From: Rhizobium sp. SG_E_25_P2
GTDB taxonomy: Bacteria; Pseudomonadota; Alphaproteobacteria; Rhizobiales; Rhizobiaceae
Direction: 5' to 3'
Assembly: GCF_029892285.1 (NCBI RefSeq)
Contig: NZ_JARXVM010000001.1
Coordinates: 310,001-374,000, forward strand
DNA: 64,000 bases
The notes beneath the pieces are model-generated. The model worked only from the letters and a program-made list of their open reading frames with translations, was not told where the DNA came from and did not search any database. Shown one piece after another: positions 1 to 64,000 of the stretch (position 1 is its first letter; every line of letters begins with the position of its first letter). Both the position numbers and the translations under genes were made by a program.

Positions 1-34
1 GGAAACGGTGCTCTACGCCTGGGTCGAGACCTGA
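1..34 (+). CDS. 3' end of an upstream gene (partial)
   Basis: The second reading frame is open from the window edge and ends ...LYAWVET followed by TGA at 32-34. It stops 12 nt before the next start codon, so it could be the tail of a co-transcribed upstream gene. Only ten residues are visible and no family can be assigned. The same strand and tight spacing fit an operon with the methyltransferase-like gene that follows. Confidence 0.4.
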   Translation, partial: ETVLYAWVET

Positions 35-46
35 AAGGAAGCCGTT

Positions 47-859
47 ATGGATCCCGTCGAACATTTCCGCCAATTGGTCGCCAACAATATCCGCAAGATC
101 GGCGAAGACAGAGATTTTCTCGGCCTGTCCAATATCTGGGTGCGGGAATCGATCCGGCATGGCTATGCACAGAATTTCACCTGGCTCGGCCGTCCCGTCA
201 TCCAGGTGCCGCAGGATCTCTATGCGATCCAGGAACTGATCTGGGCCTGCCGGCCCGATCTCATCATCGAAACCGGCATCGCCCATGGCGGCTCGCTGGT
301 GACCTCGGCCTCGATGCTGGCGCTCATGGATTATTGCGACGCCGTGGTCGAAGGCAAGGTTCTCGACCCCAAGGCCAGCCGCAGAAAGGTGGTCGGCGTC
401 GACATCGACATCCGCGCCCATAACCGTTCGGCGATCGACGCCCATCCGATGCGCCACAAGATCCATCTGATCGAGGGCTCCTCCGTCTCCGCCGAGGTGA
501 TGGCCCAGATCGAACAGCATGCCGAGGGTTATGAGCGGATCATGGTCTTCCTCGATTCCAACCATACGCATGAGCATGTGCTTCAGGAACTGGAGCTTTA
601 CGCGCCTTATGTCAGCAAGGGCTCCTATTGCGTGGTGTGGGACACCGGCGTCGAAGACCTGCCGGAGGGCTTCACCGCCGATCGCCCCTGGGGCAAGGGC
701 GACAATCCGAAGACGGCCGTCTGGGAATATCGCAAGCGCCTGGAGAGCGAAGGCCGCAAGGGCCGCGACGGCGAGCCGCTGAACCTCGACATCGACCTCA
801 CCATCGAACACAAGATCGCCATCACCGCTTCGCCGGATGGGTTCCTGAAGCGGGTGTGA
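47..859 (+). CDS. Cephalosporin hydroxylase (CmcI)-like / sugar O-methyltransferase-fold protein
   Basis: This 270-residue protein looks like the family annotated as cephalosporin hydroxylase (CmcI) or rhamnosyl O-methyltransferase. These are class I SAM-binding-fold enzymes that often occur in polysaccharide loci, where they are presumed to methylate sugars. The glycine-rich turn ETGIAHGGS near residues 76-84 follows a beta-strand (DLIIE), and a VVGVDIDIR strand near 114-122 would hold the acidic ribose-binding residue. An acidic VFLDSNHTHE motif near residue 166 is typical of the family. The start has AAGGAA upstream at good spacing. The gene converges on the deoxysugar operon, so a role in decorating the same polysaccharide is an inference. 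Hydroxylation of a beta-lactam is not implied by the name. Confidence 0.75.
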   Translation: MDPVEHFRQLVANNIRKIGEDRDFLGLSNIWVRESIRHGYAQNFTWLGRPVIQVPQDLYAIQELIWACRPDLIIETGIAHGGSLVTSASMLALMDYCDAVVEGKVLDPKASRRKVVGVDIDIRAHNRSAIDAHPMRHKIHLIEGSSVSAEVMAQIEQHAEGYERIMVFLDSNHTHEHVLQELELYAPYVSKGSYCVVWDTGVEDLPEGFTADRPWGKGDNPKTAVWEYRKRLESEGRKGRDGEPLNLDIDLTIEHKIAITASPDGFLKRV

Positions 860-882
860 CAGGAACCGCGCACAGCAATGAG

Positions 883-910
883 AAAAGCCGGGTCGAACGC
901 CCGGCTTTTT
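883..910. terminator. Rho-independent terminator between convergent genes
   Basis: A hairpin with a 10-bp stem (883-892 paired with 900-909, containing GCCGGG/CCCGGC) and a 7-nt loop has an A-run on the left and a T-run on the right. It can therefore stop transcription from both the methyltransferase-like gene and the opposing radical SAM gene. Confidence 0.85.
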
Positions 911-932
911 CATTGTTCAGATGGGGCTTGAA

Positions 933-2009
933 TTATTCCGCCGCCTGCGCCGCCGTCGGCGGCACGATGGCCGCGTCCAACTGACGCCTGATATCTGCAG
1001 GCAGTTGCGAGACGTCGACGGCAGTGCGGTTGCCGCAGCCGGCGCAGAGCTTGATGTCGTTGCAGCCGCCATTGAGATGCTTGCGGCGGATCTCGTAAAG
1101 CGCGACGGAATCGACGACTTCGAGGATCGAGCCGCCCAGATGCGCCTTGGTCGGCGGAAGCTCCTCCATCAGATGTCCGACGGTCAGGCCGTTGAACACG
1201 TCGGAGCAGCAGGCCGAAACCTTGCCATTGTGCATGACATAAAGGAGATAGAAGGGGATTTCGCAGGGCGCGGCCATGCCGTCCTTGCCGTCCAGCATGC
1301 CCTTGCCGACATCGACCAGCGGCTGCTGCTTCAGATGCACGACATTGGACTTGCGGGCGGCCTCGGCGAATTCGTTGAACACCGAATCCGAATCCGCCTG
1401 GGTGATGCCATAAGAGTTATCCTCCTCGGCGGCGAAATATTTGATGTAGAGCTCGGTCTTGCCCTCGGCTTCGACAACCGGAATGACAGCGCGAAGATTG
1501 GCGGCCACCCGTTCGGCGAAATCGCCCACTTTGACCGTGTTGTATTTATCGCGATCGAGCGTATCGACGCTGATATGGATCTCATCCAAACCGGCGGCGA
1601 TCAGTTCCCGAGCCTTGGTCTCGTTGAGCAGAATGCCGTTGGTGATGACGCGGGTTTTCAGCGCGAAGCCTTCAGCCTTCACCTTGGCGATCATCCCGCC
1701 GATTTTCTTGTTGAGCAGCGGCTCGCCATTGCCATGGAACTGGATCATCGCCAGCGGCCCGCGCTCGGCGACATAGACGCGGAGATCCGACAGGATCTTC
1801 TCCCAGGTCTCTTCCTTCATCACGCCGGCATGTTCGCGGAATTTTGGCGCGCGGCCGGAATGGGCGTCGCAGAAGGTGCATTTCAGATTGCAGGCAGAGG
1901 CCGCTTCGATCACCAGCGTCAGGATCTTTCGATCGAGCAGCGCTGCGGTGAGATTGCGGGCCCGGATCGCCATGAATTGCGGATCCTTGGCTTGCTGGAA
2001 TGTCAGCAT
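933..2009 (-). CDS. Radical SAM/SPASM domain protein
   Basis: A 358-residue radical SAM enzyme. Residues C40, C44 and C47 form the CxxxCxxC motif (ACNLKCTFC) that binds the SAM-cleaving 4Fe-4S cluster. The C-terminal third has further cysteines (CSACCSD and CNDIKLCAGCGN), as in SPASM domains that carry auxiliary clusters. Proteins of this build modify peptides, sugars or cofactors by radical chemistry; the substrate cannot be read from sequence. It is the last gene of a leftward run with a glycosyltransferase and deoxysugar genes, so modification of a glycan precursor is a reasonable inference. It ends at the bidirectional terminator. Confidence 0.85.
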   Translation of the reverse strand: MLTFQQAKDPQFMAIRARNLTAALLDRKILTLVIEAASACNLKCTFCDAHSGRAPKFREHAGVMKEETWEKILSDLRVYVAERGPLAMIQFHGNGEPLLNKKIGGMIAKVKAEGFALKTRVITNGILLNETKARELIAAGLDEIHISVDTLDRDKYNTVKVGDFAERVAANLRAVIPVVEAEGKTELYIKYFAAEEDNSYGITQADSDSVFNEFAEAARKSNVVHLKQQPLVDVGKGMLDGKDGMAAPCEIPFYLLYVMHNGKVSACCSDVFNGLTVGHLMEELPPTKAHLGGSILEVVDSVALYEIRRKHLNGGCNDIKLCAGCGNRTAVDVSQLPADIRRQLDAAIVPPTAAQAAE

Positions 2010-2106
2010 GTCGAACTTTCCTTCCCCGCCCAGATGACAGCGCGCCTTTCGGCTGCATTAACTATAGGGCAGCAAATGCAAACAAAGCTTTTATGCCGCT
2101 CCCGCC

Positions 2107-3342
2107 TCATGCCCGCTTCTTGGCCTTTTCATCGACCACGAACTGAAAATCGGCGACAATTTCGGATACCGGCAGAAGCGCCGCCGAGACGAAGCGATAA
2201 TAGTCTTCGCATGTCCGGCAATGGGGATTGTCGGCGCTGACCACCAACAGCTTCTCCGGCGTCAACCCGGAAAAGGGCGCCACATTGCCCGGACGTTCCG
2301 GATAGGCGGGCTTGAACTGCCGGAGATATTTGCCGCCCTTCCATTTGGAGAAGGCTGTGCGGTAGCGAGCCACCGTGATCTCGAAGTCCTCGGCAGAGGC
2401 GGCTGCGGCGCACTGGTTCATGCAGGCCTGGACAAAATTGTCCTCAAAGCCGGAAAAGGCGACGCCATGGCGCTTGGAAAACCAGTGATGCACCATGCCG
2501 ATGCAGGCCATCAGCCCAAAGCGGCTTTTGAACGGATAATCCTTGAAGCAATCCATCTGGTCGAGCGGCGCATCGAGTTCCTTGTCGAACAGCGCCTGCT
2601 TGGCCTCCTGATCCTTCAAGCTCTTGATGCCGGCGGTGTTGGACATCGGGCAGACGCCGAGCACCGACAGCGGTCGGGCGCAATGGACGAAGCCACGCCC
2701 ATTGGCGATGATCTTGTAGATGCTCTCGTAGTCGACCACCGGGAATTCGAAGAAGGCGCCGCCATAGCGCGCCTTGATGCGATCGATCAGTTGGCGCGAG
2801 GCGGCGCCATGATAGATCGAAAATCCGGAGACGATGATATTGCTCGCCTGACGAAAACGATAGGCGCGATCCTTGATCAGATCATGCGAGACGTCATGGA
2901 CGGCGGTCAGCGTCTGCACAATCTGACCGGAAGCGGGCTTTTCGCCATCGGGCCAGGTGTAGAACAATTTCGCCCAGTCGATCGCCTCGACGCCCGGCCG
3001 CTCCGCCTCGATCTTGAGAATGACGCCGGCGGCGTCGGGATCGGCATAGTCGTCATCGCCGATGAACGTCACCCAGCGTCCGGTCGACGCCTCCATAGCC
3101 ATATTCCAGTTTTCCAGCATCGAGCGGGTCTTCTCGCCGCTGGTGACATAGCGGATGCGGGAGTCAGCGAGAAAAGGACGCATGAAGTCGTCCATGATCC
3201 CGGGTTGATCGGAATTGTCGACGAAAACGAATTCGACATCTTCGCGATCGGACCGCAGCAACGCCTCAATCGTCTGCTTGAAATAGGGCTGGCGATTGCG
3301 GGACGGCACGCAAATGGACAGAACGGGCTTCAGGGCCGGCAT
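2107..3342 (-). CDS. Family 2 (GT-A) glycosyltransferase
   Basis: A 411-residue glycosyltransferase. The N-terminus LSICVPSRNR is the first strand of the GT-A fold, VFVDNSDQP near residues 40-48 holds the nucleotide-binding acid, and TFIGDDDYADPD near residues 94-105 supplies the metal-binding DxD-type motif. It would transfer an activated sugar during assembly of surface polysaccharide, at the cytosolic face of the inner membrane. No long hydrophobic helix is evident. It lies 97 nt upstream of the radical SAM gene and 248 nt downstream of the C-methyltransferase, so it may belong to the same transcript or have its own promoter in that 248-nt gap, in which I see no clear signal. The donor may be the CDP-sugar made by the operon, but this is inference. 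Confidence 0.85.
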   Translation of the reverse strand: MPALKPVLSICVPSRNRQPYFKQTIEALLRSDREDVEFVFVDNSDQPGIMDDFMRPFLADSRIRYVTSGEKTRSMLENWNMAMEASTGRWVTFIGDDDYADPDAAGVILKIEAERPGVEAIDWAKLFYTWPDGEKPASGQIVQTLTAVHDVSHDLIKDRAYRFRQASNIIVSGFSIYHGAASRQLIDRIKARYGGAFFEFPVVDYESIYKIIANGRGFVHCARPLSVLGVCPMSNTAGIKSLKDQEAKQALFDKELDAPLDQMDCFKDYPFKSRFGLMACIGMVHHWFSKRHGVAFSGFEDNFVQACMNQCAAAASAEDFEITVARYRTAFSKWKGGKYLRQFKPAYPERPGNVAPFSGLTPEKLLVVSADNPHCRTCEDYYRFVSAALLPVSEIVADFQFVVDEKAKKRA

Positions 3343-3590
3343 GAGAGGACTCCGTGATCGGCGGAGACTAGCCGTGTTGGCTTAAGCGAAACTGGCTGCC
3401 GCCGAAACTTGGCCGAAAGCAAGGATAGAAAGCTCGGATTCTCAGGCGCATCGGCCCTGTGGAGGGCAAAGAGCGACGGCGCGGATCGGCGCTCAGGCAT
3501 GCGCGCGGCGCGGAAGGTCCTTGGGGGCTTCGACAGAAGCCTCACCCGGCTTCAGGCTCGGCGCAACCACATCGAGGGCGACGAGCGCCG

Positions 3591-4817
3591 TCACATCTCC
3601 CGCAGCGTCGGTATGGCTGTCGCGAACTTCCCACCCCAGTCTCTGATATAGGAAAGTTGCGTCATGATTTCGGTCTGGATGTTCCATGGCAGTATCACCA
3701 CCCTGTCGGGCCTCTCGGCTATCAGCCTCGCTTCGTCGACCACGGGGATCCGGCTGCCGGGCAGATAGGTTCCCTTCTTGGCCGGGTTCTTGTCGACCAC
3801 GAACGAGATGAGATCGCGCCTGACACCGCCGAAATTCAGCAGCGTATTGCCTTTCGCCGCCGCGCCATAGGCCGCGACGGAAAGGCCCTTGCGGCGGCAT
3901 TCGATCAGATAGGCCACGACATCATTTCGCACCCGCTCGGCCTCGGCCTGAAAGCCGGTGTAGAAATCGGGCTCCAGCATCCGGGCGCGTGCCTCGGTCG
4001 CCATCATCATGCCCACGGAGGCTTGCTCAGGCCTTGAGCGTGCGTCAGTGCGGCTGGCGAAGACTCTGAGACTGCCGCCGTGCCAGGGCGTCGTCTCGAC
4101 ATCGAAAACCCGGAGACCATTGGCTTCGAACACCCGCTTCACCGCATGAAGCGAAAGATAGGAATAGTGTTCGTGATAGGCGGTGTCGAACTGGTGCTGT
4201 TCGACCATGTTGAGCAGATGCGGGAACTCGAAGGTCGCCACGCCTTCCGGCTTCAGCAGGCGGGCGAAGCCGGACACGAAATCATTGATGTCAGGCACAT
4301 GTGCGAGCACATTGTTGGCCGCCATCAGATCGGCGCTCCAACCGTCCGCCTTGAGACGTTCGGCCAACGCGAGGCCGAAAAACTCTTCGACCATGTCGAG
4401 GCCCTTGGCGCGGGCGGCTGCGGCCGTGCTCGCGGTCGGCTCCACACCCAGGCATGAAAAGCCGGCGGCTTTGGCGTATTGCAGGAGATAGCCGTCATTG
4501 GCGGCGATTTCGACCAGGCGCGCGCCGTCGGCAAAGCCGAAGCGGGTTTTCATCGCCGCGACATAGGCCTGGGCATGATTGAGCCAGGAGGTCGAAAACG
4601 AGCTGAAATAGGCGTAGCTATCCGAAAAGAACGTCTCGCGGCTGGCGAAATCCTCGGTTTGCGTCAAAAGACAGGAGGCGCAGGTCCTGATGACCAGGGG
4701 ATACCAGAGCTCGGGGGCAGCCAGTTGATCGGCGGCGAGATAGGAGTTGGACGGCGGCGCCGTTCCGAGATCGAGAAACGGCCAGAAGGTCTCGCCTCCG
4801 CAATGCCGGCATTTCAT
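3591..4817 (-). CDS. NDP-sugar C-methyltransferase (TylC3/NovU type)
   Basis: A 408-residue protein with the three-part build of sugar C-methyltransferases. An N-terminal zinc site uses C3, C6, C46 and C49. A SAM-binding domain follows with LVEIAANDGYLL at residues 101-112. The C-terminal domain contains AAYGAAAKGNTLLN, typical of the family. Such enzymes add a methyl group from SAM to carbon 3 of a 4-keto-6-deoxy nucleotide sugar. Its start overlaps the stop of the epimerase gene by 4 nt, so the two are translationally coupled. With rfbF and rfbG upstream, the expected substrate is CDP-4-keto-6-deoxyglucose or its epimer. The exact product is not predictable. Confidence 0.87.
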   Translation of the reverse strand: MKCRHCGGETFWPFLDLGTAPPSNSYLAADQLAAPELWYPLVIRTCASCLLTQTEDFASRETFFSDSYAYFSSFSTSWLNHAQAYVAAMKTRFGFADGARLVEIAANDGYLLQYAKAAGFSCLGVEPTASTAAAARAKGLDMVEEFFGLALAERLKADGWSADLMAANNVLAHVPDINDFVSGFARLLKPEGVATFEFPHLLNMVEQHQFDTAYHEHYSYLSLHAVKRVFEANGLRVFDVETTPWHGGSLRVFASRTDARSRPEQASVGMMMATEARARMLEPDFYTGFQAEAERVRNDVVAYLIECRRKGLSVAAYGAAAKGNTLLNFGGVRRDLISFVVDKNPAKKGTYLPGSRIPVVDEARLIAERPDRVVILPWNIQTEIMTQLSYIRDWGGKFATAIPTLREM

Positions 4818-5377
4818 AAGTCTATTCCCTCAAAGGCGGCGTCCAGCATGGCATGGGAGCTGTCCCGTTCCGAAAGATTGGCGAGCGGCAACGGCCAGGC
4901 GATTGACAGCCGCGGATCGGCAAGATTGAGCGCTCCCTCGGAGGCGGCCTGATAGGGCGCTGAATGGGCGTAGAGCAGTTGCACATCGTCGCTCAGGGTC
5001 TGGAAGCCATGCGCGAAACCCTGAGGAATCAGGAGAGACGCACAGTTGTCCTCCGACAATTCGACGGCGAAATGCTGGAGAAATGTCGGCGAGCCCTTGC
5101 GGATATCGACGGCGACGTCGAGCACGGACCCGCGCAGGCAGGTGACGAGCTTGGCGTCGGCGACCGGCGGACGCTGGAAGTGAAATCCTCTTGCCGTCCC
5201 GCGCTTGAGCGTGACGGTTTCATTGACCTGGGCGATGCCGCCGAGCCAGCCATAGGCGGCCAACCCCTCGGCGTCGAACAAACGGCTGAGATGACCGCGA
5301 TCATCGGCCAGACGCTTGCGCGTCAACAAGATCAGACCCGAAAAAGGCGTGCGGCTGGCATTGAAGCGGCCGGTCAT
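4814..5377 (-). CDS. RmlC-like dTDP-4-dehydrorhamnose 3,5-epimerase family protein
   Basis: A 187-residue cupin-fold sugar epimerase. RGFHFQ matches the RGxHFQ signature that carries the catalytic histidine. LVTCLRGSVLDVAVDIRKGSP and LIPQGFAHGFQ are the usual conserved blocks, and a tyrosine-containing LLYAHSAPY follows. The family epimerises carbon 3 and/or 5 of 4-keto-6-deoxy sugars; many relatives in C-methyl sugar pathways act at only one carbon. Four-nt overlaps at both ends couple it to rfbG and the C-methyltransferase. Because the pathway starts with CTP-dependent RfbF, the substrate is probably CDP-linked rather than dTDP-linked, so the symbol rfbC would mislead. Confidence 0.85.
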   Translation of the reverse strand: MTGRFNASRTPFSGLILLTRKRLADDRGHLSRLFDAEGLAAYGWLGGIAQVNETVTLKRGTARGFHFQRPPVADAKLVTCLRGSVLDVAVDIRKGSPTFLQHFAVELSEDNCASLLIPQGFAHGFQTLSDDVQLLYAHSAPYQAASEGALNLADPRLSIAWPLPLANLSERDSSHAMLDAAFEGIDL

Positions 5378-6459
5378 GCAGATCTCCTCTCGATGGCCGA
5401 AGGGTGGCCCAATCGGGCTTCGAAGGCGTCGACATCATGCCCGCAAAGCGTTTCGGCCGAGACGCCGCCGGCGAGGCCCCTATACCAACTCCAGGTTCTG
5501 GCGATCGTCTCGTCGAGATCGAAGCGGGGCGCGAAACCCAATTCGCCGCGCGCGCGGCTGCTGTCGAGCGTCAGCAGTCCCGCTTCATGCGGCCCCTCCG
5601 CGCCATCGCCCCAGCGGATACGGGCGAGATCGAAATAGGTCGCCGAACGCTCCAGGAGATCGCGCACGCTGGTCGCATTGTCCGAATCAGGACCAAAATT
5701 GTAGGCGGGACCGGCTTCCGGATCGCGCCATAGCCGTTCGGCGAGCAGGAGATAGCCATGCAGCGGCTCAAGCACATGCTGCCAGGGGCGCACCGCCCGG
5801 GGACGACGAATGTCGAGTTCACCGTCGCCGCCGAAGGCCCTGATCGCATCGGGGATCAGCCGGTCATCCGCCCAGTCGCCCCCGCCGATGACATTGCCGG
5901 CTCGCGCCGTCGCAATGCCGACGCCGCGCGCCAGGAAATAGGAGCGGCGATAGCTTGTCGTCACGATATCGGCTGCGGCTTTCGACGCCGAATAGGGATC
6001 ATGGCCACCCAGTGGATCGGCCTCGGCAAACGCATTGCCGGTTTCGGCGTTTTCATAGACCTTGTCGGTCGTCACCGACACCACGACACGCAAGCCTTCA
6101 ACCATGCGCGCAGCGTCGAGAAGATTGGCTGTCCCCTGCACGTTGATTTCAAAGGTTTCCAACGGATCGCGATAACCTGCTCTCACCAGCGGCTGGGCCG
6201 CCAGATGCAGGATGATCTGCGGATTGACCGCCAGGATACGCGCCCGCACTGCGTCACGGTGGCGAATATCGAGAATGTCGCGACCATCCTTCGCTCCTCC
6301 CAGCAGGAGGTGCAGCGCCGGACGATCCTGCGCGGGCCCGAGCGCGAGACCCCCGACCTCTGCGCCCAGACGCTTCAGCCAAAAAGCGAGCCATGCCCCC
6401 TTGAAGCCGGTATGCCCCGTCAGCAAAACACGTTTTCCGCGCCAGAAGGACCTGTTCAT
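5374..6459 (-). CDS. rfbG: CDP-glucose 4,6-dehydratase
   Basis: A 361-residue extended short-chain dehydrogenase/reductase. TGHTGFKG at residues 14-21 is the NAD-binding turn, the TTDKVYE block at 130-136 is typical of NDP-glucose 4,6-dehydratases, and Y156 and K160 form the YxxxK catalytic pair. It converts CDP-glucose to CDP-4-keto-6-deoxyglucose with bound NAD. The gene is 1 nt downstream of the cytidylyltransferase gene, and its stop overlaps the epimerase start by 4 nt. Length and motifs are as expected for RfbG/DdhB, and adjacency to RfbF distinguishes it from dTDP-glucose dehydratases. Confidence 0.92.
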   Translation of the reverse strand: MNRSFWRGKRVLLTGHTGFKGAWLAFWLKRLGAEVGGLALGPAQDRPALHLLLGGAKDGRDILDIRHRDAVRARILAVNPQIILHLAAQPLVRAGYRDPLETFEINVQGTANLLDAARMVEGLRVVVSVTTDKVYENAETGNAFAEADPLGGHDPYSASKAAADIVTTSYRRSYFLARGVGIATARAGNVIGGGDWADDRLIPDAIRAFGGDGELDIRRPRAVRPWQHVLEPLHGYLLLAERLWRDPEAGPAYNFGPDSDNATSVRDLLERSATYFDLARIRWGDGAEGPHEAGLLTLDSSRARGELGFAPRFDLDETIARTWSWYRGLAGGVSAETLCGHDVDAFEARLGHPSAIERRSA

Positions 6460-6460
6460 C

Positions 6461-7231
6461 TCACCAGACCTTCCACGGCGGATTGCCGGAGGCCCAGAGA
6501 TTTTCCAGCTGTATCTTGTCGCGAAGCGTGTCCATCGGCTGCCAGAAGCCTTTGTGGAACCAGGCCTTCAACTGTCCATCGGCGGCGAGACCGCCGAGCG
6601 GCTCACCCTCGAAGCTGGTGGCGTCGCCCTCGATGCGGTCGATCACGCTCGGATGCACAATGAAGAAGCCGCCATTGATGAAGCCGCCCTCGCCTTCCGG
6701 CTTCTCGACGAAACCGGTAACATCGTCGCCCTCAAACCGCAGCGCCCCGAAGCGGGCCGGCGGACGCACGGCGGTCACGGTCGCAAGTTTGCCATGGCGC
6801 TTGTGAAAGGCGATCGTCGCGGAAATATCGACATCCGCCACGCCATCGCCATAAGTGAAGCAGAATGGCTCATCCGGATCGAGATAGGAGGCGACCCGCT
6901 TCAACCGTCCTCCGGTCATTGAGTTTTCGCCGGTGTCGACCAGTGTCACACGCCAGGATTCGGCATTCTGGCGGTGAAATTCCAGCCGGTTCGCGCCGAG
7001 ATCGAAAGTGATATCGGACATATGCAGGCTGTAATTGGCGAAATATTCCTTGATCATATAGCCCTTGAAGCCACAGCAGATCACGAAATCGCGCACGCCA
7101 TGCGCATAATAGATTTTCATGATGTGCCAGAGAATCGGTCGTGAACCGATCTCGACCATGGGCTTGGGGCGCGTATGCGTTTCCTCGGCCAATCTGGAAC
7201 CGAGCCCACCCGCCAAAATCACAGCCTTCAT
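6461..7231 (-). CDS. rfbF: Glucose-1-phosphate cytidylyltransferase
   Basis: A 256-residue sugar nucleotidyltransferase that makes CDP-glucose from CTP and glucose-1-phosphate, the first committed step to CDP-deoxysugars. The N-terminal signature [12 protein letters not shown] followed by RPKPMVEIG binds nucleotide and sugar phosphate. YGDGVADVD near residues 126-134 provides the metal-binding aspartates. The C-terminal [11 protein letters not shown] tail is characteristic of RfbF-type enzymes. It is the first gene of the leftward deoxysugar operon, so the promoter should lie in 7232-7349. Confidence 0.93.
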
Positions 7232-7349
7232 GTCTGCTTCACCCGCGAATCATCTTGCCGCTCCATGGGCCTTATAGACATTCTTGCGCGAGGAAGCTTA
7301 TGCGGGCCTAAAGTTCTTGCAGCGTCGAGGAAAGGCGCCTATCAGTAGC

Positions 7350-7366
7350 TTTGCTTTTTTAGCAAA
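7350..7366. repeat. Small inverted repeat
   Basis: TTTGCT, a 5-nt T-run and AGCAAA form a 6-bp hairpin in the spacer upstream of the GyrI-like gene. It lies just left of a longer hairpin at 7370-7403. It could be part of a dispersed intergenic repeat or a weak terminator; the function is unknown. Confidence 0.45.
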
Positions 7367-7369
7367 ACA

Positions 7370-7403
7370 CCGGAAAAAGCATGATTCAATCAGCTTTTCC
7401 CGG
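7370..7403. repeat. Long inverted repeat upstream of the GyrI-like gene
   Basis: CCGGAAAAAGC (7370-7380) pairs with GCTTTTCCCGG (7393-7403) with one internal mismatch around a 12-nt loop, giving a 10-bp stem. The symmetry resembles intergenic palindromic elements common in rhizobial genomes, but I cannot test copy number. Its presence argues against translation of this stretch and favours a downstream start for the next gene. Confidence 0.55.
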
Positions 7404-7421
7404 AAGCGAGTGACGTCTCAC

Positions 7422-7979
7422 ATGCTATCCATGCCCCAGAAAAATTACCTCAAGCGCCAGCAATTCATTTCGCTGCGGTCGAGGCTTTCGGCTCGGCTGA
7501 TAATCCAGCAATCGCGCGTGTTCCTACACGAAGCCAGGGAAGAGGCTGCAAAACAGGGCGTCAAGGAGATCGGCGCGGCATTTCTCCGGCTTGAGACGTT
7601 CCGGGATTTCGACAATATCGAGGCCGATTTTGGCTTTTTCACCGAAAAGCCCATGCGCGCGCACGGCCCTTTTCAGGCAGGCAGCTTGCCGGCTGCGGAT
7701 TACCTCCAGACGAATTGGCGCGGCTCCTATGAACGAATGCGCGATGTCCATATCATCGCCATTCAATGGGCCAATCACATGAAGCTCGGAATAGACAGCA
7801 GGCGCGATGAAAAAGGCCTCCACTTCGGATGCCTTCTCAACGTGTTCAAGGTATGCAGCCTTTCCGAGCCCGATCCGGAGAAATGGGAGACCGACATCCT
7901 GTTTCGACTCAAGAAGTCCAAACCCGGCGACGCGGTGGAGCCATTTGTTCATGCTCTTCCACCGCGCCTCCCCACATAA
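7422..7979 (+). CDS. GyrI-like / effector-binding domain protein
   Basis: A protein of about 185 residues without a DNA-binding domain. The C-terminal part, from FFTEKPMRAHGPFQAGSLPA through a short helix to an acidic PDPEKWETDILFRL end, follows the pattern of the GyrI-like small-molecule-binding fold (AraC effector-binding domain). Stand-alone members bind hydrophobic ligands or act as hydrolases; the ligand here is unknown. The frame opens at 7284, but the first 46 codons cover two palindromes, so ATG 7422 (or 7431) is the likelier start, with GGAAG upstream at loose spacing. It converges on the CocE-type hydrolase gene 11 nt away. Confidence 0.6.
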   Translation: MLSMPQKNYLKRQQFISLRSRLSARLIIQQSRVFLHEAREEAAKQGVKEIGAAFLRLETFRDFDNIEADFGFFTEKPMRAHGPFQAGSLPAADYLQTNWRGSYERMRDVHIIAIQWANHMKLGIDSRRDEKGLHFGCLLNVFKVCSLSEPDPEKWETDILFRLKKSKPGDAVEPFVHALPPRLPT

Positions 7980-7990
7980 CCGGGCCGCGT

Positions 7991-9985
7991 TCACATCCTG
8001 TCGCGCGCGATCGTCTTCTCATAGGTTTTACGGAAGAACTCGTCTTCGCCTTCGATCGCCACCACTTCGGCGCTGATGATCCAGTTTTCGGCGCTGCAGG
8101 CGATCCGCGCCGTCGAGATGGTGCGGACGAACCAGCCGGGCCGCGCCATGTCGCAGGTCCATACCGACGTCCCGGTCATCGACGTCGGATCATTGTCGGC
8201 AATCGTCCAGACTTCTTCACGCAACTGCCGCGTCGAAAGCCCGGTGTCTGGATGCTCGTGCAGGCCGGTGTCCTCATGGATCCGGTATTCTGTACGGGCA
8301 TGGGTCAGATCGCGCATCACCGAACGCAGGGTCTCGGAAGGCGCATGTTCGATATAGGTCGGCAGCGGCGAAGGATTTTCCGGCTCCTTCATCGCGATTT
8401 GTTCGGCCTCGCCCAGCATAGGGAGCATCAGTTCGATCGCACCGAGATCGATATCGAGCGTCGCATCCGTCGGCGGCGGCAGGATCATCGGCCAATAGGC
8501 CGTCGACAGCGACAGCCGGATGCGATGACCCGGTTCGAACCGGTAACCGCATGCGTCCAGCGTCAGCTCGATCTCGGTTTCCTCACCAGGCGTAAGCGGC
8601 TCCGGAAACTCGTTGGAGGCCCGATGCGCGAGGTTGAGAACGCCGAAGCTAACCCGCAGCGCGGTCCCATCTGGATGAACGTCGACGAGGCGGGCGCAGA
8701 GATTGGCGAGTTCGGCGTCGGAATTGAGCTTGAGCCGAACGACGGGCATGCCGAGATAGTCGCGGGCTTCGGCAAGAGCTTCAGTCTCGAAAACCAGCGA
8801 GCCGGCGTCGTCGCTTCTTTGATCAACGGCCATTTCGGCATCTGGCTTCAGGGTGAAATATTCCCCGGACGCCGTGCCGGTGGCCAACGGCGAGCGCAAC
8901 AACACCCTTCCTCCGGCTTGGCTTGCCGGGCCCGATGCAAGCGAGAGACCCGCGTCGAGCCGCAGAACATCCATGACAGGCTTATTCCAGTGCGATTTCG
9001 CAATCCAGAAGCCGGGATCGAAATCGCGGCGGGCGGCGGGTTTTACGGCGTCCATGATATAGGCGCGCACCTGCGGCAGGTCTTCTGCGCCGTTCTCTTC
9101 GCCCTTCAGCCAGCGGCTCCACCAGCGGATGGCTTCGCCGAGAAAATCGGCGCGCGGCTTGGGCCAGGCGAAATGCGGATATTTGTGCACCCAGGGGCCG
9201 ATGATCGCCTTGGCCTTGTCGCCCAGGCCTTCCACCGCCTTTAGGGGCGTGTTGCGATAGCCGTCGGCCCAGCCGGCGATCACCAAAGTGGGGATCTGCA
9301 CGTCGTCGAAATTCTCGCAGATCGAACCATGCTTCCAGAAATCGTCGCGACGCTGATGCTCGAGCCATTCCTCCAGAAAGAAGGGTTCGGCGTCGAGCCG
9401 CTCCAGCCACATTTCCTTCCAGCGATTGCCGGTCAGTTCCGGATCGGGCGAGCGCGACTGATAGGCGAGCATGGTCGCCGCCCAGGACAGTTGCGCCGAC
9501 AGATGGCAGCCATTCTTGTAGTGGATGTCGTCATTATAGCGATCGACCGTCGAGGCGATGGAGATCACCGCCTTCAGCGCCGGCGGGCGAAGCGCCGCGA
9601 CCTGCAGCGAATTGAAGCCGCCCCAGGAAATGCCCATCATGCCGACCGAGCCGTTGCACCAGGGCTGCTCCGCGATCCAGGCGATGAGTTCGCAGGCATT
9701 GGCGAGCTCCAGCGGCGTGTATTCGCCGTCGATCACGCTGTCGGATTCGCCAGAACCCCTGATATCGACGCGAACGCCGGCGATGCCGGCGGCGGCAAAG
9801 ACCGGATAGGTGGATTCGTCGCGCGGGCTCGTTCCGTCACGCTTGCGATAGGGGAGGAATTCGAACACCGCCGGCACCGGATCGGCCTCGGCATTGTCGG
9901 GCATCCAGATGCGGGCGGCGAGGCGCGCGCCGTCCTTCAGGGTGATCCATTGATTTTCAATCGTGGTGAAGGAGCGATCGGCCAT
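7991..9985 (-). CDS. CocE/NonD family hydrolase (X-Pro dipeptidyl-peptidase S15-like)
   Basis: A 664-residue alpha/beta hydrolase of the CocE/NonD type, which cleaves esters or N-acylated peptides. The nucleophile elbow GISWGGF places the catalytic serine at residue 120. The N-terminal IWMPDNAEADPVPAVFEFLPYRKRDG and VRVDIRGSGES stretches are family hallmarks. The C-terminal half, with GHRIRLSLSTAYWP, is the jelly-roll substrate-binding domain. No signal peptide is visible, so the enzyme is probably cytosolic. The gene stands alone between a convergent GyrI-like gene and a LysR gene on the same strand 156 nt upstream. Substrate is unknown. Confidence 0.88.
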   Translation of the reverse strand: MADRSFTTIENQWITLKDGARLAARIWMPDNAEADPVPAVFEFLPYRKRDGTSPRDESTYPVFAAAGIAGVRVDIRGSGESDSVIDGEYTPLELANACELIAWIAEQPWCNGSVGMMGISWGGFNSLQVAALRPPALKAVISIASTVDRYNDDIHYKNGCHLSAQLSWAATMLAYQSRSPDPELTGNRWKEMWLERLDAEPFFLEEWLEHQRRDDFWKHGSICENFDDVQIPTLVIAGWADGYRNTPLKAVEGLGDKAKAIIGPWVHKYPHFAWPKPRADFLGEAIRWWSRWLKGEENGAEDLPQVRAYIMDAVKPAARRDFDPGFWIAKSHWNKPVMDVLRLDAGLSLASGPASQAGGRVLLRSPLATGTASGEYFTLKPDAEMAVDQRSDDAGSLVFETEALAEARDYLGMPVVRLKLNSDAELANLCARLVDVHPDGTALRVSFGVLNLAHRASNEFPEPLTPGEETEIELTLDACGYRFEPGHRIRLSLSTAYWPMILPPPTDATLDIDLGAIELMLPMLGEAEQIAMKEPENPSPLPTYIEHAPSETLRSVMRDLTHARTEYRIHEDTGLHEHPDTGLSTRQLREEVWTIADNDPTSMTGTSVWTCDMARPGWFVRTISTARIACSAENWIISAEVVAIEGEDEFFRKTYEKTIARDRM

Positions 9986-10040
9986 GGTGTTTCCGTGCGA
10001 TGAAAAGATGCAGTCGTCTCAAGGACAAGTCTAGGAGCCA

Positions 10041-10069
10041 GGGCGCTGAATGTCATTTCAAAAGCGCCC
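10041..10069. repeat. Hairpin between LysR and CocE-type genes
   Basis: GGGCGCT (10041-10047) pairs with AGCGCCC (10063-10069), with an additional GAA/TTC pairing inside. No T-run follows on either strand, so it is a doubtful terminator. It lies downstream of the LysR gene and upstream of the hydrolase gene, and could be an attenuator or a regulator site. Confidence 0.35.
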
Positions 10070-10141
10070 CGGGCAGGCCCATTTGCGGCCAACTTATATC
10101 ATTATAATTATCTAATGGGCGGCGTCGAATGGCAGCCAGCG

Positions 10142-11092
10142 TCACCAGCCGGGCAGCATATGGCCGGCCTTCAGCCGGGGCATGCGAGGCCACATTTTCA
10201 CATCACGATCGAGTTCATCATCGACATTGGCGGGCGTGATGTTGTCCAGACAGGCGGAGATATGCGCGGTGATGGCGTTGGTCAGCGAGGTCGACAGGCC
10301 CGTGCGCTTCATGATGCCGATCTGGACAGGCGCGAGCGGCGGAAAGCCGTCCGGTTGTCCGAGAACCTTCATGCCGGTGCGCAACGCCGATTCCGGCAGA
10401 ACCGAAACAGCCATGCCGGCGAGCACGGCAGCCGCCACGACGGTGGACGACCAACTGGTGAACAGGATCTGATATTCACGACCGATGGAATCCAGCGAAG
10501 CGCAGGCGAGCCTGCGCCACTGACAATCGCGCCGGCCGAGCGCCAGCGGCACAGGCGCGTTTTCCGGCAGAGGATGATTGGCCGATGTCACCCAGCAGAG
10601 CGGCTCGGTTCGGACCACCTCAGACTCACGTTCGAGCGGATTATGGGTGACGAGAGCGATATCAAGTTCGCCGCGCCCCATTTTCTCCGCCAGCGCCACC
10701 GAGGGCTCGCATTCGATATAGAGTTCGACATTCGGATGCGATCGCGCGAAACGCTGGATGATTTCTGGCATGTAGCGGTCGGCGTAGTCATCAGGCGTGC
10801 CAATCCTCAGCGTGCCTTCCAGCCGGTTGTCGTCGAAGGCTGCGACTGCCTCATTGTTCAGCCGGATCATGCGGCGGGCGTAATTGAGGAGTTTCTCGCC
10901 TTCGGGCGTCAGACGGTTGCCGCGGCCATCCTTCACGAAGAGCGGCTTGCGGATGCGTTCTTCGAGGCGCCGCATCTGCATCGACACCGCCGATTGCGTC
11001 TTGAACACGCGCTCTGCAGCCTTGGTGAAACTACCCGCGTCGGCGATCGCAACGAAGGTCTGTAACTGATCGATGTCAAGCGGCGCGGACAT
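10142..11092 (-). CDS. LysR family transcriptional regulator (possible VtlR/LsrB relative)
   Basis: A 316-residue LysR regulator. The winged helix-turn-helix spans residues 7-66, and FVAIADAGSFTKAAERVFKTQSAVSMQMRRLE is the recognition region. The effector domain follows from about residue 93 and contains C128, C166, C190, C197 and C281. It is divergent from a DUF1127 gene. In Brucella and Agrobacterium the LysR regulator VtlR (LsrB in Sinorhizobium) controls small DUF1127-type proteins and AbcR small RNAs. The N-terminus and this neighbourhood suggest a related regulator, but the trxB linkage I would expect for lsrB is absent, so this may be a paralogue. Confidence 0.88.
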   Translation of the reverse strand: MSAPLDIDQLQTFVAIADAGSFTKAAERVFKTQSAVSMQMRRLEERIRKPLFVKDGRGNRLTPEGEKLLNYARRMIRLNNEAVAAFDDNRLEGTLRIGTPDDYADRYMPEIIQRFARSHPNVELYIECEPSVALAEKMGRGELDIALVTHNPLERESEVVRTEPLCWVTSANHPLPENAPVPLALGRRDCQWRRLACASLDSIGREYQILFTSWSSTVVAAAVLAGMAVSVLPESALRTGMKVLGQPDGFPPLAPVQIGIMKRTGLSTSLTNAITAHISACLDNITPANVDDELDRDVKMWPRMPRLKAGHMLPGW

Positions 11093-11222
11093 GCATATCC
11101 CTCACACATAAAGAACGTTGATGATAATGATTAGAAACATTCGTTGGACTGATCAATAGGATTCTTTTTATCTAGAAAACATCAAAACAACAGCCGCCGG
11201 TCAGCCCGGCATGGAGAGTTCA

Positions 11223-11507
11223 ATGACAACGCGCGATACGATTGCCGGAAGCGCAGAGTCCGGCATAAAAATTTTTTTGCAGAACTGGACGGTACTCCCC
11301 TTGCGCGGCCTTGTGAAAACTTATCGGGCGTACAAAAACCGACGTACGATTGCGTCGATGCGCGATTTCGATGACGCGCAATTGGCCGATATCGGCTTGA
11401 GCCGTCGCGACATCGACAAGGCGCTGGATCTGGCGTTTCGGGACAATCCCTACGCGTCGTTGATTCAGGCGCGGGAACGGACGGCCCGGGGCCTGCGCCG
11501 CTTCTGA
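11223..11507 (+). CDS. DUF1127 domain small protein
   Basis: A 94-residue basic protein with a C-terminal DUF1127 (YjiS-like) motif: RTIASMRDFDDAQLADIGLSRRDI, followed by arginine-rich sequence. Arginine-rich DUF1127 proteins in rhizobia affect growth phase, phosphate or central carbon control, some through RNA interactions. The start is set at ATG 11223 because GGAG (11213-11216) lies six nt before it; an in-frame ATG at 11211 overlaps that ribosome-binding site. It is divergent from the LysR gene, so control by that regulator is likely, and it is followed by a strong terminator. Confidence 0.85.
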   Translation: MTTRDTIAGSAESGIKIFLQNWTVLPLRGLVKTYRAYKNRRTIASMRDFDDAQLADIGLSRRDIDKALDLAFRDNPYASLIQARERTARGLRRF

Positions 11508-11578
11508 ATGAATTTCGCCTTTGATGGAAGGCGCACGAGTTTCCCCGCAGGGTTTCGCCAAGCAGACCCTGCCATTTG

Positions 11579-11618
11579 CCCGGTCGCATTGCCTCCCAGC
11601 AATGCACCGGGTTTTTTT
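11579..11618 (+). terminator. Strong rho-independent terminator after the DUF1127 gene
   Basis: CCCGGT plus GCATTGC (11579-11592, with one bulged C) pairs with GCAATGC plus ACCGGG (11599-11611), giving a 13-bp stem. Seven T residues follow immediately. This is the clearest terminator in the window. Confidence 0.93.
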
Positions 11619-11658
11619 CTGCTTGTTTTCTGGCAGACCCGTCGCCGAAGGCCAACGA

Positions 11659-12288
11659 TCAATTTTCGGTGCGGGCGAAGGCGGCCAATTGGGTTCTGAT
11701 CATGATCTTGTAGTCGGCAATGACTGCAGCGGATTCCTCCGGTCCCACCGAGAGCGCCAACCGCACCGCGCCGCTCGCCAATTGGAACATCAGGAACGTC
11801 ACCCGCTGGAACGCCTCGAATCGCTCCTCGGCGATAAAGGGACGCGCACTTTCACAGAATAGGTCGGCATGGCGGCGGGTAGCGGCGATATCGGCGCATT
11901 TGGAGCCCTTGTCGGCTTGCACGGCATTGACCATGTCGAGAATTGCGGGATCGGCGATGATGCGCTGATAATAGTAATCCAGCATGGCGACAGCGGCGTT
12001 GAAGATTTCCTCAAGGTTGCTCGCCTCGTCCAATCCGCTTTCGAGAACCGAATCGAGGTCCGCAATCCACTGATTGTGCAACATCGACACGATCGAGGAC
12101 TTGTTGGGAAAGTATTGATAGAGCGAAGATATGGGGCCACCGGCTAACGCTGCGATCTCGCGCATCTTCACCGCATCGATGCCCTTTTCGCCGATCAACT
12201 GTTTTGCGGCGACCAATATTTCCTCGACGCGCTCCCGGCTCCGGTCCTGTTTCGGAGAACGCCTCAAATTGGAATCCTGCTCCTGCAT
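11659..12288 (-). CDS. TetR/AcrR family transcriptional regulator
   Basis: A 209-residue TetR-type repressor. The helix-turn-helix lies at about residues 20-65, with KMREIAALAGGPISSLYQYFPNKSSI as recognition helix and the conserved YQYFPNK that ends the domain. The C-terminal ligand-binding part is variable. It is divergent from the MFS/flavoprotein/PLP/phosphatase cassette, which it very probably represses until an unknown ligand binds. The intergenic region of about 120 nt has a TTGACA box with a spaced TGACA/TGTCA repeat that could be its operator. Confidence 0.88.
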   Translation of the reverse strand: MQEQDSNLRRSPKQDRSRERVEEILVAAKQLIGEKGIDAVKMREIAALAGGPISSLYQYFPNKSSIVSMLHNQWIADLDSVLESGLDEASNLEEIFNAAVAMLDYYYQRIIADPAILDMVNAVQADKGSKCADIAATRRHADLFCESARPFIAEERFEAFQRVTFLMFQLASGAVRLALSVGPEESAAVIADYKIMIRTQLAAFARTEN

Positions 12289-12319
12289 GCCGCTGCGGCC
12301 TTTCCCTCTGCGCCCCTGC

Positions 12320-12344
12320 TTGACAAAAAGATGATCAACTGTCA
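12320..12344. promoter_or_regulatory. Possible TetR operator / promoter element
   Basis: TTGACA (12320-12325) resembles a -35 box, and TGACA (12321-12325) is repeated in inverted form as TGTCA (12340-12344). The pair sits between the divergent TetR and MFS genes. Symmetry is limited to 5-bp arms, so this is only a candidate. Confidence 0.3.
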
Positions 12345-12411
12345 GATTCTTTTATAAGGGGAATATAAATAAGACCAATTGAGCAATCCGCAACAAAAAG
12401 CAAGCGGGAGG

Positions 12412-13599
12412 ATGGTCGTGCAGAGTGGATATCGCTCGGCGCTGCGCCGGAGCCTGAAGACGTTGCTGCGAAGCAACCTCGCCCCCTCCATGGCGGTGGG
12501 CTCGATCGGCGCATTGTCTCTGGGATTGCAGCCGGTTCTGCTCGGCGGACTCTTCAGCGAGGGACGCGCGACATTCGATGAAATCGCCATCCTCGCCACC
12601 CTGGAAATGTTGGCCATCGGCCTGGGGTCGGCGATGTTGTCGGTTATCGGCGGCGCACGCTCGATGCGGGTCAAATCTTTCCTGCTTCTGGGACTTGCGG
12701 CTGCGGCGCATGCGGCGACAGCCTTTGCCCCGAGCCCTCTCTGGCTCATCCTTGTCAGGGTTTTCGCCGGATTCGTGGAGGGCGGGCTCATCGCGGTCGC
12801 GATCGAACTCATTGCCCGCAGCCAGACCCCCGGGCGCAATGGCGGCTGGTTCATCATCGTCCAGACGCTCGCCCAAAGCGCTGCGGCGGCTATCATAGCG
12901 CTCCTCGTCGCGCCCGCCTGGGGCTCCACGGGAAGCTTCCTGTTGCTGGCGGCCGCGACCCTGACCGGCCTGTTGGTCGCGCCGCGTCTTCTCGACGACT
13001 ACGGCCCGCTCTCGCCAGACGCTGCGCTTCACCCAACAGCGGTCATCGCGCTTGGCCCGGCGCTGGCGCTGCTGTCGATCTTCAGTCTCTATATGTTTAC
13101 CGGCGCGATCTGGGCGTTTCTGGAGCCGCTGGGCGCTCAGAACAATGTGCCCTCCGCCACTGTCGGCCTCATCGTGTCGGTGTCGCTGCTTGCGCAGGTC
13201 GCAGGGGCTCTGGCCGCCACCGCGCTTGAGCCGAAGATACCCTATGTCGGAATGTTGTCGTTTTGCGCGCTGACGGCTGTCGGCATCGCCTATGCCTTCA
13301 CCCAGGGCGTTTCCCTGCCGCTGTTCTGGCTATTGTCGCTCGCCGCCGGCTTCCTGCTGCTGTTTGTTACCCCCTGGCAGATCGCCATGACGGTGGCGGC
13401 GGACAGCACGCGTCGCACAGCGCTTCTGACGCCCGCCGCGCAACTGTTCGGCGGCGCGCTGGGGCCTGCTGGCGCCTCGTTTTTCGTCACCGGCGACGAC
13501 TTCAGGCCGATCGCGGTTTTCGCCGGGGCATCGGCGCTGGTCAGCCTGGTCCTGACACTATCCTTCGGCCTCACCCGATCCAGACACAGAGGAGTTTGA
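12412..13599 (+). CDS. MFS transporter
   Basis: A 395-residue, strongly hydrophobic protein with about twelve predicted membrane segments and a basic loop in the middle, as in major facilitator drug or sugar exporters. It is the first gene of the TetR-divergent cassette. The frame is open from TTG 12379, but GGGAGG at 12406-12411 sits directly before ATG 12412 and six nt before in-frame GTG 12418; that spacing makes GTG 12418 a serious alternative start. Substrate is unknown; the neighbouring oxidase and PLP enzyme suggest it moves the compound those enzymes handle or make. It is followed 4 nt later by the flavoprotein gene. Confidence 0.85.
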   Translation: MVVQSGYRSALRRSLKTLLRSNLAPSMAVGSIGALSLGLQPVLLGGLFSEGRATFDEIAILATLEMLAIGLGSAMLSVIGGARSMRVKSFLLLGLAAAAHAATAFAPSPLWLILVRVFAGFVEGGLIAVAIELIARSQTPGRNGGWFIIVQTLAQSAAAAIIALLVAPAWGSTGSFLLLAAATLTGLLVAPRLLDDYGPLSPDAALHPTAVIALGPALALLSIFSLYMFTGAIWAFLEPLGAQNNVPSATVGLIVSVSLLAQVAGALAATALEPKIPYVGMLSFCALTAVGIAYAFTQGVSLPLFWLLSLAAGFLLLFVTPWQIAMTVAADSTRRTALLTPAAQLFGGALGPAGASFFVTGDDFRPIAVFAGASALVSLVLTLSFGLTRSRHRGV

Positions 13600-13603
13600 C
13601 ACG

Positions 13604-14884
13604 ATGAATGCGCCGCAACCCTGGTCGAACTGGTCGGGCTATGTCACTGCGCGCCCGCAGCGCTTCGACACCCCGCGCACGGTCGAGGCGCTGCAGGACA
13701 TCGTGACATCGGCCCCAGGTCCCATCCGCGTCGTCGGCTCCGGGCATTCCTTCACACCGCTGGTCCCAAGCGAGGGAACGATCGTCTGCCTCGACCATAT
13801 CGAGGGTCTCGTATCCCACGACGCCGAGAACTGCCGGGCGACGGTGCGGGCAGGCACCAAACTCGGCGCTCTCACACGCATTCTAGACGGGGTCGACCAG
13901 GCGCTCGCCAATATGGGCGACATCGACAAGCAGTCGATCGGCGGGGCGCTCGGCACCGCCACCCATGGCACGGGCTCGACGCTGGGCGCCTATCACACGC
14001 TGCTCCACAAGGTGGAACTCATCGATGGGCGCGGGCAACGCCGCGTCTTCACCCGCGATGCGGACGGCGACATGATGAACGCCATCGGCGTCAGCCTCGG
14101 CGCCTTCGGCATCCTGAGCGAGGTGACGCTCAACAATCTGCCGACCTATCGCATGCGCAAACGACGCTGGGTGCTGCCCATCGGCGACATGATCGCCAAT
14201 TTCCATTCGATGATGACGGCCCATCGCTCGGCGGAGTTTTATTTCGTGCCCTATTCCGGCCATGCGATGTTTCTCGCCAGCGACATCACCGACGAGCCGG
14301 CGACATCAAGGCCGCCTGAGGATGACGAGGACGGATTGAAAACCCTGAAACTGGCGCGCAACCTGTTGAAGTGGTTTCCCTGGCTCCGCCGCAAGCTGAT
14401 TTCAGACGCGATGCGCAAACTGCCCCGCGAAGACTTCGTTGAAAACTGGCTAAAAGTGTATACGAGCGACAGGCAGACCCGCTTCAACGAGATGGAGTAT
14501 CATCTGCCGGTTGAGGAGGGGCCAAAAGCCTTGGCTGAGATCATAAACCTCACCGAAAAACATTTTCCGGAGGTCTATTTCCCAATGGAAGTGCGTATGG
14601 TCGGCGCCGACGACATCTGGCTCAGCCCGTTCTACAAGCGGCAGACCTGCTCGATCGCCATTCATCATGACGCCGCCGAAGACCCCATTGCCTTCCAGCG
14701 CGCCGCTGAACCGATCTTCCGCCGCTATGGCGGCAGACCGCATTGGGGCAAGATGCATACGCTGACCGGCGCCGATTTCGCAAAGCTCTATCCCCGCTGG
14801 AAAGATGCGATGGACGTGCGGCGCATGCTCGATCCCGACGGACGGTTCGTGTCGCCTTACATCAAGCGGCTGATCGAGACATGA
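13604..14884 (+). CDS. FAD-linked aldonolactone oxidase-like protein (D-arabinono-1,4-lactone oxidase family)
   Basis: A 426-residue flavoprotein of the vanillyl-alcohol oxidase superfamily. RVVGSGHSFTP places H48 in the GSGHS motif that binds FAD covalently in gulonolactone and arabinonolactone oxidases. HWGK at residues 380-383 matches the HWxK motif of the aldonolactone oxidoreductase C-terminal domain. Relatives oxidise aldonolactones or alditols using oxygen or another acceptor. GGAG upstream at about nine nt supports the start. Its stop overlaps the start of the PLP enzyme gene in an ATGA, so the two are coupled. Rhizobia are not known for ascorbate synthesis by this route, so the physiological substrate is an open question. 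Confidence 0.88.
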   Translation: MNAPQPWSNWSGYVTARPQRFDTPRTVEALQDIVTSAPGPIRVVGSGHSFTPLVPSEGTIVCLDHIEGLVSHDAENCRATVRAGTKLGALTRILDGVDQALANMGDIDKQSIGGALGTATHGTGSTLGAYHTLLHKVELIDGRGQRRVFTRDADGDMMNAIGVSLGAFGILSEVTLNNLPTYRMRKRRWVLPIGDMIANFHSMMTAHRSAEFYFVPYSGHAMFLASDITDEPATSRPPEDDEDGLKTLKLARNLLKWFPWLRRKLISDAMRKLPREDFVENWLKVYTSDRQTRFNEMEYHLPVEEGPKALAEIINLTEKHFPEVYFPMEVRMVGADDIWLSPFYKRQTCSIAIHHDAAEDPIAFQRAAEPIFRRYGGRPHWGKMHTLTGADFAKLYPRWKDAMDVRRMLDPDGRFVSPYIKRLIET

Positions 14885-16044
14885 ACGACGCGCCCTATTT
14901 CGCGTCCCTCGGCCGCGCTTTGGCGGAGGCCGGTCGATATCAGCCGACGCTTGTCATCGATCGCGACCGGCTGGACGCCAATGCCGATATCGTGGCGCGC
15001 AGGAAGCCGCCAGAGCGAGCCTTGCGACTGGTCGACAAGTCGCTTGCGGTTCCCGAACTTCTAGCGCGACTTATGACGCGGCTGCAGACCAACAAAGTGA
15101 TGAGCTTTCATCTGCCCATTGCCCGGGCCGTCCTCGCGGCGCATGCCAATGTGGAGATCCTGTTCGGCAAACCGATGCCGACAGCGGCGCTCCGACAGGC
15201 GCTTGCACATGCGACGACATTGGAGCGGCAAGCGCTCAGCCTCAGGACCGTGCATCTCGTCGACAGCGCCGAACGCCTGGCCGCATATGCAGAGCTTGCC
15301 GCTTCATTGGACATCGACTTGCGCGTCGCCGCCGAAATCGATGTGGGGATGCATCGTGGCGGGTTTTCCTCTCCCGAGGCGCTGAGGTCTGCCTTCGCCG
15401 CGCGACGGAACAGCCGCATCCGCTTGGAAGGCGTGATGGGCTATGAAGCCCATATCGCCAAAATTCCCGGCTTTGTCGGCGGCGCGACCGGCGAACGCGC
15501 CCGGGTGCTTGACCGGTACAAGGCCTTCGTCGCCGTGCTCTCGCCGGACGAACACAGGATCCTCAACATCGGCGGCAGCAACACCGCGCTCGGCTATGGC
15601 CCCGATCTCGCCACTGAGATCTCCATGGGGTCGGCTTTCCTGAAGCCAACGGATTTCGACAGCAAAGAACTCACCGAACTCGCCCCAGCCCTGTTCATCG
15701 CCACGCCGATCCTCAAGCGCGTCACGGCGCAGCTGCCCGGCCCGTCCTTTCTGACCAAACTGATGCAGACGCTCGGCAAGTTTCCGCGCGAAGGCTGTTT
15801 TCTCTATGGCGGCAAATGGATGGCGACCGCTGTCCATCCTCCAGGTATGCGGGAAAATCTGCTCTGGGGGCACAGCTCCAACCAGCAATTCATGGCGCTG
15901 CCGGATGGCTCGCCAGTTCGGGAAGGCGATTTCGCCTTTCTCCGGCCGAGCCAGAGCGAAGCGGTGCTGCAGCAATTTGGCGCAATCGCGGTTTACTCGG
16001 ACGGGCGGATCGTCGAAGACTGGATGCCATTGCCACCAGGCTGA
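14881..16044 (+). CDS. Fold-type III PLP enzyme (alanine racemase/DSD1-like, 'amino acid deaminase/aldolase')
   Basis: A 387-residue protein with the alanine-racemase-like TIM barrel followed by a D-serine dehydratase-like C-terminal domain. LRLVDKSLAVPEL near residues 49-60 places K53 where the PLP-binding lysine is expected, and LNIGGSNTALGYG is a phosphate-binding glycine-rich loop. The family includes D-threonine aldolase and D-serine dehydratase. The closest annotation class, as I recall it, is amino acid deaminase/aldolase, which in Actinobacteria also sits beside an arabinonolactone oxidase gene. The frame is open further upstream, but ATG 14881 overlapping the previous stop is the natural start. 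The reaction is not known. Confidence 0.85.
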   Translation: MNDAPYFASLGRALAEAGRYQPTLVIDRDRLDANADIVARRKPPERALRLVDKSLAVPELLARLMTRLQTNKVMSFHLPIARAVLAAHANVEILFGKPMPTAALRQALAHATTLERQALSLRTVHLVDSAERLAAYAELAASLDIDLRVAAEIDVGMHRGGFSSPEALRSAFAARRNSRIRLEGVMGYEAHIAKIPGFVGGATGERARVLDRYKAFVAVLSPDEHRILNIGGSNTALGYGPDLATEISMGSAFLKPTDFDSKELTELAPALFIATPILKRVTAQLPGPSFLTKLMQTLGKFPREGCFLYGGKWMATAVHPPGMRENLLWGHSSNQQFMALPDGSPVREGDFAFLRPSQSEAVLQQFGAIAVYSDGRIVEDWMPLPPG

Positions 16045-16062
16045 ACATTCCGAAAGACATCC

Positions 16063-16728
16063 ATGAGCGTCACCATCGCCATCGGCGACATACACGGTTG
16101 CCTCACCGAACTCGACAATCTTCTCGATCTGATTGATTTTGCTTATCAAGCTGGCACGATCATCTTTCTTGGCGACTATGTCGATCGCGGCCCCGACAGC
16201 GCCGGCGTTGTCAGACGGGTCATGAACGGGCCGCAATCTCCGGACTGGCGCTGGATCGCGCTCATGGGCAATCACGAGCGCCTGATGGTCGATGCGTTAG
16301 CAGGAGACGATGAGAACGGCTTCTGGCTACACAATGGTGGCGAGGAAACGCTTCAGTCCTATCGCGGCCGCGTGCCCGCAGAACATCTGCTCTGGCTCAG
16401 GCAACTGCCTTTGATCCACGTCGATGCTTATCGTATCTTTGCCCATGCGGGCCTGGACCGCAGGCTCGAGTTGGACATGCAAACCGAACAGACACTGCTC
16501 TGGCGCAGACCGCAGCCGGAGGACGATGATGGTGATTTTTTCGGCCGGCACTTTTGCCACGGCCACACACCGCGCGATGAGAACCCCATCACGCGCGGCC
16601 AACGCAGCAATATTGACAGCGGTTGCGTGTTTGGCGATCGCCTGACGGCGGCCGTCTTCGATGACGCCGTCCCCGGCGGTCCGACGCGTTTTCTGAGCGT
16701 TGACAGCCGCTATCGCTGGAAGGCTTAG
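16063..16728 (+). CDS. PPP-family metallophosphoesterase
   Basis: A 221-residue phosphatase with the complete PPP/ApaH signature: GDIHGC (residues 8-13), GDYVDRG, GNHE, a HAG motif, and CHGHT near the C-terminus. These hold two metal ions. Relatives dephosphorylate serine/threonine phosphoproteins or hydrolyse diadenosine tetraphosphate; the sequence does not say which. It is the last gene of the TetR-divergent cassette, 18 nt after the PLP enzyme gene, so it may remove a phosphate from a pathway intermediate. Its stop overlaps the stop of the convergent acyl-CoA ligase gene by 4 nt. Confidence 0.85.
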   Translation: MSVTIAIGDIHGCLTELDNLLDLIDFAYQAGTIIFLGDYVDRGPDSAGVVRRVMNGPQSPDWRWIALMGNHERLMVDALAGDDENGFWLHNGGEETLQSYRGRVPAEHLLWLRQLPLIHVDAYRIFAHAGLDRRLELDMQTEQTLLWRRPQPEDDDGDFFGRHFCHGHTPRDENPITRGQRSNIDSGCVFGDRLTAAVFDDAVPGGPTRFLSVDSRYRWKA

Positions 16729-18425
16729 CTCCGCAATTCCTTCCGGAGGATCTTGCCGACATTGGATTTCGGCAGGTTGTCACGGAATTCGATATATTTG
16801 GGCCGCTTGTAATTCGTTAGCCGAGACGCACAATACTCCTTGATGTCCGCCGCCGTGAGATCCGGGTTCTTGCGCACCACGAACAGTTTCACCGCCTCGC
16901 CTGAATGCTCGTCCGGCACGCCGATCACGGCGGCTTCAAGAATGCCGGGATGTGAGGCGACCACCTCTTCCACTTCATTCGGATAGACGTTGAAGCCGGA
17001 GACGATCACCATATCCTTCTTGCGGTCGACAATGCGGATATAGCCGTTTTCATCCATCACGCCCATGTCGCCCGAGCGGAAGAAGCCATCCGGCGTCATC
17101 ACATTGGCGGTTTCCTCCGGCTTGTTCCAATAGCCGGACATCACCTGCGGGCCGCGGATGCAGATCTCTCCGACCACGCCGAGTGGAACCTGTCTGCCAT
17201 CGTCGTCCTGGATCTGGATATCGGTTGAGGGCAGCGGCAGGCCGATCGTGCCGGTGAAGGAGCCGGCGTCGAGACGGTTGACGGTGGCGATCGGCGAGGT
17301 CTCGGACAAACCATAGCCTTCGGAGATCGGGCAACCGGTCACCGCCTGCCAGCGTTCGGCCACCGGCCTCTGGCAGGCCATGCCGCCGGCCAGGCTGAGG
17401 ATGAGGTTCGAGAAGTCGAGCTTCTTGAACTCCTCATTGTTGACCAGGGCGTTGAACAGCGTGTTGAGGCCTGGAAAGACATGGATCTTTTCCGAACGCA
17501 GCACCTTCACAAAGGCTGGAATGTCGCGCGGATTGGGTATCAGCACATTGCGCGCCACTTCCTTCATGCCCATGACCAGATTCACGGTGAGCGCAAAGAT
17601 ATGATAGAGCGGCAATGGGCAGATAAAGGTGAAATCCTCTGGCTTGTTGGCGCGCCGATAGAGAACCGACAGCCAGACCGCAGTCTGTTCGGCATTGGCG
17701 AGAATATTGCCATGCGTCAGCACCGCGCCTTTGGCGACGCCCGTCGTGCCGCCGGTATATTGCAGAAACGCAACATCGGAGGCACTGACGCTTTCAGGCC
17801 GGAAGCGCAGGCCTTGCGCTTCCGCGAGCAGGGTCTTGAACGGTACATGGCCCGGCAAGGTCCAGAGCGGCACGAGTTTCTTGACCTTGCGCACCACGAA
17901 ATTGACGAGATGGCCTTTCAGGCCGAGCAGATCGCCCATGGTGGCGACGACCACGGTCTCCACGCCCGTTCCGGGCAGGGACTGTTGCACGGTCGCAGCG
18001 AAATTCTCGAGCGTGAACAGCAGTTTGGCGCCGGCGTCCTTGAGTTGATAATTCAACTCGCGCGGCGTGTAGAGCGGATTGACGTTAACGGCCACATAGC
18101 CTGCCCGCAACACCGCCAGCGCGACCACGGGAAATTGCAGGATATTGGGAAACATGATCGCGACGCGGTCGCCGCGCTGCAGGCCCTTTTGCTGCAGCCA
18201 GGCCGCGACCTGGCGCGAAAGCCTGTCGATATCACCGAAACTCAGCGTCTTGCCCATGCAGGTATAGGCAGGTTTATGGCCGTTGCGGCTCACGACGTCT
18301 TCGAACAAATCCCCAAGCGAGGCATGTTTCAAAGGCTGGATCTCGGACGGAACGCCCTCCGGATAGGACTTGAGCCATGGCTTGTCGCCTGGCATAGGCT
18401 GCAAGCTCGAATCGAATGCATTCAT
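16725..18425 (-). CDS. fadD: Long-chain fatty acid-CoA ligase
   Basis: A 566-residue ANL-superfamily enzyme that activates fatty acids to acyl-CoA through an acyl-adenylate. YTGGTTGVAKGAVLTHGN is the AMP/phosphate-binding P-loop, GYGLSETSP the adenylate-forming motif, and SGDMGVMDENGYIRIVDRKKDM spans the hinge. PKSNVGKILRKELR carries the catalytic lysine. Length and order match FadD. It is divergent from a lactonase gene, and the shared 151-nt spacer has a LiuR-like palindrome, so it is probably derepressed during growth on fatty or branched-chain acids. Confidence 0.92.
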   Translation of the reverse strand: MNAFDSSLQPMPGDKPWLKSYPEGVPSEIQPLKHASLGDLFEDVVSRNGHKPAYTCMGKTLSFGDIDRLSRQVAAWLQQKGLQRGDRVAIMFPNILQFPVVALAVLRAGYVAVNVNPLYTPRELNYQLKDAGAKLLFTLENFAATVQQSLPGTGVETVVVATMGDLLGLKGHLVNFVVRKVKKLVPLWTLPGHVPFKTLLAEAQGLRFRPESVSASDVAFLQYTGGTTGVAKGAVLTHGNILANAEQTAVWLSVLYRRANKPEDFTFICPLPLYHIFALTVNLVMGMKEVARNVLIPNPRDIPAFVKVLRSEKIHVFPGLNTLFNALVNNEEFKKLDFSNLILSLAGGMACQRPVAERWQAVTGCPISEGYGLSETSPIATVNRLDAGSFTGTIGLPLPSTDIQIQDDDGRQVPLGVVGEICIRGPQVMSGYWNKPEETANVMTPDGFFRSGDMGVMDENGYIRIVDRKKDMVIVSGFNVYPNEVEEVVASHPGILEAAVIGVPDEHSGEAVKLFVVRKNPDLTAADIKEYCASRLTNYKRPKYIEFRDNLPKSNVGKILRKELRS

Positions 18426-18517
18426 TGTTTCCTCCCAGCGCTATTTTGACATCCTGCGCTCTCCTCGACAGGATGTTAATCGCCTTTGCTCCTCACGCAA
18501 GCAAAGACTAGTTTACA

Positions 18518-18533
18518 TTGACGTAAACGTCAA
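18518..18533. promoter_or_regulatory. LiuR-like palindromic operator
   Basis: TTGACGT and ACGTCAA flank a 2-nt AA spacer, a perfect 7-2-7 inverted repeat. It resembles the operator of the MerR-family regulator LiuR, which governs branched-chain amino acid and fatty acid degradation genes in proteobacteria. It lies 93 nt upstream of fadD and 44 nt upstream of the lactonase start, so it could control both. No liuR gene is in the window. Confidence 0.7.
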
Positions 18534-18576
18534 CGCGCAGCTGACAGGCGCTCGCGTTTCACGATCGGAAAAGCTG

Positions 18577-19629
18577 ATGACCCTGGAATCCCATCTGTTG
18601 ATTTGCTGCGCCTCGTCAAGCGAAGGCATGCTCGCGCTTCATCGGTTTGGCGGCGCGGCGGAGACGTTTACCCTTGCGGCCAACCCATCATTCCTGGCCG
18701 CGTCCGAGAAGACGCAAACGATCTACGCGGCCAGCGAAAGACCTGCAGGCCCAGGCCTTGTGACGCCGCTTGACCTTGGGGCGAACAGGCTGTCGGCCCG
18801 CACAGCGCAATCGACTGGCGGACACGCCGCCGTGCACCTCTGCCTTGACCGCACCGAACGCTTTCTGTTCGTCGCCAATTACCAAGCGGCGCGTGCGCCA
18901 GGGGACGCCTCGCTCACTGCCTTCGCACTTGTGGACGGCGGCGACCTCTCCGGCCCCATCGCTCATTTCGCGCATCAAGGCAGCGGTCCGGATCACGGGC
19001 GTCAAGAAGGGCCGCATTGCCACTGTGTCGCTATCAGCCCCGACAACCGCCGGCTCGTCGCTGTCGACCTCGGGGCCGACAGGCTGTTTTCCTACGCTTT
19101 TGATGCTCAGGCAGGCAGCCTGCGAAGCGACCGCGAAACAGAAACGCCAGCGGGCGCCGGTCCGCGCCATGCCGTGTTTCATCCCAATGGCCGCATGCTC
19201 TATGTGACAGGGGAGCTGGATTCGACGCTTCTGGCTTTTTCGGTGAGCGATGATTGCCTGAGGCTGACGACCGGAACGCCGGCCACACAGCGCAAGGCCG
19301 ACAGTCGGAACTATCCATCCGGCATCCTGGTCACGCCTGATGGCCATCACCTGCTGGTCGCAAATCGTGGCGCCGATACGATCGCGGTGTTCTGGCTCGA
19401 TCCGCGCAGCGGCCTTCCGACGCTGAAGGCCGAATATGATTGCGGCGGCGCCTTTCCGCGCGCCATCCGCTTCGACCGCGCCGCGCGGCGGCTGGCTGTC
19501 GCCAATCAAAAATCCGATGGCGTCGCGCTGTTTGACTGGGATTTCGCCGAAGGAAAGCTATCGGCGGAGCCCACCGAGATCGTTTCGGTGAAAGCTCCGC
19601 TCGACATGCTGTTCGTCGATCTTCAGTAA
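18577..19629 (+). CDS. Lactonase family beta-propeller protein (6-phosphogluconolactonase-like)
   Basis: A 350-residue protein related to YbhE-type lactonases, seven-bladed beta-propellers that open 6-phosphogluconolactone or other lactones. Repeated blade motifs include FVANYQAA, GPHCHCVAISPDNR, GPRHAVFHPNGR and LLVANRGADTIAVF. The H-C-H segment and GPRHAVFHP are conserved in the family. The start is set at ATG 18577 because GGAA sits six nt before it; the open frame further upstream covers the palindrome at 18518-18533. The 3' end overlaps the convergent dehydrogenase gene by 7 nt. Whether it serves sugar catabolism or another lactone is not decidable here. Confidence 0.82.
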   Translation: MTLESHLLICCASSSEGMLALHRFGGAAETFTLAANPSFLAASEKTQTIYAASERPAGPGLVTPLDLGANRLSARTAQSTGGHAAVHLCLDRTERFLFVANYQAARAPGDASLTAFALVDGGDLSGPIAHFAHQGSGPDHGRQEGPHCHCVAISPDNRRLVAVDLGADRLFSYAFDAQAGSLRSDRETETPAGAGPRHAVFHPNGRMLYVTGELDSTLLAFSVSDDCLRLTTGTPATQRKADSRNYPSGILVTPDGHHLLVANRGADTIAVFWLDPRSGLPTLKAEYDCGGAFPRAIRFDRAARRLAVANQKSDGVALFDWDFAEGKLSAEPTEIVSVKAPLDMLFVDLQ

Positions 19630-20582
19630 CCGGCGGTCCGCGCCACGACATGCTCCAGCGCCTCGCCGCGTTCGAAGCGGTCGATCTGCCGTTCGACATG
19701 GGCAAACAGCGCCGAGACATCCGAATCCGCAGCCGAATGCGGCGTCAGAATCACATTCGGCAGCGACCAGATCGCCGAAGTCTCCGGCAGCGGCTCGACC
19801 TCGAACACATCGAGCGAGGCCGATTTGAGCAGGCCCGACTGCAGCGCCTCGATCATGTCCGCTTCGACCTGGCTGCCGCCGCGGCCGGCATTGATGAACA
19901 CCGGGCCGCCCAGCGCGCCATCCCGCTTCAGCTTCGAAAACAGTTCGCGATTGAAGATGCCGCGCGTCTCCGGCGTCAGCGGCAACAGGCCGACGAGAAT
20001 ATCGGATTGGCCGAGGAACCGGTCGAGATCATCAGCCGCATGCATGGCGACGCCGTCTACCGGCTTGCCGCTCTTCGACCAGCCGATGACATTGAAGCCC
20101 ATGGCCTTGAGCTTGCGGGCGGCGTCAGAGCCGAGAACGCCCATGCCCATGACGCCCACGGTGAGATCCGCCGCCTCAGGCTGCGTCAAAGGCTTCCAGA
20201 CGCGCGCGCGCTGCTGTGCGTCGTAAGCGAGATGCTGGCGCAGATGCATCAGGCACTGCATGACCACCCATTCGCTCATCCGCGTCGTCAGCGTGTGATC
20301 GACGAAGCGCACAAGCGGCAGGTCGGGCAGGCCCGGCAGCGTCAGGACGTGATCGACGCCTGCGCCGCCAGAGAACAGCACCTTGAGATCCTTGGCGCGC
20401 GCGAAGAGATCGTCCAGCGGCTTCCAGAGCAGAGCGTAAGAAATGCCGGAGAGGTCGCGATCGCGCTGGGCGGGGTCGGCGCGGTTGATCACCTCGCGCC
20501 CCGGAAAGGCCGTCTTCAAGCCCTCCGCCACCTGATCGGGATGAAAGCGGAGATCGACGATGATGGGGCTTTTGGTGCTCAT
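19623..20582 (-). CDS. D-isomer 2-hydroxyacid dehydrogenase (GhrA-like glyoxylate/hydroxypyruvate reductase)
   Basis: A 319-residue NAD(P)-dependent enzyme. VGVMGMGVLGSDAA is the Rossmann GxGxxG motif. INAGRGGSQVEADM carries the catalytic arginine. The active-site histidine is in LTPHSAADS, with the acidic partner in the DVFEVEPLP block. The sequence resembles GhrA, which reduces glyoxylate and hydroxypyruvate. The start at 20582 (MSTKSPII) is preferred over an upstream extension that would run into yejF. It follows yejF by 10 nt and may be read from the yej transcript. Confidence 0.85.
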   Translation of the reverse strand: MSTKSPIIVDLRFHPDQVAEGLKTAFPGREVINRADPAQRDRDLSGISYALLWKPLDDLFARAKDLKVLFSGGAGVDHVLTLPGLPDLPLVRFVDHTLTTRMSEWVVMQCLMHLRQHLAYDAQQRARVWKPLTQPEAADLTVGVMGMGVLGSDAARKLKAMGFNVIGWSKSGKPVDGVAMHAADDLDRFLGQSDILVGLLPLTPETRGIFNRELFSKLKRDGALGGPVFINAGRGGSQVEADMIEALQSGLLKSASLDVFEVEPLPETSAIWSLPNVILTPHSAADSDVSALFAHVERQIDRFERGEALEHVVARTAGY

Positions 20583-20592
20583 ACGAAACCTG

Positions 20593-22217
<1,625 letters not shown>

Positions 22218-22221
<4 letters not shown>

Positions 22222-22718
22222 CGTATGAGATCCTTGAGAATGGCGGCCAAAGTCGGCGCATCGGGCCGGATCACCGGCGCTGGCATCAGCGCGATGCCGG
22301 TTAGGGGATGAATGACGGGCTCGCCGGTCTGGATACCCTCGTCCTGCGTCAAAAAATGCGAACAGCCGGCCTGCATCGCGGTGGCGACATGGATGGCGTC
22401 GGGCAACTTGAGCGACCGGCGCGCGGCGCGGAGAGCGGCGGCCAAGTCTAGAACTTGCTCGGACACTGGAACGACCGAGAGCCAGTAACTGCCCGACCTC
22501 AGTCCTGCATAAAACTGGGCCGCTGCAAGTGCGCGTTCTCGATAGGGCTTAACCAGCAACTCCGAAAAAGTCAGCGCGCTGGTGAGAAACCGGGGAGCGG
22601 TCTCCGACCGGCGATGTCCCGCGATCATCTCGCGCAGAGCATCGCCTTTTTCGAACTCGTCTTCGAGAAACGCGATCAAGATGTTGGTGTCGAAATACAC
22701 CAGCGGGAACAAGGTCAT
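22218..22718 (-). CDS. PIN-domain toxin (VapC-like)
   Basis: A 166-residue PIN-domain ribonuclease. The acidic active-site set is visible: D10 in VYFDTNIL, E53 in LTFSELLV, D107 in LPDAIHVATA and D126 in LTQDEG. VapC toxins cut tRNA or rRNA and are held inactive by the partner antitoxin. The gene overlaps the upstream antitoxin gene by 4 nt and the downstream yejF by 4 nt, so three genes are coupled in series. It is somewhat longer than a typical VapC because of a C-terminal tail from about residue 140. Confidence 0.85.
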
Positions 22719-22978
22719 TCCTCATCCCATTCATCGCGCAGGGCCCTGATGTCAGCCACCGCGTCTCTTAGAGACCTGGGTTCTTTCAGCGAGGCTCTTG
22801 CTTGCTGCAGCGTCGCCCAGAAATCCTCACCCTCGCCACGCGCCAACGGGGCATTCTCCGACTGTCGAGCTGCGCCCTCCTCGATCACCAGCCGCACCGT
22901 CTCCACCCCCGGAAACTGCGCGCGCAGGTCCTCGGGCAATTGCGAGACGGGATAGTGCTCGCGCACGATCTTGTTCAT
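22715..22978 (-). CDS. Antitoxin partner of the PIN toxin
   Basis: An 87-residue acidic protein beginning MNKIVREHYPVSQLPEDL. It lies immediately upstream of the PIN gene with a 4-nt overlap, the standard order of type II toxin-antitoxin pairs. The N-terminal half could form a small DNA-binding domain and the C-terminal half (residues 55-87, rich in acidic residues and ending DEWDEE) would wrap the toxin, but no named family is certain. The frame stays open upstream to 23068, inside yejE; ATG 22978 is chosen because the sequence from there resembles antitoxins of this layout. Confidence 0.72.
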   Translation of the reverse strand: MNKIVREHYPVSQLPEDLRAQFPGVETVRLVIEEGAARQSENAPLARGEGEDFWATLQQARASLKEPRSLRDAVADIRALRDEWDEE

Positions 22979-23042
22979 CGGCGGCCTCCTGGTCTGGACC
23001 GCGCCAACACTAAGGCCAAAACCCTGGGAAAGCGAGATCCCC

Positions 23043-24173
23043 TCATCCGAAGGTCTTTCGCGGGTCAAAGGCGTCGCGCACCGCTTCGCCGATGAAGATC
23101 AGCAGCGACAGCATGGCGGCCAGCGTGAAGAAAGCGGTGAAGCCCAGCCAGGGAGCCTGCAGGTTCGACTTTGCCTGGCCGACCATTTCCCCCAGCGAGG
23201 GCGAACCCGGCGGCATGCCGAGCCCAAGGAAATCGAGCGCCGTCAACGTGCTGATCGATCCCGACAGGATAAAGGGCAGAAAGGTCAGCGTCGCCACCAT
23301 GGCGTTGGGCAGAAGATGCCGCCACATGATCACGGCGTTACCGACGCCGAGCGCGCGGGCGGCCCGGACATATTCGAAATTGCGGGCGCGGAAGAATTCC
23401 GCCCTGACAATGCCGACGAAACTCGTCCAGGAAAACAACAGCAGAATGCCGAGCAGAACAAAAAAGCCGGGCGGCAGGATCGAAGCCATGATCAGCAGGA
23501 TGTAGAGCACCGGCATCGACGACCAGATCTCGATGAAGCGCTGGCCGATCAGGTCCGTCAATCCGCCGAAATAGCCCTGCACCGCGCCGATGGCGACGCC
23601 GATCACGGCCGAGGCCGCCGTCAGCGCCAGACCGAACAATACCGACAGCCGGAAGCCATAGATGATCCGGGCGAACACATCGCGGGCCTGATCGTCGGTG
23701 CCCAGCCAGTTCATGTTGCCCAGCGTGCAATTGGGGTCCTTGTCGGCGAGCGGATAGGCCGAGCAGCGCTGCTCTTCCGGCATCAGCCAGAAGGGCCTGG
23801 TCGGGGCCGAGGTCGGCACGAATGTGTTGGCGGTCAGATAGGAATAGCGGATCGGCGGCCAGATCATCCAGCCGTTTTCGTCGATCTTCTCGCGCACCAG
23901 GTCGGTCTTGTAATCAGTGGTCGGCAGGAAGCCTTCATCGCCGAGAAAGACCGCCTCCTCGTAATCCCTGAGGATGGGAACGTAGAATTCGCCCTTGAAC
24001 GACACCAGGATCGGCCGGTCATTGGCAATGACTTCGGCGAACAACGAGAGGCCGAAGATCAGCATGAAGATCCAGAACGACCAGTAGCCGCGCCGGTTCG
24101 CCTTGAAATTGGCGAGACGCCGCTGGTTGACGGGCGTGAGCCAGGGTTTCTTGGTTGCCACGGCCATGATCAC
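23043..24173 (-). CDS. yejE: Yej peptide transporter, permease
   Basis: A 376-residue inner-membrane permease of the binding-protein-dependent family. The EAA-type cytoplasmic loop [30 protein letters not shown] contacts the ATPase. [23 protein letters not shown] is the family's conserved entry segment, and there are about six membrane helices. It pairs with YejB to form the channel. Its start overlaps the yejB stop by 4 nt. In the canonical operon yejF follows directly; here a toxin-antitoxin pair intervenes after a 64-nt gap. Confidence 0.92.
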
Positions 24174-25255
24174 ACCTCCCGCTTTTCGAAATCGATGCGG
24201 GGATCGACCCAGGTATAGATGAGGTCGGACAGGAGGCCGACGACCAGTCCGAGCAGCGAGAAGATGTAGAGCGTGCCGAACACGATCGGATAATCGCGCT
24301 TGATAATCGCCTCGTAGCCCATGCGGCCCAGGCCATCGAGCGAGAACAGGTTCTCGATCAACAGCGAGCCGGTGAGGAAGGCCGAGATGAAGGCGGCGGG
24401 AAAGCCGGCGATCACGATCAGCATCGCGTTGCGGAACACATGGCCATAGAGCACGCGATGTTCTGTCAGCCCCTTGGCGCGGGCTGTCACCACATATTGC
24501 TTCTTGATCTCGTCGATGAAGGAATTCTTGGTCAGCAGCGTCGTGGTGGCGAAGGAGGAGATGAGCAGCGCAGAGATCGGCAGCGTCAGATGCCAGATGT
24601 AATCGAGGATCTTGCCGCCGATGCTGAGCTGGTCGAAATTGTCGGAGGTCAGACCGCGCAGCGGGAACCAGTCAAAGAAGGAACCGCCGGCAAACAGCAC
24701 GATGAGCAGGATGCCGAACAGGAATCCGGGCACAGCGTAACCGATGATCACCACGCCCGAGGTCCAGACATCGAAGCTCGATCCGTCCGACACCGCCTTG
24801 CGAATGCCGAGCGGAATCGAAATCGCGTAGGACAGAAGCAGCACCCAGACGCCGAGCGAAATCGACACCGGCAGCTTCTCGACGATCAGATTGACGACGC
24901 TTTCGTCGCGGAAGAAGCTCTGACCAAAATCAAAGCGGGCGTAATTCCAAACCATCTCGCCGAAGCGCTGCCAGGCGGGCTTGTCGAAACCGAACTGCTT
25001 TTCCAGCTTGGCGATCAGCTCCGGATCGAGCCCCTGCGCGCCCCGATAGCGGCCGGAACTGTCGGACGCCTCGTTGAACGACACCTCATTGCCGCCGCCC
25101 GAGAGCCGGTCGCCGCCGTTCTGGTCGGTGAGATCGGCGATCATCTGCTCGACGGGGCCGCCGGGAGCAAATTGCACGATGATGAAGGACAGAAGCAGGA
25201 TCCCGAGAAGCGTCGGGATGATCAGCAGAAGCCGTCTCAGAATATAGGCGGCCAT
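24170..25255 (-). CDS. yejB: Yej peptide transporter, permease
   Basis: A 361-residue permease of the oligopeptide/dipeptide (DppB-like) type. The N-terminus [34 protein letters not shown] is the first membrane helix with the conserved [26 protein letters not shown] is the EAA loop. It contains the long insertion after helix 1 that is typical of YejB. It sits downstream of yejA across a 122-nt spacer with a small hairpin and is coupled to yejE by overlap. Confidence 0.93.
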
Positions 25256-25274
25256 CTCAGCTTTCCCCTCGCGG

Positions 25275-25290
25275 GCCGCCGCAGGGCGGC
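25275..25290 (-). other. Hairpin between yejA and yejB
   Basis: GCCGCC (25275-25280) and GGCGGC (25285-25290) form a 6-bp stem around a 4-nt loop in the spacer after yejA. No T-run follows. Such hairpins often protect the binding-protein transcript so that it outnumbers the permeases; this role is inferred. Confidence 0.35.
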
Positions 25291-25377
25291 GTGACTGTCA
25301 AGATCTGCAACGAGGTCTCCATGACGGGATTGGTCAGATATCGCGCTTGCATTAGTCTCACAGGCTTTCGCGAGGCT

Positions 25378-27216
25378 TCATTGGCCCTTGGCCCACCAGA
25401 TCGAGGGAAAGCCCGAGGAATAGTGCGGCAATTCGGCAGGGCGCTCGAATTTATCCCAATAGGCGATGCGGTTCGTGCGCAGCGTATAGGACGGAACGAT
25501 ATAGTAATTGTGCAGCAGCACCCGGTCCAGCGCCTTGACCGCCGCTACTTGCGCGTCGCGATCGGGGGCGAAGATGATCTTGCGGATGATCGCGTCGATG
25601 GCGGGGTTGGAGATGCCGGCGTAATTCTGCGTGCCCTCCGCGGCGGCGGCTTTCGAGCCCCAATATTCCGCCTGTTCGGCGCCCGGATTAAGGCTCTGCG
25701 CCCAGCCCTGATACATCACGTCGAAATCGCGCTTGCGCCAGCGTTCGGTGAATTGCGAAGCGTCGACGGAGCGCACAGTGGCGGTCACGCCGATCTTCTT
25801 GAGATTGGCGGCAAAGGGCAACGCCACGCGCTCGATGATGTTGGAGCTCAACAGGATCTCGAACTGAAAGGGCTTGCCGGTCGTAACGTTGACCATGCGG
25901 CCGCCCTTGAGCTCCCAACCCGCCTGCTTGAACAGCCCCAGCGCCTTGCGCAGGTTCTGCCGGAGCTTGCCTTCGTCGCCCGCGACCGGGTTGGAATAGG
26001 GTGTCGTGAAGACGCTTGACGGCACCTTGTCCTTGAGTTCTGTCAGGATCTCCAACTCCTTGCCCTGCGGCAGGCCTGAAGAGGCCAGTTCCGAGCCGTA
26101 AAAATAGGAATTGATGCGGCTATATTGCCCGTAGAAGATCGTGCGCTTCAACGTCTCGAAATCGAAGGCGTAGTTCAGCGCCTCGCGCACCCGCGCATCC
26201 TGGAATTGCTCGCGGCGAAGATTGGGAATGAAGCCCACCATCACGCCAGACGAGCGATAATCGTTGGGCAGTTCCTCTTTCTTGACCTTGCCCTGCTGTA
26301 CGGCTGGGAAGGTATAGGCGGTCGCCCAGCGCTTGGCCTCGTTTTCAGCCCAAAAATCGCTGTCGCCGCTGCGGAAGGCTTCGAATTCCACGTCGATATC
26401 GGCGTAATAAGTGTATTCGATCGTCTTGAAATTGTTATAGCCGATATTCACCGGCTGGTCCTTGCCCCAGTAATCGTCGCGAAGCTCGAATTTCAGCGTC
26501 GAGCCGGGAGACACCGCCACGAGCTTGTAGGGGCCGGAGCCCATCACCGGCTCCAGCGAGGTGGCGCCGACATTGCGTTTGACGCCGCGGGCGTCCGTTG
26601 CCTCCCACCAATGCTTGGGCACGATGGTCAACTGCCCGACGGTGGCGACCAGGTCACGATTGTTCTTTTCGTCGAAGGTGAACTTCACCTCGCGCTCGCC
26701 GGTTTTTTCGGCCTTGACGACATGCTGATAATAGAAGGCCTTTGCGGGGTCGAACTCCTTGGCCTTGTCGAAGGAGAAGATCACGTCCTCGACGCTCACA
26801 GGCTTTCCATCAGCCCAGGCCGCTTTGGGATTGAGACGATAGGAAACCCACGAATAATCCTTGGGATAGGAAACGCTCTCGGCGATCAACCCATAGGTGG
26901 ACAAGGGCTCGTCGAGCGACGGCTTCATCAGCGTCTCATAGACCAGCGCCGCCACGGGCAAAGCGAGATTGCCCTTGTTGGGGATCGGATTGAGCGAGTC
27001 GAAGACGCCGAATTCGGAGAGGCGCAACACGCCCTGCTTGGGCGCTTCGGGATTGACGTAATCGAAATGGCTAAAGCCGGGCTTGTACTTCAATTCTCCG
27101 AGGCTGGAGACACCGTTGGTCCAGAACCCTTCCTCCGAAAAAGCCGGCGCTGCGGCAAGCCCCGCGATCAGCGCGATGGCCGGGGTGAGTGTTCCCAAAC
27201 GTGCGAAAAAGCCCAT
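25378..27216 (-). CDS. yejA: Yej peptide transporter, periplasmic binding protein
   Basis: A 612-residue SBP family 5 (peptide-binding) protein. A signal peptide spans about residues 1-27 with likely cleavage before EEGFW. The mature protein has the family blocks KQGVLRLSEFGVFDSLNP, LVYETLMKPSLDEP and WADGKPVSVEDVIFSFDKAKE. It would capture oligopeptides in the periplasm for YejBEF. It is the first gene of the yej operon and is divergent from mepA, which may let one peptidoglycan or envelope signal serve both. Length is normal for YejA. Confidence 0.92.
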   Translation of the reverse strand: MGFFARLGTLTPAIALIAGLAAAPAFSEEGFWTNGVSSLGELKYKPGFSHFDYVNPEAPKQGVLRLSEFGVFDSLNPIPNKGNLALPVAALVYETLMKPSLDEPLSTYGLIAESVSYPKDYSWVSYRLNPKAAWADGKPVSVEDVIFSFDKAKEFDPAKAFYYQHVVKAEKTGEREVKFTFDEKNNRDLVATVGQLTIVPKHWWEATDARGVKRNVGATSLEPVMGSGPYKLVAVSPGSTLKFELRDDYWGKDQPVNIGYNNFKTIEYTYYADIDVEFEAFRSGDSDFWAENEAKRWATAYTFPAVQQGKVKKEELPNDYRSSGVMVGFIPNLRREQFQDARVREALNYAFDFETLKRTIFYGQYSRINSYFYGSELASSGLPQGKELEILTELKDKVPSSVFTTPYSNPVAGDEGKLRQNLRKALGLFKQAGWELKGGRMVNVTTGKPFQFEILLSSNIIERVALPFAANLKKIGVTATVRSVDASQFTERWRKRDFDVMYQGWAQSLNPGAEQAEYWGSKAAAAEGTQNYAGISNPAIDAIIRKIIFAPDRDAQVAAVKALDRVLLHNYYIVPSYTLRTNRIAYWDKFERPAELPHYSSGFPSIWWAKGQ

Positions 27217-27417
27217 GAAAAACGCCTGCTGTTCGATGTTCGAATCTTGCTTATTATCTTATGTGAAAAAAGGATCGTGGCAAATTTGCCATTGCCGCGC
27301 CTCCTTTTCCCAGCAATTCGGCGCAGCGGCCAATTTCAGCCAAGTTTGATGTATTCTGATCCGCAAATCACTTGCCTGACGCGGCAGACGCGGCGGCAAA
27401 CGAAGGATGCGCAATTG

Positions 27418-28476
27418 ATGCGGAAATTTATGAAAGCGGGGCTGGCCGCGGTTTTGATGCTGGCGAGCGCACTAAACGCCGTCGCCGAAGAAGCCACGCC
27501 CGCCAAGCAATTATTCGGCAAGGTCACCCTGCCCTCGCGTGGGCAGGCCGCGTCGATCGGCTTCTACGCCAAGGGCTGCCTGTCGGGCGGCGTCGCCATT
27601 CCCGTCGATGGCCCTGCCTGGCAGGTGCTGCATCTGTCGCGCAATCGCCGCTGGGGCAATCCGCGCATGATCTCGTTGCTTGAACAGCTGTCGCATGACG
27701 GCCAGCAGAAGGCGGGATGGTCCGGGCTGCTGGTCGGCGATATTTCCCAGCCGCGCGGCGGGCCGATGTTGACGGGACACGCTTCCCACCAGATCGGCCT
27801 TGATGCCGACATCTGGCTAACGCCAATGCCGAAGCGGGAGCTTTCCTACGAGGAACGCGAGAAATTTCCGGAGAATTCCGTGCTGCGCAAAGGCGCGCTG
27901 ACGGTCGACCCCAACAAATGGACGCCGGCGCATGCCCGGATCATCATGCTGGCGGCGAGCTATCCGGAGGTCGAGCGCGTCTTCGTGCATCCCGGCATCA
28001 AGAAGAAGCTCTGCGAGAGCTGGCGCGGCGATCGCGCATTGCTCTCCAAGGTCCGGCCGATCTATGGCCATCACTATCATTTCCACATCCGCATGAAATG
28101 CCCGCCAGGGGCGAAAGGCTGCACTGACCAGGCAGATCCGCCTGATGGCGACGGCTGCGGCAAGCCGCTCGCCTGGTGGTTCACCGACGAACCCTGGGGC
28201 AACAACAAGCCGAAAACGCCGCCGAAGAAACCGGTCAAGCCGGTGAAACCACGCCAGCTGACGCTCGCCAATCTGCCCAAGGCCTGCGCCATGGTGCTCG
28301 GCGCGCCATCGGTGGGGGCAGCCGCGGCGGCCGAATATGAGCCCGCGATGGGCGTATCCGCCGATCCGGCTCCGGTCTCCGCCTTCGCCGCTGCGCCGTC
28401 GGTCGGCGACGACTTCGCAGCTTTTGCGCTTATCGGCCCCGCGCCCATTCCCCGGGCGCGACCGCTCGATCAGTAA
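27418..28476 (+). CDS. mepA: Penicillin-insensitive murein endopeptidase
   Basis: A 352-residue periplasmic metallopeptidase of the LAS class that cuts D,D and L,D cross-bridges in peptidoglycan. A signal peptide covers residues 1-23 (ends NAVAEE). Zinc ligands are in GHASHQIGLDADIW (HxxGxxxD) and YGHHYHFHIRMKCPP (HxH). Paired cysteines in the mature protein fit disulfides seen in MepA. A proline/lysine-rich linker and an alanine-rich C-terminal tail extend it beyond the enteric protein. ATG 27418 is preferred because the signal peptide begins there and GAAGGA precedes it by ten nt, although the frame is open far upstream opposite yejA. Confidence 0.9.
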   Translation: MRKFMKAGLAAVLMLASALNAVAEEATPAKQLFGKVTLPSRGQAASIGFYAKGCLSGGVAIPVDGPAWQVLHLSRNRRWGNPRMISLLEQLSHDGQQKAGWSGLLVGDISQPRGGPMLTGHASHQIGLDADIWLTPMPKRELSYEEREKFPENSVLRKGALTVDPNKWTPAHARIIMLAASYPEVERVFVHPGIKKKLCESWRGDRALLSKVRPIYGHHYHFHIRMKCPPGAKGCTDQADPPDGDGCGKPLAWWFTDEPWGNNKPKTPPKKPVKPVKPRQLTLANLPKACAMVLGAPSVGAAAAAEYEPAMGVSADPAPVSAFAAAPSVGDDFAAFALIGPAPIPRARPLDQ

Positions 28477-28513
28477 CGCTCTCTTCGCGTTTGCGAAATT
28501 TCATGGAACTTTC

Positions 28514-28543
28514 ATGCGGGAGGCTGTTCCCTTCCCGCATTTT
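28514..28543 (+). terminator. Terminator after mepA
   Basis: ATGCGGGA (28514-28521) pairs with TCCCGCAT (28533-28540) in an 8-bp stem, with a run of four T residues at 28540-28543. It lies between mepA and guaB and most simply ends the mepA transcript; attenuation of guaB cannot be excluded. Confidence 0.65.
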
Positions 28544-28552
28544 CCGTGTTAG

Positions 28553-30124
<1,572 letters not shown>

Positions 30125-30148
30125 TCTCAGCGCAATCAGCTTCTCAGG

Positions 30149-30173
30149 GGCGGCTCGAAAGGGCCGCCTTTTT
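30149..30173 (+). terminator. Terminator after guaB
   Basis: GGCGGC (30149-30154) pairs with GCCGCC (30163-30168) around an 8-nt loop, followed by five T residues (30169-30173). It sits 25 nt after the guaB stop codon. Confidence 0.85.
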
Positions 30174-30215
30174 CAATTTGCGGATATCGAAACTCCGACT
30201 TGCGACAATTTAATT

Positions 30216-30228
30216 TGTGCGCCGCACA
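30216..30228. promoter_or_regulatory. TGC-N3-GCA palindrome upstream of the patatin/bdhA pair
   Basis: TGTGC-GCC-GCACA is a perfect 5-3-5 inverted repeat 58 nt before the patatin gene start. TGC/GCA half sites resemble those bound by PhaR/AniA, the PHB-responsive repressor of alphaproteobacteria. Similar motifs occur upstream of phaZ at 51324-51387. The core is short and could occur by chance. Confidence 0.4.
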
Positions 30229-30286
30229 TGGAATTTCCATATGCTCTGGGTAGCCTCGCTTTCATCGGCGACAGGAAGGACTGAGC

Positions 30287-31399
30287 ATGGAGAATGGACA
30301 CGACAAGAAGATCCTGGTGCTGCAGGGCGGCGGCGCGCTCGGCGCGTATCAGGGCGGAGCCTATGAAGCGCTGCATATAAGCGGCATCAGGCCGGAATGG
30401 ATTGCCGGGATCTCGATCGGCTCGATCAATTCCGCCATCATCGCCGGCAGCCCGCCGGAGAAACGGGTGGAGCATCTCAGGCAGTTCTGGGAAAAAGTAT
30501 CGTCCGGCCCCTCGGCGCTGCCCTATATGCTCGACCAGCCCTTGCGCAAATGGTTCAATGAATATTCTGCGGCCCTCAACGCGATGATCGGCGTCAATGG
30601 CATGTATCTGCCGCAGGCCTTCATGCCATGGCAGTATCTCGCCAAGCCGGAGGCGCGGATCAGCTTTTATGATACGACGCCGCTCATCGACACGCTCGAC
30701 GAACTCGTCGATTTCGAGCTGATCAATCGCCGCAAAGTGAGGCTATCGGTTGGCGCGGTCAATGTCGTCAATGGCAATTTCGCCTATTTCGACAATTTCC
30801 AGGACAGGATCACCGCCCGCCACATCGCCGCATCCGGCGCGCTGCCGCCCGGCTTTCCGCCTGTTGAGATCGACGGCAATTTCTACTGGGACGGCGGACT
30901 GGTCTCCAACACGCCGCTGCAATGGGTGATGGACCAGCGCAGGACGTCCGACGATCTCTGCATTTTTCAGGTCGATCTGTTTTCGGCGCGCGGCCGCATG
31001 CCGCAGGACATTTCTGACGTGCTGGCGCGCGAAAAGGAGATCCGCTATTCGAGCCGCACCCGCATGAACACCAATGAGGCGGCCCGCAACGAACGTATCG
31101 ACAAGGCCATCCGCCGGCTGCTCAAGAAGCTTCCAGCCGACCTCGCCGACGATCCGGATGTCAAATTCCTGCGTCGGCAGGAAGATATGGGCGCAGTGAC
31201 CATCGTGCATCTGATCTACAGGCGCAAAGCCTATGAGACTCATTCCATGGACAACGAGTTTTCGCGGCTGACCATGGAGGAGCATTGGAAGGCGGGCTAT
31301 GACGACGTCATGGAAACCCTGTCCTGCCAGAGTTGGAGAAACCGCGAAATTCCCCAAGATGGCTTCGTTGCCATCGACCATTGGAAGAGCTGGGCGTAA
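30287..31399 (+). CDS. Patatin-like phospholipase/acyl hydrolase
   Basis: A 370-residue patatin-family serine hydrolase. [13 protein letters not shown] (from about residue 12) is the oxyanion-hole loop, GISIGS gives the nucleophile S43, and [11 protein letters not shown] carries the catalytic aspartate. The C-terminal part (from about residue 210) resembles the DUF3734 extension seen in rhizobial patatins next to hydroxybutyrate dehydrogenase genes. It is 26 nt upstream of bdhA on the same strand, so the two probably form one transcript. The link suggests a role in lipid or PHB-granule turnover, but the substrate is not shown by sequence. Confidence 0.87.
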
Positions 31400-31425
31400 C
31401 GCGCCGCGAGCATGAGGAGAAAGCC

Positions 31426-32208
31426 ATGAAACTGAAGGACAAAGTCGCCATCGTCACCGGCTCGGCCAGCGGGCTCGGCTACGGCATCGCCAAGCGCTAT
31501 GTCGAGGAAGGCGCACGCGTCGCCATCGCCGACCTCAAGATCGACGCCGCCAACGCCGCCGCCGCTGAGCTCACCAAACTGGGTCCGGGCGAAGCGATCG
31601 GCGTCGAGATGGACGTGACCAGCGAGGATGCCGTCAATGCCGGCGTCGCCAAGGTTGCCGAGACCTGGGGACGCGTTGACATTCTCGTTTCCAATGCCGG
31701 CATCCAGATCGTCCACAAGATCGAGGAATTCCCCTTCGCCGACTGGAAGAAGATGCTCGCCATCCATCTCGATGGCGCCTTCCTCACCACAAAGGCCTGC
31801 ATTCCGCTGATGCAGAAGCAGGGCGGCGGCGCGATCATCTATATGGGATCGGTCCATTCCAAGGAGGCGTCACCGCTGAAGGCCGCCTATGTCACCGCCA
31901 AGCACGGCCTGCTCGGCCTCGCCCGCTCGGTCGCCAAGGAAGGCGGCCCGTTTAAGATCCGCTCCAACGTCATCTGCCCCGGCTTCGTGCGCACGCCGCT
32001 GGTCGAAAAGCAGATCCCGGAACAGGCCAAGACGCTCGGCATTTCCGAGGAAGAGGTGATCAAGAAGGTCATGCTCGGACAGACGGTGGACGGCGAATTC
32101 ACCACGATCGAGGACGTCGCCGAAGTCGCCCTCTTCTTTGCGGGCTTCGAGACCAATGCACTGACCGGTCAGTCGGTGATCGTCAGTCACGGCTGGCACA
32201 TCGAATAA
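31426..32208 (+). CDS. bdhA: D-3-hydroxybutyrate dehydrogenase
   Basis: A 260-residue classical short-chain dehydrogenase. TGSASGLG near residues 11-18 binds NAD, GSVHS supplies the catalytic serine, and AAYVTAKHG the tyrosine and lysine. The [16 protein letters not shown] ending is characteristic of 3-hydroxybutyrate dehydrogenase. It oxidises D-3-hydroxybutyrate to acetoacetate after PHB breakdown. ATG 31426 is chosen because GAGGAGA lies five nt upstream and the NAD motif starts at the usual distance. It follows the patatin gene by 26 nt and ends at a hairpin. Confidence 0.93.
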
Positions 32209-32262
32209 CCCTATGAAACGAGCCGGGCGTTCGTCCGGTTCCATCACATTGTTTTGACGGCG

Positions 32263-32282
32263 GCGCCGGCATTCTCCGGCGC
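32263..32282 (+). terminator. Hairpin terminator after bdhA
   Basis: GCGCCGG (32263-32269) pairs with CCGGCGC (32276-32282) around a 6-nt loop. The following sequence (TTTCGTCTC) is only weakly T-rich, so efficiency may be modest. Confidence 0.6.
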
Positions 32283-32345
32283 TTTCGTCTCGATTTTCAC
32301 GCCTTGTCGGGGTCATTGTCCTCTTCAGCATTGAAGGAGGCCGCC

Positions 32346-33221
32346 ATGGACAAGCCGAAAATCACGCAGGCGATGATCGACGCCTATGACGAATACACCC
32401 ATCTGACCCTCGACCGGCGCGATTTCATGCGCAAGCTGCAGCTGCTGGCGGGCTCCGCCGGCGCGGCCGCCGCCATTGCGCCGCTGATCGGAGCAAGCGC
32501 CGCCCAGGCGGAAATCGTCGCTCCTGATGACGACCGGCTGGAAACCACCACGACCACCTATCGCGGCGCGCCGGGCGAAATCTCGGCCTATATCGCCGCG
32601 CCCAAGGACCGACCGGGCAAACTGCCGACGGCGATCGTGATCCACGAAAATCGCGGTCTCAACGCCCATATCAAGGACGTGACCCGGCGCATGGCGCTCG
32701 AAGGCTTCCTCGCCATCGCGCCCGATCTTCTATCCCCCTCGGGCGGCACGCCGGCCAATGAGGATCAGGCGCGGGGCGATATTTCCAAACTCGACCAGCC
32801 GATGACCACGTCAAACCTGATGGCGGCCATGGCGTTCCTGAAGACGCATCCGCGCTCCACGGGCGCGATCGGCGCCGTCGGCTTCTGCTGGGGCGGCAGG
32901 CAGGTCAATCTGCTCGCGGTCGCCGCACCCGAGCTCAAGGCCGGTGTCGCCTATTACGGCGCGCAGCCGCCTGTCGAGGAGGTCGCCAAGATCAAGGCGG
33001 CGCTGATGCTGCATTACGCCGCCCTCGACGACCGCATCAACAAGGGCATCGACGCCTATAAGCAGGCGTTGGAAGCCAACAAGAAGGACTTCCAGATCTT
33101 CATCTATGACGGCGTCAACCACGCCTTCAACAATGATACGTCGGCCGCCCGATACGACGAGAAGGCCGCCGACCTCGCCTGGTCGCGGACGGTGGACTTC
33201 CTGAAGGCGAAGTTGGTCTAA
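32346..33221 (+). CDS. Dienelactone hydrolase family protein with Tat signal
   Basis: A 291-residue alpha/beta hydrolase. R24-R25 in LDRRDFMRK followed by an alanine-rich hydrophobic stretch and ASAAQA is a twin-arginine signal, with cleavage near residue 55, so it acts in the periplasm. GFCWGGR holds the nucleophile cysteine of dienelactone hydrolases, ALDDRIN the aspartate and GVNHAFNN the histidine. The family opens dienelactones in aromatic catabolism, but secreted relatives have unknown substrates. GAAGGAGG five nt before ATG 32346 decides the start. It converges on a VOC protein gene with a 5-nt gap, and that protein also carries a signal peptide. Confidence 0.88.
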   Translation: MDKPKITQAMIDAYDEYTHLTLDRRDFMRKLQLLAGSAGAAAAIAPLIGASAAQAEIVAPDDDRLETTTTTYRGAPGEISAYIAAPKDRPGKLPTAIVIHENRGLNAHIKDVTRRMALEGFLAIAPDLLSPSGGTPANEDQARGDISKLDQPMTTSNLMAAMAFLKTHPRSTGAIGAVGFCWGGRQVNLLAVAAPELKAGVAYYGAQPPVEEVAKIKAALMLHYAALDDRINKGIDAYKQALEANKKDFQIFIYDGVNHAFNNDTSAARYDEKAADLAWSRTVDFLKAKLV

Positions 33222-33226
33222 CCGCC

Positions 33227-34207
33227 TCAGGCGACGACGAACCGGATGCGGCTGCCCCAGGGATCGAGCGTTTCCACCGTATCGCCCTCTTCCCGGTGAT
33301 CCAGCCCTCGACTGTTGAGACGTTCGCGCAACCCGTCCATCAGCTCCGGCGCGCAGGCGAACACCGCCTCATCCAGCCCCGACATGGCCTCGGGACGTTT
33401 GCCTGCGCCCCTGCTCTGCCAGATATTGGAGCCGACATGATGGTGGTAGCGGCCATTGGCAAAGAAGGCGGCGGAACTGTCGGGCAGAAGCCGCGTCAGA
33501 TCGAGACCAGCGGCGCCGACATAGAAGTCGCGCGCGGCGGCGACGTCGCCGACCCGCATATGAATATGACCGATGCGCAGACCCGAGGGCGCGGAATAAT
33601 TCGGCGTCGGCGTTCGCGGCAAGCCGGCCACGAGACCGTCCATGTCGAGCTGCTCGGTGGCCATGACCACGCCGCCCTTGTCCCAGGTCCATTGCATCGG
33701 TGAGCGGTCGGCATAGACCTCGATGCCATTGCCTTCGGGATCGTCGAGATAAAGCGCTTCGGACACGAGATGATCGGCAAAGCCGGTAAAGGGAGCGCCG
33801 TTGAGATAGGCGTGAATGAGCCAGGCGCCGAGCGTCCGGCGATCGGGCATCAGGAAGGCGGTGTGATAGAGACCGGCCGACACCTTGTCGTCGGGCTGGT
33901 CATCCGGTTTTGCAAGCAGCGTCAGCAACAACGCTCCGTCCTTGCCGAGTTCGGACTTGGCGACGTCGCGCGCCAGCAGATCGAGGCCGATCACCTCGCG
34001 GTAAAAGCCGGTCATGCGATTGAGATCGCGCACCCGAAGCGTCACCGAGCGCACATGGATAGGCGTGGTCACCGCGAAGGAACTAGACGGATTGGCGCGA
34101 GGCGTCTGCTCCGCCGCGCGGGCCACGAAGGGACTGCCGGACAAAGCAATCGCACCCGTCGCGATAAAATGCAAAACCGCCCTGCGGCCGATGCTGTTGG
34201 CGTTCAT
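33227..34207 (-). CDS. VOC family (glyoxalase/extradiol dioxygenase fold) protein with export signal
   Basis: A 326-residue protein with two vicinal-oxygen-chelate modules. The first starts near residue 50 (HVRSVTLRVRDLNRMTGFYREVIGL) and the second near residue 205 (RIGHIHMRVGDVAAARDFYVGAAGL). EVYADRSP and related strands could supply metal ligands. It resembles CatE-like catechol 2,3-dioxygenases. Residues 1-31 (GRRAVLHFIATGAIALSGSPFVARA) form a signal peptide with a twin arginine, unusual for this normally cytosolic family. It is convergent with the exported dienelactone hydrolase gene. Confidence 0.85.
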   Translation of the reverse strand: MNANSIGRRAVLHFIATGAIALSGSPFVARAAEQTPRANPSSSFAVTTPIHVRSVTLRVRDLNRMTGFYREVIGLDLLARDVAKSELGKDGALLLTLLAKPDDQPDDKVSAGLYHTAFLMPDRRTLGAWLIHAYLNGAPFTGFADHLVSEALYLDDPEGNGIEVYADRSPMQWTWDKGGVVMATEQLDMDGLVAGLPRTPTPNYSAPSGLRIGHIHMRVGDVAAARDFYVGAAGLDLTRLLPDSSAAFFANGRYHHHVGSNIWQSRGAGKRPEAMSGLDEAVFACAPELMDGLRERLNSRGLDHREEGDTVETLDPWGSRIRFVVA

Positions 34208-34290
34208 CGTGTCTATCCCCGTTTTTTCCGCGATTAGCAGTTTGGGGTGAGAACAGGAAGCACACGCGCCATCACGATCCGTTGAAGGCG

Positions 34291-34530
34291 TCAGCCGCGA
34301 CGGATGAGAAACACATGGCCGCCCGCGTCACGCTCCTGGGCGACGAGGGCGTGGCCATCCTCCTGGCAGAAATGCGGAATGTCGAGGCCGGCAAGCGGAT
34401 CGGTGGTGAGAATGCGCACGAGCGCGCCGCCGGGAAGCGAGGCGAAAGCCTTGCGCGACTTGAGCACCGGCAGCGGGCATTTCAGTCCCTTGAGATCGAG
34501 CACGAGATCGGGCTCGGCCGACACCATCAC
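34291..34530 (-). CDS. TusA-type sulfur carrier protein
   Basis: A 79-residue protein of the TusA/SirA family. C18 in KCPLPVL is the CPxP motif that carries persulfide sulfur, placed after the DLKGLKCP strand. TusA passes sulfur from cysteine desulfurase to tRNA thiolation, molybdenum cofactor or other acceptors. Its start overlaps the stop of the L,D-transpeptidase gene by 4 nt, so translation is coupled to a cell-wall enzyme. A second in-frame ATG one codon later is possible. Confidence 0.85.
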   Translation of the reverse strand: MMVSAEPDLVLDLKGLKCPLPVLKSRKAFASLPGGALVRILTTDPLAGLDIPHFCQEDGHALVAQERDAGGHVFLIRRG

Positions 34531-36029
34531 CAGACTTTCCAGAACGGCTTCTTCTGGTCGGCGGCGGGGACGGATTGCGGCGCGGCGGCGGGCTGTTCGA
34601 CCGTAGCGACTTCACCGGCGACAGTCGCGGGCGCGGCGGCGGCGGGCGAAGTCCTCGCCGTTTTCCCGACCGGCGTCGAGGCGGTGGTCGCGACGCTTCC
34701 CATCGCAGCCGCGGGATCGGCGCTGGCCTGCTGCGTGGGCATGCTCTGCGGCGGCTTGCGACGGAAGAAGGACCACACCGTATTGTCGTTTTCAGCCGCG
34801 GGCTGGGCGGCGGCCTGCATCACCGGCTTGATCGGATTGGGCTGAGGGATCGGCGCCTTGACGCGTCCCTGCGCCTTGGCCAGCCGCTCTTCTTCCTTGC
34901 GCTTGGCGTCCGCAGCCTTCTTGCGCGCCTCAAGTTCGGCGACCGAGATATACTCGACCTTTGGCGGCTCGTTGTTCTTGATCGCCTCGACCTTGGCGTA
35001 AGCAGCCGAATAGCTGGTGACCGTATCGGAGGTCGGCGTCAGCTTGGCTGAGGGGTCGACGAGCACATATTCGGCGTCGTTGGGGATCGCCTTCTTCTTG
35101 CCCATGCGGCGCGCGAGCCGTTCCTGCGCCTTGCGATCGAATTCCGCCACATCCTTCCAGTCGCTAGGCCCCCATTTGATCGTGGCCTTGGCGAATTCGG
35201 TCTGATAGGTCTTGTCGTAAGTTGCGTAGGCGCTCAGAAGCGACTGCGGCGTAGAGTCCGCTGGGCATTTGCCAGCGGCGCTGAAGCGGCCACCCACCTG
35301 GTTGAAGACATATTTCTTTTCGCAGACCTCGACCTCGGGCGGCCGCTTGGTGATCTCAAAATAATCGTAGCCGGTCTTGAGGTTCTGCCAGAACGGATAA
35401 TGTTCGGAATGGCGGTGCTTGGCCATGTTCTCCGCCGTCATGCGGAAAGGATAGGCCTGGATCTGAAAGGCCTTCTGGCCGCCCCGGAAGGCTTCGCGCG
35501 CGAATGCGTAAATCTGCAGCACGGCCGCGTCCGACATCGAGTAGCAGCCCGCCGATGAACAGGCGCCATGCACCATCAAATTGCTGCCCGACCGGCCATA
35601 GGCGCGGTCGTATTTGTTGGGATAGCCGATGTTGAAGGAGAGATAATAGCTCGAATTCGGGTTCATCTGACCGGGCGAGACCGTGTAGAAGCCTTCGGGC
35701 GCCTGACGGTCGCCTTCCTTCTTCTTCGGGCCCAACTGGCCCGACCAGGCGCAGATCGGATAGGTGGCGACGAGCTGATAGCGGTTGTTCATATCCGCCT
35801 TCCAGATCTCCATCACTTCTTCTTCCTTGAAGATGCGCATCATGATCGGAGAAGAAACGGAAATATTCAGCTTGCGCAGTTTCTGCTGCATCTTGGCGGG
35901 GAGCGGATGTTCGACGCGATTGTTGACCGCGACGATCTCCAGCGTCTCCTGGGTGCAACCGGTTAACGCTCCGAGAGCGAGCGCCAGAGCCAAACCCATG
36001 CCGATACGCTTTGCAACCATGTCCGCCAT
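34527..36029 (-). CDS. Murein L,D-transpeptidase family lipoprotein (YkuD domain)
   Basis: A protein of about 500 residues, likely a lipoprotein: the hydrophobic segment GLALALALGALTGC ends in an LTGC lipobox. The catalytic domain has VHGACSSAGCYSMSD, the HGx(n)SxGCxS signature of L,D-transpeptidases. A long C-terminal region is rich in charged, then alanine/proline sequence. It resembles E. coli YafK/DpaA in length and domain order. It would form or cut 3-3 cross-links or protein anchors in the periplasm. The start is uncertain: GTG 36062, ATG 36029 and ATG 36020 are all in frame, and the signal peptide favours one of the latter two. Confidence 0.85.
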   Translation of the reverse strand: MADMVAKRIGMGLALALALGALTGCTQETLEIVAVNNRVEHPLPAKMQQKLRKLNISVSSPIMMRIFKEEEVMEIWKADMNNRYQLVATYPICAWSGQLGPKKKEGDRQAPEGFYTVSPGQMNPNSSYYLSFNIGYPNKYDRAYGRSGSNLMVHGACSSAGCYSMSDAAVLQIYAFAREAFRGGQKAFQIQAYPFRMTAENMAKHRHSEHYPFWQNLKTGYDYFEITKRPPEVEVCEKKYVFNQVGGRFSAAGKCPADSTPQSLLSAYATYDKTYQTEFAKATIKWGPSDWKDVAEFDRKAQERLARRMGKKKAIPNDAEYVLVDPSAKLTPTSDTVTSYSAAYAKVEAIKNNEPPKVEYISVAELEARKKAADAKRKEEERLAKAQGRVKAPIPQPNPIKPVMQAAAQPAAENDNTVWSFFRRKPPQSMPTQQASADPAAAMGSVATTASTPVGKTARTSPAAAAPATVAGEVATVEQPAAAPQSVPAADQKKPFWKVW

Positions 36030-36091
36030 CACTTCAAGGGCCCTGTCAGGGCCGGGAATCACGTCAGCTACGCCTTATAGGACAGAATTCG

Positions 36092-36117
36092 TTAACGGAA
36101 TATTCACATCCCGTTAA
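36092..36117. repeat. Inverted repeat upstream of the L,D-transpeptidase gene
   Basis: TTAACGG (36092-36098) and CCGTTAA (36111-36117) form a 7-bp inverted repeat with a 12-nt spacer, in the gap between accA and the transpeptidase gene. It could be an operator. The TTAA cores recall CtrA half sites, but the spacing does not match the TTAA-N7-TTAA pattern. Confidence 0.4.
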
Positions 36118-36215
36118 TCATATCAAAGCCCTAGCGCGGACAGGCCGCATTTTCGGCGACGCCATGACAGAGCGGCGCGAATATGGCCGAGTTTTGGCGG
36201 CCCTCGACGAAAAGC

Positions 36216-37163
36216 TTACAGATTGCGGCCCATTTCGAGAAATTTCTGCCGACGCTCGGCGCGCAGGTCGTTTTTCTGCGCCAGATCGGCCAAGGCGGCG
36301 GCGATCACGTCGCCGGTCGCGGCGATCACCCGCTCGGGATCGCGATGGGCGCCGCCCACTGGCTCAGGGATGATGCCGTCGATCACGCCGAGCGCCTTGA
36401 GGTCTTCGGCGGTGATCTTCATGTTGGACGCGGCTTCCTTGGCGCGCGCTGAATCGCGCCACAGGATCGAGGCCGCGCCTTCTGGCGAAATCACCGAATA
36501 GATCGAATGCTCCAGCATATAGACTCGGTTGCCGGTGGCGATCGCGATCGCGCCGCCGGAGCCGCCTTCGCCAATCACCACGGACACAATCGGCGAACGC
36601 ACATTGAGGCACATTTCGGTGGAGCGGGCGATGGCTTCGGCCTGGCCGCGCTCCTCGGCGCCAACGCCGGGATAGGCGCCCGCCGTATCGACCAGCGTCA
36701 CCACCGGCATGTTGAAGCGGTCGGCCAGCTCCATGATGCGGATCGCCTTGCGATAGCCTTCCGGACGGGCCGAGCCGAAATTATGTTTGAGGCGAGCCTT
36801 GGTGTCGCTGCCTTTTTCCTGACCGATCAACGCCACCGGCTGACCGCGAAACCGGGCGAAGCCAGCCTGGATGGCGTCGTCATTGGCGAATTTCCGATCG
36901 CCGGCGAGCGGCGTGAATTCGGTGAACAGCGCCTTCTGATAGTCCATGAAATGCGGACGCTGCGGATGGCGCGCGACCTGCGTCTTCTGCCATGGCGTCA
37001 GCTTGGAATAGATGTCGGCCATGGCGTCCCGGGCGCGGGTTTCCAACCGGGCAATCTCTTCCGACGTGTCGATGCTTTCGTTCTCGGTCGCGATATTCTT
37101 CAGTTCGAGAATCTTGCCTTCGAGATCGGAGATCGGTTTTTCGAAATCGAGATAATTGTACAT
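36216..37163 (-). CDS. accA: Acetyl-CoA carboxylase carboxyltransferase subunit alpha
   Basis: A 315-residue subunit of the carboxyltransferase that makes malonyl-CoA with Acc[19 protein letters not shown] is the typical N-terminus. [19 protein letters not shown] and [38 protein letters not shown] are diagnostic blocks. Length is normal. It lies downstream of xerD on the same strand with a 52-nt gap, an order common in Rhizobiales. Confidence 0.96.
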
Positions 37164-37215
37164 CAGCTTCCGTTCCGGCTTTCCAGTTCAGCGTCTGGCC
37201 GTGGGTTTTGCGGGT

Positions 37216-38157
37216 CTAATCCCTGTTTTTGGCCTGTTTGGCAAGAGGGTGATGCGTTTCCACCAGTTCCCTGAGCTTTTCATCCAATACATGGGTATAG
37301 ATTTGTGTCGTGGAAATGTCGGAATGTCCCAACAGTTCCTGCACCACGCGCAGATCGGCGCCATGGGCCAGCAGATGGCTTGCAAAGGCGTGGCGGATCA
37401 CATGCGGAGACAGCTTGTCGGCGGAGATGCCCGCGCGCGCGCCGAGCGCCTTGAGATCCCTGGCGAAGACCTGGCGAGCGAGATGGCCGGACGCGCTGTC
37501 GGCCGGAAACAGCCAGTCGAATTCCCGGTCGCCGTGAACGCGTCGCAATTCTTCTCCGAAAGCCGCGATCGCCGCAATCGCCGGCTTGGTCAGTGGCACC
37601 AGCCGCTCCTTGTTACCCTTGCCCCTGATGATGAGAAAACGGCCCTCTTCGGCCAGCACCCGCGCCGGCAGCGAGACCAGTTCGCTCACACGCATGCCTG
37701 TGGCGTAGCAGAGTTCCACCAGAGCCAGCAGCCGGAGCCGCTCCAGCCGTCCCGGCCCCTCCGCCTTCGCCTCTTCGGCAGACAGCGCGAGCAGCCTGAC
37801 AACGTCCTGTTCGCTCAGCGTCTTGGGCAGAGGGCGGCCCTTTTTCGGAGCGTCGAGAATGCCGGTGGGATCGTCGCCGCGCAGATTTTCGGCATAGAGA
37901 AACTTGTAGAATTGCCTCAGCGCCGAAAGCCGCCGCGCCTGCGAAGACGCCTTATAGCCCTCCTGGGCCATATAAGCGAGAAAGGCCTTGAGATCCTCTG
38001 ATGTCGCCGACAACAGCGTCACGCCGCGACTCTTCAAAAAGGACCTGACTTCCTCGATATCCTTTTCATAGGATATCAGCGTGTTCTGGGCGGCGCCGCG
38101 CTCGGCGCTCATCATTTCGAGAAAGGCTTCCGCATGCGCCGCCGATAAATCCATCAT
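37216..38157 (-). CDS. xerD: Site-specific tyrosine recombinase XerD
   Basis: A 313-residue tyrosine recombinase that resolves chromosome dimers at dif with XerC. The full catalytic set is visible: R156 (GMRVSEL), K180 (RGKGNK), H252 and R255 ([11 protein letters not shown]), H278 (LLGHSD) and nucleophile Y287 (QIYTHV). The N-terminal SAM-like domain spans about residues 5-95. Its chromosomal setting beside accA and aroK supports XerD rather than an integrase. No dif site is seen in the window. Confidence 0.93.
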
Positions 38158-38168
38158 GCATTTACGTC

Positions 38169-38318
38169 CTATGGGGCGGGATTGGTGCGGGCGGCAGGTA
38201 TCTCGATCACCGCCGCCCGCTCGCGCGGTTCAACCAGATAGGCGAGCGAAAACAGAATGGCGTAGACGAATCCGACGAGAATGGCGCACCAATAGAGAAA
38301 TCTGAAAAGGGTGGGCAT
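38169..38318 (-). CDS. Small single-span membrane protein
   Basis: A 49-residue protein ([10 protein letters not shown]...) with one clear membrane helix at about residues 8-28, followed by a short arginine/glutamate-rich tail. It lies 11 nt upstream of xerD and on the opposite strand from aroK. GAGG precedes ATG 38318 by three nt; an in-frame ATG at 38330 is an alternative. I do not recognise a family, but a short membrane protein at this position between aroK and xerD fits what I recall of other Rhizobiales genomes. Confidence 0.65.
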
Positions 38319-38498
38319 GGGCCTCGACATCCGGCGGACTTGGATACAAGCCGCGAAACTAGTTCCCCAACTCTTTACAGACTCCTTCGAAATTGAGCAA
38401 ATCCCTGTCGTCCTTTCCCGCCGCCGCTTGACGCCAGCGCCAGTTTTTCCGATAGGAACCAAGGATGATGGCGGCCGTGAGGCCGGAGAAAGGGTCAG

Positions 38499-39095
38499 AT
38501 GGACGTGTTCAGCCACGCCGGCGACGACAGCGCCGAACGCGCGCGCCGTGCGCTCGGCAAGCGCAATCTCGTTCTCGTCGGCCTGATGGGCGCGGGCAAG
38601 TCGGCGATCGGCAAGATCGTCGCCCATGAACTCGCCATTCCCTTCGTCGATTCCGACCACGAGATCGAGCGCGTCTCGCGCATGACGATTTCAGAATTGT
38701 TCACCGCCTATGGCGAGCCGGAATTTCGCAAGCTCGAAAGCCGGGTCATCCGGCGCCTGCTTCGCACCGGGCCGCGGGTGCTATCGACCGGCGGCGGCGC
38801 CTTCATGACCGCCGAGACCCGCGACGCCGTCCGGCAGAACGGCTTGTCGCTCTGGCTCGACGCCGATCTTGACACGCTGTGGGACCGGGTCAGCAAACGC
38901 GACACGCGCCCGCTGCTGCGCACGGAAAATCCGAAGAAAACGCTCGAAGACCTGATGATCGCCCGCTATCCGATCTATGCCGAAGCGCATCTGAGGGTAA
39001 AATCGCGCGACGTCAAAAAAGAACAGGTTGCCGACGAAGTGATCGCCGCCATCGCCGGGACCCTTGTCGAGCCCGAGAACGGAAAAGACATATGA
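38499..39095 (+). CDS. aroK: Shikimate kinase
   Basis: A 198-residue P-loop kinase that phosphorylates shikimate on the way to chorismate. LVGLMGAGKSAIGK is the Walker A motif, DSDHEIE binds shikimate, and GEPEFRKLESRVI plus STGGGAF are family signatures. RDTRPLL is the lid. It has an N-terminal extension of about 20 residues compared with enteric AroK. The stop overlaps the aroB start by 4 nt. Confidence 0.95.
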   Translation: MDVFSHAGDDSAERARRALGKRNLVLVGLMGAGKSAIGKIVAHELAIPFVDSDHEIERVSRMTISELFTAYGEPEFRKLESRVIRRLLRTGPRVLSTGGGAFMTAETRDAVRQNGLSLWLDADLDTLWDRVSKRDTRPLLRTENPKKTLEDLMIARYPIYAEAHLRVKSRDVKKEQVADEVIAAIAGTLVEPENGKDI

Positions 39096-40210
39096 GCATT
39101 GAAGCTGCCAGCACCGTCCATGTCGATCTCGGCGAGAGGTCCTATGACATCCTGATCGGGCCAGGGCTGATCGGCAATGCCGGCGAGGCCATCGCCAGCC
39201 GCCTCAAAGGCAAGCGCATGGCGGTGATCACCGACGAGCATGTCGGCGCGATCTATCTCGGCCCGCTGACCGAAAGCCTGGCGGCCCAGGGGATTTCGGT
39301 GCATCCGCTGACCCTGCCGGCCGGCGAGAAGACCAAGAGCTTCGCGCATCTGATGACGGTGACCGATCATGTGCTCGACGCCAAGATCGAGCGCAATGAC
39401 GCGGTGATCGCGCTGGGCGGCGGCGTGATCGGCGATCTCACCGGCTTTGCCGCCGGCATTGTGCGCCGTGGAACCCGCTTCATACAGATCCCGACCTCGC
39501 TCTTGGCCCAGGTCGATTCCTCCGTCGGCGGCAAGACCGGCATCAATGCCCGCCAGGGCAAGAACCTGATCGGCGTGTTCCACCAGCCCGATCTGGTGCT
39601 GGCCGACAGCGACACGCTGACCACGCTGTCGCCGCGCGAATTCCGCGCCGGCTATGCCGAAGTCGCCAAATACGGTCTGATCGACAAGCCCGATTTCTTC
39701 GAGTGGCTAGAGACGAACTGGCGCGACGTTTTCGCCGGCGGCGACGCCCGCATCCACGCCATCGCCGTCTCCTGCCAGGCCAAGGCCGATGTCGTGGCCA
39801 AGGACGAGCGTGAAAACGGTTTGCGCGCGCTTCTCAATCTCGGCCACACCTTCGGTCATGCGCTGGAAGCCGCCACCGCTTACGATTCCGCCCGGCTCGT
39901 GCATGGCGAAGGTGTGTCGATCGGCATGACGCTCGCTCACCAGTTCTCGGCGCGCATGAATTTGGCCAGCCCCGATCTCGCCGCGCGCGTCGAGGCCCAC
40001 CTCAGGGCGGTTGGCCTGCCGACGCGCATGGACGAGATCCCCGGCGAACTGCCGCCGGCCGAGATACTGCTCGAGGCGATCACCCAGGACAAGAAGGTCA
40101 AGAGCGGCAAGCTCACTTTCATCCTGACGCGCGGCCTGGGCGAAAGCTTCGTCGCCGACGACGTTCCGGCGTCAGAGGTGCTTACCTTCCTCCGGGAAAA
40201 GCGAGGCTGA
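39092..40210 (+). CDS. aroB: 3-dehydroquinate synthase
   Basis: A 372-residue NAD-dependent cyclase for the second step of aromatic amino acid synthesis. PAGEKTKSFAHL, ALGGGVIGDLTGFAAG, QIPTSLLAQVDSSVGGKTGIN and LNLGHTFGHALEA carry the substrate, NAD and zinc ligands. ATG 39092 is the start because it overlaps the aroK stop codon and matches the family N-terminus; the frame is open further upstream inside aroK. Confidence 0.96.
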   Translation: MSIEAASTVHVDLGERSYDILIGPGLIGNAGEAIASRLKGKRMAVITDEHVGAIYLGPLTESLAAQGISVHPLTLPAGEKTKSFAHLMTVTDHVLDAKIERNDAVIALGGGVIGDLTGFAAGIVRRGTRFIQIPTSLLAQVDSSVGGKTGINARQGKNLIGVFHQPDLVLADSDTLTTLSPREFRAGYAEVAKYGLIDKPDFFEWLETNWRDVFAGGDARIHAIAVSCQAKADVVAKDERENGLRALLNLGHTFGHALEAATAYDSARLVHGEGVSIGMTLAHQFSARMNLASPDLAARVEAHLRAVGLPTRMDEIPGELPPAEILLEAITQDKKVKSGKLTFILTRGLGESFVADDVPASEVLTFLREKRG

Positions 40211-40213
40211 GGC

Positions 40214-41080
40214 ATGAGCGATACCGGCTTCTGGCGACGCTTTTGGTCGTCCCTGTTGGGACGGCCCGACCCTGTCGCGGAAACCGAACGCCATGACGAC
40301 GGCGGATCGCCGGCCCAGAACGGGCGCAACGGAGCGCAGAACGGCCGCGACAGACCGCATGGCTGGGCGGAACTCGACGAGCGCGAGATCGCCGACATCC
40401 TGATCCATCGCACCCGGATGAAGGCGCTGAACGCCGACGATCCGCCCGAGGTCAATATCAGGGCGATTCTCGACAGTCCCTTCACCCGCATGCCCGTCTG
40501 GCGCGGCTCGATCGACAATATCATCGGCGTCCTGCATTCCAAGGATCTGCTTCGAGCGCTCGCCGAATCCGGCGCGACGCCCGAGACGCTCGACATCGTC
40601 AAAATCGCCGACAAGCCCTGGTTCGTGCCCGAGACCACCAGCCTGCGAGACCAGCTCGGCGCTTTTCTCAAGCGCAACACGCATTTCGCCATCGTCGTCG
40701 ACGAATATGGCGACATGCAGGGCATGGTCACCATGCAGGACATTCTCGAAGACGTGCTCGGCGACATGACCGACGACCGCGATATCGGCCTGCAGGGCGT
40801 GCGCAAGGAGGCCGACGGCTCGATCGTCGTCGATGGCGCTGTTACGGTGCGCGATCTCAACCGCGCCATGGGCTGGAGCCTGCCGGACAGCGAAGCGACC
40901 ACCATCGCCGGCCTTGTCATCCACGAATCCCGTTCGATTCCTGACGAACGTCAGGCCTTCACCTTTCACGGCAAGCGCTTTATCGTGATGAAACGGCTTA
41001 AGAACCGCGTGACCCGCCTGCGAATCCGCCCTGCCGAGGCAGTTTCGACGCCCAAGGCAAAGCCCGCCGCGCAGCCTTGA
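40214..41080 (+). CDS. CBS-pair/CorC-HlyC domain protein lacking the CNNM membrane domain
   Basis: A 288-residue protein with two CBS domains (about residues 75-200, containing SPFTRMPVWRGSIDNIIGVLHSKDLL and HFAIVVDEYGDMQGMVTMQDILEDVLGD) and a C-terminal CorC_HlyC transporter-associated domain. Full-length relatives start with a CNNM/DUF21 domain of three to four membrane helices and move Mg2+ or Co2+. Here the N-terminal 50 residues are polar and asparagine/glycine-rich, with no helix. The gene starts 3 nt after aroB. It could be a soluble regulator like TlyC/CorC or a derived form of the longer rhizobial protein. Confidence 0.85.
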   Translation: MSDTGFWRRFWSSLLGRPDPVAETERHDDGGSPAQNGRNGAQNGRDRPHGWAELDEREIADILIHRTRMKALNADDPPEVNIRAILDSPFTRMPVWRGSIDNIIGVLHSKDLLRALAESGATPETLDIVKIADKPWFVPETTSLRDQLGAFLKRNTHFAIVVDEYGDMQGMVTMQDILEDVLGDMTDDRDIGLQGVRKEADGSIVVDGAVTVRDLNRAMGWSLPDSEATTIAGLVIHESRSIPDERQAFTFHGKRFIVMKRLKNRVTRLRIRPAEAVSTPKAKPAAQP

Positions 41081-41134
41081 TTTAATCGATTGAAATAACT
41101 AGTTTCCGGCCAGCATGAACATCGGGAGAAGACC

Positions 41135-42748
41135 GTGCAGACCATCCTCGCCAAGTTGAAGGACGTAGCCCACGCCACCCAGGCCACCGATATCCGCGCC
41201 GCCTTCGCCGCCGACGCCGGACGATTCGACGCCTATCACGCCTGGTTCGAAGACCTCTTGATGGATTATTCGAAGACGGCTGTGAATCAGGAGATCATGG
41301 CGCTCCTGACCGAGCTCGCCGCCGCCGCTGATGTCGCGGGCAAGCGCGAGGCGATGTTCAAGGGCGAGATCATCAATTTCACCGAAGGCCGCGCCGTTCT
41401 GCACACCGCGCTGCGCAACCGATCCAACGCCCCCGTGCTCGTCGACGGCCGGGATGTGATGGGCGACGTCAACGCCGTCATCGCCGCCATGGGCAAGTTT
41501 GCCGAAGGCGTGCGCTCGGGCGCGATCACAGGCGCCACCGGCAAGAAGATCACCGATGTCGTCAATATCGGCATCGGCGGCTCCGATCTCGGTCCCGTGA
41601 TGACAACGCTGGCGCTCGCACCCTATCACGACGGCCCGCGCCTGCATTACGTCTCCAATATCGACGCCGCCCATATCGCCGACACGCTGAAGCTTCTCGA
41701 TCCCGAGACCTCGCTGTTCATCGTCGCGTCCAAGACCTTCACCACCATCGAGACGATGACCAACGCGCAGACCGCGCGGGCCTTCATCGCCAAGGCGCTG
41801 GGCGAAGGCGCCGTGCAGCATCATTTCGCCGCCGTGTCGACCGCGCTCGACAAGGTCGCCGCCTTCGGCATCGACGCTGCCCGTGTATTCGGCTTCTGGG
41901 ATTGGGTCGGCGGTCGCTATTCGATCTGGTCGGCCATCGGCCTGCCCCTGATGCTCGCCATCGGCGAAAAGGCGTTCGGCGAATTCCTCGACGGCGCGCA
42001 TGCGATGGACAACCATTTCCGCTCCGCGCCGCTCAACAAGAATATCCCGATGCTTCTCGGCCTGATCGGCTATTATCAGCGCAACGCGCTCGGCTACACA
42101 TCGCGCGCCGTCATTCCCTATGACCAGCGCCTCAGCCGCTTCCCGGCCTATCTGCAGCAGCTCGACATGGAATCCAACGGCAAGGGCGTGACCATGGACG
42201 GCAGCCCAGTCGCCGGTTCTTCCGGCCCCGTCGTCTGGGGCGAACCCGGCACCAATGGCCAGCACGCCTTCTTCCAGCTCCTGCATCAGGGCACCGACAC
42301 GATCCCGGTCGAATTCATGATCGCCAAGACCGGCTTTGAGCCGGAGTTGCGCTATCAGCACGAGTTGCTGATGTCGAATTGCCTGGCGCAGTCGCAGGCG
42401 CTGCTCAAGGGTCGCAGCCTTGAAGAGGCCAAGGCGCAGCTGTCGGGCATGGGCTGGGATCAGGCCAAGATCGACCATATCGCGCCGCATCGCGTCTTCA
42501 CCGGCAATCGTCCGTCGATCACCTTCGTCTATGACCGGATGACGCCGTTCGCGCTCGGCCGGCTGATTGCGCTCTATGAGCATCGCGTCTTCGTCGAAGG
42601 CGTGCTGTTCGGCATCAACTCGTTTGACCAGTGGGGCGTCGAGCTCGGCAAGGAACTCGCGACCGGCCTCCTGCCGGTGGTGCAGGGCAAGAAGGCAACA
42701 GACGGCCTCGATTCCTCGACCGCCGGCCTCGTCGCCGCTCTGTCCTGA
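41135..42748 (+). CDS. pgi: Glucose-6-phosphate isomerase
   Basis: A 537-residue enzyme interconverting glucose-6-phosphate and fructose-6-phosphate. [50 protein letters not shown] and [17 protein letters not shown] are the PGI signatures. The catalytic glutamate and histidine lie in the [11 protein letters not shown] and [16 protein letters not shown] blocks. Length is normal. It follows the CBS protein gene by 54 nt. A hairpin after the stop may end the transcript. Confidence 0.96.
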
Positions 42749-42758
42749 TCATGATCAC

Positions 42759-42783
42759 GCGCGGGAGCATCCTGTTCCCGCGC
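42759..42783 (+). terminator. Hairpin after pgi
   Basis: GCGCGGGA (42759-42766) pairs with TCCCGCGC (42776-42783) in an 8-bp stem. No T-run follows, so it is either a weak terminator or an RNA-stabilising structure ahead of the LysR gene. Confidence 0.4.
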
Positions 42784-42800
42784 CATTCCGGTGAGCGCCG

Positions 42801-43679
42801 ATGAATTGGGACGACATCCGCATCTTCCTCGCCGTCGCCCGCACCGGCCAGATCCTCGCAGCCTCCCGGCGCCTCGGCCTCAATCACGCCACGCTGTCGC
42901 GGCGGTTGACATCGCTGGAAGAAGCGCTGGAAACCCGCCTTTTCATCCGCCGCACCAATGGCTGCGAGCTCACCGCCGAAGGCGAGACCTTCCTTCTTTC
43001 CGCCGAGCGGATGGAAAACGAAATGCTGGAGGCGCAGGCCCGGCTCGGCCGCACCGACGCGGCGATCGCCGGCACGGTGCGCATTGGCGCGCCCGACGGC
43101 TTTGGCGTTTCCTTCCTCGCCCCGCGCATCGGACGTCTGATCGAGCGGCATCCGGAACTGCGCATCCAGCTCGTGCCGGTGCCGCGCTCCTTTTCGCTGT
43201 CGAGCCGCGAGGCCGATATCGCCGTCACGCTGGAGCGACCGGAACAAGGCAGGCTCGTTTCCTCAAAGCTCACCGACTATACGCTCGGGCTCTATGCGTC
43301 GCGCGGCTATATCGAACGCTTCGGTCTTCCGACGAGCGCCGATGACCTCAAGGCGCACCGGCGCATCGGCTATGTCGAGGACCTGATCTTCTCGCAATCG
43401 CTGAACTTTACCGGCGAAGTCATGCGCAATTGGTCGGCAGGCTTCGAGATCTCCTCGGCGATCGGCCAGACCGAGGCTGTCAGGGCGGGCGCCGGCGTCT
43501 GCATCCTGCACAATTATATCGCTCGCCATCATGCCGATCTCGTGCGGGTTCTGCCTGAAATCGCCATCACCCGAAGCTACTGGACGATCTTTCACGAAAG
43601 CGTTCGTGATCTCGCCCGTGTCCGCATTGTCGCAGACTTCCTGCACGAGATCGTGCGGGAGGAAAAAGGCGCATGGTGA
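42801..43679 (+). CDS. LysR family transcriptional regulator
   Basis: A 292-residue LysR regulator. The DNA-binding domain starts at once (MNWDDIRIFLAVARTGQILAASRRLGLNHATLSRRLTSLE). The effector domain runs from about residue 90. This version, with WDDIRIFLAVA and NHATLSRR, belongs to the branch that usually represses a neighbouring gene. The gene is downstream of pgi on the same strand with no divergent partner, so its target is unclear. Confidence 0.9.
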   Translation: MNWDDIRIFLAVARTGQILAASRRLGLNHATLSRRLTSLEEALETRLFIRRTNGCELTAEGETFLLSAERMENEMLEAQARLGRTDAAIAGTVRIGAPDGFGVSFLAPRIGRLIERHPELRIQLVPVPRSFSLSSREADIAVTLERPEQGRLVSSKLTDYTLGLYASRGYIERFGLPTSADDLKAHRRIGYVEDLIFSQSLNFTGEVMRNWSAGFEISSAIGQTEAVRAGAGVCILHNYIARHHADLVRVLPEIAITRSYWTIFHESVRDLARVRIVADFLHEIVREEKGAW

Positions 43680-43827
43680 GACAATTGATGCCTCAAAAAG
43701 CTCTTAGCCGGCGAATAAACCTTCGCCATTAACCGTCATTTTTGGGTATGGTTTCAAAAGTCTTGCGCTTTCGTCGGCGATAGTGCTGTAAGGCCGCAAG
43801 AGCCGCAGTCGTTTTCCGGGGGCACAC

Positions 43828-45729
43828 GTGAAAAACAACGTCAAATTCACCAGCAAACTTCGCTACTGGTTCGACCAGACCATGGCGGCGGGCACGGGCG
43901 CGCTGATCGGCTGGCTCGGCATCATCTCGCTTGTTATCATCATGGTGTTCGGTGCGATCATCGCGCTGACCGGTCTGACGCAGGCCGATGGCGAATCGTT
44001 GACTTTCAGCGAAGCCATGTGGGCATCGCTGATGCGCACGCTGGACGCTGGCACCATGGGCGGCGACACCGGCTGGGTGTTCCGCTTCGTGATGCTGCTC
44101 GTCACGCTCGCCGGCATCTTCGTCGTCTCCACCCTGATCGGCATCCTGTCCTCCGGCATCGAGAACAAGCTCGACGAGCTGCGCAAGGGCCGGTCCCAGG
44201 TGCTGGAAGAAGAGCACACCATCATTCTCAACTGGTCGCCGTCGATCTTCGACGTGATCGCCGAACTGGTGATCGCCAATGAGAGCCGCCGCAATCCGCG
44301 TATCGTCGTCATGGCCGACCTCGACAAGGTCGAGATGGAAGACGAGATTGCCGCCAAGATCGATGATCTCAAAAATACCAAGGTCATCTGCCGCTCGGGC
44401 GATCCGACCGATCTCACCGATCTCGCCATCGTCAATCCCAATGCCTCGCGTTCGATCGTCATTCTCTCTCCGGATGCGACAGATCCCGATTCCAGCGTGA
44501 TCAAGACCATTCTGGCCATCACTCAGAATCCCCATCGCCGCACCGAGAAATACCGGATCGCGGCGGAAATCCGCGACGTCCACAATGCCGAACTCGGCGC
44601 GATCGTCGGCGGCGACGAAACGCAACTGGTGCTGGCCGACGATCTGATCTCGCGCATCGTCGTTCACTCCAGTCGCCAGCCAGGTCTCAGCGCCGTCTAT
44701 ACCGAACTTCTCGATTTCGACGGATCGGAAATCTACACGATCCCTGCCGAGCCGCTCTCCGGCCGTTATTACGGCCAGGGCTGCCTCGCATTCGAAACCT
44801 CGACGCTGATCGGCCTGGTCACGGTTGACGGCAAGGTGGAGCTGAACCCGGCCAAGGATCGCAAGATCCTCGCCGAGGAACGCCTGGTCGTCATCGCCGA
44901 GGATGACGACGCCATCGAGGTCAAGGGCTTGCAGGGAACTATCGACACGTCGATGTTCAACGCCGCCCGCTCCAATGTGATCCAGCCGGAACGCACGCTG
45001 CTGCTAGGCTGGAACCGTCGCGCCCCGCTGATCGCCACGGAATTGTCGCGCTTCGTGGCGCCGGGCTCGGTCCTGACCATTGTTGCCGATACGCCTGATC
45101 TCGCTGGCAAGACTGCGGGCATCCGCCTCGCCTCCGACAATCTCACGCTCGACATCCGCAACGCCAATTCGTCATCGCGGGCCGAAATTCGCGCCCTCGA
45201 TCCGCTCTCCTACGATCATATCCTTGTCCTCGGCTATAACGAGGATCTCGACCCGCAGCCGGCAGACACGCGCACATTGGTCACGCTGTTGCATCTGCGA
45301 CAGGTCGCCGAGGAGGCCGGCCGCCGCTCGAGCGTCGTCTCGGAAATGATCGACGTGCGCAACCGCGAACTGGCCGAAGTCTCCAAGGCCGACGATTTCG
45401 TGGTCAGCAACAAGCTGGTCAGCCTGATGCTGGCTCAAGCCGCCGAAAACGAATTCATGTCGCGCATCTTCGGCAGCCTGCTCGACGAGGAAGGCGCAGA
45501 ACTCTATCTCCGTCCGGCTTCCAACTATGTGCAACCGGGCGCGACGGTGGATTTCTATCAGCTGACGCTGGCCGGCCTGATGCGCGGAGAAACGGTGATC
45601 GGCTATCGCCAGCGCGGCGTGACTGTGGATGAGCGCCGCCTTGGGGGCGTAAAGATCAACCCGTTCAAGTCCCAGAAGGTAACCTTCTCCGAGGGCGATC
45701 AGGTGGTCGTGCTGGCGTCAAACGGCTGA
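43828..45729 (+). CDS. CASTOR/POLLUX-type ion channel protein
   Basis: A 633-residue membrane channel with a large cytosolic part. Two membrane helices (about residues 25-48 and 84-108) flank a pore-loop segment in which TMGGDTGW (76-83) stands at the place of the selectivity filter. TrkA-N/RCK-like domains follow, with ILNWSPSIFDVIAEL and LLLGWNRRAPLIATEL marking two Rossmann-like repeats. It matches bacterial relatives of the plant nuclear channels CASTOR and POLLUX, which carry K+ or Ca2+. It starts with GTG 43828, preceded by GGGGG. Its own terminator follows, so it is monocistronic. Confidence 0.87.
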   Translation: MKNNVKFTSKLRYWFDQTMAAGTGALIGWLGIISLVIIMVFGAIIALTGLTQADGESLTFSEAMWASLMRTLDAGTMGGDTGWVFRFVMLLVTLAGIFVVSTLIGILSSGIENKLDELRKGRSQVLEEEHTIILNWSPSIFDVIAELVIANESRRNPRIVVMADLDKVEMEDEIAAKIDDLKNTKVICRSGDPTDLTDLAIVNPNASRSIVILSPDATDPDSSVIKTILAITQNPHRRTEKYRIAAEIRDVHNAELGAIVGGDETQLVLADDLISRIVVHSSRQPGLSAVYTELLDFDGSEIYTIPAEPLSGRYYGQGCLAFETSTLIGLVTVDGKVELNPAKDRKILAEERLVVIAEDDDAIEVKGLQGTIDTSMFNAARSNVIQPERTLLLGWNRRAPLIATELSRFVAPGSVLTIVADTPDLAGKTAGIRLASDNLTLDIRNANSSSRAEIRALDPLSYDHILVLGYNEDLDPQPADTRTLVTLLHLRQVAEEAGRRSSVVSEMIDVRNRELAEVSKADDFVVSNKLVSLMLAQAAENEFMSRIFGSLLDEEGAELYLRPASNYVQPGATVDFYQLTLAGLMRGETVIGYRQRGVTVDERRLGGVKINPFKSQKVTFSEGDQVVVLASNG

Positions 45730-45746
45730 GACGACGATATTTCTGC

Positions 45747-45782
45747 GGAGGGCGGGTGTTCGCGCCGCCCTCCACCCTTTTC
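45747..45782 (+). terminator. Terminator after the channel gene
   Basis: GGAGGGCGG (45747-45755) pairs with CCGCCCTCC (45765-45773) in a 9-bp stem with a 9-nt loop, followed by ACCCTTTTCC. It lies 18 nt after the stop codon. Confidence 0.75.
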
Positions 45783-45837
45783 CAGGTCCTGGAAATAGGC
45801 CATAGCTTGCGTGAAAAGAACAATGCAAGGCTTGGCA

Positions 45838-46833
45838 ATGACCGCTTTCGATGTGCTCACGATCGGCAACGCGATCGTCGACATCCTCTCCCGCTGCGAA
45901 GAAGATTTCCTCGTCGACAATGAAATCGCCAAGGGCGCGATGAATCTCATCGACGCCGAACGATCGGCGCTGCTCTATTCGCGCATGGGACCGGCGATCG
46001 AAGCCTCCGGCGGCAGCGCCGGCAACACCGCCTCGGGCGTGGCCAGCTTCGGCGGCAAGGCCGCCTATTTCGGCAAGACCAGCCGCGACAAACTGGGCGA
46101 GATCTTTGCGCATGACATGAAGGCGCAAGGGGTGCATTTCGCCACTCCGCCGCTCGGCGGCACGCCGCCCACCGCAAGCTCGATGATCTTCATCACGCCG
46201 GATGGCGAGCGTTCGATGAACACGTTTCTCGGCGCCTGCGTCGAATTGGGCGTCGAGGATGTCGAGCCAGAGGTGGTTGCCACGTCCAAGGTCACCTATT
46301 TCGAAGGCTATCTCTGGGATCCGCCGCGCGCCAAGCAGGCGATCCGCGAATGCGCCCGCATCGCCCATGAAAACGGTCGCGAAATGTCGATGACGCTGTC
46401 GGACAGTTTCTGCGTCGATCGCTGGCGCGATGAATTTCTCGAACTCATGCGCTCCAAGACCGTCGACATCGTTTTCGCCAATCGCGCCGAACTCCTGGCG
46501 CTCTACCAGACCTCCGATTTCGACGGCGCGCTCGACATGATCGCTAGAGATTGCGACCTCGCCGCCGTGACGCTCAGCGAGGAAGGCTCGATCATCGTCG
46601 CCAAGGGCGAGCGCATTCCGGTTCAGCCGCTTGCGGTGGACAAGGTGGTGGATACGACGGGCGCCGGCGATCTCTATGCGGCCGGCTTCCTGTTCGGCTA
46701 CACCAACGGCTTCGGTCTTTCCGATTGCGGTCGGCTCGGCAGCCTGGCCGCTGGCCTGGTGATCCAGCAGATCGGTCCGCGCCTGCAAACCTCGCTGCGG
46801 CAGGCCGCCCGCGACGCCGGCTTTATTTTGTGA
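45838..46833 (+). CDS. Adenosine kinase (PfkB family)
   Basis: A 331-residue ribokinase-fold sugar/nucleoside kinase. GNAIVDIL near the start, GGSAGNTASGVASFGGKAAYFGK for substrate binding, and DTTGAGDLYAAGFLFG with the catalytic aspartate are the two PfkB signatures. Rhizobial orthologues are annotated as adenosine kinase, which makes AMP from adenosine; a ribokinase-like activity is the alternative. ATG 45838 is chosen because AAGG lies seven nt upstream and the family N-terminus begins there; GTG 45811 and ATG 45823 are also in frame. The 3' end overlaps the convergent SH3 gene by 11 nt. Confidence 0.87.
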   Translation: MTAFDVLTIGNAIVDILSRCEEDFLVDNEIAKGAMNLIDAERSALLYSRMGPAIEASGGSAGNTASGVASFGGKAAYFGKTSRDKLGEIFAHDMKAQGVHFATPPLGGTPPTASSMIFITPDGERSMNTFLGACVELGVEDVEPEVVATSKVTYFEGYLWDPPRAKQAIRECARIAHENGREMSMTLSDSFCVDRWRDEFLELMRSKTVDIVFANRAELLALYQTSDFDGALDMIARDCDLAAVTLSEEGSIIVAKGERIPVQPLAVDKVVDTTGAGDLYAAGFLFGYTNGFGLSDCGRLGSLAAGLVIQQIGPRLQTSLRQAARDAGFIL

Positions 46834-47365
46834 AGGCCTCGCCCGGATAAGCGCCCCAGATCTCGGCCTGGCTCACCCAGCCTTCGACACCCTGCGCCTC
46901 GCCGTGGCACCATTGGCCATTGCATTCGTCGATCTTGAGAACCACGCCCGGCTGGAGCCGGGCGACGACGGATGCGCTGTCGCGCGAATCACTGCGCATG
47001 TTGACAAACACGTCATCGCCCTTGTTGCGCATCCAGGGAGCGGCGAGCGCGCTGCGGTCGCCAGACAGCAGCGAGTGGAACACCCAGCCTTCGGCCCCTT
47101 CGGCGTCGCGAATGCGCCGCCAGTTGTCATATTCCTGGATCACTTCGACCGGCAGGCCGGACTTGGTGTAGAGCCAGGACACCGCGTAATCCTGCCCCGG
47201 CCCGACCCGAAGATTGACTTTCTTGGCCTTGAGCGACACGAAGCGCGGCAAAGGCAGGCCGCTCGACCCCTTGGCCGCCTGGGCAAGCGCATCCATCGGC
47301 GCGCCGATGCCGGTGAGAAGGGCGAGCACGCCTGCGATGAAAACAGCTGATTTGCGCTTTGTCAT
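46823..47365 (-). CDS. Periplasmic SH3-domain protein
   Basis: A 180-residue exported protein. A signal peptide occupies about residues 1-28 (MTKRKSAVFIAGVLALLTGI...ALAQA). Two bacterial SH3 modules follow: KKVNLRVGPGQDYAVSWLY and DVFVNMRSDSRDSASVVARL, each ending in a GWV strand. Such modules bind peptidoglycan. In alphaproteobacteria the protein is found next to dehydrogenase genes, here divergent from one. The start at 47365 fits the signal peptide; the frame extends to 47410. Confidence 0.87.
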   Translation of the reverse strand: MTKRKSAVFIAGVLALLTGIGAPMDALAQAAKGSSGLPLPRFVSLKAKKVNLRVGPGQDYAVSWLYTKSGLPVEVIQEYDNWRRIRDAEGAEGWVFHSLLSGDRSALAAPWMRNKGDDVFVNMRSDSRDSASVVARLQPGVVLKIDECNGQWCHGEAQGVEGWVSQAEIWGAYPGEAFTK

Positions 47366-47531
47366 ATCAATGCTCCGGCCAGACCGAACGCCGGGGAAGA
47401 ACAGGGCCATGCGCTATCCCCCGAGAAGGAAGCGATTGTTTTCACAGGCGGGTCTGATTAAGACTATGCTTACCGCTGGGAGCATCGCCCAACTTGGTTA
47501 ACGGGCCGTCAACAGGATCGCGGAAGCAGGC

Positions 47532-48536
47532 ATGTCGAACAAGAAAAAGCCTTTGGTCTATATCACCCGAAAGCTGCCGGATCCGGTGGAAACCCGGATG
47601 CGCGAATTGTTCGAGGCCGAACTCAATATCGACGATACGCCGCGGACGCGCGGGGATCTCGCCGCCGCCATGGCGCGCGTGGACGTGCTGGTTCCGACCG
47701 TGACCGACCGGATCGACGCAGAACTGATCGAGGCCGCCGGCCCGCAATTGAAGCTGATCGCCAGTTTCTCCAACGGCATCGACCATGTCGATGTCGAGGC
47801 CGCCGCCCGCAAGGGCATCACCGTCACAAATACGCCCAACGTGCTCACCGAAGACACCGCCGACATGGCGATGGCGCTGATCCTCTCCGTGCCGCGCCGG
47901 CTGGCCGAAGGCGCGCGCATCCTCACCGATCGCAAGGGCGAATGGGGAGGCTGGTCGCCGACCTGGATGCTGGGCCACCGGATCTGGGGCAAGCGGCTGG
48001 GCATTATCGGCATGGGCCGCATCGGCACGGCGGTGGCGCGCCGCGCCAAAGCCTTCGGCTTGGCCATCCATTATCACAATCGCCATCGCGTCAGCCCACA
48101 GACCGAAGCGTCGCTCGAAGCCACCTATTGGGACAGCCTTGACCAGATGCTGGCCCGCGTCGACATCGTCTCGGTCAATTGCCCCTCGACGCCCGCCACC
48201 TATCACCTGATGTCGGCGCGGCGGCTGGCCCTGATGCAGCCGACCAGCTATCTCGTCAACACCGCCCGCGGCGGCGTGGTCGATGAGACGGCGCTGATCA
48301 AATGCATCCGCGAAGGCAAGATCGCCGGCGCCGGCCTCGACGTGTTTGAAAACGAGCCGATCGTCAATCCCAAGCTGTTGAAACTCGCGCATGAAAACAA
48401 GGTGGTGCTCTTGCCGCATATGAGTTCGGCGACGATCGAGGGTCGCATCGATATGGGCGAAAAGGTGATCATCAATATCCGCACCTATTTCGACGGCCAC
48501 CGGCCGCCCGACCGCGTGTTGCCACGCCGGACCTGA
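47532..48536 (+). CDS. D-2-hydroxyacid dehydrogenase (glyoxylate reductase type)
   Basis: A 334-residue NAD(P)-dependent dehydrogenase. LGIIGMGRIGTAVARRA is the cofactor motif. NTARGGVVDETAL carries the catalytic arginine, DVFENEPIVNP the glutamate and LPHMSSATIEGR the histidine. FSNGIDHVDVEAAARKGI is typical of GyaR-type glyoxylate/hydroxypyruvate reductases. It is clearly distinct from the GhrA-like enzyme at 19623-20582. It meets the alkA gene end to end at 48536/48537. Confidence 0.9.
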   Translation: MSNKKKPLVYITRKLPDPVETRMRELFEAELNIDDTPRTRGDLAAAMARVDVLVPTVTDRIDAELIEAAGPQLKLIASFSNGIDHVDVEAAARKGITVTNTPNVLTEDTADMAMALILSVPRRLAEGARILTDRKGEWGGWSPTWMLGHRIWGKRLGIIGMGRIGTAVARRAKAFGLAIHYHNRHRVSPQTEASLEATYWDSLDQMLARVDIVSVNCPSTPATYHLMSARRLALMQPTSYLVNTARGGVVDETALIKCIREGKIAGAGLDVFENEPIVNPKLLKLAHENKVVLLPHMSSATIEGRIDMGEKVIINIRTYFDGHRPPDRVLPRRT

Positions 48537-49139
48537 TCAGGGATCGATCGGCGCCGCATCGAGATGGCGCCAGAGATACCAGGACGCGATGGAGCGATAG
48601 GGACGCCAAGGCTCGGAGACATCGGCCAGCGTCTTGTCCGGCCCGAACAGCAGCCGCACCGCCCGCTGCAGGCCCGCATCGCCATGCGAGGCGACGTCGG
48701 GTCGTTGCAATCCGAAGATCAGGAACATTTCCGCCGTCCATTTCCCAACCCCGGGCAACGCCGTCAGCGCTTTGGTCACAGCCTCTTCATCCGGCTCGGC
48801 GGCGAGCGCGACGAAATCGAGTTGGCCAGCGGCGACCTTGTCGGAGAGCGCGCGGAGATATTTCACCTTGGCGTTGGAAAGGCCGCAGGCCCGGAGCGCT
48901 TCGGCTTCGACGGCCAGAATGGCGCTCGGCTCCAGTTCGCCGCCGATCACCGCGAGCACCCGCCGCTCGATCGTATCCGCCGCCTTCACCGACAATTGCT
49001 GGCCGATGATGGAGCCGGCAAGCGTCCGAAACGGATCGAAGGCCTGATCGAGCAGCACACACCGTCCATGACGGGTGACGAGCGCGGCCATGACAGCGCA
49101 ATTTTCTTTCAGATGGCGTTCCGCGGCGCTGAGGGTCAT
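48537..49139 (-). CDS. alkA: DNA-3-methyladenine glycosylase II
   Basis: A 200-residue HhH-GPD base excision repair enzyme that removes alkylated purines. GSIIGQQLSVKAADTI starts the domain, LPGVGKWTAEMFLIFGL is the helix-hairpin-helix, and the catalytic aspartate lies in the following SHGDAGLQRA. It lacks the long N-terminal domain of E. coli AlkA, as is usual in this group. ATG 49139 is preferred over an upstream extension because GGAG lies seven nt before it. Confidence 0.87.
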   Translation of the reverse strand: MTLSAAERHLKENCAVMAALVTRHGRCVLLDQAFDPFRTLAGSIIGQQLSVKAADTIERRVLAVIGGELEPSAILAVEAEALRACGLSNAKVKYLRALSDKVAAGQLDFVALAAEPDEEAVTKALTALPGVGKWTAEMFLIFGLQRPDVASHGDAGLQRAVRLLFGPDKTLADVSEPWRPYRSIASWYLWRHLDAAPIDP

Positions 49140-49338
49140 GATCGCACTCCCGGCGCCGACAGTAACGCGCAATATACTGATGCGGCAACCGCAAAGATCC
49201 GCCTGTCGCGCGGATGTAACAGCCATCCCCGGAAGCGGCGTGATGCCGAAATTGTGATGGCGATTGGCAAGACGTGGGCGGAAGCACGGGTCTAGACAAG
49301 GACATTCATCCTCCCCCGGAAATCGCATCGAGTCCGCC

Positions 49339-50043
49339 ATGCCTACAGAGATCATTACCACACGCCGCGCCATGCTTTTCGGCATGGCCTCCGCCACCGC
49401 GGTCCTTGCCGGCTGCGCCACGGACCGTAGTCGCATTGCCAATCCGCCCGCGCCGCAGCCGGTCATGCGGCCGATCACCGCTCCTGGCGACGCCGATCTC
49501 GCAGTGATGTACGGCCCCGTCTCCGACGGCGGCTTCCTGATCCCGGCCATCCCCTACCAGCAGATGGACGCGAAATTCTATCGCCAGCGTGTCATCGACC
49601 CCACCGGCGAGGCGGCTGGCACGGTGGTGGTCGATACGCCCAACCGGTTCCTCTATGTCGTCGAACCCGGCGGCACCGCCATGCGCTATGGCGTCGGAAT
49701 CGGCCGCGAAGGTTTTGCCTGGCAGGGCGAAGGCGTGATCCATTGGCGCCAGCCCTGGCCGCGCTGGAAGCCGCCAGTGGAAATGGTGGCCCGCCAGCCA
49801 GAACTTGAGCAGTATTCGATTGAGAACGGCGGCATGGAGCCAGGCCTCAAAAATCCGCTCGGCGCCCGCGCGCTCTATATCTTCCAGAACGGCCAGGACA
49901 CGCTCTACCGGCTGCACGGCAATCCGGATTGGCGCTCGATCGGCAAGGCGGTGTCATCTGGCTGCGTCCGGCTGATCAACCAGGATGTCATCGATCTCTA
50001 TGAACGCGTGCCCTATCACGCCCGCATCGTGGTGTGGCAGTAA
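49339..50043 (+). CDS. L,D-transpeptidase (YkuD domain) lipoprotein
   Basis: A 234-residue exported enzyme. TTRRAMLFGMASATAVLAGC combines a twin-arginine-like start with an LAGC lipobox, so it may be a Tat-exported lipoprotein. The YkuD domain starts near residue 90 (GTVVVDTPNRFLYVVEPGG) and ends with HGNPDWRSIGKAVSSGCVRLINQD, the complete HGx(n)SxGCVR catalytic motif. It would make 3-3 cross-links or anchor proteins to peptidoglycan. It is the second L,D-transpeptidase in the window and a simpler type than the one at 34527. Confidence 0.9.
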   Translation: MPTEIITTRRAMLFGMASATAVLAGCATDRSRIANPPAPQPVMRPITAPGDADLAVMYGPVSDGGFLIPAIPYQQMDAKFYRQRVIDPTGEAAGTVVVDTPNRFLYVVEPGGTAMRYGVGIGREGFAWQGEGVIHWRQPWPRWKPPVEMVARQPELEQYSIENGGMEPGLKNPLGARALYIFQNGQDTLYRLHGNPDWRSIGKAVSSGCVRLINQDVIDLYERVPYHARIVVWQ

Positions 50044-50074
50044 CGCCAAAACAAGCCCTCGCCTGTCGCGGGGG

Positions 50075-51289
50075 CTATTCCATCATCAGGATGTGGTTGC
50101 GAACGACAGGATAGATCTCGTTGTCCCAGCGGCGGCCGTTGAAGACGCCGTAATGACCGACATTGGCCTGCAGATGATGTCGCTTGAGGTGCGGGCGCAG
50201 CGACGAACACAGGTCATGCGCCGCCGCCGTCTGGCCGAGCGCGCAGATATCGTCGCGCCCGCCCTCGACGGTGAGCAGCGCCGTGCGGCGGATCTTGCCG
50301 GGATCGACCTTGCGGCCGCGATAGTGGAACTCGCCGGTCGCCAGTTCGGCGCGGTGAAAGATCCGGTCGATCGTCTCGATATAGAATTCCTCGGTCAGAT
50401 CGAGCACAGCGAAATATTCGTCATAGAATGTCTTGATCTTCTCGGCCGCCTCGACCTCGCCGGCGGCGAGATGATCATAGAGCTTCTGATGCGCCGTCTT
50501 GTGCCGGTCCATGTTCATCGCCATGAAGGCCGTCAATTGCAGAAAGCCGGGATAGACCCGCCGTCCGCCGCCGCCATAGCGATAGGGCACCGGCGAAATC
50601 ACCGATTGTTCGAACCAGGCGAGCGATTTCGACACCGCGAATTCATTGACCTCGGTCGGGCTTTCGCGCGGATCGATCGGGCCCGCCATCAACGTCATCG
50701 ATCGCGGCGTGGCGGGATTGTTGTCCTCCGACATCACCGCCACGGCGGCGAGACCCTGCACGCAGGGCTGACAGACCGCAAGGATATGGGCGCCGGGGCC
50801 GATTTCCTCCAGAAAGCGAATGATATAAGCGATGTAATCCTCAACCCCGAAGGAGCCCGCCGACATCGGCACGTCGCGCGCGTTCTTCCAGTCGGTGATG
50901 TAGACGTCGTGATCGCGCAACAGCGTCTCCACCGTACCACGCAACAAGGTCGAGAAATGCCCAGACAAAGGCGCGATCACCAGCACCTTGGGCTGCGGCA
51001 TCTCGATATCCTTGCGAAAATGCAGGAGATCGCCGAATGGCAGGCTAAAGCTTACCTCTTCGCTCACGGCGGCGTCGGCATTGCCGGTTCGCACGCGCCG
51101 GATCTCGAAGGGCGGGCGGGCATGGCTTATCTCGAAACGAGACACCATTTCCAGAGCCGCCAGCCAATGCCGGCCAAGCGCCTGTTCGCGGACGGGGAAA
51201 TTGGCGGAGAGCCAATCCATCCATCCGCGCGCCATCATTCGGAGCGGCGCGACCATATCGTCTTGGAGCTGGTAGGCTTGATAGAGCAT
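50075..51289 (-). CDS. phaZ: Intracellular polyhydroxyalkanoate depolymerase
   Basis: A 404-residue enzyme that degrades stored PHB granules to hydroxybutyrate, feeding BdhA. LAVCQPCVQ near residue 177 is the active-site segment of intracellular depolymerases, where a cysteine replaces the lipase serine. LIAPLSGHFSTLLRGTVETLL, YITDWKNARDVP and TVEGGRDDICALGQT are conserved blocks, with histidine in NVGHYGVFNG. MLYQAYQLQDDM is the family N-terminus, so ATG 51289 is chosen over 51328. It is divergent from a GST gene, and the spacer has TGC/GCA palindromes. Confidence 0.92.
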   Translation of the reverse strand: MLYQAYQLQDDMVAPLRMMARGWMDWLSANFPVREQALGRHWLAALEMVSRFEISHARPPFEIRRVRTGNADAAVSEEVSFSLPFGDLLHFRKDIEMPQPKVLVIAPLSGHFSTLLRGTVETLLRDHDVYITDWKNARDVPMSAGSFGVEDYIAYIIRFLEEIGPGAHILAVCQPCVQGLAAVAVMSEDNNPATPRSMTLMAGPIDPRESPTEVNEFAVSKSLAWFEQSVISPVPYRYGGGGRRVYPGFLQLTAFMAMNMDRHKTAHQKLYDHLAAGEVEAAEKIKTFYDEYFAVLDLTEEFYIETIDRIFHRAELATGEFHYRGRKVDPGKIRRTALLTVEGGRDDICALGQTAAAHDLCSSLRPHLKRHHLQANVGHYGVFNGRRWDNEIYPVVRNHILMME

Positions 51290-51323
51290 CGCGATACCCC
51301 TGCTTCGGCTGCGAAAGCCATTG

Positions 51324-51387
51324 TGCATTGCAAAAAACTAGTGCATTTCTACTGGTAAGACCAGCAAATACTGCGTGCAGCAATGCA
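51324..51387. promoter_or_regulatory. Cluster of TGC/GCA palindromes upstream of phaZ
   Basis: TGCATTGCA (51324-51332), CTGCGTGCAG (51371-51380) and TGCAGCAATGCA (51376-51387) lie in the 114-nt spacer between divergent phaZ and the GST gene. The PHB-sensing repressor PhaR/AniA of alphaproteobacteria binds TGC/GCA repeats of this kind. No phaR is in the window, so the link is inferred. Confidence 0.45.
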
Positions 51388-51403
51388 CGGGCGGGAGGCC
51401 GTG

Positions 51404-52057
51404 ATGAGCGAGACGACGCTGACGATATCCTCTAAAAACTATTCCTCATGGTCCATGCGCGGCTGGCTTCTCTGTCGTATGGCCGGCCTGGAGTTTCTCG
51501 AGCGACCCGTCGATATCGACGAGTCGGCGCGGCGTGAGCTGCTGCTGCTTTCGCCGTCGGTCCTGGTGCCGCGTTTGAACCACAATACGGTCAGCGTCTG
51601 GGATACGCTGGCAATCGCGGAATATCTGGCGGAGATCAAGCCGAAGGCGGGCCTGCTGCCCAAGGATGTCGCGGCCCGGGCTCATTGCCGGGCCGTTTCG
51701 GGCGAGATGCATTCGGGCTTTCACAATCTGCGCTCAGCGCTGCCGATGAACATCAAGGCCCGTCACGAGCGCTTCAAGGTGTTCGCCGGGGCGCGGCCCG
51801 ACATCGAGCGCATCAAGGCGATCTGGACCGAATGTCTCGCGGCATATGGCGGTCCCTGGCTGTTCGGCGACAAGCCGACCGTGGCCGACGCCATGTATGC
51901 GCCGGTCTGTTCGCGCTTCCTCACTTACGCCGTGGATCTCGAAGCGCCGCTCGCGGCCTATCGCGACCGAGTGATGGACTGGTCGCTGGTGAAGGACTGG
52001 ATCGAGGGCGCCCGGGCCGAGGCCGACGAGATCATCGAACTCGAAGTCGAGTTCTGA
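51404..52057 (+). CDS. Glutathione S-transferase family protein
   Basis: A 217-residue GST. The N-terminal thioredoxin-like domain starts LTISSKNYSSWSMRGWLL with a serine/tyrosine at the catalytic position. VPRLNHNTVSVWDTLAIAEYLAE is the glutathione-binding turn (cis-Pro, then the S/W-D element). The C-terminal helical domain has PWLFGDKPTVADAMYAPV with the N-capping aspartate. Substrate is unknown. GGGAGG five nt before ATG 51404 decides the start. Confidence 0.88.
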   Translation: MSETTLTISSKNYSSWSMRGWLLCRMAGLEFLERPVDIDESARRELLLLSPSVLVPRLNHNTVSVWDTLAIAEYLAEIKPKAGLLPKDVAARAHCRAVSGEMHSGFHNLRSALPMNIKARHERFKVFAGARPDIERIKAIWTECLAAYGGPWLFGDKPTVADAMYAPVCSRFLTYAVDLEAPLAAYRDRVMDWSLVKDWIEGARAEADEIIELEVEF

Positions 52058-52088
52058 GACGCCGGGTCAGGCGTCTCAGTCGTTAAGG

Positions 52089-53015
52089 TCACAGTCCGAT
52101 TTCATGCGCCCAGGGCGGATTGGCGCCGGCGCGCGACACGGTCACCGCCGCCGTCTTGGCGCCCAGCGCGAGCGCATTGCGCACCGCCTGTTCCGAGAGA
52201 TTGGCGACCGACGCTTTGGTCAGCAGTCCATCGCGCTTGAGAGAGGCGAGAACGCCCGCGTCGAACGTGTCGCCGGCGCCGATCGTGTCGACCACCGTCA
52301 CCTTCTCGCTGGGAACCTCGACTTTGAGCGTGTTGGTGTAGCCCACCGCGCCGTCGGCGCCCTTGGTGATCACCACCAGTTTCGCGCCCATGGCAATCCA
52401 TTCCTTGGCGAGCATGTCGTGATCGCCGGGCATGCCGAACCAGTCGAGATCTTCATCGGAAAATTTCAGAATGTCGGATTTGGCCGCCATGCGCAGGATG
52501 CGCGCCATATGGTGCTGCTTGTCATTGATGAAGCCGGGGCGGATATTCGGATCGAGCGAGATCACGCGGCTGTCCGTCTCCCGCATCAGCAGCGCTTCAT
52601 AAGCTGCGCCACAGGGATCGGGGATCAGGCTGATCGCGCCGAAATGCAGCGCTTCGCAATCATCTCCCAATGTCGGCAGGTCATTGACCGAGAGCATGCG
52701 GCCGGCGGTGTTTTCGTCATAAAAGGCATAGGTGGCCGAACCATTGACCAGCTTGACGAAAGCGACTGTTGTCGGCCGCGCGGAAATCGCGCAATGACTG
52801 AAATCCACCTTGGATGCGACCAGCGTCTCACGAAGGACGTCGCCCAGCATATCGCTGGAAAGGCCGGTGAAGAAGGCGGTGTCGACGCCCAATCGGCCCA
52901 GCGCGATCGCTGTATTGAAGATCGCCCCGCCCGCATAAGGCGCATAGGCGTTTTCTCCGAGTGTCGACTGCCTCGGCAGCATGTCGATCAGGGCTTCACC
53001 GCAGCACAGGATCAT
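52089..53015 (-). CDS. PfkB family carbohydrate kinase (fructokinase-like)
   Basis: A 308-residue sugar kinase. MILCCGEALIDMLP begins the fold, GGAIFNTAIALGRLGVDTAFFTGLSSDMLG is the first PfkB signature and DTIGAGDTFDAGVLASL the second, with the catalytic aspartate. Fructokinases (fructose to fructose-6-phosphate) have this pattern, as do KDG kinases. GGAGGA six nt before ATG 53015 fixes the start, five codons inside the open frame. It is transcribed alone, tail to tail with the GST gene. Confidence 0.87.
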   Translation of the reverse strand: MILCCGEALIDMLPRQSTLGENAYAPYAGGAIFNTAIALGRLGVDTAFFTGLSSDMLGDVLRETLVASKVDFSHCAISARPTTVAFVKLVNGSATYAFYDENTAGRMLSVNDLPTLGDDCEALHFGAISLIPDPCGAAYEALLMRETDSRVISLDPNIRPGFINDKQHHMARILRMAAKSDILKFSDEDLDWFGMPGDHDMLAKEWIAMGAKLVVITKGADGAVGYTNTLKVEVPSEKVTVVDTIGAGDTFDAGVLASLKRDGLLTKASVANLSEQAVRNALALGAKTAAVTVSRAGANPPWAHEIGL

Positions 53016-53129
53016 GTCTCTTCCTCCCAAGGTCGCGCTATCACTTCAAACGATTTAGATGAGCGCGCAAAAAAAATCCAGATCCTTTGGACCTGGATTT
53101 TAGCATTTGCTCACCATGTGAGTATTTGC

Positions 53130-53585
53130 TCAGGCTGCGGCTGTCGGCATTTCTTCCAGGCCAAGCAGGAAGTTGATCTGGGGACGCGCCTTCACGAGAT
53201 CGTCGATCGTGTATTCAGACAGAACTTCGAAAAAGGCGTTGAGCGCGCGGCGTAGGGCTGAATTCAGGCCGCAGCTGTCGATCAGCGGGCAATCCGCCGC
53301 GCCATCGTCGAAACATTCGGCCATCGAGAAATTCTCCTCGGTGACACGGACAACATCGAGAAGCGTGATCTTGTCGGCCGCGCGGCCCAAGCGAACGCCG
53401 CCATTGCGGCCACGAACCGTGTCGACCAGACCAGCCTTGTGCAATGGCTGCAGGATCTTGAAGAGAAACAGTTCGGAGACATTATACGCCCTGGCGATCT
53501 CCGGAATGCGGCTCAAATTGGGTTGATTGGCGGCGCAATACATCATGATGCGCACTGCGTAATTCGTCTGCTTGGTCAGCCGCAT
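53130..53585 (-). CDS. rirA: Iron-responsive regulator RirA
   Basis: A 151-residue Rrf2-family regulator. The winged helix covers residues 1-80 (MRLTKQTNYAVRIMMYCAAN...SELFLFKILQPLHKAGLV). C91, C99 and C105 are the ligands of the iron-sulfur cluster by which RirA senses iron, and DDLVKARPQINFLLG is a conserved tail. In rhizobia RirA represses iron uptake genes when iron is plentiful. It is divergent from a ferric iron-binding protein gene, and the 180-nt spacer has an IRO box and an ICE-like palindrome. Confidence 0.95.
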   Translation of the reverse strand: MRLTKQTNYAVRIMMYCAANQPNLSRIPEIARAYNVSELFLFKILQPLHKAGLVDTVRGRNGGVRLGRAADKITLLDVVRVTEENFSMAECFDDGAADCPLIDSCGLNSALRRALNAFFEVLSEYTIDDLVKARPQINFLLGLEEMPTAAA

Positions 53586-53634
53586 GCATAGGCTCCCTGG
53601 CCGGTTTGTTTGCCTTATATAGACCCTCTCGTAG

Positions 53635-53651
53635 TTTGGAACAATTCCAAA
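53635..53651. promoter_or_regulatory. ICE-like palindrome (possible Irr site)
   Basis: TTTGGAA-CAA-TTCCAAA is a perfect 7-3-7 inverted repeat. It differs from the Irr-binding ICE consensus TTTAGAANNNTTCTAAA only by one symmetric substitution in each arm. It lies 50 nt upstream of rirA, where Irr could repress rirA under low iron, as reported in Agrobacterium. Confidence 0.65.
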
Positions 53652-53655
53652 AACG

Positions 53656-53670
53656 TGAAAATCACAATCA
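53656..53670. promoter_or_regulatory. IRO box (RirA site)
   Basis: TGA, nine nt and TCA match the iron-responsive operator TGA-N9-TCA recognised by RirA. It sits between rirA and the iron-binding protein gene, 96-110 nt before the latter's start codon, and could serve repression of either or both. Confidence 0.65.
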
Positions 53671-53765
53671 TGTTATAAACATTTCGCCGTATTGACAGGC
53701 TCCTCCGCCCGGCATTACCGAAGCATGCTAAAATAAACGCAAATAGTCAACTTTAGGAGGAAGCC

Positions 53766-54806
53766 TTGCGCGGGAAATTGAAACTTGCCGGAATGCTCAC
53801 GGGTCTTGCGACGGCGCTCAGCGCGGGCGCAGCCTATGCCGATGGCGAGGTCAACATCTATTCCTATCGTCAGCCGGAGCTTATCCAGCCGCTGCTCGAC
53901 GCCTTCACCAAGGAAACCGGCGTCACCGCCAATGTGCTATTCCTCGACAAAGGCCTGGTGGAACGCATCCAGGCGGAGGGCGAAAATTCACCGGCCGACG
54001 TGATCCTCACCGTCGACATCGCCCGGCTGACCGAAGCCAAGGATGGCGGCGTGACGCAGGCCGTCGTCGACGAGACGATCAACAAGGACATTCCCGCCAA
54101 ATATCGCGACGCCGACAATCAATGGTTCGGCCTGACCACGCGCGGTCGCGTTGTCTACGCATCGAAGGATCGCGTCGCCCAGAACGACATCACCTATGAG
54201 GAACTCGCCGACCCCAAGTGGAAGGGCAAGATCTGCATTCGCGATGGCCAGCATTCCTACAATATCGGCCTGTTCGCCTCGATGATCGCTCATCACGGCG
54301 CCGACTATACCGAAAAATGGCTGACCGGCCTCAAGAACAATCTCGCCCGCAAGCCGAACGGCTCGGATCGCAGCCAGGCGAAATCCATCGCCGCTGGCGA
54401 ATGCGACATCGCGCTCGGCAACACCTATTATGTCGGCGTCATGATGACCAACGACAAGGAGCCGGAACAGAAGGAATGGGTGAAGGCGATGAAAGTGCTC
54501 TTCCCCAATGCCGGCGATCGCGGCACCCATGTCAACATTTCCGGCATGGCGCTGGCGAAATACGCCCCCAACAAGGACAACGCCATCAAGCTGATGGAAT
54601 TCCTGTCCTCCAAGCCCGCCCAGGAAATTTATGCCGAGCAGGTCTATGAATATCCTGTGCTGCCGGGCGCCGAACCCTCGGCGGTGGTCAAGAGCTTCGG
54701 GACCATCAAGCCCGACCAGATGCCGCTGACCGATGTGGCCAAATATCGCAAGCAGGCGTCCGAACTGGTCGACAAGGTCGGCTTCAACGACGGACCGTCG
54801 CAGTAA
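53766..54806 (+). CDS. Ferric iron ABC transporter, periplasmic binding protein
   Basis: A 346-residue SBP family 1 protein of the FbpA/SfuA/FutA type. Signal peptide about residues 1-25 (cleaved after AYA). VNIYSYRQPELIQPLLDAFTKETG opens the mature protein, and NTYYVGVM contains the tyrosine pair that binds ferric iron. It would pass iron to an inner-membrane permease/ATPase that is not encoded in this window. Translation starts at TTG 53766, with AGGAGG five nt upstream. It is followed by a strong terminator, so it is monocistronic. Confidence 0.9.
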   Translation: MRGKLKLAGMLTGLATALSAGAAYADGEVNIYSYRQPELIQPLLDAFTKETGVTANVLFLDKGLVERIQAEGENSPADVILTVDIARLTEAKDGGVTQAVVDETINKDIPAKYRDADNQWFGLTTRGRVVYASKDRVAQNDITYEELADPKWKGKICIRDGQHSYNIGLFASMIAHHGADYTEKWLTGLKNNLARKPNGSDRSQAKSIAAGECDIALGNTYYVGVMMTNDKEPEQKEWVKAMKVLFPNAGDRGTHVNISGMALAKYAPNKDNAIKLMEFLSSKPAQEIYAEQVYEYPVLPGAEPSAVVKSFGTIKPDQMPLTDVAKYRKQASELVDKVGFNDGPSQ

Positions 54807-54842
54807 GGGCCTCGGCTTTTCAAGCTTGAACCCCAAAGAAAA

Positions 54843-54875
54843 GCCCGCCGGAAACGCATTTCCGGCGGGCCTTTT
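54843..54875. terminator. Bidirectional terminator between iron-binding protein gene and mmsA
   Basis: GCCCGCCGGAAA (54843-54854) pairs perfectly with TTTCCGGCGGGC (54859-54870) around a 4-nt loop, with four T residues to the right and an A-rich flank to the left. It can serve both convergent genes. Confidence 0.93.
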
Positions 54876-54897
54876 CATTGTGTCGCGATAACAGCGA

Positions 54898-56394
54898 TTA
54901 TTTCATCGTCGGCATGACGAATTCGGCGCCATCCTTGATGCCCGAGGGCCAGCGGCTGGTGACCGTCTTGGTGCGGGTCCAGAACTTGATGGAATCCGTG
55001 CCGTGCTGGTTGAGGTCGCCGAAGGACGAGGACTTCCAGCCGCCGAAGGAGTGGTAGGCGAGCGGAACCGGGATCGGCACGTTGACGCCGACCATGCCGA
55101 TATTGATGCGCGAAGCGAAATCGCGGGCGGCATCGCCGTCGCGGGTGTAGATGGCGACGCCATTGCCATATTCATGCTTCATCGGCAGGTCGAGCGCTTC
55201 TTCATAGGTCTTGGCGCGCACGACCGAGAGGACGGGTCCGAAGATTTCGGTCTTGTAGATGTCCATGTCGGGCGTGACGTTGTCAAACAGGCAGCCGCCG
55301 ACGAAGTAACCGTTTTCATAGCCCTGCAGCTTGAAATCGCGGCCATCGACGACGAGCTTGGCGCCGGCCTCGACGCCGCTGTCGATCAGGCCGAGAATGC
55401 GGTCGCGCGCTTCCTTGGTGATGACGGGACCCATATCGGCCTTGTCATCGGTATAGGGGCCGATGCGCAGCGATTCCACCATCGGCGTCAGCTTTTCGAT
55501 CAGGCGGTTGGCGGTGTCTTCGCCAACGGGAACAGCCACCGAGATCGCCATGCAGCGTTCGCCGGCCGAACCGTAGCCCGCACCCATCAGCGCGTTGGCG
55601 GCCTGGTCGAGATCGGCGTCCGGCATAATGATCATGTGATTCTTGGCGCCGCCGAAGCACTGAGCGCGCTTGCCGTTCATTGCCGCCGTGCCATAGACAT
55701 AGCGGGCGATCGGGGTCGAGCCGACAAACGAGATCGCGCTGATATCGGCATGGGTGAGCAGGCCGTCGACGGCCGACTTGTCGCCATTGACGACGTTGAG
55801 AATGCCGGCCGGCAGACCAGCCTCGATCATCAGTTCAGCCAGACGGATCGGCACGGACGGGTCGCGCTCTGACGGCTTCAGGATGAAGGCGTTGCCGCAG
55901 GCGATGGCCGGCGCAAACATCCACATCGGGATCATGGCCGGGAAGTTGAACGGCGTGATGCCTGCGCCGATGCCGACAGCCTGGCGGATCGAGTACATGT
56001 CGATATTGGGGCCTGCGCCTTCGGTAAACTCGCTCTTGGAGAGATGCGGAATGCCGATGACGAATTCGCACACTTCAAGGCCGCGCACGATGTCGCCCTT
56101 GGCGTCTTCAATGGTCTTGCCATGCTCGGAGGACAGGAGAGCGGCAAGCTCATCCATGTTGTCGTTGAGCAGCTGCACGAATTTCATGAACACGCGGGCG
56201 CGGCGCTGCGGGTTGGTCGCGGCCCATTTGGGCTGCGCCGCCTTGGCGTTCTCGACGGCGGCGTTCAGTTCTTCAGCGCTGGCAAGCGAGACTTCCGCCT
56301 GGATTTCGCCGGTGGCGGGGTTGAAGACGCCCTGTTTGCGGCCCGAAGTTCCGGCGACCTGCTTGCCGCCAATGAAATGTCCGATCTGACGCAT
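54898..56394 (-). CDS. mmsA: Methylmalonate-semialdehyde dehydrogenase (CoA-acylating)
   Basis: A 498-residue aldehyde dehydrogenase, the normal length for MmsA/IolA. It converts methylmalonate semialdehyde to propionyl-CoA, or malonate semialdehyde to acetyl-CoA, in valine and inositol breakdown. GITPFNFPAMIPMW binds NAD and AGERCMAISVAVP has the catalytic cysteine. Propionyl-CoA would feed the PccB enzyme encoded at the right edge. GGAGGA six nt before ATG 56394 fixes the start. A palindrome lies 51-70 nt upstream. Confidence 0.92.
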   Translation of the reverse strand: MRQIGHFIGGKQVAGTSGRKQGVFNPATGEIQAEVSLASAEELNAAVENAKAAQPKWAATNPQRRARVFMKFVQLLNDNMDELAALLSSEHGKTIEDAKGDIVRGLEVCEFVIGIPHLSKSEFTEGAGPNIDMYSIRQAVGIGAGITPFNFPAMIPMWMFAPAIACGNAFILKPSERDPSVPIRLAELMIEAGLPAGILNVVNGDKSAVDGLLTHADISAISFVGSTPIARYVYGTAAMNGKRAQCFGGAKNHMIIMPDADLDQAANALMGAGYGSAGERCMAISVAVPVGEDTANRLIEKLTPMVESLRIGPYTDDKADMGPVITKEARDRILGLIDSGVEAGAKLVVDGRDFKLQGYENGYFVGGCLFDNVTPDMDIYKTEIFGPVLSVVRAKTYEEALDLPMKHEYGNGVAIYTRDGDAARDFASRINIGMVGVNVPIPVPLAYHSFGGWKSSSFGDLNQHGTDSIKFWTRTKTVTSRWPSGIKDGAEFVMPTMK

Positions 56395-56444
56395 GGATGT
56401 TCCTCCGTGATTATTGATGGCGGCATCATGCGCTATAATTTCGA

Positions 56445-56464
56445 CAAAACAAGACGATGTTTTG
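56445..56464. promoter_or_regulatory. Palindromic operator candidate upstream of mmsA
   Basis: CAAAACA (56445-56451) and TGTTTTG (56458-56464) form a 7-6-7 perfect inverted repeat in the spacer between mmsA and the acetyltransferase gene. A second, weaker element (CGCA-N7-TGCG) follows at 56465-56479. The regulator is unknown. Confidence 0.5.
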
Positions 56465-56499
56465 CGCATCCATTGTGCGTATTTTATAGCCCTGTGACG

Positions 56500-57021
56500 T
56501 CAGGCGAGCTGCTTGTACATATAGGTGCAGGCGTCATAGACATCCGCGAAAGGATCGCGGCTATAGGCGGGAATGACGCCCGCGACCTCGAAACCCGAGG
56601 CGCGATAGAGCGGTTCGCCCTTGTCGCCGGAGCGGGTGTCGAGCGTCAGAAGCGTCAGCCCCTTGTCGCGCGCCGCCTGCTCCACCGCCGCCATCAAGGC
56701 CTTGCCGATGCCGCGGCGCTGGAAGGCGGGATGAACCAGCATCTTCTTGACGTCGGCGCGATGGGCCTGGTTGGGTGGCGTGTCCGCGTCGAGCTGCACC
56801 GAGCCGACCACGCGGCCGCCCTCCATCCAGCCGAGAACGGTCAGCAAGCCGTCGTCCATCCGCGCCAGCACTTTCTTGCGCCAGAAGCGCTCGGCGTCCG
56901 CCATCGCATAGGGCATGACGAAATTGACGCTGGCGCCATCCATCACGCAGGCATGCAGGAGGTCGGACAACTCATTGATGCGAGCCTCGATATCGGCGGC
57001 GGAGAGAGGAACAATGCTCAT
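56500..57021 (-). CDS. GNAT family N-acetyltransferase
   Basis: A 173-residue acetyltransferase. VGSVQLDAD and KMLVHPAFQRRGIGKALMAAVEQAA form motifs B/A, with QRRGIGKAL as the acetyl-CoA pyrophosphate loop. LTLLTLDTRSGDKGEPLYRASGFEVAG completes the fold. It resembles members of this class that inactivate antibiotics or acetylate small amines, but the substrate is unknown. It lies 9 nt downstream of the XRE-cupin regulator and is probably co-transcribed with and controlled by it. Confidence 0.85.
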   Translation of the reverse strand: MSIVPLSAADIEARINELSDLLHACVMDGASVNFVMPYAMADAERFWRKKVLARMDDGLLTVLGWMEGGRVVGSVQLDADTPPNQAHRADVKKMLVHPAFQRRGIGKALMAAVEQAARDKGLTLLTLDTRSGDKGEPLYRASGFEVAGVIPAYSRDPFADVYDACTYMYKQLA

Positions 57022-57030
57022 GTGAAAACC

Positions 57031-57591
57031 TCAGACGATAAACAGGAAATAATGCGCGCCTTCAGTGTCCGAGGCGCGGAAGCTGGAAGGGCCCGATATC
57101 TTGTAACGAAGGCAATCGCCGGGCCCGATGTCATAGGTGCGGCCTTCGATGGTCAGCGCCAAGCCGCCCGCAATCATGATCAGGTGATGTTCGAGGCCGG
57201 GGCGCGGCGGCAGCTGGTAATCGATGCGGGCGGCCGGCTTCAGCCGGCATTCCACCGCCTCCCCCGAAAGGCTCGCAGCCGGCGGCGAGACCGAACGGCG
57301 TTCGAAGCCGAGGCTGGCGTCGGTCCAGACCGGCTGATTCTCCGGCCGGACCAAAGGCGTGAACGCGTCCTCCACCATGCGCATCAGCCGCGACATCGGC
57401 ATGCCATAGGCGCCGCAGAGGCGGCCGAGCACATTGGCGGTCGGGCTGACCTCGCCCTTTTCCAGCCGTGACAGCGTCGCGCGGCTGACCCCGCTTCTTT
57501 CCGCGAGATCGTCGAGCGACCAGCCGCGCTCTGTGCGCAGCAGCTTCAGACGTTGGGCAAGTTGGGCGTCGAGCGGATCAATTTCTTCCAT
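57031..57591 (-). CDS. XRE-cupin transcriptional regulator
   Basis: A 186-residue regulator. The helix-turn-helix is at residues 10-65 (LKLLRTERGWSLDDLAERSGVSRATLSRLEKGEVSPTANVLGRL). The C-terminal cupin_2 domain (about residues 105-186, with PPRPGLEHHLIMIAGGLALTIEGR) would bind a small effector. PuuR-type relatives control polyamine or amino acid use. It is followed by the acetyltransferase gene, and palindromes just upstream of its start suggest it represses itself. Confidence 0.87.
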   Translation of the reverse strand: MEEIDPLDAQLAQRLKLLRTERGWSLDDLAERSGVSRATLSRLEKGEVSPTANVLGRLCGAYGMPMSRLMRMVEDAFTPLVRPENQPVWTDASLGFERRSVSPPAASLSGEAVECRLKPAARIDYQLPPRPGLEHHLIMIAGGLALTIEGRTYDIGPGDCLRYKISGPSSFRASDTEGAHYFLFIV

Positions 57592-57604
57592 AAACGAGAA
57601 ATAA

Positions 57605-57618
57605 TCTCATTTATGAGA
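57605..57618. promoter_or_regulatory. Palindromic operator upstream of the XRE-cupin gene
   Basis: TCTCAT-TT-ATGAGA is a perfect 6-2-6 inverted repeat starting 14 nt before the regulator's start codon. A GAGA half site at 57596-57599 pairs with the TCTC of this element at 5-nt spacing. The position is right for autorepression. Confidence 0.65.
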
Positions 57619-57633
57619 AGTCGTCAAGTCTGA

Positions 57634-58113
57634 TCACATCACCAGATGGGCGAGCCTGTCCGCATAGGCTTTAGCCGCATCGTCATCGGCAAAGCCGACA
57701 AACAGCATGGCGTAGCGAGTTTCCTTGGGCTCGCCGCGCCTGCGGCTGGTCATGTCGATCTGGAAGGTGGGGTGAGCGAAATTCTCGCTCAGCGCCTTCA
57801 TCGGCGGCACGCCGCGAGCAATCGGCGCGCGACCGTTCCAGGCCAGAAACTGGCCATTGGCCATGAAGGCGTCGAAAGCCGCGAAGAAGGCCTCGCGATC
57901 GGAGGCGAACTTGCCCTTATAGACGACATCACCGATCTGGAAACGCTCGTCGCGCATGGTCGGCTTGACGGTGACGCGGCTGATGATCGGGGCGCGGTTG
58001 AGCGCCACGCCGCATTCCATGGCGAATTTCACCAGAGCGGGCGAGCCCGAACGATAATCTTCGACCGTCTCGGCGATCGTTCGAACCAGTCCCGCCTGCA
58101 GTGCGAAGGCCAT
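57634..58113 (-). CDS. Conserved protein of unknown function
   Basis: A 159-residue protein that I do not recognise with certainty; it looks like a small family restricted to Rhizobiales. It has no signal peptide or membrane helix. It is mixed alpha/beta with a positively charged TSRRRGEPKET loop near residue 125 and an ending KAYADRLAHLVM. GGGGAAG about five nt upstream supports ATG 58113. It is divergent from polA across 145 nt. Confidence 0.7.
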   Translation of the reverse strand: MAFALQAGLVRTIAETVEDYRSGSPALVKFAMECGVALNRAPIISRVTVKPTMRDERFQIGDVVYKGKFASDREAFFAAFDAFMANGQFLAWNGRAPIARGVPPMKALSENFAHPTFQIDMTSRRRGEPKETRYAMLFVGFADDDAAKAYADRLAHLVM

Positions 58114-58258
58114 GCGTCTTCCCCTTTTGTGATGGGCAAGGACATAGCACACCTGATGGACCGGGCAAGAGCGCGGCGCTTCTCGCCGCCACCCATTTAT
58201 CGCCGCCCCGGGCGGCTGCTTCTTTCCGACTCTGTCGCCGCATGCTAACAGCAGACCC

Positions 58259-61246
58259 ATGAAAAACGGTGATCATCTTTTCCTCGTCGACGGGTCCGGC
58301 TTCATCTTCCGGGCCTTCCACGCGCTGCCTGCGCTGACCCGCAAGTCGGACAAGCTGCCGGTGGGCGCGGTGTCGGGCTTCTGCAACATGCTGTGGAAGC
58401 TGCTGGTCGACGCGCGCAACACAGATGTCGGCGTCACGCCGACCCATTTCGCGGTGATTTTCGACTATTCCTCGGCCACCTTCCGCAAACAGATCTATCC
58501 CGACTACAAGGCCAACCGTTCGGCCCCGCCCGAGGATCTGATCCCGCAATTCGGCCTGATCCGCGAGGCGACTCGGGCCTTCAACCTTCCCTGCATCGAA
58601 ACCGAAGGCTACGAGGCCGACGACATCATCGCCACCTATGCCCGCCAGGCCGAAGCGACCGGCGCCGAGATCACCATCATCTCCTCCGACAAGGACCTGA
58701 TGCAACTCGTCACCCCGCGCGTGCATATGTATGACGCGATGAAGGACAAGCAGATCTCGATCCCGGAAGTGATCGAGAAATGGGGCGTACCGCCCGAAAA
58801 GATGATTGACCTGCAGTCGCTCACCGGCGATTCCACCGACAATGTGCCCGGCGTGCCCGGTATCGGCCCGAAGACGGCGGCGACGCTGCTCGAACAGTTC
58901 GGCGATCTCGACACGCTGCTCGCCCGCGCCTCCGAGATCAAGCAGGAGAAGCGCCGCGAAAGCATTCTCGCCGCCCGCGATCTCATCCAGGTTTCGCGCC
59001 AGCTGGTGACGCTGAAGACCGATGTGCCCGATCTCGCGCCGCTCGAGGATCTCGTGCTGCATCCGCAGGACGGGCCGCGCCTCGTCGCCTTCCTCAAGAC
59101 GATGGAATTCACCACGCTGACCCGCCGCGTCGCCGAGGCGACTGGTGCCGACGCCGCCGAGATCGAACCGGCGCCTGTCAAGATCGAATGGAACAACGCT
59201 GCCCACGGCCCGGATCTCGATCCGACGGCCGCCGACGGCAAGCCCGCAAAGGCCTCCGCTGCGGCCAAGCCTGCGAGCGACGCGTCGGCCACAGGCGTCG
59301 GCGGCGACCCCGTCTTCACCCCGAAGGCGCTGGCGGACGCCCGCATCCAGGCCTTCGCCTCAAGCCCGATCGATCCGTCCACCTATGAGACCGTGCGCGA
59401 CACGGCCCGACTGGAAGCCTGGGTCAAGCTCGCCCGCGACACCGGCCTCGTCGCCTTCGACACCGAGACGACCTCGCTCGATCCGATGCAGGCGGAACTC
59501 TGCGGCGTCTCGCTCGCCGTGGCCGACAATGCCGCCAATTCATCAGGCGCCGTGATCCGCGCATGCTATATTCCGCTCGGGCACAAATCCGGCCGCGGCG
59601 ACCTGCTTGGCGGCGGCATCGCCGAGGGCCAGATCCCGCTGCGCGACGCGCTCGCCATCTTGAAGCCCATGCTCGAGGATCCCGCAATCCTCGTGATCGC
59701 CCAGAATATCAAATATGACTGGCTGATCATGAAGCGCCACGGCATCGAGGTCGCCCGTTACGACGACACGATGCTGATGTCCTATGTGCTCGACGCTGGC
59801 GCGACGCTGCACAATATGGACACGCTGTCGGAGCGCTGGCTCGGCCACAAGCCGATCGCCTATAAGGATGTCACCGGCTCCGGCAAAAGCGCCGTGACCT
59901 TCGATATGGTCGACATCGACAAGGCCACGGCTTATGCCGCCGAGGACGCCGATGTGACGCTGCGCCTCTGGCATGTGCTAAAGCCGCAGCTCGCCGCCAA
60001 GAGCCTGACGCGGGTCTATGAACGGCTGGAACGGCCGCTCGCCACCGTGCTCGCCAGCATGGAAGCGCGCGGCATTTCCATCGACCGGCAGATTCTCTCG
60101 CGTCTGTCGGGCGAACTCGCCCAGTCCGCCGCCCGCATCGAGGACGAAATCTATCAGCTCGCCGGAGAGCGCTTCAACATCGGTTCGCCCAAGCAGCTTG
60201 GGGAAATCCTGTTCGGCAAGATGGGTCTGGATTCCGGCGGCGGCAAGACCAAGACCGGCCAATGGTCGACCTCGGCGCAGGTGCTGGAAGATCTCGCCGC
60301 CGCAGGCCATGACCTGCCGCGCAAGATCGTTGACTGGCGCCAGATCACCAAACTCAAGAGCACCTATACCGATGCGCTGCCGTCTTACGTGAACCCTGAG
60401 ACCAAGCGGGTGCACACCTCCTACGCCATGGCCGCCACCACCACGGGCCGGCTGTCGTCGTCGGAACCGAACCTACAGAACATCCCGGTGCGCACCGCCG
60501 AAGGCCGCAAGATCCGCACCGCCTTCGTGGCCGAGCCCGGCCATGTGCTGATCTCGGCCGACTATAGCCAGATCGAACTGCGCGTTCTCGCCCATGTCGC
60601 CGATATTCCGCAGCTCAGCCGCGCCTTCGCCGAAGGCATCGACATTCATGCGATGACGGCGTCGGAAATGTTCGGCGTGCCGGTCGAAGGCATGCCGTCG
60701 GATGTGCGCCGTCGCGCCAAGGCCATTAATTTCGGCATCATCTACGGCATTTCCGCTTTCGGCCTCGCCAATCAGCTCAGCATCGAGCGGTCGGAAGCCG
60801 GCGATTACATCAAGCGCTATTTCGAGCGTTTCCCCGGCATCAAGGCCTATATGGAAGAGGCCAAGGCCAAGGCGCGCGAATTTGGCTATGTCGAAACCAT
60901 TTTCGGCCGCCGCATTCATTATCCCGAAATCCGCTCGTCTAACCCGTCGGTCCGCGCCTTCAACGAGCGCGCCGCGATCAACGCGCCGATCCAGGGCTCT
61001 GCGGCCGACGTCATCCGCCGCGCCATGATCAAGATGGAGCCGGCGCTGGACGCGGCGAAGCTCAAGGCGCGCATGCTGTTGCAGGTGCATGACGAACTGA
61101 TCTTCGAGACCACCGAGGACGAGGCCGACCGCGCCATCCCCGTCATCCGCGAGGTGATGGAAAACGCCGCCTTCCCGGCCATCGAAATGAGCGTGCCGCT
61201 CGCCGTCGACGCCCGCGCCGCGAAGAACTGGGACGAGGCGCATTGA
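58259..61246 (+). CDS. polA: DNA polymerase I
   Basis: A 995-residue polymerase for repair and Okazaki fragment processing. Residues 1-300 form the 5'-3' exonuclease (FLVDGSGFIFRAFHALP, GYEADDIIATYARQ, SSDKDLMQL). A low-complexity alanine-rich linker at about 310-355 follows. The 3'-5' exonuclease starts near 385, with AFDTETTSLD keeping the DxE metal ligands, so proofreading is probably active. The polymerase domain has SADYSQIELRVLAH, RRRAKAINFGIIYGISAFGLA and LQVHDELIFE. Length is normal for Rhizobiales. Confidence 0.96.
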   Translation: MKNGDHLFLVDGSGFIFRAFHALPALTRKSDKLPVGAVSGFCNMLWKLLVDARNTDVGVTPTHFAVIFDYSSATFRKQIYPDYKANRSAPPEDLIPQFGLIREATRAFNLPCIETEGYEADDIIATYARQAEATGAEITIISSDKDLMQLVTPRVHMYDAMKDKQISIPEVIEKWGVPPEKMIDLQSLTGDSTDNVPGVPGIGPKTAATLLEQFGDLDTLLARASEIKQEKRRESILAARDLIQVSRQLVTLKTDVPDLAPLEDLVLHPQDGPRLVAFLKTMEFTTLTRRVAEATGADAAEIEPAPVKIEWNNAAHGPDLDPTAADGKPAKASAAAKPASDASATGVGGDPVFTPKALADARIQAFASSPIDPSTYETVRDTARLEAWVKLARDTGLVAFDTETTSLDPMQAELCGVSLAVADNAANSSGAVIRACYIPLGHKSGRGDLLGGGIAEGQIPLRDALAILKPMLEDPAILVIAQNIKYDWLIMKRHGIEVARYDDTMLMSYVLDAGATLHNMDTLSERWLGHKPIAYKDVTGSGKSAVTFDMVDIDKATAYAAEDADVTLRLWHVLKPQLAAKSLTRVYERLERPLATVLASMEARGISIDRQILSRLSGELAQSAARIEDEIYQLAGERFNIGSPKQLGEILFGKMGLDSGGGKTKTGQWSTSAQVLEDLAAAGHDLPRKIVDWRQITKLKSTYTDALPSYVNPETKRVHTSYAMAATTTGRLSSSEPNLQNIPVRTAEGRKIRTAFVAEPGHVLISADYSQIELRVLAHVADIPQLSRAFAEGIDIHAMTASEMFGVPVEGMPSDVRRRAKAINFGIIYGISAFGLANQLSIERSEAGDYIKRYFERFPGIKAYMEEAKAKAREFGYVETIFGRRIHYPEIRSSNPSVRAFNERAAINAPIQGSAADVIRRAMIKMEPALDAAKLKARMLLQVHDELIFETTEDEADRAIPVIREVMENAAFPAIEMSVPLAVDARAAKNWDEAH

Positions 61247-61259
61247 AGGTGAGACGCCT

Positions 61260-62678
61260 TCAATTCTCCCTGAGCGCGTAAGGCAACGCGGCGCGGCGGT
61301 CGTGATCGATCACCAGCCGCCCCTTGAGCGGCGGCATGGCGCGGCTGGGACACTGGCCGCGCGCGCAGATCCGGCAGGAGATGCCGATCGGATCGAAGGC
61401 TCCTCTGTTGTCCAGATCGAGATCGTCGGCATAGACGAAGCTGTCGGCATAGGAAATCTCGCAACCCAGCGCGAGCGCGTAATGCTGTTGCGGCTTGCGG
61501 AAACCCCGTCCGCCCTTGGAGATCTGCGTGGCGAAACAGAGATAACGCACGCCATCCGGTGTCTCCGCCAATTGCCTTATGATGCGGCCCGGCTGCTCAA
61601 AGGCCTGATGCGCGTTCCATAGCGGACATGCGGCGCCGAAACGGGCAAATTGCAGCTTGGCGGCGGAATGGCGCTTGGTGATGTTGCCGGCCCGGTCGAT
61701 GCGGGCAAAAAAGATCGGCACGCCCTTGGCCCCCGGCCGCTGCAGCGTGGACAGGCGATGACAGACCTGCTCGAGGCTCGCGCCGAAGCGCATGGCCAGC
61801 AGATCGAGATCATGCCTCAGCGCCCGCGCCGCCTCCATGAACACCCGATAGGGCAGGATGAGCGCGCCGGCGACATAGTTCTGCAGGCCGATGCGACAGA
61901 TCTCGAAAGCTTCCGTGGTGCGGAAGCCGGCATTGCGGGCGATCTGGTCGATCATGTCGGGCAGAGACAGTTGGGCGATCTGCAGCGCCATCTGGAAATC
62001 GCGGGTGGCGGCGGGCAGATAGGCGTTGAGTGTCAGGATCTTGGCCTGCCGGTCATAGCTGCGGATCATGTCGTCTTCGGTGAGCGCCTTGCGAATGCGC
62101 ACTCCATGCGCCCGCTCCAGAAAAGCGGCGAGCGGCGCGCTCGGATCGGCTTCGCCGAGCCCGATCTCTGCGGCCAGCTGTTCGGCGGCGATATCGAGAT
62201 CATGAATGTAATTGTCGACGAAGTGAAAGAAGTCCCGCACTTCTTCATAGGGCGTGTTTTCGGCGATGCCAGGCGAACGTCCCAGCGTGTCGTCGATGCT
62301 CGCCAACTGTTCGGAGTTGTGGCGGTAGGCGCGATGACAGGCGATCAGCGCATGCGCGACGCCAGGCGCATTCTGCGCCACCAGCTTCAACTCCTGCAGG
62401 CTCGCCGATTGCGCCTCAAACAGCGGATCGTTGAGCGCCTCGGTCAGCGCCGAGAGCAGCCGGTCGCCTTCGCCCGCCGAGAGATCGGAAAGATCGACAC
62501 GGAATTTCTCGGCCAGCGCAATCAGCACGGCGGCGGAGACCGGGCGTTGATTGTTTTCGATCTGGTTGAGATAGCTGACGGAGATGCCGATGCGCTCGGC
62601 GAATTGCGCCTGGGTGGCCTTGTTGATCTGCCGCAATTCGCGAACCTTGCGGCCGATATAGAGTTTTCCGATCGCCAT
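61260..62678 (-). CDS. Short-chain fatty acyl regulator (ScfR/RamB-like XRE)
   Basis: A 472-residue regulator. The helix-turn-helix is at residues 12-65 (LRQINKATQAQFAERIGISVSYLNQIENNQRPVSAAVLIALAEKF). A long middle domain follows, then a C-terminal cysteine-rich region (ISCRICARGQCPSRAMPP), as in RamB/PrpC-locus regulators and rhizobial ScfR. These control propionyl-CoA, acetate and related carbon use. It is divergent from pccB, and the spacer has TTCGCAA repeats, so control of pccB and of itself is likely. Confidence 0.87.
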   Translation of the reverse strand: MAIGKLYIGRKVRELRQINKATQAQFAERIGISVSYLNQIENNQRPVSAAVLIALAEKFRVDLSDLSAGEGDRLLSALTEALNDPLFEAQSASLQELKLVAQNAPGVAHALIACHRAYRHNSEQLASIDDTLGRSPGIAENTPYEEVRDFFHFVDNYIHDLDIAAEQLAAEIGLGEADPSAPLAAFLERAHGVRIRKALTEDDMIRSYDRQAKILTLNAYLPAATRDFQMALQIAQLSLPDMIDQIARNAGFRTTEAFEICRIGLQNYVAGALILPYRVFMEAARALRHDLDLLAMRFGASLEQVCHRLSTLQRPGAKGVPIFFARIDRAGNITKRHSAAKLQFARFGAACPLWNAHQAFEQPGRIIRQLAETPDGVRYLCFATQISKGGRGFRKPQQHYALALGCEISYADSFVYADDLDLDNRGAFDPIGISCRICARGQCPSRAMPPLKGRLVIDHDRRAALPYALREN

Positions 62679-62721
62679 AGTCGCATCTCTCCGCCATTGT
62701 CCGTGTCAGACTTGCGCATTT

Positions 62722-62759
62722 TTCGCAAATTCGCAATTCTCAGTTCGTAGTATTGCAAA
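62722..62759. promoter_or_regulatory. TTCGCAA/TTGCAAA repeats between the ScfR-like gene and pccB
   Basis: TTCGCAA occurs twice in direct orientation (62722-62728 and 62730-62736) and TTGCAAA once (62753-62759). RamB-type regulators bind TTTGCAAA-like sites, so these are good candidates for the operator of the divergent regulator and pccB. Confidence 0.6.
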
Positions 62760-62849
62760 CCGCACAAGTTCGCCTGTTCAACTCTAGGCCCAGGCGCGGT
62801 TCGGACGTAAAGGAAAATGAGTATGCCGAGCGGGAAGGATGGGAGCCAT

Positions 62850-64000
62850 ATGCGCGAAATTCTCGAACAGCTGGAAGACAGACGGACCGCAGCGCGGTTG
62901 GGCGGCGGCGAACGCCGCATCGCCACCCAGCATTCCAAGGGCAAGCTGACTGCGCGCGAGCGGCTGGACGTGCTGCTCGACGAAGGCTCCTTCGAAGAAT
63001 ACGACATGTATGTCACCCATCGCTGTGTCGAATTCGGCATGGAGCAGGACAAGATCCCCGGCGACGGCGTCGTCACCGGTTGGGGCACCATCAATGGCCG
63101 CCTCGTCTATGTCTTCAGCCAGGATTTCACCGTGTTCGGCGGCTCGCTATCGGAAACGCACGCCCAGAAGATCTGCAAGATCATGGACATGGCCGCCCGC
63201 AACGGCGCGCCGGTGATCGGGCTTAACGATTCCGGCGGCGCGCGCATCCAGGAAGGGGTGGATTCGCTGGCCGGTTACGCCGAGGTGTTCCGCCGCAACG
63301 CCGAAGTCTCCGGCGTCATTCCGCAAATCTCGGTGATCATGGGTCCCTGCGCCGGCGGCGCGGTCTATTCGCCCGCCATGACCGATTTCATCTTCATGGT
63401 GCGCGACAGTTCCTACATGTTCGTGACCGGCCCCGACGTGGTGAAAACCGTCACCAACGAGATCGTCACGGCGGAAGATCTCGGCGGCGCGAAAACCCAT
63501 ACGTCAAAATCCTCCGTCGCCGACGGCGCCTTCGACAATGATATCGAAGCGCTCCTCAAGATCCGCGATCTCTTCGATTTCCTGCCGCTCAACAACCGCG
63601 AAAAGCCGCCGGTGCGGCCCTTCCACGACGACCCGAGCCGGCTGGAAGCGCGGCTGGACACGCTGATCCCCGACAGCGCGGCCAAGCCCTATGACATGCG
63701 CGAACTGATCCTGGCGATCGCCGACGAAGGCGATTTCCACGAGATCGGCGAGGCCTTCGCCCGTAACATCCTCACCGGCTTCATCCGCATCGAAGGCCAG
63801 ACCGTCGGCGTGGTCGCCAATCAGCCGATGGTGCTGGCCGGCTGCCTCGATATCGACGCTTCGCGCAAGGCGGCGAAATTTGTGCGCTTCTGCGACGCTT
63901 TCAACATTCCGCTGCTGACGCTGGTCGATGTGCCGGGCTTTCTGCCGGGCACGGCCCAGGAGTATAACGGCATCATCAAGCATGGCGCCAAACTCTTGTT
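62850..64000 (+). CDS. pccB: Propionyl-CoA carboxylase beta subunit (partial, runs off the right edge)
   Basis: The first 383 codons of a carboxyltransferase of about 510 residues. [24 protein letters not shown] is the usual N-terminus. [24 protein letters not shown] and [21 protein letters not shown] bind acyl-CoA, and [44 protein letters not shown] is the biotin-facing block. With PccA it carboxylates propionyl-CoA to methylmalonyl-CoA. ATG 62850 matches the family start and has GGGAG four nt upstream; ATG 62817 with AAGGA just before it is an in-frame alternative. The ScfR-like regulator is divergent. Confidence 0.93.

Follow-up and report, generated by a model that had tools for sequence, protein, structure and literature searches.

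A rhizobial gene cassette with SphC- and SphD-type enzymes: a probable route for sphingoid-base breakdown

Introduction

Sphingosine-type lipids are natural antibacterials of plants and animals. Phytosphingosine, which is reported from wheat root exudate, is lethal to Agrobacterium tumefaciens and Rhizobium radiobacter at micromolar concentrations (PMC8776846). In a 64,000-nucleotide window of Rhizobium sp. SG_E_25_P2 (the whole stretch of DNA that was analysed), a TetR gene faces genes for an MFS transporter, an FAD-linked oxidase (ALO), a PLP enzyme and a phosphatase. Which pathway could combine such proteins? A first-pass annotation knew of none; for the oxidase and the PLP enzyme, this overlooked sphBCD of Pseudomonas aeruginosa.

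These genes belong to the sphingosine-induced SphR regulon, and a two-step sphingosine route was put forward for Pseudomonas in 2014 as a proposal (PMC3900636). P. aeruginosa requires sphBC to metabolise sphingosine and to grow with sphinganine and phytosphingosine (PMC11893366). The mode of SphC and SphD action matters: the Pseudomonas product escaped identification, and that SphC itself acts on sphingosine is unproven (PMC11893366). Deletion of sphBC had little or no effect in Caulobacter and P. fluorescens WCS365, and Caulobacter sphBC gave no significant complementation (PMC11893366). Titles and abstract openings of the open-licence literature yielded no description of a rhizobial copy or its substrate.

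Here we show by computation to which families the proteins belong, that the genes are arranged like an operon, that ALO and PLP are linked and akin to SphC and SphD, and which fold the PLP enzyme is predicted to have. The cassette is kin to the known sphBCD, from which it differs by an ALO that is predicted to be cytosolic, the lack of a cytochrome c gene before it and the presence of TetR and MFS genes. It is most likely a cytoplasmic version of the route studied mainly in Pseudomonas.

Organisation of the locus

The window proteins were assigned to domains with Pfam and NCBIfam profiles (Table 1). The open reading frames confirm the gene order TetR, MFS, ALO, PLP, PPP and the gaps of 4, -4 and 18 nt between the MFS, ALO, PLP and phosphatase genes; their positions and strands also bear out that the TetR gene faces a rightward operon. 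Two starts are called for the MFS gene, TTG 12379 or GTG 12412. The convergent fadD gene, absent from the first-pass annotation, overlaps the phosphatase gene by 4 nt.

Table 1. Features of the cassette and its flank (positions within the window)
Feature	Position	Strand	Basis and remarks
TetR/AcrR-family regulator, 209 aa	11659-12288	-	ORF and Pfam TetR_N, TetR_C_22; divergent from operon
Putative operator TTGACA-N6-TGAYC-NAN-TGTCAG	12320-12345	+	Between TetR and MFS genes; predicted function
MFS transporter, 395 aa (P0002)	12412-13599	+	ORF and Pfam MFS_1
FAD-linked oxidase, aldonolactone/alditol oxidase family, SphC-type (ALO, P0003)	13604-14884	+	FAD_binding_4 and ALO, TIGR01679
PLP enzyme, fold type III, SphD-type, K53 (P0004)	14881-16044	+	Ala_racemase_N; predicted D-2-amino-3-hydroxy-acid aldolase
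PPP-type metallophosphatase, ApaH/PrpA-like (P0005)	16063-16728	+	Metallophos; accessory, beside cassette in close relatives only
Long-chain acyl-CoA ligase fadD	16725-18425	-	Converges on the phosphatase gene; general gene, predicted to act downstream
Lactonase-type beta-propeller gene	18370-19629		Beyond fadD

Catalytic features of the oxidase and the PLP enzyme

P0003 scores 601.6 bits with the NCBIfam profile TIGR01679 (cut-off 292.25), which places it among the aldonolactone/alditol oxidases, while its score to the sugar 1,4-lactone oxidases of TIGR01678 (181) lies below the cut-off of 397. The GSGHS motif with H48 and the HWGK motif at 380-383 are both present, as the annotation had claimed. 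H48, E329, R331 and K383 are kept in all 16 aligned ALO rows; we take H48 to be the FAD-linking histidine and the E-x-R and K residues to be catalytic, after work on alditol oxidase. No signal peptide was seen on the window ALO, whose N-terminus reads MNAPQPWSNWSG. Nor does a cytochrome c gene precede it, as the MFS gene sits 4 nt upstream. Within at most 1.5 kb before ALO in 33 loci (L010-L042), CXXCH occurs only in L015 and L039, both times inside the span of the MFS match. A SphB-type cytochrome c gene with an exported oxidase was found in Ruegeria and Yoonia. Since the window has neither and these two have both, cytochrome c and oxidase export may mark a variant and not the whole SphC/SphD type.

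P0004 is predicted to be a fold-III PLP barrel with a catalytic lysine. The proposed lysine, K53, proved invariant in 34 of 34 aligned rows and aligns with the canonical PLP lysine of the D-threonine aldolase/D-serine dehydratase family. Placement in the alanine racemase/D-serine dehydratase fold is likewise upheld by the Ala_racemase_N match and the structure model (pLDDT 91.1, pTM 0.89), which gives query TM-scores of 0.67-0.73 to 3wqf, 4pb5, 7yqa, 4v15 and 6qkb in Foldseek. The top Foldseek matches are D-beta-hydroxy amino acid enzymes mixed with alanine racemases. In a profile search, a D-3-hydroxyaspartate aldolase and three D-threonine aldolases rank first.

Two observations count against an aldolase. 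The canonical metal ligands are replaced: at the C-terminal H-x-C/D site, P0004 has Q358 and E360 (placed with three MAFFT settings and six PF14031 proteins as reference). Q-S-E is found in 23 of 34 PLP rows and other residues in the remaining 11, a split that fits the tree for rows present in both, and none of the 34 members matches PF14031 at E<=1. Furthermore, the D-threonine aldolase of A. xylosoxidans, with metal ligands His347 and Asp349, prefers the other (syn) diastereomer (PMC4401734).

Linkage of the pair and kinship with SphC and SphD

Among 297 genomes of the order, seven carry a strong PLP match (E<=1e-60), and in all seven ALO is adjacent on the same strand. ALO also directly precedes PLP in every one of the 35 named loci (L010-L044), a set found via the PLP search, and lies near PLP in 26 of 45 loci (L045-L089) from Bacillota, Bacteroidota, Chloroflexota and others. 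The pairing is beyond chance, because it recurs across families and orders; the two enzymes do belong together, as had been supposed. Co-occurrence of all four families held in part: where PLP is found, ALO stands beside it and MFS and TetR often do, but the phosphatase hardly ever does. Two genomes have an oxidase gene without a PLP match, namely a genus relative that keeps TetR, ALO and phosphatase (G006) and G239, whose ALO is distant (35%).

The first of these genomes would suit a purely protective role, in which ALO inactivates the base while PLP acts separately or repairs a by-product, with no gain of carbon. So would the findings that sphD is dispensable for growth with sphingosine in P. 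aeruginosa and that some species have sphBC alone (PMC11893366). We regard this as distinctly improbable, given ALO beside PLP in every named locus found via PLP and the 4-nt overlap of the window ALO and PLP genes, as expected of enzymes of one path.

A plasmid search retrieved the P. aeruginosa SphC/SphD pair, beside sphR. Over their full lengths, SphD is 37% identical to P0004 (393 aligned positions) and SphC 38% identical to P0003 (432 positions). In the PLP tree, P0004 and SphD share a 100/100 branch that separates 21 rows from 13 others; in the ALO tree, P0003 and SphC are among the 19 of 31 rows that form a 100/97 clade. An ALO relative occurs in 113 plasmid records, and the four ranked highest (38-41% identity) are the four with a SphD-type gene. 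In terms of sequence, the window ALO and PLP enzyme are in the SphC/SphD clade, apart from other ALO-PLP pairs.

An identity of only 37-38% speaks against a sphingoid substrate and leaves room for a shift. The chemistry could be the same on another 2-amino-1,3-diol or amino alcohol, such as a smaller plant or fungal compound, the Pseudomonas sphingoid link not being transferable. The related pairs in Bacillota, Bacteroidota, Chloroflexota and others fit this, as does the judgement that orthology is hard to assess (PMC11893366). A partly hydrophobic segment of P0004 (284-303) argues otherwise, being 17-21 residues long in the SphD group against 7-9 in the other group. So does the presence, close to several rhizobial copies, of genes for FadL-type proteins and aldehyde dehydrogenases (see below), which point to a long-chain hydrophobic substrate. 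We hold another substrate to be rather unlikely.

Regulation, transport and neighbouring genes

In 21 of the 35 named loci, a TetR relative diverges from the cassette. An operator pattern, an inverted TGACA/TGTCA built from the window, L010, L011 and L021, matches the 5.56 Mb genome without mismatch at one place only. The next best match has 2 mismatches, and no second good site that would indicate a wider TetR regulon was seen in this genome. Before ALO in the 21 TetR-bearing loci, the pattern is exact in L010, L011 and L021, has 1 mismatch in L013, 3 in L016 and L024, and at least 4 in the other 15. An AraC gene near one rhizobial copy is 34% identical to SphR; the AraC family is large. SphR-like AraC genes were noticed near the Agrobacterium vitis, Phyllobacterium and R. 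wuzhouense copies, one pair having been compared, and this apparent resemblance in sequence is weak.

MFS relatives occur in 22 of the 35 loci, with a partial match in L032 and two pieces in L011. No solved relative was found among PDB chains, either by phmmer with P0002 at E<=10 or with a profile of 11 relatives at E<=1.

P0005 does contain GDIHG, GDYVDRG and GNHE, which we take to be the PPP signature, so that the claim of a complete signature stands. Phosphate removal as a pathway step finds no support: relatives with at least 59% identity occur in 4 of 61 genomes (the window's own and, among the 60 related ones, G002, G004 and G006) and relatives at 41-44% in three more. Beside the cassette, the phosphatase is found in L010 and L011 only of the 35 loci. 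A core role, for instance on sphingoid-base phosphate, was set aside on these counts, and we know of no PPP enzymes that act as lipid phosphatases.

The fadD product scores 957 bits against PRK07059 (cut-off 869), and in the window, L010, L011 and L021 the gene converges with the cassette. This adjacency counts for little, because one strong fadD match is present in 10 of 10 relatives whether or not they have the cassette; fadD was rejected as a cassette gene on this ground. FadL/TodX-type genes occur in 8 of the 35 loci (three of these were checked with Pfam), and the window's genome has one such match. In 13 of the 35 loci (6 of the 13 checked), Aldedh-family genes lie no more than about 2 kb from the cassette, and the window's genome has 33 such matches. 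Neither type was seen around most copies, the window copy included, and the window cassette has no aldehyde dehydrogenase gene. A ceramidase search gave no match, but neither did its control, so that this result carries no weight.

These neighbours also bear on the substrates first supposed, a sugar lactone or alditol together with a D-amino acid, followed by phosphate removal and export. The Pfam name of the P0003 family, D-arabinono-1,4-lactone oxidase, and the lactonase-type gene beyond fadD would suit such an undescribed route. However, ALO groups with SphC and not with more distant ALO relatives, the lactonase-type gene stays beside fadD in L108 and L109, where ALO and PLP are absent, and the phosphatase is unlinked outside close kin. 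We consider this route very improbable. It was rejected as first choice given the SphC grouping and the lipid-like context of several copies; both proteins group with SphC/SphD, and the sugar-lactone substrate was not borne out. The D-amino or hydroxyamino acid comes close to our best reading, a D-configured 2-amino-3-hydroxy acid.

Proposed route

The cassette probably serves to take up sphingoid bases (sphingosine, sphinganine, phytosphingosine) and to break them down in the cytoplasm, and thereby to detoxify them. For its substrate, reactions, transport direction and regulation we infer the following. TetR would repress the operon from the operator in the divergent promoter, with a sphingoid base or its product as the inducer. 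The MFS protein would carry the base across the inner membrane. The SphC-type flavoprotein would then oxidise the C1 hydroxyl to give a 2-amino-3-hydroxy fatty acid, probably in two rounds like alditol oxidase, whose preferred substrates are 1,2- or 1,3-diols and which carries their oxidation on to acids (PMC4513209). The electron acceptor would be O2 or another non-cytochrome acceptor. Once C1 of (2S,3R)-sphingosine is oxidised, C2 becomes the alpha carbon, and under CIP rules the resulting amino acid is (2R,3R) and D-configured. The PLP enzyme, whose predicted structure resembles D-threonine aldolase, would cleave this acid into glycine and a fatty aldehyde. The aldehyde may then pass to an aldehyde dehydrogenase whose gene lies outside the cassette, and on to FadD and beta-oxidation.

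More tentatively, rhizobia may possess a complete cytosolic sphingoid-base route free of kinase and lyase. Here the flavoenzyme would make a D-erythro 2-amino-3-hydroxy fatty acid, which a PLP aldolase would split into glycine and fatty aldehyde; the altered metal site of this aldolase (Q-x-E) would suit it to the long chain and the erythro diastereomer. If so, rhizobia could disarm and feed on phytosphingosine that plant roots release, and the cassette suggests how plant-associated bacteria might withstand this compound. A cytoplasmic location without a cytochrome partner, as predicted for the rhizobial pair, should make purification and assay easier and the route directly testable.

Comparison with known systems

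In P. aeruginosa sphBCD, the ALO gene precedes the PLP gene on one strand as in the window, and the proteins share one clade in both trees. However, SphC is TAT-exported (PMC11893366) and accompanied by the cytochrome c SphB, whereas the window ALO lacks a signal sequence and a preceding cytochrome c gene. P. aeruginosa has SphR, an AraC regulator, and the porin SphA in place of the TetR and MFS of the window, where phosphatase and fadD adjoin.

The Ruegeria pomeroyi megaplasmid carries TetR, cytochrome c, ALO, PLP and DUF819 in this order. It shares with the window a TetR gene, the ALO-PLP overlap and a PLP enzyme that is 43.5% identical. It differs by a twin-arginine-like ALO N-terminus (read by eye), the cytochrome c, a DUF819 protein in place of MFS and a TetR gene on the same strand.

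A second type of ALO-PLP pair (Gottfriedia, Paenibacillus, Arthrobacter, also Burkholderia) joins the same two families. In contrast to the window, its PLP gene comes first in 24 of 26 loci, its proteins form separate clades, K-x-G replaces Q-x-E and segment 284-303 is short. In mycobacteria, Rv1769/Rv1771 is a further candidate pair.

Finally, the enzymes have better-known relatives. The Streptomyces alditol oxidase (2vfr, listed as xylitol oxidase) and TIGR01679 share the FAD-histidine motif, E-x-R and HWGK with the window ALO; the substrate predicted here is a lipid amino diol and no polyol. D-threonine aldolase, D-3-hydroxyaspartate aldolase and D-serine dehydratase share the predicted fold and the PLP lysine with P0004, which differs from them in lacking a PF14031 match and in having Q358-x-E360 for the ligands H-x-C.

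Layout of the cassette

The five genes lie where the first-pass annotation had placed them: a divergent TetR gene faces four rightward genes with gaps of 4, -4 and 18 nt. The convergent long-chain acyl-CoA ligase gene fadD overlaps the phosphatase gene by 4 nt at their 3′ ends. Product families were assigned by Pfam/NCBIfam searches (see table). The host genome measures 5.56 Mb and is 99.5% complete. The closest named loci belong to Rhizobium sp. FKL33 (L010; PLP enzyme 82% identical) and G21 (L011; 76%). In the G21 cassette (also L004/L009), the TetR, MFS and PLP genes are each split in two, while the rest closely resembles that of the window; this would reflect either gene decay or errors in the assembly.

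Features of the window and related sequences in other genomes
Feature	Position	Strand	Remark
DUF1127 small-protein gene	11211-11507	+	retained next to the TetR gene in relatives
TetR regulator	11659-12288	-	TetR_N/TetR_C_22
MFS transporter		+	MFS_1
Aldonolactone-oxidase-type flavoprotein (ALO)	13604-14884	+	FAD_binding_4 and ALO; TIGR01679 well above cut-off
Fold-III PLP enzyme	14881-16044	+	Ala_racemase_N
PPP phosphatase	16063-16728	+	Metallophos
fadD	16725-18425	-
PIN-domain gene and small upstream partner	22218-22718 and 22715-23068	- and -	toxin-antitoxin-like; partner of no Pfam family
Aldedh-family gene	54961-56346	-	39 kb from the cassette
3-Hydroxyisobutyrate-dehydrogenase-type genes, relatives	L107:6453-7337; L109:2662-3537; L003:555-1673 region		Pfam scans cover the L107 and L109 copies
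PLP C-terminal fragments, other genomes	G172:C1:1180407-1180538; G105:C34:281085-281183		44 and 33 residues; 68% and 64% identity

Between TetR and MFS is a 26-nt candidate operator. Its pattern, built from the window, L010, L011 and the Rhizobium setariae locus L021, has one exact match in the window's genome. Among the 21 loci with TetR, L010, L011 and L021 match it exactly, L013 with one mismatch, and L016 and L024 with three; the other 15, with at least 4 mismatches, are unconvincing.

Linkage of the cassette genes

Among 61 genomes (the window's own and 60 relatives) searched with the PLP protein, seven have homologues along the protein length, the G002 copy being frame-broken; G036 adds an eighth, weak match (E 7e-4, 26%). 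ALO adjoins PLP in all six relatives with a lengthwise homologue. Among 297 genomes sampled from the order, 18 contain a PLP match at E<=0.001, of which 7 are strong (E<=1e-60) and 11 weak or short fragments. ALO reaches E<=1e-60 in eight genomes: seven are those with strong PLP matches, the two genes being adjacent and on the same strand in 7/7, and the eighth, G239, has a distant ALO (35%) without a PLP match. The fragments in G172 and G105 look as if they were remnants of lost cassettes.

A contig scan for PLP found 92 relatives, of which 80 loci were retained. The near group comprises 35 loci (L010-L044; PLP identity 38-82%), two from one Phyllobacterium genome; among the remaining 45 (21-31%), ALO lies nearby in 26. 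The first-pass annotation had proposed checking whether four families co-occur. For ALO and PLP they do: ALO lies immediately 5′ of PLP in 35/35 near-group loci, a count conditional on PLP, through which all were located. The MFS gene follows partly (22/35; match partial in L032, in two pieces in L011) and the phosphatase does not (2/35). A divergent TetR gene is found in 21 and fadD in three; all these counts are lower bounds, the contigs of L018, L023 and L043 being among those that end nearby. The 61-genome survey and the named loci share several genomes and so overlap.

The order LysR-DUF1127-TetR-...-fadD-lactonase is common to the window, FKL33 (DUF1127 not scored), R. setariae (L113/L021) and the genomes G005 and G006. 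Between these flanks, R. setariae lacks MFS and phosphatase and carries ALO-PLP followed by a 3-hydroxyisobutyrate-dehydrogenase-type gene; G006 has ALO, that gene and the phosphatase without PLP; G005 retains TetR and that gene without ALO and PLP. In G007, some 25 kb separate TetR-MFS-ALO-PLP from fadD; G003 has, of this site, only the fadD and lactonase genes, and G011 shows fadD alone. This variable content implies that the cassette was gained, lost and trimmed across the genus, and that it does not always include phosphatase, MFS or fadD. The dehydrogenase-type gene, found at the site in three genus relatives, persists where ALO and PLP are gone and is absent from the window's cassette.

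Elsewhere in the window, the PIN-domain pair sits between one permease gene and the ATPase gene of an oligopeptide-type ABC transporter; G003 and G006 have matches at this position, whereas G001, G005 and G007 have none (E 1e-10).

Kinship with the Pseudomonas enzymes and probable substrate

A search of annotated plasmid proteins with PLP returned five records. The Pseudomonas aeruginosa record reads cytochrome c5-ALO-PLP-transporter-sphR; by this order and the PA5328-PA5326 description in passages of PMC3900636 and PMC5150637, these are sphB, sphC, sphD, sphA and sphR. The Ruegeria pomeroyi megaplasmid has TetR-cytochrome c-ALO-PLP-DUF819. In the Eleftheria record the ALO and PLP genes overlap, with no cytochrome c gene listed next to the pair; in Yoonia both lie non-adjacent within one stretch; Nocardia gives a partial PLP match (28.5%) with an ALO relative far off on the same record. 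In the PLP tree (34 rows), a branch of length 2.92 with 100/100 support carries the SphD group (n=21); the window protein is sister to that of FKL33, and some inner forks on the SphD side are weakly supported (81/81, 83/65). The SphC group (n=19) of the ALO tree (31 rows) has 100/97.

Passages of DiGianivittorio et al. 2025 (PMC11893366) report that P. aeruginosa needs sphBC to metabolise sphingosine and to grow with sphinganine and phytosphingosine, and that sphD could be dispensed with in the conditions used; there the reaction product is given as unknown and the sufficiency of sphBC as unproven. Alphaproteobacteria are among their co-occurrence hits, and Caulobacter was tested.

Neighbouring genes were clustered over 39 loci (L010-L044 and four plasmid loci). 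A FadL/TodX-type outer-membrane protein occurs in 8 (A. vitis x3, A. rubi, Phyllobacterium x4; Pfam-checked in L022, L037 and L042). Eight loci (L018, L019, L020, L022, L037, L038, L039 and L041) have an aldehyde dehydrogenase gene no more than ~2 kb from the cassette, and five others (L023, L029, L031, L033 and L036) a second Aldedh-family protein of greater divergence (Pfam-checked in L018, L019, L029, L031, L036 and L037). These 13 leave out seven loci where the Aldedh-cluster gene is more distant (L014, L015, L027, L028, L030, L034, L040), and the 8 and 13 loci come from few lineages and are not independent. The background was counted in a single genome, the window's own: one FadL-type match, which lies away from the cassette on contig C2, and 33 Aldedh matches, of which one falls in the window. 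Kinship and the lipid-like context of several copies make sphingoid bases the probable substrate here too.

Predicted chemistry

A sphingoid base is a 2-amino-1,3-diol. Alditol oxidase, a studied ALO relative, prefers 1,2- or 1,3-diols and can proceed to the acid (passages of PMC4513209). H48, E329, R331 and K383 are conserved in 16/16 aligned ALO proteins of both groups and thus indicate competence, not substrate. When C1 of (2S,3R)-sphingosine is oxidised, CIP rules assign the resulting acid as (2R,3R), which makes it a D amino acid of D-allo-threonine type; this would explain why the oxidase is partnered by a fold-III D-type PLP enzyme and not an L-threonine aldolase.

The PLP structure model is good (pLDDT 91.1). 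In Foldseek it is matched best by D-threo-3-hydroxyaspartate dehydratase, D-threonine aldolases, beta-hydroxyaspartate aldolase and D-serine dehydratase, with alanine racemases interspersed; D-3-hydroxyaspartate aldolase and D-threonine aldolases top the profile search. The metal-ligand H-x-C of six canonical PF14031 proteins encoded in relatives corresponds to Q358-x-E360, gapless under three alignment settings. These positions read Q-S-E in 23/34 aligned rows and K-x-G in 11/34, a motif-based division that agrees with the tree for rows common to both. In Q-S-E rows a partly hydrophobic segment (residues 284-303 of the window protein) runs to 17-21 residues, against 7-9 in other rows. We infer that both changes serve the erythro diastereomer and the long chain. 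Among the distant loci L045-L089 (Bacillota, Bacteroidota, Chloroflexota, others) there is a second PLP-ALO pair type, with PLP first in 24/26 and K-x-G replacing the metal ligands in the 11 aligned rows.

A PF14031 search of the window's genome, with a control that matched in 2/14, found none, so no canonical counterpart of the SphD-type enzyme was detected there. The full mechanism is favoured, if less firmly than the substrate, since sphD is dispensable in Pseudomonas.

Comparison with the known forms

By eye, the N-termini of the Ruegeria and Yoonia oxidases look twin-arginine-like, and a cytochrome c gene accompanies each. In contrast, the window ALO starts only 8 residues ahead of its NWSG motif. 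By-eye counts over 33 loci (L010-L042) place an in-frame stop <=29 codons before the matched ALO start in 15, which leaves a signal scant space; the remaining 18 comprise 15 with an ATG about as close and three that are open (L029, L031, L042). A CXXCH scan of these loci revealed no cytochrome c gene <=1.5 kb before ALO (only 244 nt in L023), the motif occurring only in L015 and L039, inside the MFS-match span. With little space for a signal in most loci and no cytochrome c gene seen in the stretches scanned, the rhizobial oxidase is predicted to work in the cytoplasm with a different electron acceptor; the MFS protein may import the substrate.

The passages of DiGianivittorio et al. 2025 (PMC11893366) contain no description of a rhizobial TetR/MFS form. 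Kinship and gene order place the cassette in the SphC/SphD type, as a predicted cytoplasmic TetR/MFS variant whose putative function is assigned by homology and context.
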